Shown here: positions 1 through 64,000 of the stretch, piece by piece | Layout of the letters: every line of letters starts with the position of its first letter | Numbering within the stretch: the first letter of the stretch is position 1 | Origin: Closterium sp. NIES-65 | Lineage: Eukaryota; Streptophyta; Zygnematophyceae; Desmidiales; Closteriaceae | Reading direction: 5' to 3' | Assembly: GCA_948144175.1 (NCBI GenBank) | Contig: CANXME010002591.1 | Span: 2,526,501-2,590,500, forward strand | Length of the DNA: 64,000 nucleotides | Notes under the pieces: generated by a model | Told to the model about the DNA's origin: nothing | The model's input: only the letters and a program-made list of their open reading frames with translations | Databases searched by the model: none | Program-made: the position numbers and the translations under genes

Positions 1-950
1 TCCGTGACTACTGTGTTAAAAGCCACGCACGCCGCCTCGCGAGGCCCGACGATGGTGATGTCGTCGGCATACGCTACTATTGCCACCTCCGGTATGCTCG
101 TGGCCACGCTGAGTAGTATCGGCTGGATTGCTGCCGCAAAAAGGAGAGGCCCCAGTGGATCCCCTTGGCGGACACCTCTGGAGCTTACGATGTGCTCCAC
201 TTCCAGACGGGGGTCCACAAGAAGCCGCGAGGAGCCATCGTAGAGGTTCCTGACAAGCGGGAGCAGCGTGTTGAGAGTAGACCACTGGAGGGCGGAGAGG
301 AATGACGCGCGTTCTACACTGTTAAATGCGTTTTCCACATCGAGCTGTAGAGCTACGCGGGTCTCGTCGTCCTTAAGGAGAGAACGAACCGCGTGGATAA
401 TACACTCCGCTCCCCCAGGAACCGCCACGCCGAACTGTACGGGTAGGAAAAATTCCCGGATTTTCGGGCCTAAGCTGTGCAGCGCCGCTTTAGCCACCAC
501 GCGGAGCAACGCCTCGCCTATTGCGATTGGTCTAACTCCTCCCCCAGGCTTTTCCAAGGCTATGAGCCGAGAGGGGAGTAGGAGGTCACGAACTGATTGA
601 CTCTGGAAAGAGCCGGCGAGGCGATTTACCACGTTCGTCAGCAACAGGAGGATCTCCTCGTTCGCTAGGGCTGGGTCTCGTAGGTGTTCAAAACAGCTGC
701 CTGAGGGCCCTGCCCCTACCCCATTCGGGCATTTCACGAGGATTTCGCGCAGAGCCTCGAGTGGGATACGGAGCTCAGAGTCAGTGATCCCGGTAACCCA
801 TGCTGGTGTTGGGGCGCTTGACGGTGGGTGTTTCGCCCGTAGGGCAGCCAGGGTCGCAGAGCTTGGGTCGGCGAGGGGGCTTGTGCGTAACGCCGCAACC
901 GCCTTCGAAATGTTACCTTTTTGAACCAAACCCTCCGCTCTTGCGCAAAC
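1..950 (-). pseudogene. LINE reverse transcriptase domain (partial)
   Basis: Translating the minus strand in the frame that differs from the upstream ORF gives a continuous RT without stops. Motifs in order are: GVGAGPSGSCFEHLRD (about 690-640), LEKPGGGVRPIAIGEALLR (about 560-510), the palm A motif LQLDVENAFNSVE (about 350-315), RGVRQGDPLGPLLFAAAIQ (about 180-125) and the palm C motif VAYADDITIVG (about 85-50). The catalytic Asp residues of A and C are present. The protein would copy the element's own RNA at the nicked target. It is truncated by the window edge and lies out of frame with the 3178-940 ORF, hence pseudogene. Confidence 0.8.
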
Positions 951-3178
951 CCCTTCGTCATCGTCTTGATGCATAGCGGACCCCCCGTGTCGGGGATAGT
1001 GCAGGCTGCCTCGAACAACCCATCCCACTCTCCCAGCTGGAACTGATGTAACCGAGCCTCAATCGCTGCCCACCGACTTCCAGTGACAGGCTCTGGTGGG
1101 GGGCGAAGTGTCAGCCTCGGGAGGTATAGTAGGACCGCCCAAGCACCTGGGCATTCTGGGTTCGTCGACAGCCGCAGGAGAGGTGCGAGGAGACACAAAC
1201 AGAATTTGTCCAGCACTTGGGGTGGTAAGCGTCTGACTAGGAAGGGTTGGTCCATCCGTTGAAGGAGATCCATAGTCCACGTGCCCGCCATTTGCCAGAT
1301 GGCGTCATCCTCTGCCAGGGTGGCCGGCGATTTCACTTCGTTGGTTACCGTGGGAGCTGGCACAGATACTCCTTCAGCCTGGGATGTCGCCCTGGCCACT
1401 CCCTCTCCCGTCCCTCGCACTCGATTCCGGCCTCTTCCCAAATCCTCCTTGTTAACCAGAGACACCTCTTTGGACTCCGGGCCCGCCTCCTCTCCACACA
1501 TAAACTCAGGGTCCCCCATGTCCTCAGCAGGCTCAGCGTCGACCCCATTGGCTGGGGCTTCCAAAACCTCTGGGCGGTCGTGGCGTTCCCGCCAAGGGCC
1601 TGCTCGTGCCTGGATCTCCGCTCCCCCCAAGCGAGCAACACCCCCGCGCCTTCCCCCTCGCCTCCCGCGATCCATACCGCGGAAACCCCGGTTCGCCGCC
1701 AGTGCTGGCTGAGGCGTCGCCGCTAGTCCCGCTCTCCCCGCCGGCATCCATGGCGTTCTGCCTCCCCTTGGTGGGCCCCACGTGACAGCACCCAAACGAG
1801 CTGAGCGACGAGTGGCGACGGCCGCCGCAGTTGGAGCTACTGGGCTTGACGGTGAGTGCGTGTGTGCTCCGCTATCCTGGTTTGGCGCCGGCTGCTCTGC
1901 CACACGGGTTGCTGTTGCCTCTGTTGTTGCCTCATTGAGTCCAGAAACCCCCCGTGCCTCTTGCGTGTGCGCAGATGAGGACCGATGCACTCGCTCTGAT
2001 GGCAGTTGCCCTTGCAGAAGCCAGCCCAGGAGGGGTCCCGGGGAGCCAGGTCCAAGCCCTTCTCCGAGCCGTCTCGGCGCTGGCTGGGCCCGTGGCTTCC
2101 TCGTCGACATCACTCGTGCAGCGCCGGAGGCGGCGCCGTTCGGGGGCCTCGGAGTCTCTCCCTCAGCCTGGACGTGCTCCTGCCTCCTTGAGGCCGCGGC
2201 AGCAGCAGGCATTCCGACGTTCGCAGCGGCAGTCGTCGCGGCTTCCGCCGTTGGGGCGTCGCTTCGCACCCCAGTCGCAGCAGACACCGCCGCCGCCAGC
2301 ACGGCCGGCGACACCGGCGCCGGTGACGCGGATAGCGCCGCCTCTGCAGTCTGTTCCGGACTCGCGCCCAGCCTCATCCCCTCAGCCTCCGCCTGTGCAG
2401 CCCGCGGGATGGCAGAGGGCAAAACTGAGCCGGCGTCAAAGGCAGCGGCAGAGGCGCCAGCAGACACCAGGACCACAGGCACTCCAGCAGCCGCGACTCC
2501 AGACTCCTCACCAGCCGCCATCGCGGGCGGCGCAGCCGCCTCCAGCTCAATCTCCGCTCCGTCGGTTTCCTTTGCCCCTCCATCCGCAGCAGCATCGCTC
2601 CTCGGTGTACCATGTTCCTCCGTCCCCTCCTCCGCCCGCTCAGGTCCCTCAGTCTGTGTCGGGCCCCTCGTCATTCCATCAGTACTCATTCCAAGGCCCC
2701 CCTGTGCAGCACCCATGGGTTCCAGTAACGCCTCCTGCCTCGCCGCCCCCTCAAGCCGTGGTTCCTGGTCAGCCTCCAACTCTCGTCGAGCAGCGCGTGA
2801 TGCACGTGGGGACTTGCTTGACGCTCTTGTCGTACGTGCTAGACCAGCTTCACGTGACTCTGGTGCAGCAGGAGGTGCAGATCGGGGCAATGCAGCCAGC
2901 GGAGCAGACGGCGGCAGTGGCGGCAGCGGAGGAGTTGCAGCATTACCTCCCGCGGATTGGCTTTGTGCCGGGCTCCCCCGGGGCTGCCCTCGGGCCCGGC
3001 CCTGGAGCTTTGGCACGGCTTGCCGAGTCTGCCCAGGAGGACCCTCTCGACCTTGTAGCCGCTGCCGCGTCCGTCCTACGCTGGTTGGACGGGCGGCTTT
3101 GCTGGATCCTGGCTGAGTAGCTGGTGCCTTCCCTTTACCGGCCGCCTGAGAGGCAGGCTTGGCTTTGGGCTTCCCCAT
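930..3178 (-). CDS. N-terminal part of the LINE ORF, Pro/Ala/Arg-rich
   Basis: The frame starts at ATG 3178 and stays open to 734, but after about 940 homology moves to another frame (the RT), so its last 60 or so codons are out of register. Residues 1 to about 600 are low complexity (Ala, Pro, Gly, Arg, Ser) with no recognisable fold. The last third, with segments such as QVLDKFCLCLLAPLLRLS and GAWAVLLYLPRLTLRPPP, has the hydrophobic pattern found directly upstream of RT in plant and algal non-LTR elements. No CCHC knuckle or endonuclease was identified. Long frames on the opposite strand (1782-3116 and 1954-3120) are judged to be composition shadows. Confidence 0.55.
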
Positions 3179-3519
<341 letters not shown>

Positions 3520-3683
3520 TTTTTAAGACGTTTATGTGAACAACCACACAATGCATGATCCTCCATGCTATTTCTTGGGTCCTCCTGGGCCTTGATGGGT
3601 CTCTTGATGCGTGATGAGGCTCACGCGTCACTTGATTTCGTATTTAGGTGTATGAACCTTTCGGCTCGATTTTTCTCACCTTT

Positions 3684-3687
<4 letters not shown>

Positions 3688-3714
<27 letters not shown>

Positions 3715-3842
3715 TCTTCTTCTTCTTCTTCTTCTTCTTCTTCTTCTTCTTCTTCTTCTTCTTCTTCTTCTTCTTCTTCTTCTTCTTCTTCTTCTTCTTC
3801 TTCTTCTTCTTCTTCTTCTTCTTCTTCTTCTTCTTCTTCTTT
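3688..3842. repeat. Compound (CT)n-(TTC)n microsatellite
   Basis: About 25 nt of CT pass directly into about 130 nt of uninterrupted TTC triplets (GAA on the minus strand, some 43 units). The tract is perfectly pyrimidine/purine partitioned and long enough to be a candidate for intramolecular triplex. ORFs of poly-Ser, poly-Phe or poly-Glu here are artefacts. Confidence 0.98.
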
Positions 3843-4131
3843 GCTTTGCACTAGTTGTTGCTGGTTGCCCATATCATAGTGCAGACCATCCTTGAGCCCA
3901 AGGTACCAAATTGAAGTAAAAATGACAAGCACTTCCATAGGCAACTTATCATCACATAATAACCATTTCTTGCAAAAATACACAAATGCACCAATAGCTA
4001 ATGGCCCCTAGGGCTCCTCCTTGGGCCCCTTGGCCCTTAGTTCCTTAAGTTGCTCCTCAGCCTTGCACCCCCTGGTGCAGCCCCGTTATGTCCCTTTGAC
4101 ATAAGGGGAAAGGGCTCCGTCCTTTGGTCCC

Positions 4132-5301
4132 TCACACTACGGGTGTGAGGCCTTGGCCTCCACGCCCCCCCATGGGGCAGGCGTTCGCCATGTGGCTGGG
4201 CTGGCCACAGCGAAAACAGGTACCCTTGAAGGTCCTTTCCTGGCAAGAGCCTTGCTTGGAGCCTTTGTTGCCGAGTTCGCCGGCGTTGAGGCCACCCCCG
4301 CGGGTGGGACGGTTGTAGGTCATGCGAGCGCGCTTCGACGCGGCCACGTCGGCCATGGCCAGCTTGTACGAATGGGAGGTCAGCACGGTCTTGGACTGGT
4401 AGAGCTGGAAGCAATCAGCCGCCTTGAAGCCCGCCTCGTCCGCCACCAAGAGCACCTCAAATCGCTTGTTAATGAGCGACTCGATTTGAGCAATGTTGGT
4501 GCGAGCGCCTTCCGCATCGCCTTGCTGGAGTTTGAACTCAATGTGCCTGAGGTGGGCCTGGATAGCAGAGAAAACCTCTGCTTGGTCGCATACGCCCTTG
4601 CGGTTGAACGTGGAGTTTGCGGTTGCGGGGTTGAGGGGGGGAAGCGTAGAGCAAGAGGCATGAGTGAAAATTGGGTTGTGACGACGAGGGGAGGCCTCAC
4701 CATCAGCGTCGTCGGACTCATCGCTGTCATCTTCGACGGGAGCGGGGGCCAGGTCCTTCTTGATGCGGGCAGTCTTGGGAGGGCGCGGTGCGACGGCGTG
4801 AGCTTCTTCTTTCTTCTTATCATATTTTGCAGAAGTTGTAGCGTCCTCATTTTTTTTAAGTCCCCGCCGTAACAGGCGCGTGCTGCTGTAACAGCGCCAG
4901 TCTTGCTTGCAGTTGCGCCGGGTTGAACGGGGGGTTGGGGTCGGTCGTGGCTGGCGTGTGGCTCGAGGGTGCTGGCGCGTGCTGCTTGACACGCGCGCCT
5001 GAGGGGCTCGAGGTGGTGGTCAAGACAGCCGCGTCAGCGGTTGTCTTTTTCGCCACTTCGCGGAAGGCTCCTCGGAAGGCGTTGGGGAGCCTCCGCCCAG
5101 CAGGACCTCGACGCCAGTGGCGAGGTCCTCGCGTGAATCCTCGGCAGCCCGTTTCGGGCGACGGGCGGTTGTCCCGGGCGGAATGTTGGCATTCGGGGCG
5201 ATGGGAGTGTCTGTCGCCTTGCTGCCCTCGCGATTAGCAGTGTTGTTCGCTGGCGCCATGGCTCCGATGTTGTGTTTAAAAATATCAGCAAGTAGAGTCA
5301 T
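4132..5301 (-). pseudogene. Gag-like protein of an unassigned retroelement, CCHC knuckle
   Basis: Three minus-strand frames join into one protein: 5301 (or ATG 5259) to about 5080, then about 5080-4860, then about 4865-4132, with frameshifts near 5075 and at an A8 run near 4853-4860. The N-terminus is Pro/Ala/Thr-rich. The middle is helical and charged (for example QAHLRHIEFKLQQGDAEGA and INKRFEVLLVADEAGF). The C-terminus carries a canonical zinc knuckle CFRCGQPSHMANAC (CX2CX4HX4C) and stops 15 residues later. A knuckle after a helical domain is typical of Gag. The absence of copia or gypsy Gag similarity leaves a DIRS/tyrosine-recombinase element possible, but no recombinase or RT was found nearby. 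Confidence 0.6.
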
Positions 5302-5769
5302 CGGGGCAGTGAAGCGAGGGAGTGACTGCGTCTTCGCCAGACTGGACGAGATTGAAAACTCAAACTTCGAAATTGAAAAGAAAAACGTGGGTGAGGCCGA
5401 ATGGCCTCAACCCCCTCTTTTGTAGCCAAAAGAGGGCGAGTAGCGATGCGACGTTGCCTTTGCTGCGTTGGCAATCGCTACACTTTCACAATACACAATT
5501 TTTGAAAAGTGTTACACACTTTTAAAAATTTACATACCTACGCGAATCTCGATTACTAGGATTTCAGCCAACCCCCCCGGTACGACGCTCGTCAGTCAGT
5601 GTACACTACAGAAAAAAAGCTGAAATGTCAGCCCTTACATAGAAACAAAATCTGAAATTTCAGCCCACACACTAAAAAAAAAGCAGAAAAATCAGCCCCA
5701 CTATCTCCCCAACACTGAAAACACAATTTTTAACCCTAATCAGCCTTTTTTCGCTAACTTCTGAGGCCC
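5302..5769. other. Non-coding stretch with short A-rich imperfect repeats
   Basis: This is AT-rich sequence upstream of the minus-strand Gag. Between about 5608 and 5702 a unit of about 30 nt, ending in 'tcagccc' after an A-rich run and 'tgaaa', occurs three times. No gene was recognised. It could be the leader or LTR of the Gag-like element. Confidence 0.45.
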
Positions 5770-5991
5770 TGTCTGTGAACTCTTGAACTAGCTTTGTGGC
5801 TCTTCTGCTTGTGCTCGGAGTGTGGTGACGTTGTGATCCACCCTAAGCTTTGTTTCTTTGTGACTGGTCTTGTAACTGTACACTTTCGGTTTTGCTTGAC
5901 ATCCCTAACTTAGACTATGGGGGTGTGTCAAATATTGTAGTCTTAGTGAGGTGTGTTATAAAAGGTACAACTGTTAGGGTTAGGTTTATGG
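5770..5991 (+). mobile_element. Copy G: 3' end of a decayed copia-A element (3' UTR + LTR, left part)
   Basis: Bases 5800-5925 match, with substitutions, the 3' untranslated block seen before the 3' LTR of A2 (43225-43342) and A3 (50878-50988): 'gtgctcgga', 'gatccaccct', runs of 'gctttg', and a PPT of the form ctatgggggtg at 5915-5925. The LTR starts TGTCA at 5926 and is interrupted at 5991 by the TSD and LTR of B1. It resumes at 25851. Its coding region has been lost or replaced upstream. Confidence 0.7.
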
Positions 5992-6428
5992 TGTTGGGCT
6001 GAGTGCCCCTTAGGATCTTTAGTAGGGTTAAACTCTGGGTAGAGTGATGTAGTAGCGGAAGCGTTTAAATGAAGTCCTTGAACCACCTTGCGCTGGTATG
6101 TGAGGGCAAAGTAAGTTGATTAAAACAAGCAAGTACAAAGGTTTATATGAGAGTACAAGGAATACGAAGAGATATAATCAAACTGTTTTACTGTTGCGGT
6201 TCGATACAGTGCGACTCGGGCAACTGCTCAATGTCGAGTCAGTTGTGTGTCCTTGCTGTCGCGCTGTATTTGTCAAGTCAAAGGTCGCTGACCTTTGACC
6301 TTCGCGTAACCTCCAGCGGTTACTTCAACCTCCGAGGGTTGACTCGCTGGTGTCTCGATATGCTCTGCTTTGCTTGTGCCTTGGAGTTATGACACAGCAG
6401 AGGCGCTTAAGATTGTTTGTTCCCAACA
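5992..6428 (-). repeat. B1 3' LTR
   Basis: 437 bp, TGTTGGG...CCCAACA. It matches the split 5' LTR at 18985-19247/25681-25845 almost throughout; one block of about 9 bp near 6145 is absent from the other copy. The RNase H frame runs a few codons into this LTR before stopping at 6407. Confidence 0.93.
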
Positions 6429-8986
6429 CTCCCCTTCGCTTCTGGAGTGTCGCTGCTGGTGACGTGGCCTTGTCCAGTTAGCAGCATGCAGTACTCGAAC
6501 TTCTGTTTTCCGAGCTTCTTGGTCAAGTAGTCAGCTGCCATCTCGAACGTGGGACAGTAGGATAGTTCAAGTCTCCCTTTCTCGATCTCGTCCTTCACGA
6601 AGAAATATCGCAAGGCGATGTGTTTCGTCCTGTTCGCGAAGCCGTTCTTGTTGGCGATGCGAATTGCCAATTGGTTGTCGCAGAACAGAGTGAAGTTGGG
6701 TAACTCGGCTAACTTCGCTTCTTCCAGCAGCTTGCGAAGATAGAGTCCTTCCTTGGTGGCTGAGCAGAGTGCAATATATTCTGCTTCAGCTGACGAGAGA
6801 GCAATTAATTCTTGCTTCCTCGATTGCCAGGAGATAGGTCCGATAGGTTCGAGGCGGTAGATGTAGCCAGTGCGGGAGCGCCTATTGTCTGAGTCGCCAG
6901 CGTGATCAGCATCGACGTAGCCGATTAATTTAGTCGGTGTAGTTGTGTTCTTGTAGTAAGTTAGGCCGAGCGTTGAGGTACTGACGAAGTAGTGGAGAGC
7001 GCGGTCGAGCTCCACCATGTGTTCTGCTTCAGGCTTCTTGAGGTAGGTGGCGAGCTGGCTTGCGGAGTATGAGAGGTCAGAGCGGCAGGTGACAGCTGGG
7101 AAGAGAAGGCATCCTAGCTTTCTCTGGTAGTCGCGTATCCCGGCGGATTTCAGTAGAGAGCATCCTTCCTTGTGGTTTCCTGTCGCGTAGCGGTAGGGCG
7201 TAGAGATGGTGGTAGGTTTGAGCGCGAAGCGTTTGGTGATGGTGTCGGCGTACTTAGTGGCGTTGATGTAGATCGCGCCTTCTTCTTCCCGAATGTTCAA
7301 GCCGAGGTACTGTGTGACGGTAGAGGAGACCTTGAGTGTGAGGTCCCTCTGTAGCTCCCCTTCGAACCAGGTGGTGATGTCGTCAGTGGAGTTGATGTAG
7401 AGTAGGTCGTCTACGTAGACGATCAGCAGAATGTAGTCGGTGTCTTTAGTGAGTCGGTACATTCCTTGGTCGTGAGGTAGTTGGCGGAATCCGATGCGAA
7501 TGAGGCGAGCGTGTAGGTACTTTTGCCATAGCCGCGGAGCTTGCTTGATCCCGTAAAGTGATTTCAGCAGTTGACAGACTTGGTTAGGTTCCCCGTTGGT
7601 ACCGTATGGGAGCTCGACGAAGATTTCCGCGTCGACAGGTGCGTAGAGGAACGCGTTGGCGACATCGTTTTGCCATAGCTTCCTTTTCTTCATGGCGGCG
7701 ATTGCGAGGAGGATTCGAAGTGAGGTATGTCGGCTAACCGGGGCGAATGTCTCGGTGAAGTCCCGTCCGTGCTCGTGATCGAATCCACGCACAACCCAGC
7801 GTGCTTTGAACTTCTCAATTGTGCCGTTTGCTTTTGTTTTAACGTGGAAGACCCATTTCTTGGTGAGAATGGTCTTGTTCCTTGCCACGATGATGGGGAC
7901 AACTTTCCAGGCGTTCCGTTCCTCCAGCGCCTTTAACTTTCTGTCCATGGCTTCACGCCATTTTTCCTTGTGTTCCCCCCCCAGAGCCTGCTGAACCGTC
8001 GCAGGCTCCTTAGGAAGAGTGTTGCCGTGGACTGCGGTGACGAGTCCGAGAATCTGCAGTCCAGTCTGTGAGTAGCGGGGAAGAGTTGCATCGTCGGGAT
8101 AAGCTGCTTCATCTCCCGCTTCTAGATCAGGTATGAAATTCGGTCCTACTCGTTCTGCTTCGTTGGTGTTGAGTGTCGCAGGTGTTCTGTAACCGTTGTC
8201 GGCAAAGAAGTAGAAGGTTTTGGCGTTGACACTTTCGCGAGGGTTATCTTCGTTCATGGGGACGTCGACGGAGCAGAACGAAAGGGGTCCAGCTTCTTCT
8301 TATGCGTTGGCCACATTCTGCTCGTCCCAGTCAGCTTCGTCTGTTGCCGAGGCGAAGGCTCGGTCACCACGAAAACCACCTGTGGGATCTTGGTCCTCTT
8401 GCAGGTTGACAAGGTATGTCTAGAGCGTGAGTCGTACATAGAAAATGACGTCGCGTGCCGCTACTGTTTCCTTGGAGTGGACGTCAAAGATTTTCCACGC
8501 GTTGTAGTTCTTTTCGATGTCGAGGTGTAGTCCCCACTGTGCGCGTTGTGAAAATCGGCCCGCTCGTGCTGCGGGGGGTCGGTACTGTACCATGCATCCG
8601 AACACTCATAACATTTTTGTGCTGCCCTGTTTTCCTGTCCACAGCAGATGCGGTGATGCGTTGTTTGGTAGTGAAGATGTCGATAGCAAGTTGTGCAGCA
8701 TGATGGCGTGGTCCATTGCTGCAGGCCACTGGTGGCTGGGTAGCCGCATGCCACGCAACAGTTTGCGCATGCTGTTCTGCAGAGTCCTGTTCATTCTTTC
8801 TACTACACCTTGCTGCTGATGGGCGTAGGGAAGAGAGAGGAGCAGCTTGATTCCCCTTTCCGCCAGGTACTGCTTGAATCGCTGAGAGGTGTATTCTTCT
8901 CCTCCGTCAGACTGGAAGCTTTTCAGCTTTACGCTTGACTCTCTTTCTGCTACTGGTAGCCAAGCAGCGAATGCTTCGAGGACCAT
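6407..8986 (-). pseudogene. B1 pol: integrase core, reverse transcriptase, RNase H
   Basis: One minus-strand frame from about 8986 to 6407, broken by stops at 8606-8608, 8420-8422 and near 8302. From N to C: integrase second Asp in KSFQSDGGEEY and Glu in QQQGVVERMNR; RT start EKWREAMDRKLKALEERNAW; fingers VVRGFDHEHGRDFTETFAPV; active site LLIVYVDDLLYI (YVDD intact); thumb; RNase H GYVDADHAGDS, SSAEAEYIAL, LFCDNQLAI and [15 protein letters not shown]. The 616-codon part from ATG 8257 is uninterrupted, so RT and RNase H are complete. The integrase is separated from them by stops. Confidence 0.9.
6429..6445 (-). promoter_or_regulatory. B1 polypurine tract
   Basis: The minus strand reads CCAGAAGCGAAGGGGAG immediately upstream of the 3' LTR. 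The same position in B2 (25261-25275) has gaaacgaaggggag. This is the expected second-strand primer. Confidence 0.8.
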
Positions 8987-9027
8987 GACGCGGCTGGGTA
9001 GGTTTCGGCGTCGATGAAGGTGATTGT

Positions 9028-10328
9028 TTAGTTGTATATTACTTGTCCTGGTTCCCGATTGTACAGGATGTCGCTATACACCTTTTCGAGTGGTGCGTAC
9101 GTGGGTGCGCTCGAGTTGTGATGAGGAGTGAACGGCCGATGTGGTAAGTCGGCTTCGGGGCAGGTAAGACATGTTCCTCGTGCCCGTTGAAGTTCTCTGC
9201 CGTCGAGTAGTAGTAATGAGTCCTTGTCAAGGACTCCTGCTCTTATTGTGTTATTTAACATAGTGTTGCTTGGGTGTCCCATGCGTGCATGCACGATGTC
9301 TTCGGAGGCGCGGTGTCCGGGTGAGCGTCGATACGCGTCGGAGTTGGAGTAGAAGCTGGCGGTGAAGTTCCGCTTCTATGGACTTCCCGTTGAGCCGGAT
9401 TCAGCTGCTGTGCAGGTGTTATTGGTGCTTCGTCAACGAGGTCTAGTGTCGTTGTTGCTGCTACTGTTGTTGTTCCTACTACTGTCGATGATGTCTCTGC
9501 TGCTGCCGATGATGTCTCTGCTGCTGCCGATGTTGTCTCTGCTGCTGCCGATGTTGTCTCTGCTGCTGCCGAATGTTGTATTGTTACTAACGCACGTGTT
9601 CGTTCTGCTTCAAAAATGGTATGTGAATACCAAAAGCCTTCTGGACTAAAGTCGGGGTCGAGATCCGGCGGATGCGTCCAAGATGTGAAGGTGACGATCC
9701 CGTCACTGTCTGCGGTGCCCAGGTCAAGGACGAAATCGAGAACGAAGACATTGTTCTTCAGGACCGCTTTTCCGATGTAGAGGCCGCCCTTCCCGTGGTA
9801 CAGCTTGAACTCCTGGGTAGTACTGTCGGCTTCCAGATGTATGCCTTTCGCCATCAACTGGCTGGCGCTCAGTAAGTTGTAGCCAAGTCCTTCTGCTATT
9901 AGGACTTTGGACATTTGCAGTATGACATTCGTCTCTCGTGACTGAAGTTGCACTACTCCTTGTCGTCGTGTGCGCAGTGTCTGATTATTGGCAACAGTGA
10001 TGACGACTTCTCGTTGAAGTTGGTGCTCGCGTTGAACGAAACGTCCTGAAGAGCACATATGTTGTCCGCAGCAACTGTCCAAGAACCATGTATCCTTCCC
10101 GGACGGCTCGCTTTGAGCGATGGCGGCGTACGTCGGGTTCGGTTGAAGTGACTCGCGGCGAGGCGTGCTGTTGTCGAGTTGTTCTTCTGGTGAGTAATAT
10201 GGTGGTGACTCAGTTACGCAGGAGTCACTCAGCCTTGCCATGCAGCTGACGATGTTTCTTGTTACTTTCGCAGGTTGTCCCGTCGATGTTGTTGAGACTT
10301 GTACTAAAGTTGTCGGATTTGATTGCAT
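9028..10328 (-). pseudogene. B1 pol: protease and GAG-pre-integrase zinc domain
   Basis: The frame 10328-9255 carries the copia protease segment DTWFLDSCCGQHMCSS, where the usual DSG triad reads DSC, as in B2. It then has IRDTNVILQ-like and LGYNLLSASQLMAKG motifs typical of copia proteases. A repetitive Ala/Glu/Thr tract (AAAETTS repeated, nt about 9480-9590) is followed by a frameshift near 9260-9295. The next frame (9294-9028) has the pre-integrase HHCC zinc region HARMGHPSNTMLN and CLTCPEADLPH and the first integrase Asp context EKVYSDILY. A second frameshift near 8990-9040 leads to the integrase core. Confidence 0.85.
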
Positions 10329-10385
10329 TCAGGCGACTTGACTGCTTGAAGGGCGAAGTTGGCGTTGCGGCGACGTTGACTGTTG

Positions 10386-11156
10386 TCAATTCGGGCAGTG
10401 CGTACGAAGATGCCTTGAAGTCTTGTAGAGGTGGCAGAACGGAGGTACGTCTCTCCGTCGATTGTTGTTGTTGTGGCGCCGTTGAGTGTGAAACACGAAT
10501 TCGGGCACTGATACCTTTCTCTTGTGTCGTTCTTCTTGCAGGTCCATGTCTTGCTGCTCGGCGTGGATCTCGACGCAAAGTGCTGCTTCAGAAATTTTCC
10601 CGTGGGCTCGTACTATGGAACGAGTGGAGCGCCAGTGAGGACCAAGACCGCCGATGACAACCTTGGCGAAGGCGTCTTCTGAAATCGATCCTCCACATCG
10701 AAGAAGCTTGTCGCGCAGCTCGCGGCAGCGACTGATATACGCCATTCCCTTCTCGCCTGGTTTCATTTTGATTGTTGTCAGCTGCGCAATTAACCGACTT
10801 TAGTTTACGCTGTCTGTTGCTTGATACAGGCTCTTCAAGTGATTGTACGCGAGCTCCGCAGAGTTGCCGTATCCTCGGTAAGACCGTATGTTTTGTTGTT
10901 GAGTTGGAGTAATGTTCCTCAGTAGTATCGTGTACGCCATCATCGATTGATAGGTGTACTGCTGCTTCTCATACTGTGTGCCATTTGTTGGGTATGGCAG
11001 GGACCCGTCGAAGAAGCCAAGGATTTGCGCTCCTTCCATCATCAGCTCGAATTCGAAAGACCAGGTGAAGAAATCCTTGTCGAAGGGTTTTGTCGTTTGC
11101 AGTTTTAGAACGTGCGCGAACTGCGACTGAACTTGTAGTGCGTCCAGTGTTCTCTC
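10386..11156 (-). pseudogene. B1 gag, 3' part
   Basis: This continues the gag that starts at 18923 and is cut by A1. It shares segments with B2 gag: WSFEFELMMEGAQILGFF, MAYTILLRN, GNSAELAYNHLKSLYQ and KPGEKGMAYISRCRELRDKLL. A stop at 10800-10802 breaks the frame. The zinc knuckle reads CHLYKTSRHLRTHC: the second Cys of CX2CX4HX4C is replaced by Tyr, whereas B2 keeps CHLCRTSGHTRFNC. A stop follows at 10386. The pol frame continues in the same register. Confidence 0.85.
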
Positions 11157-11289
11157 TGAGAAGAGTTGAACGAGAATGGAATGAACTATGAATGAAGCGA
11201 GTACAAATATGAAACCCTAGTTGGGTTGTACCCCCTATGGGATACCCCACTATAGCCTACACAATAGCATAAGCTATAATGTTCTGACA
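11157..11289 (-). repeat. A1 3' LTR (133 bp)
   Basis: On the minus strand it reads TGTCAGAAC...TTCTCA. It is identical to 18405-18537. The minus strand just upstream, 11290-11300, is the PPT ctatgggggtg. Confidence 0.95.
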
Positions 11290-11518
11290 CACCCCCATAG
11301 GCAAAGTGGGGGAGAACAAGGGGTCACAAGACCAGTCAAGCAAAGCAAAGCAAAGCTTAGGGTGGATCACAAAGTCACCACACATTCCGAGCACAAGTTC
11401 AAAGGCCAAAAGGCCAGTTCACATGCAAGGGCACATATATATATATATATATATATAAATATATACGAGGCTAAGCAAGCAAGAGCAGGAGTATATATAT
11501 GTGACAGTACAAGTAAGG
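11290..11518 (-). other. A1 3' untranslated block and PPT
   Basis: This non-coding block is conserved with A2 43130-43342 and A3 50777-50988. It has a TA-rich stretch (11434-11463), a 'gctttgctttgc' run, and the PPT ctatgggggtg at 11290-11300 abutting the LTR. It probably carries 3' processing and plus-strand priming signals. Confidence 0.8.
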
Positions 11519-13033
11519 TCAAGAAGTGAGCAAGTCAGGCAAGACAAGCACAAGACCCAGCTGAGTGCAGAAGCGCTGATGATCACAAGGCGCAAGTGCC
11601 TTGGTGAAAACATCAGCAGTGTTGGCCTCAGAGGCCACGTACGAAAGCCGCAACTGTCCACGCTGCTGTAGCTCACGAGCAAGAAAGTAACGGAGAGCAA
11701 TGTGCTTTGTCCTGTGCTCCAGTCGCTGCTCTCGACACAAGGCCAGCATGGCCTTGTTGTCTATGTACAGGACTGGAGGAGAACGAGGCGGCTCTCCAAG
11801 GTCAGTCAGCAGGTAGGTGAGCCAGCGAAGCTCCTGGGCAGCCATAGCCCCGGCGTAGATCTCAGCCTCACAACTGGAGCCGAGAACAGAAGACGAGCGG
11901 GTAGCCCGCCACGAAACAGAGCCGGAACCAAGACTGAAGGTGTAACCCTGTGACGACCGCTGCGTAGCCTGGTCGTCAGCCCAAGAAGCGTCTGCGTGCC
12001 CAGTGAGGACCACTGGACTCCGCCCTCCAAGCACTAGCCCCATGCCCGACGTACTGCACAAGTAGCGCAACACCCTCTTTGCTGCAGCCATGTGCTCTGG
12101 TCGGTGTCTCCCAGGAGCAACATAGCGTGCAAGAATGCTAAGAGGGTATGCAAGGTCAGGTCGTGTGCAGGTCATCAGGTACATGAGGCAGCCAACAAGC
12201 TCTGGATACGGGCCACTCAACTCTACGGACTCATCCGAACGCAAAGCTGAGAGTGAGTGGCGAGTAGGCAGAGGAGTGGCCTGAGGCGAGGAGTACGTGA
12301 AGCCGAAGCGCTGAAGAACCTGCTGCACCATGTGTGACTGAGTCAGGGTAATGGTGCGGCGTGCTCTGTCCCGGATGATCTACAAGCCAAGGTAGCTGCG
12401 CAGTTCACCCAGGTCTGTGCACGTGTGTCGCTTCTGCAGCTCGGACTTCACGTAGGCGAGTTCAGCAGTGTCAGCTGTGGCAAAGACCAAGTCGTCGACG
12501 TACACGAGGATGTAGAACGGCGGCAGAGAGGTGTTGGTGCGCAAAAACAGCGACGGGTCGGCAGTAGAAGGAGCAAACCCAAGAGCCGCAAGCGTAGTCC
12601 TCAGTTTGTCGTGCCACTCACGTGGCGCCTGGCGGAGACCGTAGACTGGACGCCGGAGACTCCCCCGGGTACCAGGAGGGAAAGACCCAGTAAAGCCAGG
12701 TGGGCGGCGCAGCCAAATCTCCTCGTGCAGGCTGCCCTGCAAGAAAGCTGTGCTGAAGTCGAGAGAGTGGAGCTCGTAGTCACGGTGAGCAGCAATGTGC
12801 AGCAGTACCCGAAGAGTGGTCATCTTCGGGGTGGGGGAGAAGGTCTGAAAGTAGTCAACTCCCTGCCGCTGACTAAAGCCACGAGCCACGTAACGCGCCT
12901 TGAAGACAGGCAGAGAACCCGGCGGCCGCTTCACCCTGAAGATCCACATGCCAGTGACGATGTTCGCCCCAGGAGGGGGGACAACGTCAACGTAGGTGCC
13001 TGTGGACTTCCAGGAAGCCATCTCTGCATCCAT
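11519..13033 (-). pseudogene. A1 reverse transcriptase and RNase H
   Basis: The first segment (13033-12380) runs from [16 protein letters not shown] through [18 protein letters not shown] to [17 protein letters not shown] (catalytic YVDD present) and stops at LRSYLGL, where a CAG codon has become TAG (12379-12381). The second segment (12331-11519) holds the connection and RNase [55 protein letters not shown]. All RNase H acidic positions are present. One nonsense change separates two otherwise normal halves. Confidence 0.9.
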
Positions 13034-13064
13034 AGCTGCCTGCCACTCAGGGGGTAGGGACCCT

Positions 13065-14765
13065 CTATCGCCTCCGCGTAAGAGCGCAGAGTCGGGATGT
13101 CAAGTGCATCCGGGTCTCCCTCAGGGTGAGCAGTACGGACACGAGATGAGGTGAAGCAGCTGCCAGACACTGGAACTCCTCCTGCCTGTCCTCAAGGACG
13201 TCCATGCCAAGGGCACACTCACCCCCGACGGACGGAGGACAGGCAGACTCAGACTTAGCGACAAGACTAGCAGCGTAGTCTAAGCGACAGCGAGCAGCAA
13301 AGTCGACGAGCTCAGTACCGAGAGCAGACGCAGCAGTAGACTCAAAAGAAGGGTCAGTGACAACAGTAGCAAGGAGACGCGTGACAGTAGGACTGGCACC
13401 ACGAAGAGAGTCCGACTCAGGGTCAGCAAGTGCAGGAAGAGAGGACTCAGGAGGGGAAGGCAAAGGGGCACGCAGAGGAGCAGTAGACGGACGCAGAGAC
13501 ATCCGGTGCGTGCCAGGGACAGGAGGAGGACGCTGGCGCGAACCGCGACCACTAGCGTGAGCAGCTCTAACACGCGACGCAGGACGAGACGCAGGCTCAC
13601 GACGCTCAGTAAGACCTCCAGTAGGACCAGCGTAGGGAGAAGGAGCAGGCAGAGGGGAGGCAGGCTGTAGCTGTGACTGTGACGGGACAGGCTGTGGACA
13701 CTCTAAGGGAGGAGGAGGACCAGTAGAAGGAGGAAGACTAAGAACCTGCTGCAGGAGTGGAACAAAGTACGGTCGAGGCCGCGTGACGACACCAGAAGCA
13801 GCAGGGACAGCACAAGTACCCTCAGCAGGAGCACCCGCTCCAGCACTACCTCCAGCAGCACTAGGAGCACCTTCAGTAGGACTGCTAGTGGTAGTCTCAA
13901 CGCCAACACCCTCAGCAGCACCAGCTCCAGTCGAACCCGTAGGCACAGCAGCTCCAGTACTCCCAGTACAAGCACCTCCGGGACCCGCGACCGCAGTATC
14001 CTCAGCAGCCGAAGAACCTCCAGCACCAGCAGTACGGCGCCTGCGTCGGGCAAACCACTCGCGCAGCTCCTGTGGAGAGAGTGGCTCCCGGTGAGAAGAA
14101 GCACCCGGAGAACCTCCAAGCGGAGCACCTCCACTCTCAGCACCCCCAGACGTAGGACCTCCAGGCTCAGCACCCCTAGGCGTAGCACCCCCAAGCTCAG
14201 CACCCCCAGGTTCAACACCCCCAGGCTCAGCACCCCCAGACGCAGTAACCCCGGGCTCAGCACCCCCAGACTCCGCACCCCCAGGTCCAGCACCCCCAGG
14301 CTCAGCACCCCCAGCAGCACCAGAGTCACCTGTGACCTCGACAGGCTCGACTACGTCTAACTTGGACACACCTGAAGGGGCAGGACCCTGAGGGGGGAGG
14401 AGGTCTACCTGGGGGGGACCTGGTACAAGGAAGAGCGGGGGTGAGGGGAGGGACGGAGTGCGGTAGGGGAAGAGGCGGTAGTAGGGGACCGACTCGTCAA
14501 ACGTGACGTCTTGGGAGGACAGAACACGGCAAGAGGTAGGGTGGTAGAACTGCCACCCAGGCGCGTCTGGGGGGAACCCCAGGAAGACGCAAGGAGCAGC
14601 ACGAGGGGACAGCTTATCCGCAGACAAGTCGCGGACAAACGCCCGAGATCCCCAGACCCGGAACGCCGACGCATCGCCAACCTTCCCCGTCCACAGCAAG
14701 GCTGGGGAGGTCTCCGGCTTGGAGACCCTGGGGTGGAGGTTGATCTGATGCGCCGCGTACCTCAC
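13065..14765 (-). pseudogene. A1 integrase C-terminus and repeat linker to RT
   Basis: This begins with the integrase C-terminal region ([44 protein letters not shown]). It then contains an array of the 8-codon unit 'GAEPGGAE' and variants (nt about 14130-14330), a Gly/Ala/Ser-rich segment, and a Pro-rich tail. The last 25 or so codons are out of frame with the RT, which resumes in another frame near 13120. Similar linkers occur in A2, A3, E and F but with different repeat numbers. Confidence 0.8.
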
Positions 14766-16015
14766 CGCAAACGGCCACAGAAAATGGGGGCAGCTGCATG
14801 CATCATAGACGTATGAGCGACGTCCATGACCATGCCAATGCGGCGCTCAGCAATCCCATTTTGCTGTGGTGAGTCCGAAAGCGTGAAGGTCTGACGGATG
14901 CCTCGTGCGCGACAGTAGGCTCGCAGTAGGCCAGAGGAAAACTCTCCGCCTCTGTCCGAGTGCAGACGCAGAACAGGGAAGTCCGAGCCAAAGCTCCGCC
15001 TGAGCTAGAGACGAGCCGCGCGAATCCAGTCGATCAGCACCTCAGTGACATCACCCTTGCTGCGCAAGGGGAAGACCGTGGTGTAACGCGAGAAGTCGTC
15101 AACAATGAGCAGGAAGTAGCGCTCGTGACCCTGTCCACGGACGCGGGCTGGGCCCCACACGTCCATGTGAAGCATCTGCAACGGGGCCTCTGTCGGAGGA
15201 AACTGGGAGGAGTGAGGGGCAGCCCGCTGGCGCCCCTCGACACAGGGGACACAGGCAGGGCCAGGGTCCTAAGGAAGGGGAGGGAGGGACTGGGGGAGAC
15301 CAGACACAAGAAGACGGGAGGCCATGCCTCTGAGCCGAAGCAGAGAGGGGTGACCAAGACGGTGGTACCAGAGGAGAGTCTCGTGAGAGAAGAGACGACA
15401 CGAACAGGGGGCAGACTTAGGACCAGACCTAGACGCTGCAGCAAACACCTGACCGGACGAAGCGACTCTACCAGACTCAGTAACGGGAGGAGACGCAGTG
15501 GTCAGTGTGTACAGGCTCGACCCCGGCTGACGGGTAAACGTAGCCAGGTGCCGGCTTGTGCTAGCCTCTGTACAGTGCGTCACCCGCTGACGCGTAGGAG
15601 TGAACTGGTGTACTTCCCCATCCTGTAGGTCAGCACCACTCACCAGGTTTATCGAGAACGAGGGGAGGTAGAGACCACACAGGGCGCCAGAGGGAGCCGC
15701 CGGACACGGGAGGACTATGGAGAAGCGAGACAGTACAGGACCCTTGGAGGGGTCAGCCAGAGACACCGCAACCGGCCGACTAAGCGGCGTGAGTGTGGTG
15801 CGGTCCCGAAAGAAGGAGCGAGACGCCCTAGAGTCAAGAGTGAAGGTGAGGGAGGCCGAAGCTGACGTAGTACCTGAGAGCGCAGACTCACCAGTACCTG
15901 AGGACGCAGACACACTAGCACCTAGAGCAGCAGCGTTGCAAGCAGCCTCAATGCCCGGATCGGGCGGGAAACAGCGGTAGCAGTCACCCTCATCACTATG
16001 AGACACAGCATACAT
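14766..16015 (-). pseudogene. A1 protease, pre-integrase and integrase core
   Basis: The ORF 16015-15269 carries the protease motif FTLDSRASRSFF, in which the Gly of the DSG triad is Arg (A2, A3 and F have LDSGAS). It then shows [13 protein letters not shown] and the zinc-binding [15 protein letters not shown] stop at 15269 replaces a codon in LPPLPQ. The frame continues with [27 protein letters not shown] and [12 protein letters not shown] (DD35E residues present), a second stop near 15004-15006, and a frameshift near 14785. Confidence 0.85.
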
Positions 16016-16128
16016 GGCAGAGAGAATAGCATCAAAGTCAAGATCAAAGATGGCAACCCCCGCCCTAGACAGCTCGTCCCAGCGAGGGATCTCGGAGGCC
16101 TCCGGGAACTGGTGACGCCACGCGTCCG

Positions 16129-17378
16129 TCAGGCGGCCAAAGCAGCGCGGAGTGGGGTGCGCACCCCCACACTGCTCACCCGCACAGTCGCCGGTGCGCA
16201 GGACGTAGGTGCGCGGACCAAAACCCCCACCCCGCTGGCGTGCAGTGTACCACTCACGCGGCTGCTGAGGGGACAGGGTCGCACGACCACGCTGCTGCTG
16301 CTGGCGCGAGCCACCACCTGAGCCACTCCTCTGCGTAGACCCGCGACCAGCTCCACCGCCACCCCCACCGCCTCCTCCGCCTCCGCTGCCTCCACTGCCG
16401 CCGCCGCCTTCACCGCCGCCTCCACCGCCGCCTCCTCCGCCACCTCCGCTACCACCGCCACCGCCGCCGCCGCCTCCGCCTCCACTGCCGCCACCGACCC
16501 CCCCACCCCCACCTCCACCTCCACCGCCACCCCCACTCCCCCCACTGCCTCCACCTCCACCTCCACCGCCTGCTCCTCCAGCTCCCTTGCCCCCCTTGCC
16601 CTTGCCAGAGCGGCGTCACCCGCTAGGGGCAGACGCCGCACCGACCGACTCAAGACCAAGGAGGTCGGCCGCAGCAGCAGAGGCAACAGAGGGCAGCAGG
16701 GGGGAGGGAGAACACCACTCAAAGATGGGGGTGCGCGGGTCACCTCGAGAGGCTCCTACAGTGACAATGCTCTTCTCTATCGCGAGGAGGGCCTTCTCGA
16801 GGAGGTCTACATGGAGTGTGGTGGGACAGACTGAGAGAAAGTGGTCCCTGACTACTCGAAGGGAGTCAGGGAGGCGAGTGACTAGGAAGTACAGAGTGAT
16901 GTACATGGGGGGGTGGGTTCGTGGTGCAGAATTCAGCAGGAACTGCAGCGCGGTAGCGAGTGTCACTAGTGCGGAGGTGCGTAATGAGGTCAGCAACGGT
17001 GGGAAAGGCAGCAAGGTTAGGGAAGAGGTACGGCAGCATGAGACGGCTCAGTGCAGCAGTGGAAGGGGAGGAGTAGCGCGCGACTACAGCGTCGTACAAG
17101 GTCTGAGCACTCTTGTACTGACTAAAGTGCGCACGCTCGGAGGTAGGGAGGTGACGACGCACAGCAAGACGTGCAGCAGCGTCGCGCGTGGCCCACTGGG
17201 AGCGAACAGTGGTGTCAGCATCAGCAGCAGGGGCAGGGGAAGTGCCAGAGGTAAGGTAAAAGAGAGAGAGGCTGTCTGCCCTATCGCACTGTAAGAACAG
17301 CTGCAGGTCGTCTACCCAGACCTCAAAGTCAATGGCCCGACCCTCAGCGTCAAAAGCGAGGACACTAGGGGTAGCCAT
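16129..17378 (-). pseudogene. A1 gag with Gly-rich domain
   Basis: ATG at 17378: [20 protein letters not shown], the family A Gag N-terminus. The frame is lost near 16915 and homology continues as [20 protein letters not shown] and [20 protein letters not shown]. After SAPSG (16616) comes a poly-Gly region (nt about 16340-16590, read in yet another frame). A Cys/His region then corresponds to the CX13CX3HX4C motif of A2 (nt about 16130-16250). Confidence 0.8.
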
Positions 17379-17456
17379 GACGACAGTAGCCTAGCAGTGT
17401 AAGCAGTAGGGGAAGGGCACGCAGTGACAGTGGGGCTGCGCTCACCGGACAGGGCA

Positions 17457-18265
17457 GGTCGGGCGGCTCTTCTACCGGGCGGCTCGGCGGCTGGGCGGAC
17501 CGGCGGCTGGGTGGCTCGGCGGCTGGGCGGCTCGGCGGCTCGGCGCTTGGCAGCTGGGTGGCTCGGCTGCACAGCGTCTCGGCGGCTGGGCTGCTGGGCG
17601 GCTCGGCTGCACAGCGGCTCGGCTGGTGGGCGGCCGGGCGGCTCTTCCGGTACTCGGCGGCGCGGCGGTCGGCTGCAGGAGAGGAGAGTGGCAGGGCCGC
17701 AGCAGAAGGGCGGCGGGGCCGCTAAAGCAGGGCGGCGGGGCCGCGAAGTGGAGGGCGGCGGGGCCGAGAAATGAAGGGCGGCGGGGCCGCGAGGTGTAGG
17801 GCGGCGGGGCCGGGAGGCGTAAGGCGGCGGGGCCGCTAAAGCAGGGCGGCGGGGCCGCGAAGTGTAGGGCGGCGGGGCCGCTAAAGCAGGGCGGCGGGGC
17901 CGGTAAAGCAGGGCGGCGGGGCCGCGAGGTGTAGGGCGGCGGGGCCGCGAAATGCAGGGCGGCGGGGCCGCGAGGTGTAGGGCGGCGGGGCCGCGAGGCG
18001 TAGGGCGGCGGGGCCGCTAAAGAAGGGCGGCGGGGCCACGAGGTGTAGGGCGGCGGGGCCGCTAAAGCAGGGCGGCGGGGCCGCAAAGTGTAGGGCGGCG
18101 GGGTTGCTAAAGAAGGGCGGCGGGGCCGGTAAAGCAGGGCGGCGGGGCTGCGAGGTGTAGGGCGGCGGGGTCGCTAAAGCAGGGCGGCGGGGCCGCTGAA
18201 GCAGGGCGGCGAGGCCGCGAATCAGGGGCGGCGGGGCCGCGACAGTAGGGCGGCAGGGCCGCTAG
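17457..18265 (-). repeat. A1 leader: GC-rich tandem arrays
   Basis: Between the PBS hairpin and the gag ATG lie two arrays. At 17457-17660 the motif is ggcggctgggcgg-like. At about 17695-18265 there are some 25 copies of a 22-23 nt unit, gggcggcggggccgc followed by a variable 7-8 nt such as taaagca or gaagtgt. The open frames here are shadows. Confidence 0.9.
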
Positions 18266-18339
18266 GGGAGGGAAGGCCGCTAGGGCGGCTCGTCGAGTTA
18301 GCAGCCTGAGGCGCGACTCGGGATGAGCGCGCTTCGGGC

Positions 18340-18404
18340 AGTAAAAAAAAATCGAAGTGGTGGGCCCTAGGCGCAATTCCCACAGGGGAACCTGCTCGAT
18401 ACCA
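18340..18404 (-). promoter_or_regulatory. A1 PBS, hairpin and GGGCCCACC box
   Basis: The minus strand next to the 5' LTR reads TGGTATCGAGC (PBS, near-complement of the initiator Met-tRNA 3' end, 18394-18404). It is followed by the stem GTTCCC-ctgt-GGGAAT, then GGGCCCACCAC, then a T9 run. The same order is seen in A2, A3, D and F. Confidence 0.85.
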
Positions 18405-18537
18405 TGAGAAGAGTTGAACGAGAATGGAATGAACTATGAATGAAGCGAGTACAAATATGAAACCCTAGTTGGGTTGTACCCCCTATGGGATACCCCACTA
18501 TAGCCTACACAATAGCATAAGCTATAATGTTCTGACA
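18405..18537 (-). repeat. A1 5' LTR (133 bp)
   Basis: Identical by eye to 11157-11289. It is followed by TSD CTCTC 18538-18542. Confidence 0.95.
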
Positions 18538-18542
18538 CTCTC

Positions 18543-18923
18543 TTGTCCCGGTGCAGGTTGTGGTTGTGGCATGAAGCTGACGAAGCCGCGCTGGGGCTCG
18601 TACGGAGCGAAGGTAGGTTGCTGTTGTTGATTCTCGCGTGCGTAGGATGAGCCATCGAGACTCATGGGCGTCACGTTGTTGTTGTTGTTGCTTGATTGCG
18701 CAGGTGCTCCTTGGTGATGCTGCTCGTAGAAGGACATGAATGAGAAGAACTTCTCCATCATGCTTGGATCGAAGCCCGCGCCTTGGTTTGCGGGTGTTTC
18801 AGTAGACCCAGCTGCCGGTCTCGTTGTTGTGCCTTCCTCTGTCTGTAGGCCAGAGGCAGGAGGTGGAGTAGGAGTAGTACCAGGAGAGCCGTTGGAGGAG
18901 CTCCTCTCCTTTCTGGTAGACAT
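18543..18923 (-). pseudogene. B1 gag, 5' part (interrupted by A1)
   Basis: ATG 18923 starts MSTRKERSSSNGS, parallel to B2 gag MASGKERRSSTGS. It continues LQTEEGTTTRP and PSMMEKFFSFMSFYEQ before A1 interrupts. Removing A1 and one TSD restores the register with 11151-10386, because 7,386 bp is a multiple of three. B Gag has a long Ser/Pro/Gln-rich N-terminus before the helical Gag core. Confidence 0.88.
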
Positions 18924-18972
18924 GTCTCTTGGTGTATAAGGTGTTAAGGAGAAATAATTTTAACCTTAACCA

Positions 18973-18984
18973 GCTCTCATACCA
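18973..18984 (-). promoter_or_regulatory. B1 primer binding site
   Basis: The minus strand reads TGGTATGAGAGC directly after the 5' LTR. It differs by one base from the plant copia initiator-Met PBS TGGTATCAGAGC and is identical in B2. Confidence 0.85.
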
Positions 18985-19247
18985 TGTTGGGCTGAGTGCC
19001 CCTTAGGATCTTTGGTAGGGTTAAACTCTGGGTAGAGTGATGTAGTTGCGGAAGCGTTTAAATGAAGTCCTTGAACCACCTTGCGCTGGTATGTGAGGGC
19101 AAAGTAAGTTGATTAAAACAAGCAGGTACAAAGGTTGTACAAGGAATACGAAGAGATATAATCAAACTGTTTTACTGTTGCGGTTCGATACAGTGCGACT
19201 CGGGCAACTGCTCAATGTCGAGTCAGTTGTGTGTCCTTGCTGTCGCT
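18985..19247 (-). repeat. B1 5' LTR, left part
   Basis: Matches 5992-6263 of the 3' LTR. It is cut by B2 at TCGC[T]. The remainder lies at 25681-25845 after the duplicated target TCGCG. Confidence 0.92.
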
Positions 19248-19647
19248 TTTTGGGAACATAAACGCATGACTTAGTGCGTTTCTGTAGTATCGAACCTCAC
19301 CCGATACTGAAGCACAACAAAAGGAGTATGAAGTCGAAAAGGCGCGTACCACATCAAACCGCAACTGGAAGTTGAGAGCCGTAACCGCCTGGAGGTTACG
19401 CAACAGCAGGCGACGCTTCAGTAAACAGTAACCGCCTCGATAGTCGAAGCGTTACGCGTCTCGATAAACATAACCGCTTCCTGTAATCTATCTTTTCTAT
19501 ATATTCCTGTATGCTCTTTGCTTTAATCAATTACTTGTTCTCACATACCAGCACAAGTACATTCACTCAAGTCTTCCGCTGTGCTACTCTAGCACCTACT
19601 AGCCTATTCTCTGCAAAGATCCTAAGGCTGAAATCCTCAGCCCAACA
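19248..19647 (+). repeat. B2 5' LTR (400 bp)
   Basis: Starts TTTTGGGAAC (the 3' copy reads TGTTGGGAAT) and ends CAGCCCAACA. It contains a TATA-like tctatatattcct near 19494-19507. Confidence 0.93.
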
Positions 19648-19659
19648 TGGTATGAGAGC
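19648..19659 (+). promoter_or_regulatory. B2 primer binding site
   Basis: TGGTATGAGAGC directly follows the 5' LTR, as in B1. The leader to the gag ATG is only 95 nt, unlike the long leaders of family A. Confidence 0.87.
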
Positions 19660-19754
19660 AGTCAGAGAACAAAGGCTCTCGTCACTAAGCCTCTTCCAGG
19701 CTACCGATCTGCAAGTAACCAAGAAGTTCAATCTTCATTCAAGAAAGGCAAGAC

Positions 19755-20951
19755 ATGGCAAGTGGCAAAGAAAGAAGATCATCTACGGGATCTACTCTAC
19801 CCCCGGTCTCCGAGCTGCAGACCGAAGGAGGAACAACGCCCGGATTAACGCCGGAAGCGACGGAACGTTCTACTCAAGCGCCAGTAGCGCCGCCAACAAT
19901 CTTCAACCCAAGCTTAATGGAGGAGTTCTTCAACTTCATGTCGCAGCAGCAGTCCTCACAACCTGCAAACAGCAACAGCGTAAACAACGGAGCGGCACCA
20001 ATGAGTATTGACGACTCATCGTTCGGACGACATAATCAACAAACACCAAATTCGGTCTCACCTGGTTCCTTCACGTTCATGCCGCCTCGCCATCCAGCGA
20101 CCCCTCTTCTCGCCATCAAACGAGACACCGAAGAAGTCCTGCAAGTACAAGCACAGTTCAACAACATCCTGCGACTGCACACATCCACACCATTCAACGG
20201 AAAGGACTTCTACTCTTGGAGCTTCGAGTTTGAACTCCTGATGGAAGGCGCGAATCTTCTTGGATTCTTCAACGGTACCTAGCCATATCCACACAACGGC
20301 AAAGACAAAGACAAAGAAAATTATACGTATCACTCCCTGATGGCTTACACCGCTCTTCTCCGAAACCTGTCGTCGAACGAACAACAAAGCATCCGCGCCT
20401 ACCGGAACTACGCAAACTCCGCGGAACTCGCCTATGAACATCTGCGAAGCATTCATCAAGCATCCAACAGCGTTACACAAAGCCGACTCATGGCACAACT
20501 GACAACAGTTCAAATGCAACCTGGAGAAAAGGCCATGCCTTACATCAGTCGCTGTCAAGGACTACGCGACAGACTTATTCGCTGCTGAGGAAACTTATCT
20601 GAAGAAGCTTTCGTAACCGTCGTTCTTGCCGGCCTTGGACCTCAATGGCGCACCGCCCGTTCACTTCTTCGCGCTCACGGTCGACTCTCCGAAATGCATC
20701 TCTGCGCCGAACTTCACGCCGAGCAGCAGGAAATGGACCTGTTCAAAGAACGCAACAACAAAAGGCATCATCAACCAGTTGTTCTTTACACCAATCGACG
20801 ACAGCCACGTTACCAAAACCGAGGACACGTACCTCCTTATTGTCATCTGTGTCGGACTTCAGGACACACACGCTTCAACTGCCCTCAGCAACAACGACAA
20901 CCAGCGCCATTGTCGTGTCCTCTGCGACCCGCGCCTCCCCACATCGCGTGA
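19755..20951 (+). pseudogene. B2 gag
   Basis: Gag of copia B. It starts at ATG 19755 and runs in one frame, with stops at 20280-20282, 20586-20588 and 20949-20951, into pol. Segments include SRR-type Ser/Pro-rich residues 1 to about 110, then NILRLHTSTPFNGKDFYSWS, LMAYTALLRNLSSNEQQSIR, NSAELAYEHLRSIHQ and EKAMPYISRCQGLRDRLI. The zinc knuckle CHLCRTSGHTRFNC (CX2CX4HX4C) is intact at nt about 20850. Because gag and pol are in the same frame, the element probably makes a single polyprotein, as copia elements do. This copy would need readthrough at three sites. Confidence 0.88.
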
Positions 20952-23537
20952 ACTCAACAACGACCCGCTACCGCCTCAACGACTACTTCAACGCGACCGT
21001 CAACTTCCACTTCGGGACCTGCACAGACATCAAGAATCGTCGCCATGACACGAACAACAGAGTCAAACATTGACTCGTGTATTACCGGCTCACCACCGAC
21101 TTACAGTCCTGATGACCAACCGTCACCACCACCGTCGTCCCTTAACGTGAATCCAACGTACGCCGCCATCGCGAACAATGCACCCACCGGACCAGACACA
21201 TGGTTCCTCGACAGCTGTTGCGGTCATCACATGTGCTCTTCATCACGATTTCTTCAGCGCGAACGACGTCTTCCGCGAGACGTCATCATCACCGTCGCCA
21301 ACAACGAAAACCTGCGCACCAACAAACAAGGAGTCGTGGAGCTTCAGTCAAACGAAACAAACGTTATCCTTCAACTAAACAAAGTACTCGTCGTCGACAA
21401 CCTCGGCTTCAACTTACTGAGCGTCAGCCAACTCATGTCGAAAGGCGTTCACCTGGAGTGCGACTCCGACGCCCTGGAATTCCGTCTTTACCACGGAAAA
21501 GGGGGGGTCTTCATCGGCCGCGCAATCCAACAAGATGACGTGTTCGTCCTCGATTTCGTCCCCGACAAAGGCACCGCAGACAGCGACGGCATAGTCGCTC
21601 TCGCACCTTGGACGCATCCGCCAGACCTCGACCCGAACTTCAGTCCTGAAGGCTTCTGGTACTCTCGTACCATTCCCGAAGCTGAACGCACCAACGCGCT
21701 TGCCGTCTTGCAAACACAAGCAACAACACCTGAGTCAGCACCCGTCATCGAAACAACAACTGCACCCGTCACAGCACCAACAACCACCGAACCTGCAGTT
21801 GAAGAACCAACCGTCGTCGCAGAACAACCTTCCGAAACTCCACAGCCCGGTCCCTCCGTCGCACCACCACCTCTCATCATCGACACGCCACCGACAGCCG
21901 CCCAACAGTTAACGCCAGCACCACGCGCCGTTCATCAAAGTGCAGCAACACACGCCGCCTTTTTCGCTAACGCAGGCTTCTATCAACGCTCCGTCGGTCA
22001 CAGCGCCTCCGAAGACATCTGGCATCAACGTCTTAGACATCCTGGAAACAAAACACTTTACAGCACAATACGAGCCGGAGTGTTAGACAAGAACGCCCTA
22101 CTTCTTCCCAACGGACGTGAACTCGAACGACCACGCGGCACTTGCTTCATCTGCCCGGAAGGAGATGTGCCTCACCAACCATTCCCATCACATCACAACC
22201 CGAGCGCCCCCGTTTATCAACCACTCGAGAAAGTCTACAGCGACATCCTCTACATACCTCGAACTGAAGGACGTGAAGATCTGAACTACGTCATCACCTT
22301 CATCGACGCCGCAACGCGATATGTCTGGCACGTCAACTTACCGTCACGAGACATGGCTCTAGAAGCCTTCACAGCCTGGCTACATGTCGCTGAAAGAGAG
22401 TCGGGAGCGAAACTGAAGAGTTTTCAGTCAGATGGCGCAAAGGAGTACCAGTCAAACCACTTCACGCAGTTCTTGGCAGAAAGAGGCATCAAACGCCTCA
22501 TCTCTCTTCCTTACGCTCACCAACAGCAGGGTGTGGCAGAAAGGATGAACAGGACCCTGCAGACAACCATGCGAAAGCTGCTACGTGGAACTCGACTGCC
22601 CAACTCAGAATGGCCAGCAGCGATGGACCACGCTGTCCTCCTGCACAACTTGCTGTCCTCGTCTTCACTGCCCAACAACGCATCTCCGCACCTGTTGTGG
22701 ACTGGGAAGCTGGGCAACACAAAAATGTTAAGAGTTTTTGGGTGTATGGTACAGTACCGCCCACACACTGCACGCGCAGGGAGATTTTCGCAACGTGCAC
22801 AGTGGGGTCTACACCTCGGGCTGGCAAAACATTACGAAGCCTGGCGCATCTTCGACGTTCACACAAAGGAAATAGTAGCAGCGCGTGACGTTATCTTCTA
22901 CGAGCGACTCACCCTCAACCATTACCTAGACAACATCGCACGCCACGTCGACCCCACCGGCGGATTTTCTGGTTCTCGAGCCTTTGCTTCACCCTCCGAC
23001 GCTGCTGACTGGGAAGAAGAAAACGTCGACGGCGTCTGTGAAGCTGCTGGACCCCTTCCCTACTGCTCCGTCCCAATCCCCACGGACGAGGAAAATCCTC
23101 GCGACAGCAACAATGCCGACGTCTACTACCATTTCGCCGACACTGGTTACGTAACACCCCAACCCGTCAACACCGACATCTCTGAACGATACGGCCCCGG
23201 ATTCGCACCTGATCCTGAAGCGGGAGACGAAGCAGTCTATCCTGAGGATCCCTTGCTGAACCGTCACACCCCCAGCGGACTCCAAGTCCTGGGACTCGTC
23301 GCTGCAGTGCACGGGCCTTCGTCGCCACCTGAAGAGCCTCGCTCTGTCAAGCAGGCTCTAGGGGGGGGAACACAAAGAAAAATGGCGCAAAGCCATGGAA
23401 AAGGAGTTAAAAGCGCTTTCAGACCGCAACATCTGGAAGATCGTCCCTGCATCACTCGCACAAGACAGACCCATTCTCTCCGGAAAATGGGTATTCCGGA
23501 TCAAAACCAACTCCGACGGAACCATCGAACGATTTAA
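20952..23537 (+). pseudogene. B2 pol: protease, pre-integrase, integrase
   Basis: This continues the gag frame. Protease: DTWFLDSCCGHHMCSSSRF (DSC instead of DSG) and LGFNLLSVSQLMSKG. Pre-integrase: IWHQRLRHPGNKTLYSTIRAG with CFICPEGDVPH. Integrase: EKVYSDILYIPR, YVITFIDAATRYVWHV, KSFQSDGAKEYQS and QQQGVAERMNRTLQ (D, D and E positions present), then the C-terminal GCMVQYRPHTARAGRFSQRA. At 23361-23368 a run of eight G (one more than the frame allows) shifts the reading frame, which then ends at 23537. RT continues in the next frame. Confidence 0.88.
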
Positions 23538-23738
23538 AGCTCGATGGGTCGTCCGCGGATTCGACCAAGAGTATGGTCGCGACTTCACTGAAACTTTTGC
23601 ACCAGTCAGTCGACATACTTCCCTGCGTATACTCCTCGCCATCGCCGCCTCACGTCGCCGCCCACTCCGACAAATCGACGTCGCCAACGCTTTTCTGTAC
23701 GCCCCAGTCGACGCTGAAATCTTCGTCGAACAGCCCCA

Positions 23739-23877
23739 TGTCAGAATCCCAACCACTAGACCATTGGGATAAAAGGGCTTGTTTAAGTAGCGGGTCAGTG
23801 CGCCCATAACCCCCCAGGAAACCGTGCCTGTAACCCTTCCCTAGGATCAATCGGGGATCACCAGTGGACCTCTGACA
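23739..23877 (-). repeat. TRIM LTR (3' copy)
   Basis: 139 bp. It differs from the other copy only near its left end (tgtcag versus tgtcaa). Confidence 0.93.
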
Positions 23878-23905
23878 CCCCCCTGCACTGGGATGCCCGA
23901 AGTGC

Positions 23906-23978
23906 ATACACCGGGATTCGAACCCGAGACCTTCGCTCTGATACCATGTCAAAATCCCAACCACTAGACCATTGGGAT
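23906..23978 (-). promoter_or_regulatory. Possible internal Pol III promoter of the TRIM (A and B boxes)
   Basis: On the minus strand TGGTCTAGTGG (A box) is followed after 36 nt by GGTTCGAATCC (B box consensus GGTTCGANNCC). The B box sits in a T-arm-like hairpin TCGGG-TTCGAAT-CCCGG. The two boxes straddle the LTR/PBS junction. There is no acceptor stem, so it is not a tRNA gene. Promoter function is inferred. Confidence 0.55.
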
Positions 23979-24085
23979 AAAAGGGCTTGTTTAAGTAGCG
24001 GGTCAGTGCGCCCATAACCCCCCAGGAAACCGTGCCTGTAACCCTTCCCTAGGATCAATCGGGGATCACCAGTGGACCTCTGACA
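23947..24085 (-). repeat. TRIM LTR (5' copy)
   Basis: 139 bp. On the minus strand its last 30 nt hold the A-box-like TGGTCTAGTGG within the hairpin CCCAA...TTGGG, directly before the PBS. Confidence 0.93.
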
Positions 24086-25260
24086 CCCCACGGGTTCGTC
24101 GACGACTCTTCCCTCGTCTGCCAACTACTTAAATCACTATACGGAATTAAGCAGGCACCGCGACTCTGGCAGCACTACTTGCACGCACGACTTAAACGCA
24201 TCGGATTCAACCAACTGCCCCATGACCAGGGCATGTATCGCCTCACTCACGACAACGACTACGTCCTGCTAATCGTCTACGTCGACGATTTACTTTACAT
24301 CGGGTCAACTACCACCATCGTCACCTGGTTCGAAAGGGAGCTTCAGACAGATCTCTCCCTCACAGTCTCACCCAACGTCACGCAGTACCTAGGGCTCAGC
24401 ATCCTCGACGAAGACAACGCCATTTGTCTCAGCGCCTCAAAATACGCAAGCACTATTGCCGAACGCTTCTGCATCACACCGACGCACGTCACAACACCCT
24501 ACAGTCACCTATCGCTCGATCCAACCGAAGAAACCAACCCACTGCTGTCTGCTGGAATCCAGGAATATCAACAGAAACTGGGCTGCCTACTCTTTGCCGC
24601 CGTTACGTGCCGACCGGACTTATCCTACAGCGCCAGTCAACTAGCGACCTACCTCAAGCGCCCAGAACATCGTCACCTCAAGGAACTCAACCGTGCCCTT
24701 CTCTACTTCATCTCGACGCCAACAGTTGGCTTAACGTATCACAAGAGCACGACGACCGACCTAAAACTACTCGGCTACGTCGACGCTGATCACGCTGCTG
24801 ATCGTGTCGATCGTCGCTCTCGCACCGGCTACATCTACCGTCTCGAGCCCGTCGGAACTATCTCCTGGCAATCAAGTAAGCAGGAACTCGTCGCACTATC
24901 ATCTGCTGAAGCAGAGTATATTGCTCTCTGCACCGCTACCAAGGAAGGTCTGTACCTGCGCGAACTGCTGGAAGAAGCAAAAATTGCGAAAGTACCCAGC
25001 TTCTCGCTTTTCTGCGACAACCAGTCCGCGATACGAATCGCGAACAAGAATGGCTTCGCCAACAGAACCAAGCATATCGCACTGCGATACTTCTTCGTGA
25101 AAGACGAAATTGAGAAGGGAAAACTCCAGCTGGACTACTGCCCGACCACCGAGATGGCAACAGATTATCTCACCAAGAAGCTACCAAAGGGGAAATTCGA
25201 GTACTGCATGCTGCTCACCGGATTGGGCCACGTCACCGAAGCTGACCACGTCGACACTCC

Positions 25261-25275
25261 AGAAACGAAGGGGAG
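25261..25275 (+). promoter_or_regulatory. B2 polypurine tract
   Basis: AGAAACGAAGGGGAG abuts the 3' LTR. It overlaps the RNase H reading frame. Confidence 0.8.
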
Positions 25276-25675
25276 TGTTGGGAATATAAACGCATGACTT
25301 AGTGCGTTTCTGTAGTATCGAACCTCACCCGATACTGAAGCACAACAAAAGGAGTATGAAGTCGAAAAGGCGCGTACCACATCAAACCGCAACTGGAAGT
25401 TGAGAGCCGTAACCGCCTGGAGGTTACGCAACAGCAGGCGACGCTTCAGTAAACAGTAACCGCCTCGATAGTCGAAGCGTTACGCGTCTCGATAAACATA
25501 ACCGCTTCCTGTAATCTATCTCTTCTATATATTCCTGTATGCTCTTTGCTTTAATCAATTACTTGTTCTCACATACCAGCACAAGTACATTCACTCAAGT
25601 CTTCCGCTGTGCTACTCTAGCACCTACTAGCCTATTCTCTGCAAAGATCCTAAGGCTGAAATCCTCAGCCCAACA
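25276..25675 (+). repeat. B2 3' LTR (400 bp)
   Basis: TGTTGGGAAT...CAGCCCAACA, nearly identical to 19248-19647. Confidence 0.95.
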
Positions 25676-25680
25676 TCGCG

Positions 25681-25845
25681 CTGCATTTGTCAAGTCGAAG
25701 GTCGCTGACCTTTGACCTTCGCGTAACATCCAGCGGTTACTTCAACCTCCGAGGGTTGACTCGTTGGTGCCTCAATATGCTCTGCTTCGCTTGTGCCTTG
25801 GTGTTTCGACACGACAGAGGCGCTTAAGATTGTTTGTTCCCAACA
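25681..25845 (-). repeat. B1 5' LTR, right part
   Basis: Continues the LTR cut by B2 at 19247 and ends CCCAACA. It is followed by the B1 TSD TATGG 25846-25850. Confidence 0.92.
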
Positions 25846-25850
25846 TATGG

Positions 25851-25893
25851 TACCCCAACCAACCCTTATCAACCAACACTTTCATTCTTGACA
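25851..25893 (+). repeat. Copy G LTR, right part
   Basis: Joined to 5926-5991 it gives an LTR of about 109 bp, starting TGTCA and ending TTGACA. It has the 'ggtac-aac-tagggttag' core of the family A LTRs. Confidence 0.6.
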
Positions 25894-26491
25894 CGATAAT
25901 ACACTACTAGCCAGACATGCAATCATACCTATAAGCAGGCTTCTCGATATCAGGGTGATTCACCCTTATGACCCTTACTATAAGGGCGGGTTTGACTATG
26001 CACCCTTTTTTACAAGACTGGTTTTGTTCTAGACCCTTACAAAAAAAAAAAGTGATCGATTATACGACACTGATATTTCAGAGCTATGTGGTGTAGTAGC
26101 ACTGATGAAATCGAGTTCTATCTACGGTAAGAGAGGATACCAGGGATGGTTGCGTAAAACGTATTAGTTGCACAAGATGCCCGGGGTTGATTTTGATCTC
26201 GGGGATTCCATATAATTATGACTACTTAACACACTGCCACATCAAGATCCTACATACTGTGGAAGTAAAAATAATATATACATGATTAAATTTGTTTGCA
26301 CCCTGATTTTTAAGAGCAGTTTTTGTGAAGGACCCTTACTGAAAGAGTCAAGGCGGGTGTTGGCATTACGAGAAAGAGTAGCCCAAATCCTATCCAGAGG
26401 CCTGCCTAAAAGAATAACACATTCTGACATCTACGCACACTTTCCAACAGCAGCAGCGAATGCACTTCGGCTTTCACGCCATCACAGCAGG
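25894..26491. other. AT-rich 3' flank of the receptor kinase
   Basis: No gene was recognised. It includes an A12 run (26040-26051). The part next to 26491 is presumably the 3' UTR of the minus-strand kinase. Confidence 0.5.
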
Positions 26492-29400
26492 TCATGGCAT
26501 TTCCACGCCATCAAAGCACAACAGGTCATTAAGACGATCAATCTCCGTATCCAAAGTCGTAACAGACTTTTTCTGCACCTCCAACTCTCGATCCACCTGA
26601 CGGGGACCAGCATTTCTGTGTGCGCCGCCCAGCTCCACCAGCACGTCCTCCAGCTCGGCTGCAATCACCCCCATGACCGGCCGCGTGGCGCTTTGCTTGT
26701 CGGTGCATCGCAGTGCCAGCTGCACCACCCTCAACACTAACTCATCCCGCGCCTCCATGCGCGCATCCTTGAGGCCAGCCACCGCCCCCTTGTTGCTGCC
26801 GAATTGTGCCAGCTGCTGCTGGACCTGGTGGTGATCAGCAGCAGAACAAGTTTGTGGGGTTGGAACAACTCGAGTTTGAAGAGTGGAGACGACATGTCGA
26901 TGCGTAAGAGAGAGAAGGAATTGAAGAGCGGAAACACAGACACACACTGGCACTCTCTCTATCTCCTCACGGACATACCCAGGGAAGGATGTGCAGCTGC
27001 TGACCCGCCTCCTCATCGAAGGGAATGCTGAAAGAATCGGTGATGACGTTGCGGCCTGTCATGAGTTCAAGCATGAGAATGCCGAAGCTGCACACCAGGA
27101 CACCCCAAGGAGAGGAGAGGCGGAGATGAGAGGAGAGGAGAGGAGAGGAGAGGAAGTAAACCATAAGACGCGTCCACCATCAGAAAGTAACCAAAATAAG
27201 GACATAAGAGGCTCATGGCTCACCTGTAGACATCAGTGGCGGTGGTGGCCTTGTTGGTTGCGGCATAAGAGGGGTCCACATAGCCCGGTGTTCCCAGCAC
27301 TCGCGTGCTCTGTAGTGTTGTGCCCTCGCCCTTCCTCACAAGCCCAAAATCTGAAATCTTAGTCTGCACTCATGCATAGAAGAGAATGGATATAGGCAGG
27401 AGTGGATGCACGGTGAAATCTACTGGAATTTGATGTCCTGTCCACCCATGTGGATGCACTCACACATCAAGTACATGAGGCGCACACACAGGCCACCCAT
27501 GTGTGCATGCCCGTTCATAGTAGTGCAGCTGCACGCACGGTTTGGTTGAGCAGGACGTTGAGCAGACTTACCTGCATGCGGTCATCAAGCAGGATGTTGG
27601 CGGGCTTGATGTCGCGGTGAATGATGGGGAAGCTGTGGAGATACTCAAAGCCACGTGCCGCCCCCACCAGCACTCCCACCCGCTGCTCAAAGCTCAGCGG
27701 TGTTGCTGCCTCTGCAGGGGCCAGCGCATAAGAATGATGGGCGAAGGGGATGCGAACGGACGGAATGGAGGGGTGGAGAGAGGAGTCCGTGAGAAGGAGG
27801 CAAGAAAATGGGAGCATAGCTAAGGAGGGATACCTGCCAAGAAGGCCTGTATCAAGGAGGCATGCATGAAGAGGCATACCTGGAAGGCAGCCAACTAGGT
27901 GGGAGCGTAGCTGCTAAGCACATGCGTGCACTGTTAGAATGCACACCTTTCTCGATCCATCGCGAGAGGTCCCCGTTGGGCATGAGCTCGTAGATGAGGA
28001 TTTGCTCGACCCTTGTCTTGCCGGTGATGCCGATTGAGAAGCCGAGTAGTTTCACCAGGTTGGGGTGGTCCTTTGTGGCCATCGCACACACCTGCCACGC
28101 ATAGTACAGCACAGTTCAGTGATCCTTCTGAATCTGCTGCGTGCCGGAATGCCGTGGGTGTGTGACACACACACGAGGTTGGGGTGGTCCTTTGGGGCCA
28201 TCGTTTATATTTGCCAGGCAGGCATACCAGTGGGCCCCTGTGGATAAAACACACGGTTCAGTGATCCATATGACACAGCTGCCTACCACAATTCTGTGGC
28301 TATCGGTCTCGCACGCACACCTCACACAAACAACGTGATACATACAGAATAGGGTGTAGCTTGCACGCACACCTCACACAAACAACGTGATACATACAGA
28401 ATAGGGTGTAGCTTGCACGCACACCCCACACAAGCAACGCCACGGTGGCGCAGATTTGAGGCCCCGCAGAACTGGAACCCTTGTTTAGCAATGTCTGGAT
28501 CGCTGTGCAATGCTGGATCCGTGCAGCACAGCAAACCACACACGACCACGGTGGCACACCTCTTTATCGAAGTCGGTGGTGACGGTCCTGGCTCGCTTCA
28601 CGGCCCACTGAGTGGTGCCATCGGTGGGAGAGACGCCGCGATACACATCACCAAACCCTCCCATGCCCAGCAGGTTGGCCTGGGACCATCCGTTGGTTGC
28701 TTTCGCCACCGTCGCCAGTGAATACTCCTGACACACCTGCGCTGCCGCCTTGCTGCTCACCAGCGCTGTGCGGAGGAGCAGACACGGAGAAAGGGCAGGC
28801 AGCAGATGTGACTCAGGGTTGAAAAGTTTGGGAAGCCAAGGGAGGAGGCGCCTTGGTGCTCATGCAGGTTGCAGGGAAATGATGGGGGGATCGAAAGAGA
28901 AAGGGGCGAGTGAGGAGGCAATGAAGGAGAAGGGGAGGGAGGCACAGGGAGGTGATTGGAGTGGAATGAGAGGAGTATCAAAGAATCATTATGGCAACCC
29001 AGGAATCACAGGGCCGGCAAGAAAAGGCAACGTTAGGTGGGACACAGTGTGAGGTGGGACACAGTGTGAGGTGGTGTGAAGTGTGAGGTGGTGTGAAGTG
29101 TGAGGTGGTGTGAAGTGTGAGGTGGTGTGAAGGTGAGGTGGTATGAAGTGTGAGGCGGTATGCAGTGTGAGGCGGGACGCACGTTTGTCGAAGCAGTAGA
29201 AGTAGAGGAGTGCAGCAAACACCGCTGTGACAACAACAGCAGCCACAATTCCCACAATGACGCCCCAATGAAGTGGCTTGCGCTTGCCGCCTGTAGATGG
29301 AATAGGGGTCTCGAATGTTTCTATCAACAAGTAACTGAAACATACGGTACAGCAGAGAAGCACATCTAGGAGTGGAGAGGGCAGCGAAGAATTAAGAGAG

Positions 29401-32400
29401 AACAGACTGGTGGGTCAAAGGCTCGTGCTTGGATGGAAACACCTCTCCCCATCCTCCCTCTTAACATTCTCAAAAGAAAAGCTTACACGTGGCGCAAAAG
29501 TCAGAGCAGGTGCGGCAGAAGCCAGAGGACGCATTCTGAGGCACACCGCAGCTGGTGTAGCTGCCAGGGCATGTGAGACTCGTGTCGTTGGTGTCTCTGT
29601 ATGGGGCAAGGGAAGAGGCAGAGCCATGAGAAATGACAAACACAAATATATTATGTATTTCATTGTGCTCAACACAACAGAGATGCAAACACATATGACA
29701 ACTGAGGAGCAGCTAAAGATTCCAGCACACACCGCACAAAATTATGGCACATTTTTGTATATGCAAAAAAGAAGAAAGAAAGAAAGAAAGAAAAATAAAA
29801 ACGGACAAAAATCTCCACCCATGGTTTTTGAGATAGTAAGAAAAAAGGAGAGAAAACACTGGCGAAAATTTCCACCTTGCACTTACAGCGCTGAGAGCAC
29901 TTACAGGGTTGTGAGTTGCTTGAGGCCTCCGAGGGATGGCGGAATGGTTCCTTTGAAATGGTTGAAGCTCACGTTCCTGTGGCGCATAAGAGGCCAGGCA
30001 GGGGGACACGGAAGAAGAGAGATGTGCCTCAAGCTTGGCAATGGCAGCGGGACGGGACGTGACAATTTGAAGCAAAGGCGAAAGGGTGAAGCAGAGGGAT
30101 GGGCAACGAGACAAGCAGTGAATGCAAAGAGACCCGACAAGAAAGAAAGCAGGGCCAAGGGACTGACAGGTACGCCAGGGAAGTCATGGTTGTGAGGGAC
30201 TCGGGGATGGAGCCTGTGAGGCCGTTATTGGGAATATTCCTGCAGTGACAAGGGCACGGAAGGAGGCAGAGAAATGCAGTGAACGACAGGGATGGATGCT
30301 TACGGAGAGTGAAGGAATGAGGTATGGCAGGGGACATGCGGGGTTGGCCTTGGAATAGGGATGTAAGGCAGCAGCAAATGAGAGAGAAGGGCAGATGACA
30401 GGAGGGAGATGACAAGAGGCAAGAAAGCATTTGCACCCGGTGAAGAAAACATGGGGGACAGAACTGGTGCAACATGGCATGTGCTCTTCCCACACTCGGA
30501 GGAGCAGGATGGATGCACAATGCGACATTGAATTGAATCCCTCACTTGAGCGGTGCTCAGGGCAACGACTCGTGCAATGCAATGGCTTCACCAGCCGCAA
30601 GACCTTGGGACGGACGGACGGACGGACGGAGGGGTGGACAGACGGAGGGAAGGACGTACAGGAATTGCAAGGCGGGCAGGGGAGTCCCCTCCAGGAAGCG
30701 ATCACCAAAGAGCTGAGTGCCTGACAAATCCCTGTGCACGCATGCGATTCCGTCCCCCAAAGCAAAGCAACCAACATGCGGCCAGCAGCGAAGCACACGG
30801 GAGTGTTGGGAATGGGGGCGCATGAGGCAGTGTGTGAGTGAATGTGCGACCAGGCATGCTATGTGCCACCATGCATGCTGAATGTGCAACCATGCCGAAT
30901 GTGCGACCCTCATCACCATGAGTATGCTTGTTCCTCTTCTACCCGCTAAGCCACGCCCATTGCCCACTCACACCGTTGTGAGGCTCGTGTGCTTCCTGAG
31001 CTCATCAAGGCTGTCGATCCTGAGTGGGTTTGAGCTCAGATCCCTGCCAGAGAGCGGGAGGGAAAGTTTGGAAAAGTCGTTGTGAGGCTGCTGAAATTCG
31101 TCTCAAAAGTTGTTGTGAGGCTGCTGAAATTCGTCTCAAAAGTCTTTGTGAGGCTGCTGAGCTTGTTGAACCCCACAAGGCTATCAAAGTTGTGTGGATT
31201 CGAGCTCAGATCCCTGCCGTGCCGTGCATATGTGCGCATGAGCAGCGAGCGAGTGGGAGTTCAAGGGGCAACGCATGTGGCATTCTTTAAGAGCCTGTCT
31301 CGTGGATTGGCAGGCAGTGTGTCAGAAAAAACAAGCGCGGCTGTGGGTAAGCAGGAGCGCCGCCGTGGAAGCCGTTTATTAGCAAAGCCAAGTCAGCGTG
31401 CGGGTGAGAGTAGATGTGAGTGGGTGGGAGTGGATGGGAGCGGACACGAGCGGATGGGAGTGATCAGGGTCTGGCAGTGGGAGAGTGCGGGAGGGCGAAG
31501 GGAGAGCGCAGGCAAAGTGGCACAGGATGGTTGTGGAGGGAGCACAGCGCCACATATAGGAGCCTACAGACTCATGCCTCTAGCCACACAGCACAGCATG
31601 CAGCCACAGGCATGCCCCACTTGCTGTTGCCTGCATGCACGCAGTATATCCAAACACAGTGGAAGTAGAGGAGGGGAATAGGGAGAGGGAAACAGAACGC
31701 CGTACAGTTTCTGCAGGTTGGGGAAGTCGACGCGATAAAGAGGCCAAACGCCTGATAATTGGTTGGAGGGAAGCTCCCTGCATGGGGGGAAGGGGATGCA
31801 GAGAGTGAGGCAGCAATGGCTCAGCCGCAGCAGGAGCAGCGGGAGGAGCAGGAGCAGCAGCAGCGGGAGGAGCAGTAGCAGCAGGAGCAGCGGCGGCGGC
31901 GGCAGCAGCAGCAGCAGCAGCGGAAGCGGCAGAGGGAGGAGAAGCACATGCGGACGAGCAGCAGCAAAGGGGAGAGAAGAAGAGAAGACGAGCAGAAAGA
32001 GGAGCAGCAAAAGCGGACGGGGGAGGGCGAAGGGAAGCAGCAGCAGAAAGAAGGTGCATAGGCCGGTCACTGTGGTGCATTCTGCCGTGGGTGCGTGCGG
32101 GGGTTGTGTGGGGTGAGTAAGGGGATTGAGTGTATAGGGGGAGAGAGTGAGTAGAGGGAGTGGGTGTATAGGGGGAGTGGACGCGTAGGGGGACTGAGTG
32201 AGTAGGGGGGGCGAGTGAGTGAGTAAGTGGGAGTGAGTTAGTTGAAGGAGTGAGTGCGTGGGTGGGAGGAGTGATGGACTGGGTAGGAGGAGTGAGTGGG
32301 AGGGGTGAGTGGGGGTGGGGTGAGTGTGGGGAGTGAGTGGGGGTCTCACAGGTTCACAAGGGCAGTCAATTTGCCCAGCGACCAAAAAACGGTCGAGTTG

Positions 32401-34411
32401 GTTTCTATGCCACAGGAATCCAATTCCCTGCACCAGTCATGGCAAGAAAGCAAGCAGGTCAGAAGACAAGCAGGCAAGCAGGCAGCTACTCATGCCAGCA
32501 ACGGAGCATGCACTGGTCTTGTTAATCACCCGCGTGTGCCTTGCACGTGCAGGCATGGGAAGGCTCACAGTCTGGTTAGCTGAACGAGGCTGGCCAGACT
32601 GAAATCAAAGGGCGATGTGATAACACATTTCAATGACCTGCACATGCACATGCACATGCACACGCACACGCACACGCACACGCATCAAACCAATAAAATG
32701 TGGAAATTTGATGCTTGCAAGCAAACGAACTCCTCTTGCTAGGCCATCACAATGAACGGAAGCGTGCAAAACACAAGAAACGCCTGCCCCTGGCCGCACA
32801 TGAGCACACCCCACAAGTGCCCCTCTCCTCTAGCCACTCACAGAGCCTTCAGCTGCGCCATGCTGTTCAGTGTGTCCTGGTCAGGATACCGATGGTGAAG
32901 TCTCCTGCATGCATGGGGCGAATGAAGCATCGGTGGTTCACAGAAAGATATCAACACGCAGAGAAGCGATGCTGTCGTTCTAGGTGTTTGCTCTGAGTGC
33001 CGTTCCGAGTATCGTTCCACATGTTGTTACGACAGTTTTTCCAAGTATTGTTCCAAGTGTCGTTCCAAATGTCGTTGCAAGTGTTGCAAGTGTTGTTGCA
33101 AGTGTCGTTGCAAGTGTTGTTTCAATCCAAGTGCAGAACACAAGGCAAGCGTAAATGGACAGCCTCCATCCATATCCGTGTCCTCGCAGTCGTGGTGGTA
33201 TGGTGGTGTGGGTGGCCTCTGCTGTGACCCATAGAGCAGCACTGAAACTTAAGAAACCCTAGGCACTAGGAGTCAGCAAGCGGCACCAGGAGTCAGGAAG
33301 GGGCACCAGAACAAGGTCACATGGGCTGTACCCTGACAAAGCCCCCTTGATGGGAGCACACGCCCACACACACTTACAGCTCTGTGAGGCTGGTTAGGCG
33401 CGTGATACTGGTTGGGATCGAAGCCCATAATGGAAGTTGATCGAATCGCCTGGGCAGAGCAGAAAGGGGGAGACCAGAAAGGGACAGAGCAGATAAGGGG
33501 AGGGAATGAGAAACAGGGTGGCAGGCAAGAGTATACGAAGCACAAGAGAAGGGACTTTGATGCTTCTGGGTGTACTTCAGACATGGAGGGCCACGCAGCA
33601 CAAGAGAGTAACATGTGTGGCCAGAGTATTAGCACAGCACAGCACCGTATAGCAGGGCACAGCACAGCACAGCACGGCACGGAAGGGCGCACATGGAGGT
33701 GATCATGCCGTCTGAGTCGCATGTGAGGCCTTGCGCTTGTGTGCAGTCGCTCCCCGCCTGCCAGCCTGGGATGGCATTGTTCCACGACGTTTGCAACTCC
33801 TGCAGCACCTCGCCTGCCGCGCAGCCAGCAACAGCAACAGCAAGGCAACGGTGAAAACGAAGGGGGAAAACAGCAAAGGAGGTTTGGCTGTGCGCAGACT
33901 GGGAGTGCAGGGCGGTGTAGGTAGGTGGTGGCGGTGGGGAAGGGAGAAGGGTCGCAGGACAGGGCATGTCCGCAAGAAGCAAGCAGGACGTGGAAGAATG
34001 AGTCTTGTTGATCTTCAATCCGCATTGATTGGAACAATGCCATCCCAAGGAGTCTTGTTGATCTTCAATCCGCATTGATGCTCATCGTAACAGCTTCGCA
34101 CGCATAGAGCTTCTCACAAACAGCTGGCTGACTGACCAACCGATTGACTGACTGACTGCCTGACTGGCCGGGTGGTGGGCTGGCTCCGGAAACGAGCGTG
34201 GTCATGATCTCACCGTGCAAGGCGGTTGAAGTGATTGAATTAAGTCCCATAGGGATGTCTAAATGTGCCCAGCGGGGTTCAGAAGAGTGATCAACGCACC
34301 TTGCGATTCAGCGATGGGCTGTGCGAGCGACGTGCACGGCAGGCAGCAGAAGCATGCGAGCGCCGCAACTAGCGCCAAGATATCGTGACGGGAGCCGCGA
34401 TTCACCGCCAT
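26492..34411 (-). CDS. Leucine-rich-repeat receptor-like kinase, 18 exons, 698 aa predicted
   Basis: Exons (window coordinates, minus strand): 34411-34300, 33813-33693, 33449-33378, 32904-32842, 32427-32350, 31777-31706, 31043-30972, 30731-30660, 30239-30168, 29976-29905, 29596-29487, 29290-29183, 28765-28560, 28091-27947, 27711-27572, 27363-27224, 27087-26979, 26824-26492. All borders are GT/AG and the sum, 2,097 nt, keeps frame. Domains: signal peptide ([20 protein letters not shown]); LRR N-cap ([12 protein letters not shown]...CDSDG); eight LRRs, one per exon (for example [40 protein letters not shown]); Cys-rich exon ([25 protein letters not shown]); membrane helix [20 protein letters not shown]; kinase with [31 protein letters not shown] (RD type), [32 protein letters not shown] and a final RP-M motif. 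It should sit in the plasma membrane and phosphorylate Ser/Thr after binding an unknown ligand. The start at 34411 puts the signal peptide at the N-terminus; an in-frame ATG at 34516 would add 35 residues before it. Exons 3-10 are inferred by eye. Confidence 0.85.
28174..28222 (-). pseudogene. Ghost copy of the exon 14 start in intron 13
   Basis: About 45 nt (minus: acgatggccccaaaggacc and onward) repeat the beginning of exon 14 (28091 leftwards, acceptor side) and then diverge without the rest of the exon. This is a partial intronic duplication with no coding role. Confidence 0.6.
28311..28440. repeat. 52-bp tandem repeat in intron 13
   Basis: Two full copies and the start of a third. The unit begins gcacgcacacctcacac; repeat starts are at about 28311, 28363 and 28415. 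The period is 52 bp and the first two copies are essentially identical. Confidence 0.85.
29037..29175. repeat. Minisatellite in intron 12
   Basis: Seven or so copies of an 18-nt unit of the form gtgaggtggtgtgaagt. It abuts the exon 12 donor at 29183. Confidence 0.85.
30605..30640. repeat. (GACG)n microsatellite in intron 8
   Basis: A short run of GACG units in the intron between LRR exons 8 and 9. Confidence 0.8.
31081..31213 (-). pseudogene. Ghost LRR exon with expanded 33-bp tail in intron 6
   Basis: 31213-31142 (minus) resembles exon 7 (31043-30972): it has the same acceptor context ctg.cag and reads [20 protein letters not shown] in frame. The donor is lost; the segment that should end the exon is instead repeated as a 33-bp unit (starts at 31081, 31114 and 31147). 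It probably arose by exon duplication and decay, and splicing it in would give no downstream donor. Confidence 0.65.
31805..32349. repeat. Low-complexity AGC-rich and GAGTGGG-rich intron 5
   Basis: 31805-31960 is rich in AGC/GGAGC units. 32100-32345 is a degenerate minisatellite of gtgagtaggggg-like units reaching the exon 5 donor. Long frames here are composition artefacts. Confidence 0.8.
32640..32690. repeat. CA/CG-rich microsatellite in intron 4
   Basis: Short cacatg and cacacg units repeated. Confidence 0.8.
33003..33125. repeat. 12-15 nt minisatellite in intron 3
   Basis: A degenerate unit gttccaagtgtc / gttgcaagtgtc is repeated about nine times. Confidence 0.75.
34001..34079. repeat. 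50-bp direct repeat in intron 1
   Basis: The 29-nt core beginning agtcttgttgatcttcaa occurs at 34001 and again at 34051. Confidence 0.9.
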
Positions 34412-35637
34412 AGCCGGCAGGTTGAAGCGTCCGCCTGACTGCGATAGGAGGGACGACTTGGAGCAGCAGGCTTGGCGGTCTTTTTCTAGAAAGCCGCTCC
34501 TACCCTTTTTCGGCAACCGACGGATTCAGAACACCGGCCTGCTTGTCAGATTTCTAACTCTACCGCCACGTGGCAGTCGGACGGCCTAAAAGGGACGTTG
34601 GGAACCTGCCGTGCGTTGCACCGAGCTAATTCCGTATTGTTATTATCAGGAATTCGCAAAGGGCGAGCTGGATGCGTGTTGAACTCCAGGTAGCTTATGC
34701 GGGGCTCGGCTCGTAGCGTGCGTGAGAACACGAACAAGAGTCTAGCTCGATCTGGTGGGACGATTTGACTCTGGCTTGCTCTGATATAGTGCTTCGACAC
34801 GGACGGCTCGCGCTATTCCGCCTTGCCTGGCGTGCTCGTTGACGGAGACAGGGAAGGGACGGAGCAGGAAACACTAGAGAGCAGCGCAGGAGAAGAGCAC
34901 TGCGAGAACGCAGATCCCGTGAGGAACAAGGCAACGTGTCGTGAATATAATGGAATGGCATTCTGACCTCGGCCACTCCACCTGCAGACTTTTGTCTCTC
35001 CGCGTCGCCTGCCGCGCGCGGAAGCTTCCCCCCTGGAACAATGCCCAATCCGTTCCCCCAAACAACACGCTACGGGTGGGGCCATGAATGCGCGTCTAGC
35101 TCAAGTATCTGCTCCGCAAATAATTCTGCGTTGTGGCAAGCGTGTCACACACTGATGCCGGCGTGGTCGTATCACACAACCTTCTGTATGTTTGTTTCGC
35201 CGCGACGCAAAACTGTGAACTTGAAAACCGCTTTTCACCGTCTGGAACCGTCCTCAGCCGCGGAGCGTAAACTGGGTGTGTACAAGCTGACTGGCAATTA
35301 TTGATCCTGAAGTGACGCGAGAGTAACTATTTGGCGAACATCGCGAAATGTTTATTGAAAGCAATTTTGCCTAATTCCTTACTGAGGCACCCTATGCACG
35401 TACAATTCCAACTTTCAGAGTTGAGGCTCGGTCCGACGACCTCGCCTTCCGAACGTCCCTCTCGTCGCCTTCGGATTTCCCAAACCCAGATCTGCACCCA
35501 ACCTTGCGCGGTCCCACGACCTCGACCTAGCTAGCCTTCGCTATATCTATGCTAGGTCTCATTATTCAGCTAGTTGATGTAATCACTTCCGCAATATTGC
35601 ATTCTGCGCACTCTTCTTTCTTACAACTTATAGCACT
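34412..35637. other. Intergenic region upstream of the receptor kinase
   Basis: About 1.2 kb between the kinase start and the gypsy C leader. No gene, RNA or repeat was recognised. The side near 34412 should contain the kinase promoter. The right part (about 35290-35635) may be the LTR of element C, ending in CA at 35635, but no second copy exists to define it. Confidence 0.45.
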
Positions 35638-36000
35638 TGGTATCACAGCTACTTTCCTAGGTTACCCTCGCGTTTCCAATGTAGTTTTAGTAGAGGGTGC
35701 GATAGACTTGGTGGGCTGCAAAGCGGTCGGCTGAGAAATAGATACGATTATTTCGCTCCGACTACGCTAGCGTTTGCGCCTTTATCAAAGTCATAAAAAT
35801 TACTGTGAACCCCCGCCCATTAGGATGAGTCTGAGAAACATGAATCAGGCTGAGTTTGACACGTTCATGCAGGACTTTCGGGCGATGCAGGCCAACTTGC
35901 AGACTATGTCTCGCGAGGTGGAGCGCTTGAAGGTGGAAAACGCCGAACTACGCCGGGCGCGAATTGAAGCGCGCCAGGAGTCGCCCGTTGTAGACGAAGC
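35638..36000 (+). mobile_element. Ty3/gypsy C, piece 1: PBS, leader and gag start
   Basis: A candidate PBS TGGTATCACAGC (35638-35649), one mismatch from the initiator-Met PBS, lies two bases after a CA end. ATG 35825 starts an open frame with a charged coiled-coil-like segment (MQANLQTMSREVERLKVENA). It runs into the 5' LTR of A2 at 36001. The frame joins that after A2 (43482). Confidence 0.6.
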
Positions 36001-36134
36001 TGTCAGAATATTATAGCTTACTCATTTATGTAGGCTATAGTGGGGTATCCCATAGGGGGTACAACCCAGTTAGGGTTTCCTATTTGTACTCACTTCGTTC
36101 ATAGTTCACGCATTCTCTCGTTCACTTCTTGTCA
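36001..36134 (+). repeat. A2 5' LTR (134 bp)
   Basis: TGTCAGAATATT...TTCTTGTCA. It is preceded by TSD GAAGC. Confidence 0.96.
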
Positions 36135-36200
36135 TGGAATCAGAGCAGGTTCCCCTGTGGGAACTGTGCTTCGGGCCCACCACCTAGAACTTTTTTTTTC
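36135..36200 (+). promoter_or_regulatory. A2 PBS, hairpin and GGGCCCACC box
   Basis: PBS tggaatcagagc (36135-36146), stem GTTCCC-cctgt-GGGAAC class, then GGGCCCACCAC and a T10 run. The hairpin and box match A1, A3, D and F. Confidence 0.85.
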
Positions 36201-36204
36201 TGCC

Positions 36205-37060
36205 CTGGCGCCCGCCCTAGCGCCCGCCCTAGCGCCCGCCCTTTCGAGCCGCCCGTTAGCGCCGCCCGTTAGCGCCGCCTGTTAGCGCCGCCCGTGCGGC
36301 TGCCCGTTCGCGCCGCCCTTTGCGCAGCCAGTAGCGCCGCCCGTGCGGCCGCCCGTTAGCGCCGCCCGTGCGGCCGCCCGTAGCGCCGCCCGTGAGCCGC
36401 CGCCCGTAGCGCCGCCCGTGAGCCGCCGCCCGTCGCGCCACCCTTTAGCGCCGCCCGTGCGCCGCCGCCCGTGAGCGCCGCCCGTGACGCAGCCGCCCGT
36501 GAACCGCCGCCCGTGACGCCGCCGCCCGTCCCGCCGCCCGCCCGTCACGCCGCCCGCCCGTGAGCCGGCGCTGCCCGCAAACCGCCCACCCGTGGGCCTT
36601 CAGCCCGCCCGTGAACTGCCGACGCCGCCCGTGAGCAGCCGACGCCGCCGACGCCGCCCGTGAGCCGCCGACGCCACCCGTGAGCCGCCGACGCCGCTGC
36701 CGCTGCCGTCGCCCGTGAGCCGCCGACGCCGCCGACGCCGCCCGTGAGCCGCCGACGCCGCTGCCGCTGCCGTCGCCCGTGAGCCGCCGACGCCGCCGCC
36801 GCCGCCCGTGAGCCGCCCTGGCCGCCCGCCCAGCCGCCCGTGAGCTCCCCGCGCGCCGTCCCAGCCGCCCGTGAGCCGCCACCGAGCCGCCCCAGCCGCC
36901 CGTGCCGCCGCCCGAGCCGCCTGAGCCGCCCGAGCCGCCCGGGCCGCTCGCGCCGCCCTAGCCACCCGAGCCGCCCGAGCCGCCCGAGCCGCCCGAGCCG
37001 CCCGAGCCGCCCGAGCCGCCCGAGCCGCCCGAGCCGCCCGAGCTGCCCGAGCCGCCAGAG
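36205..37060 (+). repeat. A2 leader: GC-rich tandem arrays
   Basis: First cgccgcccgt(g/t)agc-like units (36240-36560), then gtgagccgccgacgccgc-like units (36560-36830), then about 12 copies of the 9-mer cgagccgcc (36945-37055). The long frames on both strands here are shadows. Confidence 0.9.
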
Positions 37061-37165
37061 GAGCTGCACTCCTGCTCCTGTCGGGCTACTGCTGCTCCTG
37101 GGCTGTGTACCTGCGCCGCTGACCTACCCGACTCTTCCTGCCCGGTGAGACTGTCAGCTGCTGTC

Positions 37166-40100
37166 ATGGCCACCCCCAATGTCCTAGCTTTTGACGCTGA
37201 GGGTAGAGCCATTGACTTTGCAGTCTGGATTGAAGACCTGCAGCTGTACTTACTGTGTGATGCGGTCGATGAGGTCTCTCTCTTTGACTTTGTCTCTGGC
37301 GCTGTCCCTGCCCCTCCTACTGATGCTGATTCCGCCGTTCGCTCCAAGTGGGCGACCCGCGATGCTGCTGCACGTCTTGCTGTGCGTCGCCACCTCACTT
37401 CCTCCGAGCGTGCCCACTTTAGTCAGTGCAAGACCGCTCAGGCCTTGTACGACGCTGTAGTTGCACGCTACTCCTCCCCTTCCTCCGCTACGCTGAGCCG
37501 CCTCATGCTACCTTTTCTCTTCCCTGACCTCGCTGCCTTTCCCACTGTCGCTGACCTCATTACCCACCTCCGTGCTAGTGACGCTCGCTACCGCGCTGCC
37601 CTTCCTGCTGAGTTCTGCGCCGCCAACCCTCCTCCCATGTACATCACTCTCTACTTTCTTGTCACCCGTCTCCCTGAGTCCCTTCGTGTCGTTAGGGACC
37701 AGTTTCTCTCTTTCTGTCCCACCACCCTCACTGTCGACCTCCTTGAGGAGTCCCTGCTAGCGGCTGAGAAGAGCATAGTCGCTGTAGGGGCCTCTCGGGG
37801 TGACCCTCGCACCCCCATCTTTGAGGGGTGTTCTCCTTCCCCCCTGCTGCCCTCTGTCGCCTCTGCCGCTGCGGCCGACCTCGCTGGTTTTGAGTCGGTC
37901 GGTGCGGCGTCTGCCCCCAGCGGTAGACGCCGCTCTGGCAAGGGCAAGGGGGGCAAGGGAGCGGGTGGAGCTAGAGGAGGCAGTGGCGGAGGAGGTGGGG
38001 GTGGCGGGGGGAGTGGGGGTGGCAGTGGAGGTGGTGGCGGGAGTGGAGGTACTGGTGGAGGCGGTGGAGGCGGAGGTGGCGGCGGAGGCGGTAGCGGAGG
38101 AGGCGGGGGCGAGGGTACCAGTGGGGGCGGTGGCGGTGGAGACGGGGGCGGTGGTGGAGGCGGGAGTGGCGGTGGCGGCGGGGGTCGGAGTGGCTCGTCC
38201 CAGCGGAGCAGCTCTGGGGGTGGTCAGCGCCAGCAGCAGCAGCAGCAGCAGCGCACTCGCACCGTCCCCGCCCCTCAGCAGCTCCGTGAGTGGTACTTGC
38301 AGCGTCAGCGTGGTGGTGCGTTTGGTCCCTGCCCCTACGTTCTTCGCACCGGCGACCGTGCGGGGGAGAGGTGTGGAGGCACCCACACAGCCCACCGCTG
38401 CTTTGGCCGCCTGACCGATGCCTGGCGTCAGCAGTTTCCGGAGGCCGCTGAGATCCCCCGCTGGGGGGAGCTGTCTAGGGCTGGTGTAGCCGTTTATGAT
38501 CTTGACTTTGATGCTATTCTTTCTGCTATGTATGTTGTGACTGGTAGTGATGAGGATGACTGTTACTGGTGTTTCCCGCCCGACCCGGGCATTGGTACTG
38601 CTGCGTCAGGTACTAGTGAGGCTGCTGCTCTAGGTGCCAGTGCGTCTGTGCTCTCAGGTACTGGTGAGTCTGCCCTCTCAGGTACTGTGTCGGCTTCGGC
38701 CTCTCACACCTTCACCCTTGACTCTGGAGCTTCTCGCTCCTTCTTTCGGGACCGCACTACTCTCACGCCGCTGAGTCGGCCGGTTGCGGTGTCCCTGGCT
38801 GACCCCTCTGGGGGGCCTGTCCTGTCTCGCTTCTCCACGGTACTTCCGTGTCCGGCGGCCCCCTCTGGCACCCTGTCTGGTCTCTACCTCCCCTCGTTCT
38901 CGACGAACCTGGTGAGTGGTGCTGACCTACAGGATGCGGGTGTCCACCAGTTCACTCCTGCTCGTCAGCGGGTGACCCACTGCACGGAGGCTAGCACGGG
39001 ACGCCACCTGGCTACGTTTACACGTCGGCCAGGGTCGAGCCTGTACACACTGACCACTGCTTCTCCTCCAGGTACTGAGTCTGGTAGGGTCCCTTCGTCT
39101 GGTCAGGTGTTTGCCGCAGCGTCCAGGTCTGGTCCTGAGTCTTCCCCCTGTTCGTGTCGTCGTCTGTCTCACGAGACCCTCCTCTGGCACCACCGCCTTG
39201 GCCACCCCTCTCTGCTTCGGCTCAGAGGCATGGCCTCCCGTCTTCTTGTGTCTGGTCTCCCCCGGTCTCTACCTCCCCTTCCTCAGGGCCCTGGCCCTGC
39301 CTGTGTCCCCTGTGTCGAGGGGCGCCAGCGTGCTGCCCCTCACTCCTCCCAGTTTCCTCCGACAGAGGCCCCGCTGCAGACACTTCACATGGACGTGTGG
39401 GGCCCAGCCCGCGTCCGTGGACAGGGTCAGGAGCGCTACTTCCTGCTCGTTGTTGACGACTACTCGCATTACACCACAGTCTTCCCCTTGCGCAGCAAGG
39501 GTGAGGTTACTGAGGTGCTGATCGACTGGATCCGCGCAGCTCGTCTTCAGCTCAGGCAGAGCTTTGGCTCCGACTTTCCTGTGTTGCGTCTGCACTCTGA
39601 CAGAGGCGGAGAGTTCTCCTCTAGCCTTCTACGTGCCTACTGTCGGGCGCGAGGCATCCGCCAGTCCTTCACGCTTCCGGACTCCCCACAGCAAAATGGG
39701 ATTGCTGAGCGCCGCATTGGCATGGTCATGGACGTCGCCCGTACGTCCATGATGCATGCGGCTGCCCCCCATTTTCTGTGGCCGTTTGCGGTCAGGTACG
39801 CAGCGCATCAGATCAACCTCCACCCCAGGGTCTCCAGGCCGGAGACCTCCCCAGCCCTGCTGTGGACGGGGAAGGTTGGCGATGCGTCGGCGTTCCGGGT
39901 CTGGGGATCTCGAGCGTTTGTCCGCGACTTGTCTGCGGACAAGCTGTCCCCTCGCGCTGCTCCCTGCGTCTTCCTAGGGTTCCCCCCCGACGCCCCTGGG
40001 TGGCAATTCTACCACCCCTCCTCTCGACGTGTTCTGTCCTCCCAGGACGTCACGTTCGACGAGTCGGTACCCTACTACCGCCTCTTCCCCTACCGCACTC

Positions 40101-43100
40101 CGTCCCTCCCCCCACCCCCGCTCTTCTTGGTACCAGGTCCCCCCCCGGTAGTCCCCCTCCCCCCTCAGGGTCCTGCCCCTTCAGGTGTGTCCCAGGTAGA
40201 CGCGGTCGAGCCTGTCGAGGTCACTGGTGACTCTGGTGCTGCTGCGGGAGCTGAGCCTGGGGGTGCGGAGTCTGGGGGTGCTGAGCCTGGGGGTGCGGAG
40301 TCTGGGGGTGCTGAGCCTGGGGGTGCGGAGTCTGGGGGTGCTGAGTCTGGGGGTGCTGAGCCTGGGGGTGCTGAGCCTGGGGGTGCTGAGCCTGGAGGTG
40401 CTGCGCCTGGGGGTGCTGTGTCTGGGGGTGCTGAGCCTGGAGGTGCCGAGCCTGGGGGTGCTGCGCCTGGGAGTGCTATGCCTAGGGGTGCTGAGCCTGG
40501 GGGTGCTGAGCCTGGGGGTGCTTCGTCTCGCCGGGAGCCACTCTCCCCACAGGAGCTGCGTGAGTGGTTTGCCAGGCGCTGGAGGCGTGCTGCTGGTGCG
40601 GGTGGTTCTTCGGCTGCAGAGGGCACTGCTGCCGCGCGTCCCGGCGGTGCTCGTCCTGTGGGTGCTGGAGCTGCTGGGTCTGCGAGTTCTTCTGGAGCTG
40701 GTGCTGCTGAGGGTGTTGGCGCTGAGCCTGCCGCTGGCGGTCCGACTGACAGTGCTCCTGGTGCTGCTGCTGGAGGTTCTGGAGCTTCTGGTGGTGCTGC
40801 TGGAGGTGCTACTGGAGTGGGTGCTCCTGCCGGGGGTGCTGGTGCTGTTCCTGCTGTTTCTGGCGTCGCCGCGCGGCCCCGACCGTACTTCGTTCCGCTC
40901 CTGCAGCAGGTTCTTCGTCTTCCACCTCCTCCTCCTCCCTTAGAGGGTCCGCAGCCTGTCCGGTCACAGCCACAGCTACAGCCTGCCTCCCCTTTGCCTG
41001 CTCCTTCTCCCTACGCTGGTCCGACTGGAGGTCTTACTGAGCGTCGTGAGCCTGCGTCTCGTCCTGCGTCGCCTGTTCGTACTGAGCGCGCTAGTGGTCG
41101 CGGGTCGCGTCAGCGTCCTCCTCCTGTCCCTGGCACGCACCGGATGTCACTGCGTCCGTCCACTGCTCCTCTGCGTGCCCCTTTACCTTCTCCTCCTGCT
41201 TCCTCTCTTCCTGCTCTTGCCGACCCGGAGTCGGACTCTCTTCGTGCTGCCAGTCCTACTGTCACGCGTCTCCTTGCTACTGCTGTCACTGACCCTTCCT
41301 TCGAGTCGTCTGCTGCGTCTGCCCTTGTCACTGAGCTTGTCGACTTTGCTGCGCGCTGTCGTCTAGACTACGCTGCCAGTCTTGTCGCTGAGTCTGAGTC
41401 TGCCTGTCCTCCGTCCGTCGGGGGTGAGTGTGCCCTCGGCACGGACGTCCTTGAGGACAGGCAGGAGGAGTTCCAGTGTCTGGCCGCCGCTTTACCCCAT
41501 CTCGCGTCTGTACTGCTAGCCCCTGAGGGAGACCCGGATGCACCAGACATCCCGACTCCGCGCTCTTACGCGGAGGCGATAGAGGGTCCCTACTCCTCTC
41601 AGTGGCAGGCAGCTATGGATGCAGAGATGGCTTCCTGGAAGTCCACAGGCACCTACGTCGACGCTGTCCCCCCTTCTGGGGCGAACATCGTCAGTGGCAT
41701 GTGGATTTTCAGGGTGAAGCGGCCGCCGGGTTCTCCGCCTGTCTTCAAGGCGCGTTACGTGGCTCGTGGCTTCAGTCAGCGGCAGGGGGTTGACTACTTT
41801 CAGACCTTCTCCCCCACCCCGAAGATGACCACTCTTCGGGTTCTGCTGCACGTTGCTGCTCACCGTGACTACGAGCTGCACTCTCTCGACTTCAGCACAG
41901 CTTTCTTGCAGGGCAGTCTGCACGAGGAGATCTGGCTGCGCCGCCCACCTGGCTTCACTGGGTCTTTCCCTCCTGGTACCCAGTGGAGTCTCCGGCGTCC
42001 AGTCTACGGTCTCCGCCAGGCGCCACGTGAGTGGCACGACACACTGAGGACTACGCTCGCGGCACTTGGGTTTGCTCCGTCTACTGCCAACCCGTCGCTG
42101 TTTCTGCGCACCGACACCTCTCTGCCGCCGTTCTACATCCTCGTGTACGTCAACGACTTGGTCTTTGCCACAGCTGACACTGCTGGACTCGCCTACGTGA
42201 AGTCCGAGCTGCAGAAGAGACATACGTGCACTGACCTGGGTGAACTGCGTAGCTACCTTGGTTTGCAGATCACCCGGGACAGAGCGCGCCGCACCATTAC
42301 CCTGACTCAGTCACACATGGTGCAGCAGGTCCTTCAGCGCTTCGGCTTCACGTACTCCTCGCCTCAGGCCACTCCTCTGCCTACTCGCCACTCGCTCTCA
42401 GCTCTGCCTTCGGATGAGTCCGTAGAGTCGAGTGGCCCGTACCCAGAGCTTGTTGGCTGCCTCATGTACCTGATGACCTGCACACGTCCTGACCTTGCAT
42501 ACCCTCTTAGCATTCTAGCACGCTATGTTGCTCCTGGGAGACACCGACCAGAGCACATGGCTGCAGCGAAGAGGGTGTTGCGTTACTTGTGCAGTACGTC
42601 GGGCATGGGGCTAGTGCTTGGAGGGCGCAGTCCAGTGGTCCTCACTGGGCACGCAGACGCTTCCTGGGCTGACGACCAGGCTACGCAGCGGTCGTCACAG
42701 GGTTACACCTTCAGCCTTGGCTCCGGCTCTGTTTCGTGGCGGGCTACTCGCTCGTCTTCTGTTCTGGGCTCCAGTTGTGAGGCTGAGATCTACGCTGGGG
42801 CTATGGCTGCACAGGAGTTACGCTGGCTCACCTACCTGCTGACCGACCTTGGAGAGCAGCCTCGTTCTCCTCCAGTCCTGTACGTAGACAACAAGGCCAT
42901 GCTGGCCTTGTGTCGAGAGCAGCGACTGGAGCACAGAACGAAGCACATTGCCCTCCGCTACTTCCTTGCTCGTGAGCTGCAGCAGCGTGGACAGTTGCGA
43001 CTTGCGTACGTGGCCTCTGAGGCCAACACTGCTGATGTCTTCACTAAGGCACTTGCGCCTTGTGATCATCAGCGTTGTTGCACGCAGTTGGGTCTTGTGT

Positions 43101-43129
43101 CTGTCTTGCCTCACTTGCTCACTTCTTGA
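37166..43129 (+). CDS. A2 Gag-Pol polyprotein, 1,987 codons
   Basis: ATG 37166 ([18 protein letters not shown]) is preferred over 37145 because A1 and A3 start at the same codon. Order by residue: Gag core 1-260 ([30 protein letters not shown]); poly-Gly 268-345; Cys/His motif CX13CX3HX4C about 388-412; protease [10 protein letters not shown] about 517; pre-integrase [15 protein letters not shown]...CVPC; integrase HMDVWGPA about 741, [20 protein letters not shown] about 847; [12 protein letters not shown] repeats about 1025-1122; Pro-rich linker; RT from about 1480, active site [10 protein letters not shown] at 1660-1669; RNase [10 protein letters not shown] about 1826, [26 protein letters not shown]. 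The frame is complete, but the first Asp of YVDD is Asn (42152-42154), which should abolish RT. Copia proteins form the particle, cut, copy and integrate the element. Confidence 0.95.
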
Positions 43130-43342
43130 CCTTGCTTGTACCTTCACCTATATATACTCTTGCTCTTACTTGCTTGACTCTTGTATATCTTTATATATGA
43201 TCTTGCATGTGAACTGGCCTTCTGGCCTTTTGAACTTGTGCTCGGAATGTGTGGTGACTTTGTGATCCACCCTGAGCTTTGCTTTGCTTTGCTTGACTGG
43301 TCTTGTGACCCCTTGTTCTCCCCCACTTTGCCTATGGGGGTG
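43130..43342 (+). other. A2 3' untranslated block and PPT
   Basis: Conserved with A1 and A3. It has a TA-rich run (43150-43200), gatccaccctgagc, gctttgctttgc, and PPT ctatgggggtg at 43332-43342. Confidence 0.85.
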
Positions 43343-43476
43343 TGTCAGAATATTATAGCTTACTCATTTATGTAGGCTATAGTGGGGTATCCCATAGGGG
43401 GTACAACCCAGATAGGGTTTCCTATTTGTACTCACTTCGTTCATAGTTCACGCATTCTCTCGTTCACTTCTTGTCA
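43343..43476 (+). repeat. A2 3' LTR (134 bp)
   Basis: Matches 36001-36134 with one substitution noted. It is followed by TSD GAAGC. Confidence 0.96.
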
Positions 43477-43481
43477 GAAGC

Positions 43482-43524
43482 AGGTAGCAGTTCATCACCT
43501 GACGGCAACTTACTTAGCGAGCTA
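43482..43524 (+). mobile_element. Ty3/gypsy C, piece 2 (gag, between A2 and A3)
   Basis: 43 bp of gag remain between the two TSDs. With the single target copies counted once, the frame runs from piece 1 through AGSSSSPDGNLLSELQG into piece 3. Confidence 0.7.
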
Positions 43525-43529
43525 CAGGG

Positions 43530-43657
43530 TGTTAGAACATTATAGCTCATGCATATTGTGTAGGCTATAGTGGGGTAGCCCATAAGGGGTACAACCCAAT
43601 TAGGGTTAGTACTTGTACCCAATTCATTCATAGTTCATTCATTCTCGTTTCTTATCA
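43530..43657 (+). repeat. A3 5' LTR (128 bp)
   Basis: TGTTAGAACATTATAGC...TTATCA. It is 6 bp shorter than the A2 LTR. Confidence 0.95.
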
Positions 43658-43725
43658 TGGTATCGAGCAGGTTCCCTAACGGGAACGATTCCTAGGGCCC
43701 ACCACTACGATTTATTTTTTTTCCC
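43658..43725 (+). promoter_or_regulatory. A3 PBS, hairpin and GGGCCCACC box
   Basis: PBS tggtatcgagca, stem GTTCCC-taac-GGGAAC, then GGGCCCACCAC and a T-rich run. Confidence 0.85.
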
Positions 43726-43799
43726 TGCCCGGAGCGTGCTCCACTTAGGCCCGAGTCGCGCCTCGTGTGCCTTCCTTACCGTCGCGCCCTCACTAGGCC

Positions 43800-44705
43800 C
43801 CTCACGGCCCCGTCGCGTCGCCCTTAGCGGCCCCTAGCGGCCTCGTCGCGCTGCCCTGAAGGTCGCGTCGCACCGCCCTAACGGCCGCGTCGCGCCGCCC
43901 AAGCCGCCCTCACGGCCCCCTAGCGGCCTCTTGCGGCCCCGATCCGCCGCACTTGCGGCCCCGATCCGCCGCCCTTCGCGGCCCGTCGCCGCTCTCCCCC
44001 TGCGGTGCCCTCGCCGCCCTTTCCCCAGCGGCCCCGTCGCCGCCCTTGCACGGCCCTGACGCCGCCCTCCCTGCGACTCTGTCCCCGCCCTCTTCAGCGG
44101 CCCGTCGCCGCCCTTCTAAGCGGCCCCGCCGTCTCCTTTCAGCGGCCCCGCCGTCTCCTTTCAGCGGCCCCGCCGTCTCCTTTCAGCGGCCCCGCCACTA
44201 CCCCTGCAGCGGCCTCGTCGCCGCCCTTTAAGCGGCCCCGCCGCCTCCTTTAAGCGGCCCCGCCGCCTCCTCTCGGCGGCCCCGCCGCCTCCTCTCCGCG
44301 GCCCCGCCGCCTCCTCTCCGCGGCCCCGCCGCCTCCTCTCGGCGGCCCAGCCGCCTCCTCTCAACGGCCCCGGACGCCGCCCGCTCAGCGGCCCTTCCGC
44401 CGCCTCCTTCGCGGCTCGGCCGAGCCGCCCAGCAGCAGAGCCGCCGAGCCGCCCAGCCACCGAGCCGCCCAGCAGCCAAGCCGCTGCGCCGCCCAGCAGC
44501 CGAGCCGCCGAGCCGCCCAGCAGCCGAGCCGCCGAGCCGCCCTACAGCCGAGCCACCGAGCCGCCCAGCAGCCGAGCCGCCCAGCCGCCCAGCAGCCGAG
44601 CCGCCGAGCCATCCAGCAGCCGAGCCGCCGAGACGCCCAGCTGCCGAGCCGCCTACCGCCCAGTTGCCGAGCCGCCGAGTCGCCCTGCAGTCGAGCCGCC
44701 CGAGC
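43800..44705 (+). repeat. A3 leader: GC-rich tandem arrays
   Basis: At 44110-44390 there are about 14 copies of a 20-nt unit gcggccccgccgcctcct(c/t)t. At 44410-44705 there are gagccgcccagcagcc-like units of about 16-18 nt. The units differ from those in A1, A2 and F. Confidence 0.9.
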
Positions 44706-44784
44706 CGCCCTGTCTGGTAAGAGCAGCGCCTCTGTCACTGCACTGCCCTCACCCTACTGTTCGCACTGCTAGTCTACTTCTGTC

Positions 44785-47598
44785 ATGGCTACCCCTAGTG
44801 TCCTCGCTTTTGACGCTGAGGGTCGGGCCATTGACTTTGACGTCTGGATAGATGAGCTGCAGCTTTTCTTACAGTGCGATAGGGCGGACGGTCTCTCTCT
44901 CTTTGACCTCACCTCTGGTGCCTCTCCTGCCCCTGCTGCTGATGCTGACGCCAATGTTCGCTCGCAGTGGGCCACGCGCGATGCTGCTGCACGTCTTGTT
45001 GTGCGTCGCCACCTGCCTACCTCTGAGCGTGCGCACTTTAGCCAGTACAAGAGTGCTCAGACCTTGTACGACGCTGTAGTTGCACGCTACTCCTCCCCTG
45101 CCACTGCTGCACTGAGCCGCCTCATGCTACCGTACCTCTTCCCTGACCTTGCTGCCTTTCCCACAGTCGCTGACCTCATTACGCACCTCCGCACTAGTGA
45201 CACTCGCTACCGCGCTGCGCTTCCTGCTGACTTCTGCGCCAAGAACCCCCCCCCCATGTACATCACTCTCTACTACATAGTCACCCGCCTCCCTGACTCC
45301 CTTCGCGTAGTCAGGGACCACTTTCTCTCAGTCTGTCCCACCACTCTCACTGTTGACCTCCTCGAGAAGGCCCTCCTAGCAGCAGAGAAGAGCATAGTCG
45401 CTGTAGGGGCCTCTCGTGGTGACCCGGGCACCCCCATCTTTGAGGGGTGTTCCCCCTCCCCTCTCTTTCCCTCTGTTGCCTCTGCTGCTGCGGCCGAACT
45501 CGTTGGTCTGGAGTCGGTCGGTGCGGCGTCTACCCCTAGTGGGAAGCGTCGCTCTGGCAAGGGCAAGGGGGGCAGGGGCGCTGGAGGAGCTAGCGGGGGC
45601 GGTGGAGGCGGCGGTGGAGGCAGTGGAGGGGGTGGGGGTGGTGGTGGGAGTGGTGGCGGGGGTGGAGGTGTCGGCGGCGGCAGTGGAGGCGGAGGCGGCG
45701 GCGGCGGTGGCGGTGGGAGCGGAGGTGGTGGAGGTGGCGGAGGTGGAGGAGGCGGTGGCGGAGGAGGAGGAGGAGGAGGTCGTGGCTCTTCGCAGAGGAG
45801 TGGCTCCGGTGGTGGTCAGCGCCAGCAGCAGCAGCGCAGTCGGGAGACCCTGTCCCCTCAGCAGCTCCGTGAGTGGTACTCTGCATGCCAGCGGGGTGGG
45901 GGTACTTGTCCATGCACCTACGTCCTGCGCACCGACGACCGTGCGGGTGAGCAGTGTGGGGGTGCGCACCCCACCCAGCGATGCTTTGGCCGCCTGACGG
46001 ACGCTTGGCGACACCAGTTCCCTGAGGCCACTGAGATCCCTCGCTGGGGCGAGCTGTCTAGGGCAGGGGTAGCTATCTTTGACCTTGACTTTGATGCTAT
46101 TCTTGCTGCTATGTATACTGTGTCTATTAGTGAGGAGGGTGACTGTTACCGGTGTTTCCCGCCCGACCCGGGCATTGCGACTGCTGCTCTAGGTGCTGGT
46201 GAGGCTGCTGCTCTTGGTGCTAGCGAGGCTGCTGCTCTAGGTGCTGTTGTGTCTGCTTCCTCCGGTACTGGTGAGTCTGCGCTCTCAGGTACTGCGTCGG
46301 CTTCAGCCTCCCACACCTTCACACTTGACTCAGGGGCTTCTCGCTCCTTCTTTCGAGACCGCACCACACTCACGCCGCTTGGTCGGCCAGTTGCAGTCTC
46401 CCTGGCAGACCCCTCTGGGGGTCCTGTCCTTGCTCACTTCTCCACTGTCCTCCCGTGTCCGGCGGCCCCCTCTCGCACCCTGTCTAGTCTTTACCTCCCC
46501 TCGTTCTCTACGAACTTGGTGAGTGGTGCTGACCTACAGGATGCAGGGGTTCACCAGTTCACTCCTGCGAGTCAGCGGGTGACCCACTGCACGGACGCTC
46601 GGACAGGCCGACACCTGGCCAAGTTTACACGTCAGCCGGGGTCGAGCCTGTACACACTGACCATTGCGTCTCCTCCAGTCCCTGCGTTTGGTCAGGTAGC
46701 TGCGTCGGGTCAGGTGTTAGCTGCAGCGTCCAGGTCTGGTCCTGAGTCTGCCCCCTGCTCGTGTCGCCTCCTGTCTCACGAGACTCTCCTCTGGCACCAC
46801 CGCCTTGGTCACCCCTCCCTGCTTCGTCTCCGAAGCATGGCCTCCCGTGTCCTTGTCTCAGGTCTTCCCCGGTCCCTCCCTCCCCTTCCTCCAGGGCCTG
46901 GCCCTACCTGCATCCCCTGTGTCGAGGGGCGGCAGCGAGCTACCCCTCACTCCTCCCAGTTTCCTCCGACAGAGGCCCCGCTTCAGACGCTTCACATGGA
47001 CGTGTGGGGCCCAGCCCGCGTCCATGGACAGGGTCACGAGCGCTACTTCCTGCTGGTGGTTGACGACTACTCGCGTTACACCACTGTCTTCCCCTCGCGC
47101 AGCAAGGGTGATGTCACTGAGGTGTTGATCGACTGGATCCGCGCAGCTCGTCTCCAGCTCAGGCAGAGCTTCGGCTCGGAATTTCCTGTTCTACGTCTGC
47201 ACTCTGACAGAGGCGGAGAGTTCTCCTCTGGCCTTCTGCGAGCCTATTGTCGTGCACGAGGCATCCGCCAGACCTTCACGCTTCCGGACTCTCCACAGCA
47301 AAATGGGATTGCTGAGCGCCGCATTGGCATGGTCATGGACATCGCCCGTACGTCCATGATGCATGCGGCTGCCCCCCCTTTTCTGTGGCCGTTTGCGGTC
47401 CGGTACGCGGCGCATCACATCAACCTTCACCCCAGGGTCTCCATGCCGGAGACCTCCCCAGCTTTGCTGTGGACGGGGAAGGTTGGCGATGCGTCTGCGT
47501 TCCGTGTCTGGGGATCTCGGGCGTTTGTCCGCGACTTGTCTGCGGACAAGCTGTCCCCTCGTGCTGCTCCTTGCGTCTTCCTGGGTTTCCCCCCCTGA
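44785..47598 (+). pseudogene. A3 Gag, protease and integrase (937-codon frame)
   Basis: ATG 44785 [20 protein letters not shown]. Gag is followed by a poly-Gly segment (nt about 45590-45780) and the Cys/His motif CTYVLRTDDRAGEQC...H...C. The protease [10 protein letters not shown] is intact, as are the pre-integrase [15 protein letters not shown] and integrase [22 protein letters not shown] and [14 protein letters not shown]-run at 47588-47594 (FLGFPP) shifts the frame and a stop follows. Up to this point the protein is complete and collinear with A2. Confidence 0.92.
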
Positions 47599-50500
47599 CG
47601 CGCCAGGGTGGCAGTTCTACCACCCCACCTCTCGCCGTGTTCGATCCTCCCAAGACGTCACGTTCGACGAGTCGGTCCCCTACTACCGTCTCTTCCCCTA
47701 CCGCACTCCGTCCCTCCCCCCGCCACCGCTCTTCCTTGTGCCAGGTCCCCCCCCGGTAGACCCCCTCCCCCCTCAAGGTCCTGCCGCTTCAGGTGTGTCC
47801 CAGGTAGACGCTGTTGAGCTTGTCGAGGTCGCTGGTGACTCTGGTGCTGCTGAGGGTGCTGAGCCTGGGGGTGCTGACTCTTGGGGTGCTGAGCGTGTGG
47901 GTGCTATGCCTGGGGGTGCTGAGCCTGAGGGTACTACGACTAGGGGTGCTGAGCCTGGGGGTGCTGAGTCTGGGGGTGCTGAGCCTGGGAGTGCTACGCC
48001 TGGGGGTGCTGAGCCTGGGGGTGCTGAGCCTGGGGGTGCTGAGCCTGGGGGTGCTACGCCTGGAGGTGCTGAGCCTGGGGGTGCGGAGCCTGAGGGAGCT
48101 GGGCCTGCTGGTGCTGTGCCTGGCGGTTCTCCGGGTGCTTCTTCTCGCCGGGAGTCACTCTCTCCACAGGAGGTGCGTGAGTGGTTTGCCCGACGCTGGA
48201 GGCGAGCTGTTGGAGCTGGAGGTGCTACGGGTACTGGAGGTTCTGTTGCTGCTGAGGGAGCTGGTGCCACGGGTCCCGGAGGTGCTCGTACTGGGGGTAC
48301 TGGAGCTGCTGGACCTGCGGCTACTTCTGGAGCTGGAGCTGCTGCGGGTGTTGGCGAGGAGGCTACTACTGTCGGTCCTGGAGGCTATCCTGTTGGGGGT
48401 ACTACTGGTGCTGCTGGAGGTACTGGAGCTGGAGCTGCTATTGGTGCTGGTGCTGCCACTAAGGGTGCTGGTGCTGCCACTAAGGGTGCTGGTGCTGTCT
48501 GGAGTCGCCGCGCGGCCTCGGCCGTACTTCGTTCCGCTCCTTCAGCAGGTTCTTGGTCTCCCGTCTTCTATTGGTCCTCCTCCTCCCTTAGAGTGTCCAC
48601 AGCCTGTCCCGTCGCAGTTATAGTTACAGCCGGCCTCCCCACTGCCTGCTCCGTCTCCCTACACTGGTCCTACTGGAGGTCTTGCTGAGCGTCGTGAGCC
48701 TGCGTCTCGCCCTGCGTCGCCTGTCCGTGCTGCTCGCACTAGTGGTCGCGGTTCGCGTCAGCGTCCTCCTCCTGTCCCTGGAACGCACCGGATGTCTCTG
48801 CGTCCGTCCACTGCTCCTCTGCGTGCCCCTTTGCCTTCTCCTCCTGAGTCTTCTCTTCCTGCTCTTGCCGACCCGGAGTCGGACTCTCTTCGTGCTGCCA
48901 GTCCTGCTGTCACGCGTCTCCTTGCTACTGTTGTCACTGACCCTTCCTTTGAGTCCACTGCTGCGTCTGCCCTAGTTGCTGAGCTCGTCGACTTCGCTGC
49001 TCGCTGTCGCCTAGACTACGCCGCCAGTCTTGTTGCTGAGTCTGAGTCTGTCTGTCCTCCGTCCGTCGGAGTGAGTGTGCCCTTGGCACGGACGTCCTTG
49101 AGGACAGGCAGGAGGAGTTCCAGTGCTTGGCCGCTGCTTCACCTCATCTCGTGTCCGTACTGCTTACCCCTGAGGGAGACCCGGATGCATTTGACATCCC
49201 GACTCCGCGCTCTTACGCGGAGGCGATAGAGGGTCCCTACTCCTCTCAGTGGCAGGCAGCTATGGACGCAAAGATGGCTTCCTGGAAGTCCACAGGCACC
49301 TACGTTGACGCAGTTCCCCCTCCTGGGGCGAACATCGTCAGTGGCATGTGGATTTTCAGGGTGAAGCGACCGCCGGGTTCTCCGCCTGTCTTCAAGGCGC
49401 GTTACGTGGCTCGTGGCTTCAGTCAGCGGCAGGGAGTTGACTAGTTTCAGACCTTCTCTCCCACCCTGAAGATGACCACTCTTTGGGTACTACTGCACAT
49501 AGCTGCTCACCGTGACTACGAGCTACACTCTCTTGACTTCACCACTGCTTTCTTGCAGGGCAGCCTGCACGAGGAGATCTGGTTGCGTCGCCCACCTGGT
49601 TTCACTGGGTCGTTTCCTCCTGGCACCCAGTGGAGCCTCCGGCGGCCAGTCTACAGTCTCCGCCAGGCACCGCGTGAGTGGCACGACACACTGAGGACTA
49701 CACTTGCGGCCCTTGGGTTTGCTCCCTCTACTGCCGACCCGTCGCTGTTTCTGCGCACCAACACTTCTTTGCCGCCGTTCTACATCCTCGTGTACGTCGA
49801 CGACTTGGTCTTTGCCACAGCTGACACTGCTGGACTCGCCCACGTGAAGTCCGAGCTGCAGAAGAGACACACGTGCACTGACCTGGGTGAAATGCGCAGC
49901 TACCTTGGCTTACAGATCACTCGGGACAGAGCACGCCGCACCATTACCCTGACTCAGTCACACATGGTACAGCAGGTTTTTCAGCGCTTCGGCTTCACGT
50001 ACTCCTCGCCTCAAGCCACTCCTCTGCCTACTTGCCACTCGCTCTCAGCTCTGCCTTCGGATGAGTCCGTAGAGTCGAGTGGCCCGTACCCAGAGCTTGT
50101 TGGCTGCCTCATGTACCTGATGACCTGCACACGACCTGACCTTGCATACCCTCTCAGCATTCTCGCACGCTATGTTGCTCCTGGGAGACACAGACCGGAG
50201 CACATGGCTGCAGCTAAGAGGGTGTTGCACTACTTGTGCAGTACGTCGGGCATGGGGCTTGTTCTTGGAGGGCAGAGTCCAGTGGTCCTCACTGGGCACG
50301 CAGACGCTTCTTCTGCTGACGACCAGGCTACGCAGCGGTCGTCACAGGGTTACACCTTCAGCCTTGGTTCCGGCTCTGTCTCGTGGCGGGCTACTCGCTC
50401 GTCTTCTGTTCTCGGCTCTAGTTGTGAAGCTGAGATCTACGCAGGAGCCATGGCTGCACAGGAGCTTCGCTGGCTCACCTATCTGCTGACTGATTTCGGA

Positions 50501-50776
50501 GAGCCGGCTCGTTCTCCTCCAGTGCTGTACGTAGACAACAAGGCCATGCTGGCCTTGTGTCGGGAGCAGCGACTGGAGCACAGAACAAAGCACATTGCTC
50601 TCCGCTACTTTCTTGCTCGTGAGCTGCAGCAGCGTGGTCAGCTGCGTCTTGCGTACGTGGCCTCTGAGGCCAACACTGCTGATATCTTCACCAAGGCGCT
50701 TGTGCCTTGTGACCATCAGCGCTTCTGTACTCAGCTGGGCCTTGTGCCTACCTTGCCTCACTTGCTCACCTCTTGA
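47599..50776 (+). pseudogene. A3 linker, reverse transcriptase and RNase H
   Basis: After the frameshift the linker reads [24 protein letters not shown] repeats and Gly/Ala-rich sequence to about 48490. A second shift leads to [17 protein letters not shown] with a TAG at 48621. A third shift lies near 49068. The RT frame (from [17 protein letters not shown], about 49095) has TAG at 49442-49444 in GVDYFQTF, then continues from 49472 with [26 protein letters not shown] (YVDD intact) and RNase H GHADASSADDQ (usual W replaced by S), [20 protein letters not shown]. Confidence 0.9.
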
Positions 50777-50988
50777 CCTTGCTTGTACTGTTACATATAT
50801 ATATACCTGCTCTTGCTTGTCTAGCCTTCTTTATATATATGTACTCTTGCATGTGAACTGGCCTTGTGGCCTTGAACTTGTGCTCGGAATGTGTGGTGAC
50901 TTTGTGATCCACCCTGAGCTTGCTTTGCTTTGCTTTGCATGACTGGTCTTGTGACCCCTTGTTCTCCCCCACTTTGCCTATGGGGGTG
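50777..50988 (+). other. A3 3' untranslated block and PPT
   Basis: The same conserved block as A1 and A2, ending in PPT ctatgggggtg (50978-50988). Confidence 0.85.
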
Positions 50989-51116
50989 TGTCAGAACATC
51001 ATAGCTCATGCATATTGTGTAGGCTATAGTGGGGTAGCCCATAAGGGGTACAACCCAATTAGGGTTAGTACTTGTACCCAATTCATTCATAGTTCATTCA
51101 TTCTCGTTTCTTATCA
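50989..51116 (+). repeat. A3 3' LTR (128 bp)
   Basis: Matches 43530-43657. It is followed by TSD CAGGG. Confidence 0.95.
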
Positions 51117-51142
51117 CAGGGCTCTCTGGACAATGAAGATGA

Positions 51143-51820
51143 GTGGATGGTACGACAGCACACGCACCAGAAGCGCTAAAGCAACGGCAACAGGCACGAG
51201 CTACGCCGAGACAACTATCGCAAACAACGCCAAGGCGGGCACCAGCGACAACTCCGGCGATAGCTCCGGCGGCGCCCATAGTGCATGCAGCAGCAGCAGT
51301 CTCTACAACTGTCAAGATAAAGCCGACAAACCCGCCCCCGTTCAACCTCAGCGACAAAGGTGTCACTGTGTCTCCATGGTTGTTCGGCGTGGAGTTTTTT
51401 TTTTTAGCTGCGCAAATTGCTGACGATGCCACCCGCATTAATTTTACAGTGTCGCTGTTATGAGGAGCATCTTTGGAGTGGTGGCGCCGCATGATTCTGT
51501 CAGAGGGAATTTCGGCAGGGATATCTTGTGCGAACGACGGAACCTGGACACCTGTCATGCAACGAGCAACCTCGATCTTCGGAGTGGCCACGATACGCAT
51601 ATGGACAGAGTGGGGCGCAACCTTACGAACCATATTCAAGCACGTATTCGCCTCGGATTCTGCTCGCATGAAGCTGCGTGCCTGGAAGCAGGTGACGTCG
51701 GTCCAAAACTACACGGCGATGTTCTGCGCCTTGACCGACCAAGTGGACGACATGAGTGACACGGAGCGGGTCGATCGTTACGTCGCAGGCCTCAAATATG
51801 AGGTTCAGTACGAAGTGTGA
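51143..51820 (+). pseudogene. Gypsy C gag core
   Basis: Retrotransposon Gag domain in two frames with a shift near 51460, followed by a stop at 51818. See the motifs in piece 3. The N-terminal coiled-coil part is in piece 1, 15 kb upstream on the other side of A2 and A3. Confidence 0.8.
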
Positions 51821-52121
51821 CGAACGAGGCCACGCGTCTTCAACGATGCCGTCCAGCTGGCCGAATCAACAGGCGCGCTGATGCACTGGGCGAGAATGAG
51901 CTCCCGGGAGGGAAATCAATCTCGTGGACCGCCTCGCTAGCCCACAATCAACGGTGTGGATGCGCCAAGACGTGCCCCAGTTACGTGCTTCAACTGCAAC
52001 CAACCAGGCCACTGGAGGAAAGACTGCCCGAACCTACCACAGAGGAACAGGAACGACGGAGAGGGGTCGGGAAAAGAGACGAGTCAGTAGCGGTCGGGCC
52101 ACCTACTGACAAGAACCAGTA

Positions 52122-52533
52122 GTGGTACCGATACGGGCTATTGACCGCAACGTGACGAATGAAATGGATGAACACGTGGATCACCCTGTGCTGGTCGTGG
52201 GGAGGGTTAAGGTTTTTAAAATAAAAATATTCGTTGACGGTGGGGCGAGCCACTGTCTCGTTAACCTGGAAACGACCAAAACAATCGGAGTTAAGCTGGA
52301 CAGGTGTCTGTCAGAGATCGATGCGAGGCTGGTGGATGGGACACTGCTGGCAATACGGGACGAGGTGCGACAAATTCGGATGAAGTGTGGCGACAATTTC
52401 CGGCTTTCGATGAAGATGCTGGCGACAACACTGGACGGTTGCGATGTGCTGCTGGGGCGAGATTGGCTGCAGCGATACAATCCGGCGATCGACTGGACAA
52501 CGGGAGCTTGGACAGTGCTGAACAATAAGGGAC
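52122..52533 (+). pseudogene. Gypsy C aspartic protease
   Basis: A retropepsin-like domain. The active site reads VDGGAS where DSG or DTG is usual. The flap region and the ILLGRDW-type motif CDVLLGRDWLQRYNPAIDW are present. Retropepsins cut the polyprotein. The frame is cut by D after NNKGRV. Confidence 0.8.
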
Positions 52534-52538
52534 GTGTG

Positions 52539-52668
52539 TGTTAGAATGTTATTATCTAGCCTGTAGTGGGGTGCTCTATAGCGAGTACAACCCAGTTAGG
52601 GTTTGCTATATGTATCCCAACTACTGCTAGTGAAACCCCTCCTTTCTTCATTTCTCGTAACTTTAACA
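52539..52668 (+). repeat. D 5' LTR (130 bp)
   Basis: TGTTAGAATGTTATTATC...CTTTAACA. Confidence 0.94.
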
Positions 52669-52730
52669 TGCTATCAGAGCAGGTCGACCCTCCTGGGTCG
52701 TTCCTGTGTATGGGCCCACCACCTCACTGC
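52669..52730 (+). promoter_or_regulatory. D PBS, hairpin and GGGCCCACC box
   Basis: PBS tgctatcagagc, stem CGACCC-tcct-GGGTCG, then GGGCCCACCACC. The stem sequence differs from family A (GTTCCC/GGGAAC) but pairing is kept. Confidence 0.85.
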
Positions 52731-52779
52731 TTCCGCTGCCACAGCTACTCTGTGTGTTGCACGCCCCGTGGCGTGCGAC

Positions 52780-53160
52780 GGATTTTTCTTCCCGCCGCGC
52801 GCTCCGAGCGTGCGGCGGTTTTCTGCCCGCCGTGCGCCCCGAGGCGCGCGGCGGTTTTTTGCCCGCCGTGCGCCCCGGGGCGTGCGACGGTTCTCTGCCC
52901 GCCGTGCGCCCCGAGGCGCGCGGCGGCTTTCTGCCCCGTCGGTCCGCACGTCGCCCCCGGGGGGCGCTTCGACGGGCGACGGGGACCAGCCCGTCGTCCC
53001 CGGTCGCCCGTCCCGGCCAGCGCGGGCTGCGCTAGCCCCGAGCGCGGCCGGTACGGGCTGCGCCCGGCCCGCGCGCGGCCCGTGCGGGCTGCGCCAGGCC
53101 CGCGCGCGGCTCAGGCCGCCTGCGCGCGGTTCGTCTGGCTGTGCCAGGCCCGTGGGCGGC
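52780..53160 (+). repeat. D leader: GC-rich tandem array
   Basis: Units of about 38 nt built on gtgcgccccgaggcgcgcggcgg followed by a T-rich ttttctgcccgc (52800-52945), then cgcgcggcccgtgcgggctgcgc-like units to 53160. Confidence 0.85.
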
Positions 53161-53797
53161 CCGTTCTTCTCTGCCCCTGAGCTACCCGCTGTCCCCCGTG
53201 CTTCTGACGGCGCCCCACCCCTGCTGCTGCCCGTTCTCCTGAATTAGGGTTTGGGGGTGGGGGGTATGGGGGTGCAGTTTCTGTGCGCCGTCCCCTGCTC
53301 CTCCTCCTCCTCCTCCGTCTCCCAGTGCTGCAGTTGCCGCTGAGGGGGGGTGGATGTGTTGTGTTGGAGCCGTCGGAGTGGTACGAGGGGGTGACATGGG
53401 AGTGGAGTTAGGGGTGAAGCAGTTAGGGTGTGTGTCAAGGGTGTGGGTCAGTTGGAGGAGGTTGTGTGGAGGTAGCTGTCGTGTCGCCTGCAGCACCTGT
53501 AGTCCGTCGCCCTTGCTTCGGTAGCCAGTGAGCCTGTTGCACCAGTCGCCAGTGGGTCCGTTGCTCCTGCCGCTCGTCTTAGCCGCGGAGCCAGTCACTC
53601 CAGTAGTCCGTCGCCCTTGCTTCGGTAGCCACTGAGTCAGCCGCTCCTGTGCCCGTGCCTCTGCAGCTTCAGACGTTGCCTCCCATCTTCTCTCCTTCCA
53701 CAGTTCCTCCTCCTCCTCACTTGCCCGCTATGATTACCTCTAGCTTTGATTATTATTGTGAACTCCTGCTCATTGTGCTGATTACACCCCACTTTGG
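53161..53797 (+). other. D interior, no coding similarity
   Basis: No recognisable protein. A short (CTC)n run lies at 53299-53318. The phrase 'gtcgcccttgcttcggtagcca(g/c)tgag' occurs twice (about 53507 and 53607), a direct repeat of about 100 bp. Open frames on both strands do not match any family. Confidence 0.55.
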
Positions 53798-53808
53798 CTA
53801 TGGGGGTG

Positions 53809-53938
53809 TGTAAGAATGTTATTATCTAGCCTGTAGTGTGGTGCTCTATAGCGAGTACAACCCAGTTAGGGTTTGCTATATGTATCCCAACTACTGTTAG
53901 TGAAACCCCTCCTTTCTTCATTTCTCGTAACTTTAACA
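53809..53938 (+). repeat. D 3' LTR (130 bp)
   Basis: Matches the 5' LTR with three differences. It is followed by TSD GTGTG. Confidence 0.94.
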
Positions 53939-53943
53939 GTGTG

Positions 53944-54591
53944 ACGCTTCCGAAATGGACGGAGCCGGAGCCGACGACGACACGTGCCAGCGCGATCACG
54001 CTGACGAGGGCGATGTAGAGGGAAGCGCAAGGCTACGATATACAGCTGTACGAGGTGGTTGCATCCGAGAAAATAGCCGACATTGACACGCTATGCGCTG
54101 TTGTACCTGACGACGCGGCGAGAATAATTCGGAGGTATCCCGAAATTTTCGCGAATGACCTGCCCGATGGGCCCAACCGGAGCTCGACGAGTTGCGAAAA
54201 CAACTAGATTACGTGCTCTCGAAGGGATTTATCCGGTCGAGCCCGTCACCGTTCGCCGCCTCGATACTCTTCACGCCGAAGAAGGACGGAAGCCTGCGCA
54301 TGCGTATCGACTATTTAGCACTGAATCGGATTACAATCAAGTCGCGTTACTCGATTCCGCGAGCGGACGAGCTGCTGGATCAGCTTTGCGGGGCTCGCTT
54401 CTTCTAAAAAATCGACCTGCGAGGTGGCTACCATCAGATTCGCGTGTTCGCCGACGACTGTTCGAAGACTACTTCTCGCACCCGCTACGGCAGATACGAG
54501 TATACAGTGATGCCGTTCGGGTTGACGAACGCACCATCAACATTCCAGCTCACCATGAACGGGGTGTTTCGGGGTGTTCCTTGCATCGAGC
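53944..54591 (+). pseudogene. Ty3/gypsy C, piece 4: reverse transcriptase fragment
   Basis: After D the frame gives VTLPKWTEPEPTTT, then IIRRYPEIFANDLPDG, and after a small deletion LDELRKQLDYVLSKGFIRSS, MRIDYLALNRITIKSRYSIP and DELLDQLCGARFF. A stop (54405-54407) takes the place of the usual Ser before [13 protein letters not shown]. It continues [20 protein letters not shown] to about 54580 and ends abruptly before the YADD motif. The order PR-RT and these motifs identify Ty3/gypsy. The break joins sequence that resembles the receptor kinase locus. Confidence 0.88.
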
Positions 54592-54635
54592 AGGCGGAAT
54601 TCTGTAAGGAGAAAGCACAGACGACGAGGAATGGA

Positions 54636-55287
54636 AGCCCTCGCCCTTCCTCATAAGCCCAAAGTCCGAGACCTTAGTCTGCACTCATGGATAGAGGAAT
54701 GGAAGCACAGTGAATGGAGAATGGATATGGGCAGGAATGGAAGCACAGTGAATTCTATTGAAATCTGATGTCCACACGTGGTGATGCACTCACGCGTCAA
54801 TTACATGAGGCCACCTATGTGCATGCCCCGTTCATAGTAGTGCATTTGGCATGAGTCTAGCTGCATGCCTGCACCACGTGCCAGCATGTTGTGGTCGAGC
54901 AGGATGTTGGCGGGCTTGAAGAAGTGTTTTGAGGCGCCCCATAAGTCTCACCAGCATGCGATCATCAAGCAGGATGTTGGTGGGCTTGATGTCGCGATGA
55001 ATGATGGGAAAGCTGTGGAGATACTCAAAGCCACATGCCGCCCCCACCAGCATGCCCACCCGCTGCTCAAAGCTTAGCGGGGAGACAGCCTCTGCAGGGC
55101 GCACACGGAATAGGAACAGAGGGGTGGAGAGAGGAGACCGTGAGAAGCACACAAGAAGGAGGCCTGTATGAAGAGGCATATTTGGACAGCGGCCAATTAG
55201 GTGGGGACATAGCTGCAGAGCACGTGCACTAATAGAAGATACATACATTTCCCGATCCATCGCGAGAGGTCCCCGTTGTGCATAGCT
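54636..55287 (-). pseudogene. Intron-containing partial copy of the receptor kinase
   Basis: Collinear with about 27318-27985 of the kinase gene on the same strand. It holds the 5' part of the exon 16 region (54636-54680), the intron, a full exon 15 equivalent ([20 protein letters not shown], then [20 protein letters not shown]; about 54952-55095), the next intron and the 3' end of exon 14 (55247-55287). Introns are retained, so this is a DNA duplication and not a retrocopy. An extra fragment of the HRD exon (about 54888-54925) is inserted. The N-lobe, activation segment and C-lobe are missing. Confidence 0.85.
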
Positions 55288-55469
55288 TTCATATTCACAG
55301 CCACTTTAGTGTACAAAGTTAACATCCTACATTGCATTGCAACCTCTATCATAGATATATTCCAATTATCCAATACACTTCAACAAAACAGTTCTCATGC
55401 CATTTTTATTCACACTAAATCCTATGTGTAGGCAAAGAAATATGGAACTTTCCAATAGCAGCAGCGAAG
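55288..55469. other. AT-rich spacer
   Basis: No feature was recognised between the kinase fragment and element E. Confidence 0.5.
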
Positions 55470-55612
55470 TGGGGTAGCTCCTGCCCTGCTGCTCCTGCTT
55501 ATGTTGTGTAGGCTGCAGTGGGGTAGCCTATACGGGGTACAACCCAATTAGGGTTAGTACTTGTACTCAGTGTGATCTCAATACAATCATTCCTCCTCGT
55601 TAGTTTCTGACA
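55470..55612 (+). repeat. E 5' LTR (start uncertain)
   Basis: Contains the family core tgtgtaggctgcagtggggtag, then gggtacaacccaattagggttag, and ends TTTCTGACA before the PBS. The exact 5' boundary cannot be set because no 3' copy is present. Confidence 0.7.
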
Positions 55613-55636
55613 TGGTTTCAGAGCAGTAGGGGGAGG

Positions 55637-57087
55637 CCTTGCACACCTTCACGCTTGACTCAGGTGCTTCCCGCTGCTTCACACCACAGTCACACCACTC
55701 GCAGCACCGGTTGCAGTCTCTCTTGCTGACCCCTCTGGGGGACCGGCTCGTGCACGTTCCTCCACTGTTCTCCCGTGTCCGGCGGTTCCGTCTGGCTCAC
55801 TGTTAGGTCTTCACCTCCCCTTGTTTTCTACGAACTTGGTGAGTAACGTCGTCCTTCAGGATGCTTGGGTTGATACATTTATCCCTGGAGGACAGCGCGT
55901 GGCGATCTGCACGTGTGCACGGACGGGCCGTCACCTGGCCACGTTCAGCCGTCGGCCTAGGTCGAGCCTGTACACACTAACTACTGAGCCTCCTTAGGTA
56001 GCTACGTCTGCGTCCGCATCAGGGCAGCTAGCAGCCCCCTGTTCGTGTCTCCTCCTGTCGCTTTAGACTCTCCTTTGGCACCACCGCCTAGGTCACCCCT
56101 CCCTGACGCCTCCGTGGCATGCACTCCCGCCTCCTTGTCTGTGGTCTTCCCAGGTCTCTGCCTCCCCTCCCACACTCGCCTGCCCCTCCCTGCCTTCCCT
56201 TTGTCGAGGGGCGGCAGCGCGCCGCTCCTCACTCCTCCTCGTTTCTCCCAATGATTGCTCCCCTGCAGACTCTCCACATGGACGTGTGGGGCCCAGCCCG
56301 CGTCCAGGGACAGAGCCGCGAGCGATACTTTCTGCTGGTTGTTGACGACTACTCGCGTTACACCACGGTCTTCCCCTTGCGCAGCAAGGGGGAGGTCCCT
56401 GATGTTTTGATCCCTTGGATCCGCGCTGTCCGTCTCCAGCTTCGCGAGCGGTTTGACACGGACCTTCCTGTCCTGCGTCTGCACTCTGACAGAGGTGGTG
56501 AGTTCTCCTCCGACCTCTTGCGGGACTTTTATCGTGGGGAGGGCATCCTTCAGTCGTTCACGCTTCCGGCCTCTCCTCAGCAAAGTGGGATTGCTGAGCG
56601 CCACATTGGCTTAGTCATGGAGGTGGCTCGTACCTCCATGATCCATGCGGCTGCTCCCCATTTTCTGTGGCCGTTTGCGGTCCGGTATGCTGCGCATCAG
56701 CTCAACCTCTGGCCCCGTGTCTCCTTGCCGGAGACCTCGACTACACTACGTTGGACGGGAGAGGTTGGCGATGCGTCGGTGTTCCGGGTCTGGGGCTGTC
56801 GTGCCTTTGTCCGCTACCTCCGCGGACAAGCAATCCTCGCGCGCCGTTCCCTGCGTCTTCCTTGGCTGGCAGTTTTACCACCCCACCTCGCGCCGTGTCC
56901 TACCCTCTCAGGACGTCACGTTCGACGAGTCGGTTCCCTTTTACCGTCTCTTCCCCTACCGCACTGCCCCTCTCCCCCCCCCTCCGCCTCTCTTCCTCGC
57001 TCCAGGTCCCCCTTCGGTAGACCCCCTCCCCCCTCAGGGTCCTGCTCCTTCAGGTGTGTTTTGGGAAGATCCACTCCCCTTGGTTGA
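55637..57087 (+). pseudogene. E protease, pre-integrase and integrase
   Basis: Protease start [12 protein letters not shown] at about 55640, with a deletion just after it. Further on: SADPSGG-type sequence, FSTNLVSNVVLQDAW, a stop near 55995 and another near 56065. The frame 56119-57087 holds [14 protein letters not shown] (integrase first Asp), [14 protein letters not shown] and SPQQSGIAERHIGL (Glu present; usual Asn is Ser). The frame is lost near 56815. Confidence 0.85.
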
Positions 57088-58312
57088 GCCTGTCGAGGTC
57101 TCTGGTGACTTTGGTGCTGCTCGGGGTGCTGCGTCTGGGGGTGCTGAGCCTGCGGTTGCGGAGCCTGAGTGTGCGGAGCCTGGAGGTGCTGAGCCTGAGC
57201 GTGCGGAGCCTGGGGGTGCTGAGCCTGCGGGTTGGGAGCTTGGGGGTGCTAAGCCTGCGCGTGCGGATCCTAGGGGTGCTGAGTCTAGGGGTGCTGAGTC
57301 TAGAGGTCCCGCGTCTACAATGCGGGAGCCTCTCTCACCACAGCAGTTGCGCGAGTGGTACGCTCGGCGCTGTAGCCTTCGGAGTGGTGCTGCTGGAGCT
57401 GGAGGCCTTGGAGTTGCTAGTCCTGGAGGTGCTGGAGGTACTGCTAGTACTGGAGGTACTGGAGGTGCTGGAGCTACTACTCCTGGAGGTCCCACTGGTT
57501 CCTCGCCCCAGCGGTCTAGCCGGCGGGAGCCTCTCTCACCACAGCAGTTGCACGAGTGGTACGCTCGGCAATGTAGCCTTCGGAGTGGCGCTGCTGGAGC
57601 TGGAGGCCCTGGAGCTGCTAGTGCTGGAGGTGCTGGTGGTGCTGGCACTGCTGGTCCCGAGGGTGCTCGTGCTAGTGGCGCTGGAGCTGCCGGAGCTGGT
57701 GGTGCTGCTAGTGCTGGAGGTGCTGGAGGTAGTGGAGTTTCTGGAGCTGCTGGAGCTGGTGGTGGTGCTGCTGCTCGAGGTGCTAAAGCTGCTAGTCCCG
57801 GAAGTGCTCGTATAGGAGGCACTGGAGCTGCCGGAGCTAGTGGTGCTACTGCTACTGGAGAAACTGGAGGTGCTGGAGCTGCTGGTCCCGGAGGTGCTCG
57901 TACTGGAGGTACTGCAGGTGCTAGAGCTGCTGGTTCTGGAGGTGCTTGTGCTGGAGGCACTGGAGTTGCCGGAGCTGGTGGTACTGCTCGTGCTGGAGGT
58001 ACTGGTGCTGCTGGTGCTGGAGGTGCTGGAGGTGCTGGAGCTGCTGGAGCTGCTGGTCCGGAGGTGCTCGTACTGGAGGTACTGGTGCTGCTGGAGCTGG
58101 TGGTGTTGCTCGTGCTGGAGGTGCTGGAGGTGCTGGTTGTGCTGGGGGCGCTAGAGCTGGCCGTTCTAGTGCTGGAGGCACTGTGCCGTGGCGCTTGTTT
58201 TTCGCTCGACCGTCGCCGTCGTCTCTGCCGCCACCTCGCTCCGTGCTTCGCCAGGTTCTTGTCTCCCGTCTTCTACTGGCCTTACTCCTCCCTCTTTGTG
58301 TCCACCGCCTGA
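56815..58312 (+). pseudogene. E integrase C-terminus and Gly/Ala-rich linker
   Basis: GWQFYHPTSRRVLPSQDVTF, then variants of GAEPERAEPGGAE. A block [20 protein letters not shown] is present twice (57330 and 57535, an internal duplication of about 207 bp). A long GAGGAGAAG-type tract follows to about 58065, where the frame changes. Codons are almost all GGT GCT GGA, giving a silk-like low-complexity segment. The long minus-strand frames opposite it are shadows. Confidence 0.8.
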
Positions 58313-58496
58313 CTAGTCGCAGCTACAGTTACAACAAGTCTCCCCGCTGCCTGCTCCTTCTCCTTACATTGAGCAGACAGACTCTCTTACAGAGCGTCGT
58401 GAACCTGCGTCTCGCCCTGCCTCGCCTATTCGCGCTGGTCGCACTGGTCATCGTGCTCCGCGTCCGCGTCCTCCTCCTGTCCCCGGCACTCACTAT

Positions 58497-59919
58497 ATGA
58501 CACTTCGTCCTTCCTCTGTTCCACTGCGATTTCCCCTGCCATCTCCTCCTGCGTCCTCTCTTCTTAACGGTCCGGACCCTGAGTCTGACTTAGTTCGTGC
58601 TGCCAGTCCTACTGTCACGCGTCTCCTGGCCACTGTTGTCACTGACCCTTCGTTTGAGTCCACTGCTGCGTTTGCCCTAGTCGCTGAGCTTGTTGACTTT
58701 GCTGCTGCTTGTCGTCTCGATTACGCCGCTAGTCTTGTTGCTGAGTCTGAGTCTCTCTGTCCTCCGTCCGTCAGGGGTGAGTGTGCTCTTGGCACGGACG
58801 TCCTTGAGGACGGGCAAGAGGACTTTGAGTGTCTTGCAGCTGCTGTACCTCATCTCGTGTCCATGCTGCTTGCACCTGAGGGAGACCCGAATGCTCCAGA
58901 CATCCCGACCCCGCGCTCTTACGCTGAGGCGATTACGGGTCCCTACTCCTCTCAGTGGCAGACAGCCATGGACGCAGAGATGGCATCGTGGAAGTCCACA
59001 GGCACTTACGTCGATGAGGTTCCCCTCCTGGGGTGAACATCGTCGATGGCATGTGGATTTTCAGGGTGAAGCGGCCGCCGGGCTCTCCGCCTGTCTTCAA
59101 TGCTCGTTACGTCGCACGAGACTTAGTTAGCGAGAGGGAGTTGACTTCTTCCAGACCTCCTTCCCTGCCCCGAAGATGACCACTCTTCGGGTGCTGCTGC
59201 ACGTTGCCGCTCAGCGTGACTACGAGCTTCACTCCCTTGACTTCAACACTGCTTTCTTGAAGGGCAGCCTACACGAAGAGATCTGGTTGCGCCGCCCACC
59301 TGGCTTCACTGGGTCATTTCCTCCTGGTACCCAGTGGAGCCTCCGGCGGCCAGTCTACGGTCTCCGCCAGGGGCCTCGTGAGTGGCACGACACACTGAGG
59401 ATGACACTTGTGGCTCTTGGGTTTGCTCCTTCGACTGCTGACCCGTCGCTGTTTCTGCGCACCGACACCTCTCTGCCGCCATTCTACATCCTCGTGTACG
59501 TTGACAACTTGGTCTTTGCCACTGGTGACACTGAGGGACTGGCCCTTGTGAAGTCGGAGCTGCAGAAGAGACACACGTGCATAGACCTGGCTTAGTCACA
59601 CATGGTGTAGTAGGTCCTTCAGCGCTTCGACTGGTCCTCGCCACAGTCCACTCCTCTGCCTACCGGTCAGTCGCTCTCAGCTCCACCTTCGGACGAGTCC
59701 GTAGAGCCGAGTGGCCCGTATCCAGAGCTTGTGGGCTGCCTCATGTACCTGATGACCTGCACTCGACATGACCTTGCTTACCCTCTCAGCATCGTGGCAT
59801 GCTACGTTGCGCCCGGGAGACACCGACGAGAGCACATGGAGGCCGTTAGAAGGGTGTTACGCTACTTGTGCAGTACGTTGGGCATGGGGCTCGTGCTTGG
59901 AGGACGGAGTCGAGTTTTT
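58497..59919 (+). pseudogene. E reverse transcriptase, truncated
   Basis: Starts in the Pro-rich linker ([19 protein letters not shown]). [22 protein letters not shown], a shift near 59030, [37 protein letters not shown] where the second Asp of YVDD is Asn (59506-59508). A deletion after HTCIDLA removes the [11 protein letters not shown] segment, with stops at 59593 and beyond. Sequence continues to [19 protein letters not shown] at 59915. RNase H is absent because F follows. Confidence 0.88.
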
Positions 59920-60055
59920 TGTCAAACATTGTATGATGTGCTTGTTTAGGCTACAGTGGGTTAGCCTATAGTGGGTACACAAATCTAGGGTTAGGTTTGA
60001 CCTTTTTGTACCCAACACTCATTCTAGTCATTCATTCTCGTTTCTGATTCTGATA
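59920..60055 (+). repeat. F 5' LTR (about 136 bp)
   Basis: TGTCAAACATTG...TCTGATA, with the family core ggctacagtgggttagcc and tagggttagg. Confidence 0.8.
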
Positions 60056-60150
60056 TGGTATTACGAGCCTAGGTTCCACCTAGGACCGAAACGATAGGGC
60101 CCACCGTTTCCGCTAGCCGCGCCCTCGTGCGCCGACTTTTTTTTTCCTGC
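60056..60150 (+). promoter_or_regulatory. F PBS, hairpin and GGGCCCACC box
   Basis: PBS tggtattacgagc, stem GGTTC-cacct-a-GGACC with one G-U pair, GGGCCCACC, and later a T9 run (60138-60146). Confidence 0.75.
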
Positions 60151-60159
60151 GCCTCGAGC

Positions 60160-60665
60160 GCCTCGTTCTTAAGGCCCCCTAAGGCCCCCTCGCGTCGCCC
60201 TCCTAAGGCCCCTTGCGGCCCGGCGCTCGCCTCTCAAGGCCCCGTGTGGCCCCACGCTAGCCTCTCACGGCCCCCGATCGGCCCCACGCTAGCCTCCTAA
60301 GGCCCCCGATCGGCCCCGCGCTAGCCTCCTAAGGCCCCCGTCGGCCCCGCGCTAGCCCCGCGCTAGCCTCCTAAGGCCCCCGATCGGCCCCGCGCTAGCC
60401 TCCTAAGGCCCCCGTCGGCCCCGCGCTAGCCCCTCGCTAGCCTCCTAAGGCCCCCGATCGACCCCGCGCTAGCCTCCTAAGGCCCCCCGTCGGCCCCGCG
60501 CTAGCCCCCTAAGGCCCCTGTCGGCCCCGCGCTAGCCTCTCACGGCCTCGCCCTCGCCCTGGACGGCCCCGCGCTCGCCCCTCTAGGACCGAGCCGAACC
60601 GCGCGACCCGACCGAGCAGCGCGACCCGGCCGAGCCGCGCCGCCCTAGCCGAGCCGCGCCGCCCT
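60160..60665 (+). repeat. F leader: GC-rich tandem array
   Basis: About ten copies of a 32-nt unit, (g)gcccccgatcggccccgc followed by gctagcctcctaa, with shortened variants (60240-60545). After it come gagccgcgccgccctagcc-like units. Confidence 0.9.
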
Positions 60666-60753
60666 AGCCGAGCCGCGCCGCTCTACTGCTACTACCACTA
60701 CTGCTACTGCTACTCCTGCTACTACTACTGCTGCCACTGCTACTGCTTCAGCT

Positions 60754-61266
60754 ATGGCTAGCCCTACAGTTCTCTCGTTCGATACTGAGGGCCGCCCGAT
60801 TAAGTTTGATACCTGGCTCGATGATCTGCATCTGTTCCTCCAGCTCACTGCCAGAGAGGATATCTCGTTGTACGATCACGCACTAGGCACAGTCCCTGCT
60901 CCTGCTACTACTGCTACCGCTACTGCTCGCTCGCAGTGGCAGACTCGCGATGCCCACGCCCGCTTTGCCATTCGCAACTCCCTGCCAGTCGATGAGCGTG
61001 AGCACTTCGGCCAGCATCAGACTGCGCAGGCCCTGTACACTGCTGTAGTTGCGCGCTACTCCTCCCCGGCCTCAGCTGCACTAGGCCGTCTCTCCCTTCC
61101 CTACCTGTTCCCCGACCTGTCCGCTTTCCAGACAGTCGCTGACCTCATCACTCACCTCCGTACTAGTGATGCCCGCTTCCGTGCAGCCATGCCCGCTGAG
61201 TTTCTTGCCTCCAACCCTCCCCCGCTCTGGCTCACTCTCTACCACCTAGTCACCTATCCCCCCTGA
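60754..61266 (+). pseudogene. F gag, N-terminal part
   Basis: ATG 60754 MASPTVLSFDTEGRPIKFDT, clearly related to but diverged from A1-A3 Gag. It is collinear to LTLYHLVTYPP, where a C6 run (61257-61262) shifts the frame and a stop follows. The rest of gag is in the next frame. Confidence 0.88.
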
Positions 61267-64000
61267 CACTCTGAGTACAGTCAGGGACCACTTCCTAGCT
61301 CGCTGCCCCACTGAGCTCACCATTGCCGCCCTAGAGAACGAACTACTTGCAGCTGAGAAGAGTATTGTAGCTGTAGGTGCCTCTCGTGGCGACCCCCGCA
61401 CCCCTTTCTTCGAGGGGTGTTCCCCCTCCCCCCTGCTCCCCTCTGTCGCCTCTGCTGCTGCTGTCGACCTTCTTGGTGCTGAGCAGGTCGGCTCTGCGTC
61501 CGCTCCCAGCGGGCGCCGCAGCGGCAAGGGCAGGGGAGGCAAGGGCGGTGGGGGTGACGGCGGGGGAGGCGGTGGTGGGGGTGGTGGCAGCGGCGGGGGC
61601 GGTGGCGGGGCTGGAGGGGCTAGTGGCAGCGGTGGGGGTGGTGGAGGCAGCGGCGGCGGCGGTGGCCGGGGTGGGGGCGGTGGTGCTGGCGACAGTGGAC
61701 GTGGCGGCGGCAGGGGCGGTGGTGGTCGTGGTGGAGGCGGCGGTGGTGGTCGTGGAGGCTCTGGCACTGGCCAGAGTGCGCAGCACCCTCAGTCCTCCCA
61801 GGAGCTTCGTGAGTGGTACTTACAGCACGGGGGTGGGGGGGGTAGCCTTAGCTGCACGTACGTCATCCGCACTGGTCGCCGCAAGGGACAGACGTGCGGG
61901 AGGGCGCACGCTGCGCAGCGCTGCTTCTCTCGCCTAGATGATGCTTGGCGTGCTCAGTTTCCTGACGCTCCTGAGCTCCCTCAGTGGGCTGATCTCCTCA
62001 AGAAGGATATCGATATCTATGCTCTTGATTTTGATGTTATTCTCAAAGCAATGTATGCATTGACTATTAGTGGAGAGGAGGACCAGTACCTGAGTGTTCC
62101 GCCTGACCCAGGCATCCGCACGAGTGAGGCTGCCGCCCTAGGTGCTTGCGTGTCTGCTACCCCAGGTACTGGTGAGGCTACTGCTCTAGGTGCTTGTGTG
62201 TCCGCCACCCCAGGTACTACTGAGTCCACTGAGGCACTGCACACCTTCACTCTAGACTCAGGCGCTTCGCGCTGTTTCTTTCGTGACCGCACTGCTCTTG
62301 AGCCCCTTGCTCGACCAGTCGCTGTCTCGCTCGCTGACCCCTCTGGGGGTCCGGTTATTGCGACCTCCTCCACCCTCCTTCCTTGTCCTGCTGTCCCGTC
62401 GGGCACACTGTCAGGTCTTCATCTCCCCTCGTTCTCTACGAACTTGGTGGCGGGTTGTGCGCTTCAGGATGGGGGTGTTCACCAGTTCACCCCTGCCTAC
62501 GAGCGCGTGACACACTGCACGTGTGCTCGGACGGGCCGTCACCTGGCTACCTTCACTCGGCAGCCGGGGTCGGACCTGTACACACTGACCACTGAGTCCC
62601 CTCAGGTAGCGGCGTCTGCGTCTGCGTCTGCGTCAGGTCAGCTGTCTGCCCCCTGCTCGTGTCGCTCTCTAGCGCACAAGACTGTCCTCTGGCACCACCG
62701 ACTTGGTCACCCGTCAGTGCAACGCCTTCGGGGCATGCACGCCCGGTACCTTGTCTCTGGTCTTCCTCGGGTACTCCCTCCCCTCCCACCCTCCCTTGCT
62801 CCTCCTTGTCTTCCCTGTGTCGAGGGGCGGCAGCGCGCTGCCCCTCACTCCTCCTCGTTCCCCCCGACGACTGCTCCTTTGCAGACGCTCCACATGGACG
62901 TGTGGGGCCCAGCCCGCGTCCGTGGTCAGGGCCAGGAGAGGTACTTCTTGATCGTCGTTGACGACTACTCGCGCTACACCACGGTCTTCCCCTTGCGCAC
63001 CAAGGGTGAAGTCCCTGATGTCCTGATCCCTTGGATCCGCAGAGCACGTCTTCAGCTGCGAGAGCGTTTTCGCTCGGAGTTTCCTGTCCTGCGCTTGCAC
63101 TCTGACAGAGGTGGCGAGTTCTCCTCCGACCTCTTGGCAGCCTACTGTGCTGAGCACGGCATTCGCCAGTCGTTCACGCTTCCGGCCTCTCCACAGCAGA
63201 ATGGGGTTGCTGAGCGCCGCATTGGCTTGGTCATGGAGGTCGCTCGTACCTCCTTAGTCCATGCGGCTGCCCCCCACTTTCTGTGGCCGTTTGCGGTCCG
63301 GTACGCTGCGCATCAGCTCAACCTCTGGCCCCGTGTCTCCGCTCCGGAGACCTCGCCCACACTGCTGTGGACGGGGGAGGTTGGCGATGCGTCACGCTTC
63401 CGTGTCTGGGGATCCCGAGCTTTTGTTCGCGACACGTCTGCGGACAAGCTCTCCTCCCGCACTGCTCCCTGTGTCTTTCTTGGCTTTGCCCCGGATGCGT
63501 CTGGCTGGCAGTTTTACCACCCCGCCTCGCACCGCGTCTTCCCCTCTCAGGACGTCACTTTTGACGAGTCCGTGCCCTTCTACCGCCTCTTCCCCTACCG
63601 CATTGCCCCGCTCCCTCCCCCGCCTCTCTTCCTCGCGCCAGGTGCTGCAGTGGTAGACCCCCTCCCCCCTCAGGGTGCCGCTCCCTCAGGTGTCTCTCAG
63701 GTAGACCCGGTTGAGCCAGCCGAGGTAGCTGTCGATTCGCGTCCTGCTAGAGGTGCTGAGCCTGAGCGTGCGGAGCCTGAGCGTGCGGAGCCTGAGCGGG
63801 CGGAGCCTGGGGGTGCTGAGCCTGGGGGTGTTGAGACTTGGGGTGCTGAGCCTGGGGGAGCTGAGTCTGGAGGTACTGAGACTGGGGGTGCTGAGCCTGG
63901 GGGTGCTGGGTCTGAGGGTACTGAGCCTGGCGTTGCTGAGTCTGGGGGTACTGAGCCTGGTTGTGTTGCAGTTGACTGTGAGGCGCCTGGAGGACCTCCC
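61255..64000 (+). pseudogene. F gag C-terminus, protease and integrase (open to the window edge)
   Basis: From the shifted frame I read no stop to the right edge. It contains DTLSTVRDHFLARCPTE and [18 protein letters not shown]; a poly-Gly/Arg segment (61545-61755); the Cys/His motif CTYVIRTGRRKGQTC-GRAH-AAQRC (CX13CX3HX4C); protease LDSGASRCFFRD; pre-integrase [15 protein letters not shown] with CLPC; integrase [27 protein letters not shown] and QQNGVAERRIG (all three acidic residues); and then GAEPERAE / GAEPGGAE repeats from about 63745. Apart from the gag frameshift the protein looks functional as far as it can be seen. Confidence 0.88.

Follow-up and report, generated by a model that had tools for sequence, protein, structure and literature searches.

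The locus studied here raises the question of how an LTR element of 347 bp, whose reading frames are accidental and give it no coding capacity, obtains the RNA from which new copies are made. The element is a TRIM on the minus strand at 23739..24085 of the window, by which we mean the whole 64-kb stretch of DNA that was analysed (C2293:2526501-2590500 of the 874-Mb assembly of Closterium, a charophyte green alga). An A box lies in its LTR and a B box in its interior, and an earlier note on this DNA had read the pair as a promoter for RNA polymerase III (Pol III). Our analysis puts at roughly 60% the probability that the template RNA of this TRIM family, which would move by borrowed copia machinery, is made by Pol III from such a split type-2 promoter.

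All features of the element lie on the minus strand, so that in its own sense it runs from 24085 to 23739. A 5' LTR of 139 bp (23947..24085) is followed by the 12-nt PBS TGGTATCAGAGC (23935..23946), which is also found in other PBS-bearing elements of the Closterium genome, and by 57 further bases of interior. The last part of these is the purine tract AGTGCAGGGGGG (PPT, 23878..23889), which adjoins the downstream LTR, also of 139 bp (23739..23877) and with one mismatch to the first. The LTRs read TGTCAG...TTTTGACA, with TG...CA ends, and the target site duplication (TSD) CCCCA stands on either side of the element, at 23734..23738 and 24086..24090. Paired LTRs, a total length below 1000 bp, a PBS at the 5' LTR and a purine tract at the 3' LTR make this a TRIM, and the LTRs, PBS, purine tract and TSD that the earlier note described are all present at the coordinates it gave. 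The A box TGGTCTAGTGG (23961..23971) occupies the 25th to 15th base before the end of the 5' LTR and is enclosed in the hairpin ATCCCAA-A box-TTGGGAT (23954..23978). The B box GGTTCGAATCC (23914..23924) follows at a spacing of 36 nt, 10 nt beyond the PBS and within a T-arm-like hairpin of the interior, again as had been proposed. The A box of the 3' LTR (23753..23763) has no B box after it. The single LTR difference falls between the A and B boxes, where the 5' LTR reads TTTT (23952) and the 3' LTR TTCT (23744); it is repeated in the copy L010b, and the copy L048 has TTTT in both LTRs.

We asked how often such a pair of boxes is expected by chance, using patterns built on the consensus forms of the A and B boxes. 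None of 300 Markov-randomised 64-kb windows contained a strict A..B pair at 20-60 nt, loose pairs turned up at a rate of 0.01 per randomised window, and the B-box pattern occurs only once in the window itself. In a sample of 354 kb, made up of the window and 29 stretches of 10 kb and including 5,000 bases of N, every loose A..B pair falls within the TRIM family. There are five matches in four elements, the chimeric copy L010a having two, with an A-like match in a foreign LTR; L010b and L016 lie outside the loose pattern because their B box is altered.

A true tRNA fold was considered and dropped. ARAGORN found no tRNA in the window and no host tRNA gene in the 354 kb. The Rfam tRNA model aligned the A-box arm and the T arm together in three copies, scoring 17.2 bits for the window copy and 15.9 and 14.0 for the others, all below the gathering score of 29; it gave no match at E 10 in two further copies, and Rfam scans of the window and five copies returned no 5S family. 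The stem around the A box that had been noted earlier does exist, but its folding energy is ordinary (z -1.67 for the ATCCCAA/TTGGGAT stem alone, -0.02 for the whole 72-nt tRNA-like stretch). Of the 40 tabulated junctions, 36 close the loop with A-T and 4 with G-C, and none has the pair broken, an observation on one pair only. Since ARAGORN finds no tRNA and the best Rfam score of 17.2 bits falls short of 29, the tRNA likeness is confined to the promoter boxes and the T arm: the TRIM is not a tRNA, and its resemblance to one is that of a promoter.

The element belongs to a family. Sampling of 290 kb revealed five further copies (L010b, L012, L013, L016 and the chimeric L010a), and a genome-wide search of the 874-Mb assembly gave at least 41 matches at 97-100% identity, with 40 of 1537 candidates scored. 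Twenty of these 41 listed matches, most of which stand in its lower half, were read as sequence and represent 15 distinct insertions by their flanks. Identical flanks on different contigs (L030/L033/L034, L035/L036 and L042/L043/L047) mark duplicated or haplotype contigs. Together with the window copy, L010b, L012, L013 and L016, the 15 make 20 simple insertions distinct by flank, of which 18 have a perfect 5-bp TSD and two (L031 and L010b) a TSD with one mismatch. Variants occur in both LTRs of one copy, for example at positions 56/264, 93/301 and 138/346, as reverse transcription requires. Among 22 full rows (the window copy, L013 and those 20 matches, chosen by overall identity) six have identical LTRs, and the family has therefore been active recently. 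The TRIM family is thus real, multicopy and recently active. The earlier reading of the locus as a TRIM is borne out by the many copies, by variants common to both LTRs of a copy, by the 5-bp TSDs and by chimeras in which other LTRs meet the TRIM interior at the PBS. A search with the translated TRIM further showed that 56 predicted Closterium proteins (53 + 3; NIES-53 and NIES-54 gene models) carry TRIM stretches at E values up to 1; gaps in these proteins were left out of deletion counts because many seem to have been spliced in silico between a GT of the LTR and the AG of the PBS. No TRIM relatives were found by exact pattern in viral and prokaryote contig collections.

How faithfully the boxes persist was read from 41 LTR|PBS|interior junctions at the DNA level, 40 of them tabulated by pattern and one, that of L012, missed by the pattern and read separately. 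The A box is exact in 38 of the 41, the B box in 32 and the PBS in 33, with an extra C in the PBS of six. All 41 junctions have the A box in the LTR and the B box in the interior, so that the split arrangement is family-wide; a restriction of the boxes to one copy, which would have counted against the earlier note's proposal, is not what was seen. The spacing is 36 nt, except in some lineages where a 3-nt deletion or a 1-nt insertion makes it 33 or 37 nt. Alignments separate two subfamilies, one of the L013 type (LTR 139, interior 69) and one of the L012/L016 type (LTR 140-144, interior 93-95), the latter having gained 27-29 nt behind the B box with the boxes kept. An 86-nt block from the R region to behind the B box differs between L013 and L016 by one substitution and one indel, and between L013 and L012 by three substitutions and one indel, against 18 and 20 events, respectively, in the 122 nt that remain of the 5' LTR and the interior (Fisher p 0.003 for L016 and 0.009 for L012, two tests that are not independent because L012 and L016 are related). 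The A-PBS-B block is thus the best conserved part between subfamilies, a comparison confounded by the constraints on the PBS and the LTR end.

The earlier expectation that the boxes would be conserved above their flanks therefore holds between subfamilies for the block as a whole, but protection of the boxes themselves is not significant within the young subfamily. There the 22 full rows keep the A box exact in 21, the B box in 21 and the PBS in all 22, and of 34 distinct changes (LTRs folded) two fall in the boxes, where 3.6 would be expected (p 0.29). For the stem, both boxes and the PBS taken together, there are two changes where 6.7 would be expected (p 0.025). A second search, by interior tail and 3' U3 only (40 of 581 candidates scored), listed 40 places, of which 20 were read: the 19 absent from the 41-match list plus C21:888550, a set enriched for an unusual 5' part. 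In these the A box is exact in 15 of 16 TRIM LTRs, the remaining change being at a free position, and the B box in 12 of 18. The identical L052 and L053 are among the 20 and have no junction. The recurrent B-box changes are C166T and A168T, in two rows each, and C172T, in 2 + 1 rows, and small lineages without an exact B box may exist. The last base of the A box also failed to show the expected conservation: read-through proteins have Thr or Ile for Val, at the codon opened by the A box's last G, in 12 of 40 A-region readings, and a lineage with A at this base has therefore spread. Most rows of this lineage also read WCQ, which reflects a one-base PBS change. At the protein level 15 of 17 junction rows keep the A and B codons and two lack the B codons; because protein rows were picked by shared words, we prefer the DNA counts.

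These figures bear directly on the alternative that survives best, namely that this is an ordinary TRIM transcribed by Pol II, its A/B-like motifs being relics or chance and the block being kept by the PBS, by the LTR end that integrase needs and by packaging signals. The insignificant protection within the young subfamily speaks for it, as do the B box altered in 6 of 18 interior-tail places, the A box's last base altered in 12 of 40 protein readings, and the position of the PBS and the LTR end between the two boxes. It also gains from a likeness to another PBS-bearing element, whose LTR end (L026:6187-6216) has a 31-nt stretch in common with the TRIM LTR, with CCCTTTTATCCC and CTAGTGGT; ACAARCCCTTTTATCCC and CTAGTGGT are common to both. 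None of 500 shuffles reaches the score of this alignment, which is the best obtained with any of 19 non-TRIM LTR ends. Ordinary LTR sequence may therefore make up part of the A-box region, of which an element of the L026 type is a possible source or partner. On the other hand, chance is unlikely to produce exact forms of both boxes at a workable spacing, given none in 300 randomised windows, and a loose pair stands at no other site in the 354 kb. Moreover, lineages with different U3, LTR ends, PBS and interiors have all kept the A/B pair. We consider transcription by Pol II unlikely on balance, although it is the alternative to be taken most seriously.

The reading that we prefer, a Pol III promoter split between LTR and interior, would work as follows. 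In a type-2 promoter the A and B boxes lie inside the transcript. Here the A box would be supplied by U5 at the LTR end and the B box by the interior, 33-37 nt on and behind the PBS, with the PBS standing in for the anticodon arm of a tRNA. Just upstream of the tRNA-like part lies CAAGCCCTTTT, which contains CAA, presumably a plant-type start, and T4, giving an R region of 10 nt. Pol III would start at CAAG, some 10 nt before the tRNA-like part begins, transcribe U5, PBS, B box, purine tract and U3, and stop at the T4 just upstream of the 3' LTR A box. The RNA would then carry the 10-nt repeat AAGCCCTTTT at both ends. In the window copy the predicted R region lies at 23979..23988 in the 5' LTR, its start and T4 being deduced from the sequence and the copies, and recurs at 23771..23780 in the 3' LTR, where it would act as a Pol III terminator. 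The RNA would be packaged together with copia RNA, primed at TGGTATCAGAGC, which we take to be an initiator-tRNA-type primer site, and reverse transcribed, and the product would integrate, duplicating 5 bp of the target. With the start upstream of the two boxes, both would be copied into every new element, and since they lie inside the transcript a split promoter could be inherited without having to sit in the LTR. A complete promoter would exist only where an LTR meets the interior, 3' and solo LTRs having the A box alone. To the corresponding stronger proposal, that full-length elements are transcribable whereas solo and 3' LTRs are promoter-dead, with the PBS at the anticodon-arm position, we give an even chance. 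We infer the use of Pol III, its start, its stop and the co-packaging. All 5' LTRs of the 22 full rows have an intact T4; in the 3' LTR it is broken in L031 and the L042 set. The Pol III model is weak in two respects: the T4 among the first ten bases of the transcript could itself stop the polymerase, and the window copy, L010b and L048 have a further TTTT between their A and B boxes.

A different role has to be weighed for the T-arm-like hairpin behind the PBS, which might serve reverse transcription or packaging and be the counterpart of hairpins in other PBS-bearing elements. Perfect hairpins of at least 5 pairs do occur within 30 nt behind the PBS at 7 of 19 non-TRIM sites, compared with 10% of shuffles. 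However, these hairpins lack the B-box letters, the energies of the TRIM hairpin are ordinary, and no significant similarity links the TRIM interior with the leaders at the 19 other PBS sites (best shuffle fraction 0.11). A derivation of the interior from other leaders was dropped for want of any significant alignment to these 19 sites. We regard a hairpin that serves these purposes instead of transcription as improbable, more so than a Pol II TRIM, and note that the two roles could coexist. The non-TRIM hairpins directly behind a PBS are those at 36135 and 52669 of the window and in L006, L008, L015, L016 and L027.

In tRNA-derived SINEs the A and B boxes lie 30-40 nt apart, and such elements have no LTRs, PBS, PPT or fixed 5-bp TSD. 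The Closterium TRIM is like them in the spacing of its boxes; unlike them it has LTRs, a PBS, a PPT and a 5-bp TSD, which do not fit an element that lacks LTRs and moves by target-primed reverse transcription. That tandem tRNA-derived SINEs have been misread as LTRs, to which arrays and LTR-LTR junctions (P0121, P0142, L010) and the SINE-like boxes might point, is ruled out for practical purposes by isolated copies that end in TG...CA or TG...GA, with PBS, purine tract and paired LTR variants, and by the 5-bp TSDs of all 20 simple insertions (two with one mismatch).

Several observations bear on the autonomous element that would mobilise the TRIM. The window copy is inserted in the polymerase region of a copia element on the plus strand (19250..25676; LTRs 19250-19648 and 25278-25676, 99.5% identical; ORF pieces 20952-23537 and 24053-25297, plus strand), whose polymerase piece has its best matches in Closterium proteins, 91% to strain NIES-53. 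A further copia element of the window (36001..43476, plus strand) has LTRs that start with TGTCAGA, as the TRIM does, and belongs to the clade of L008, which past its PBS encodes proteins of that clade and whose LTR matches the clade's window LTRs. At L054 the TRIM interior is joined from the PBS onward to a foreign LTR end that equals the LTR end of L008 at 46 of 47 positions. The LTR end that it adjoins at the PBS in L069 resembles the one preceding the PBS at L029:9370 (32/34), and at L010 (1589) the join is to an LTR-like end of unassigned family. A foreign LTR end thus meets the TRIM interior exactly at the PBS at three loci, and at least one of these ends comes from copia. The reverse join occurs at L010 (1242), where a TRIM LTR is followed at the PBS by a leader that resembles those of L008 and of window 52669 (3 and 0 of 500 shuffles as good, respectively). 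Joins at the PBS in both directions are expected from intermolecular plus-strand transfer between co-packaged TRIM and copia, and their exactness suggests that the two share particles, although DNA recombination or assembly joins may be the source instead. The chimeras at L054, L069 and L010 support copia as the candidate autonomous element for mobilisation. The whole arrangement at L010:1231-1637 (minus strand) reads LTR-like end, PBS, TRIM interior, TRIM LTR, adjacent TRIM LTR, PBS and copia-like leader, and it looks like a 2-LTR junction together with a reciprocal chimera.

TRIMs with tRNA-derived sequence in their LTRs have been described as Helenus from fungi, from animals and, among plants, from Selaginella alone; they are grouped as TRIMp3 with Cassandra and Ajax (Kojima 2024, PMC10886601). 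The sole plant Helenus named there, Helenus-1_SMo of Selaginella, has an LTR of 120 bp and an interior of 85 bp. The Closterium TRIM resembles Helenus in its tRNA-type A and B boxes, PBS and PPT and in its 5-bp TSD, found in fungal and plant Helenus; copia is the likely partner of Helenus in fungi (PMC10886601). In contrast, both boxes of Helenus lie inside the LTR, whereas the 41 junctions read here have the B box in the interior, and charophyte algae are not among the hosts listed (PMC10886601). Because its B box is outside the LTR, the Closterium TRIM falls outside the definition of Helenus, yet with its predicted Pol III promoter it would work like a TRIMp3. The fungal pair LTR-1_PTrit and Copia-9_PGr (PMC10886601) likewise ties a TRIMp3 to a copia partner with LTRs that are not shared; the link there is a shared interior, whereas here it consists of PBS-joined chimeras and the interior is unlike copia leaders. 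Cassandra is comparable as a TRIM with the promoter of a small-RNA gene, a predicted one in the Closterium case, and shares with it the same 12-nt PBS and tandem arrays (PMC7215508). The R region of Cassandra is also very short, 18 nt compared with the 10 nt predicted here, and no autonomous partner is indicated for it (PMC10886601). The 5S boxes A and C of Cassandra lie within its LTR and it has no tRNA boxes, whereas the Closterium LTR is not 5S rRNA-like. Cassandra and Helenus have the whole promoter in every LTR, while on the split reading the Closterium TRIM would have it only where LTR and interior meet. Plant TRIM/SMART elements (Gao 2016, PMC4717578) are like it in size, LTR-interior-LTR plan and tandem arrays; the text of that paper does not contain the words 'polymerase III' and 'promoter'.

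The earlier note's claim to novelty is therefore narrowed, since Helenus/TRIMp3 already represents a TRIM with a tRNA-type Pol III promoter; what stands is that a split of the A and B boxes across LTR and interior was not found described in searches of open-licence literature and in PMC10886601. These searches also yielded no later paper with the word TRIMp3 and no paper on TRIMs in Closterium, and PMC10407611 has no word beginning with LTR, retro, SINE or tRNA. Should the split reading be correct, a TRIMp3-like Pol III promoter can be assembled across an LTR boundary, promoter activity would be tied to the full-length element, and TRIMp3-like elements would extend to charophyte algae. The PBS-joined chimeras, with both kinds of join at one locus, would offer a handle on the TRIM's autonomous mover.

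Two sublineages deserve mention. At 15 of the 41 junctions (L038-L040, L048, L049, L051, L055-L057, L059-L062, L064 and L065) the LTR ends in TGAGA rather than TGACA; five full copies of this sublineage have perfect 5-bp TSDs, so that TG...GA ends seem to have been integrated. The PBS with an extra C (TGGTATCCAGAGC), found at L055, L057, L059, L061, L064 and L065, apparently marks an amplified lineage with a changed primer site. Finally, public Closterium gene models hold pieces of the TRIM as exons (P0121-P0176), and gene finders have seemingly taken the PBS (TATCAG) as a splice acceptor, an annotation artefact.
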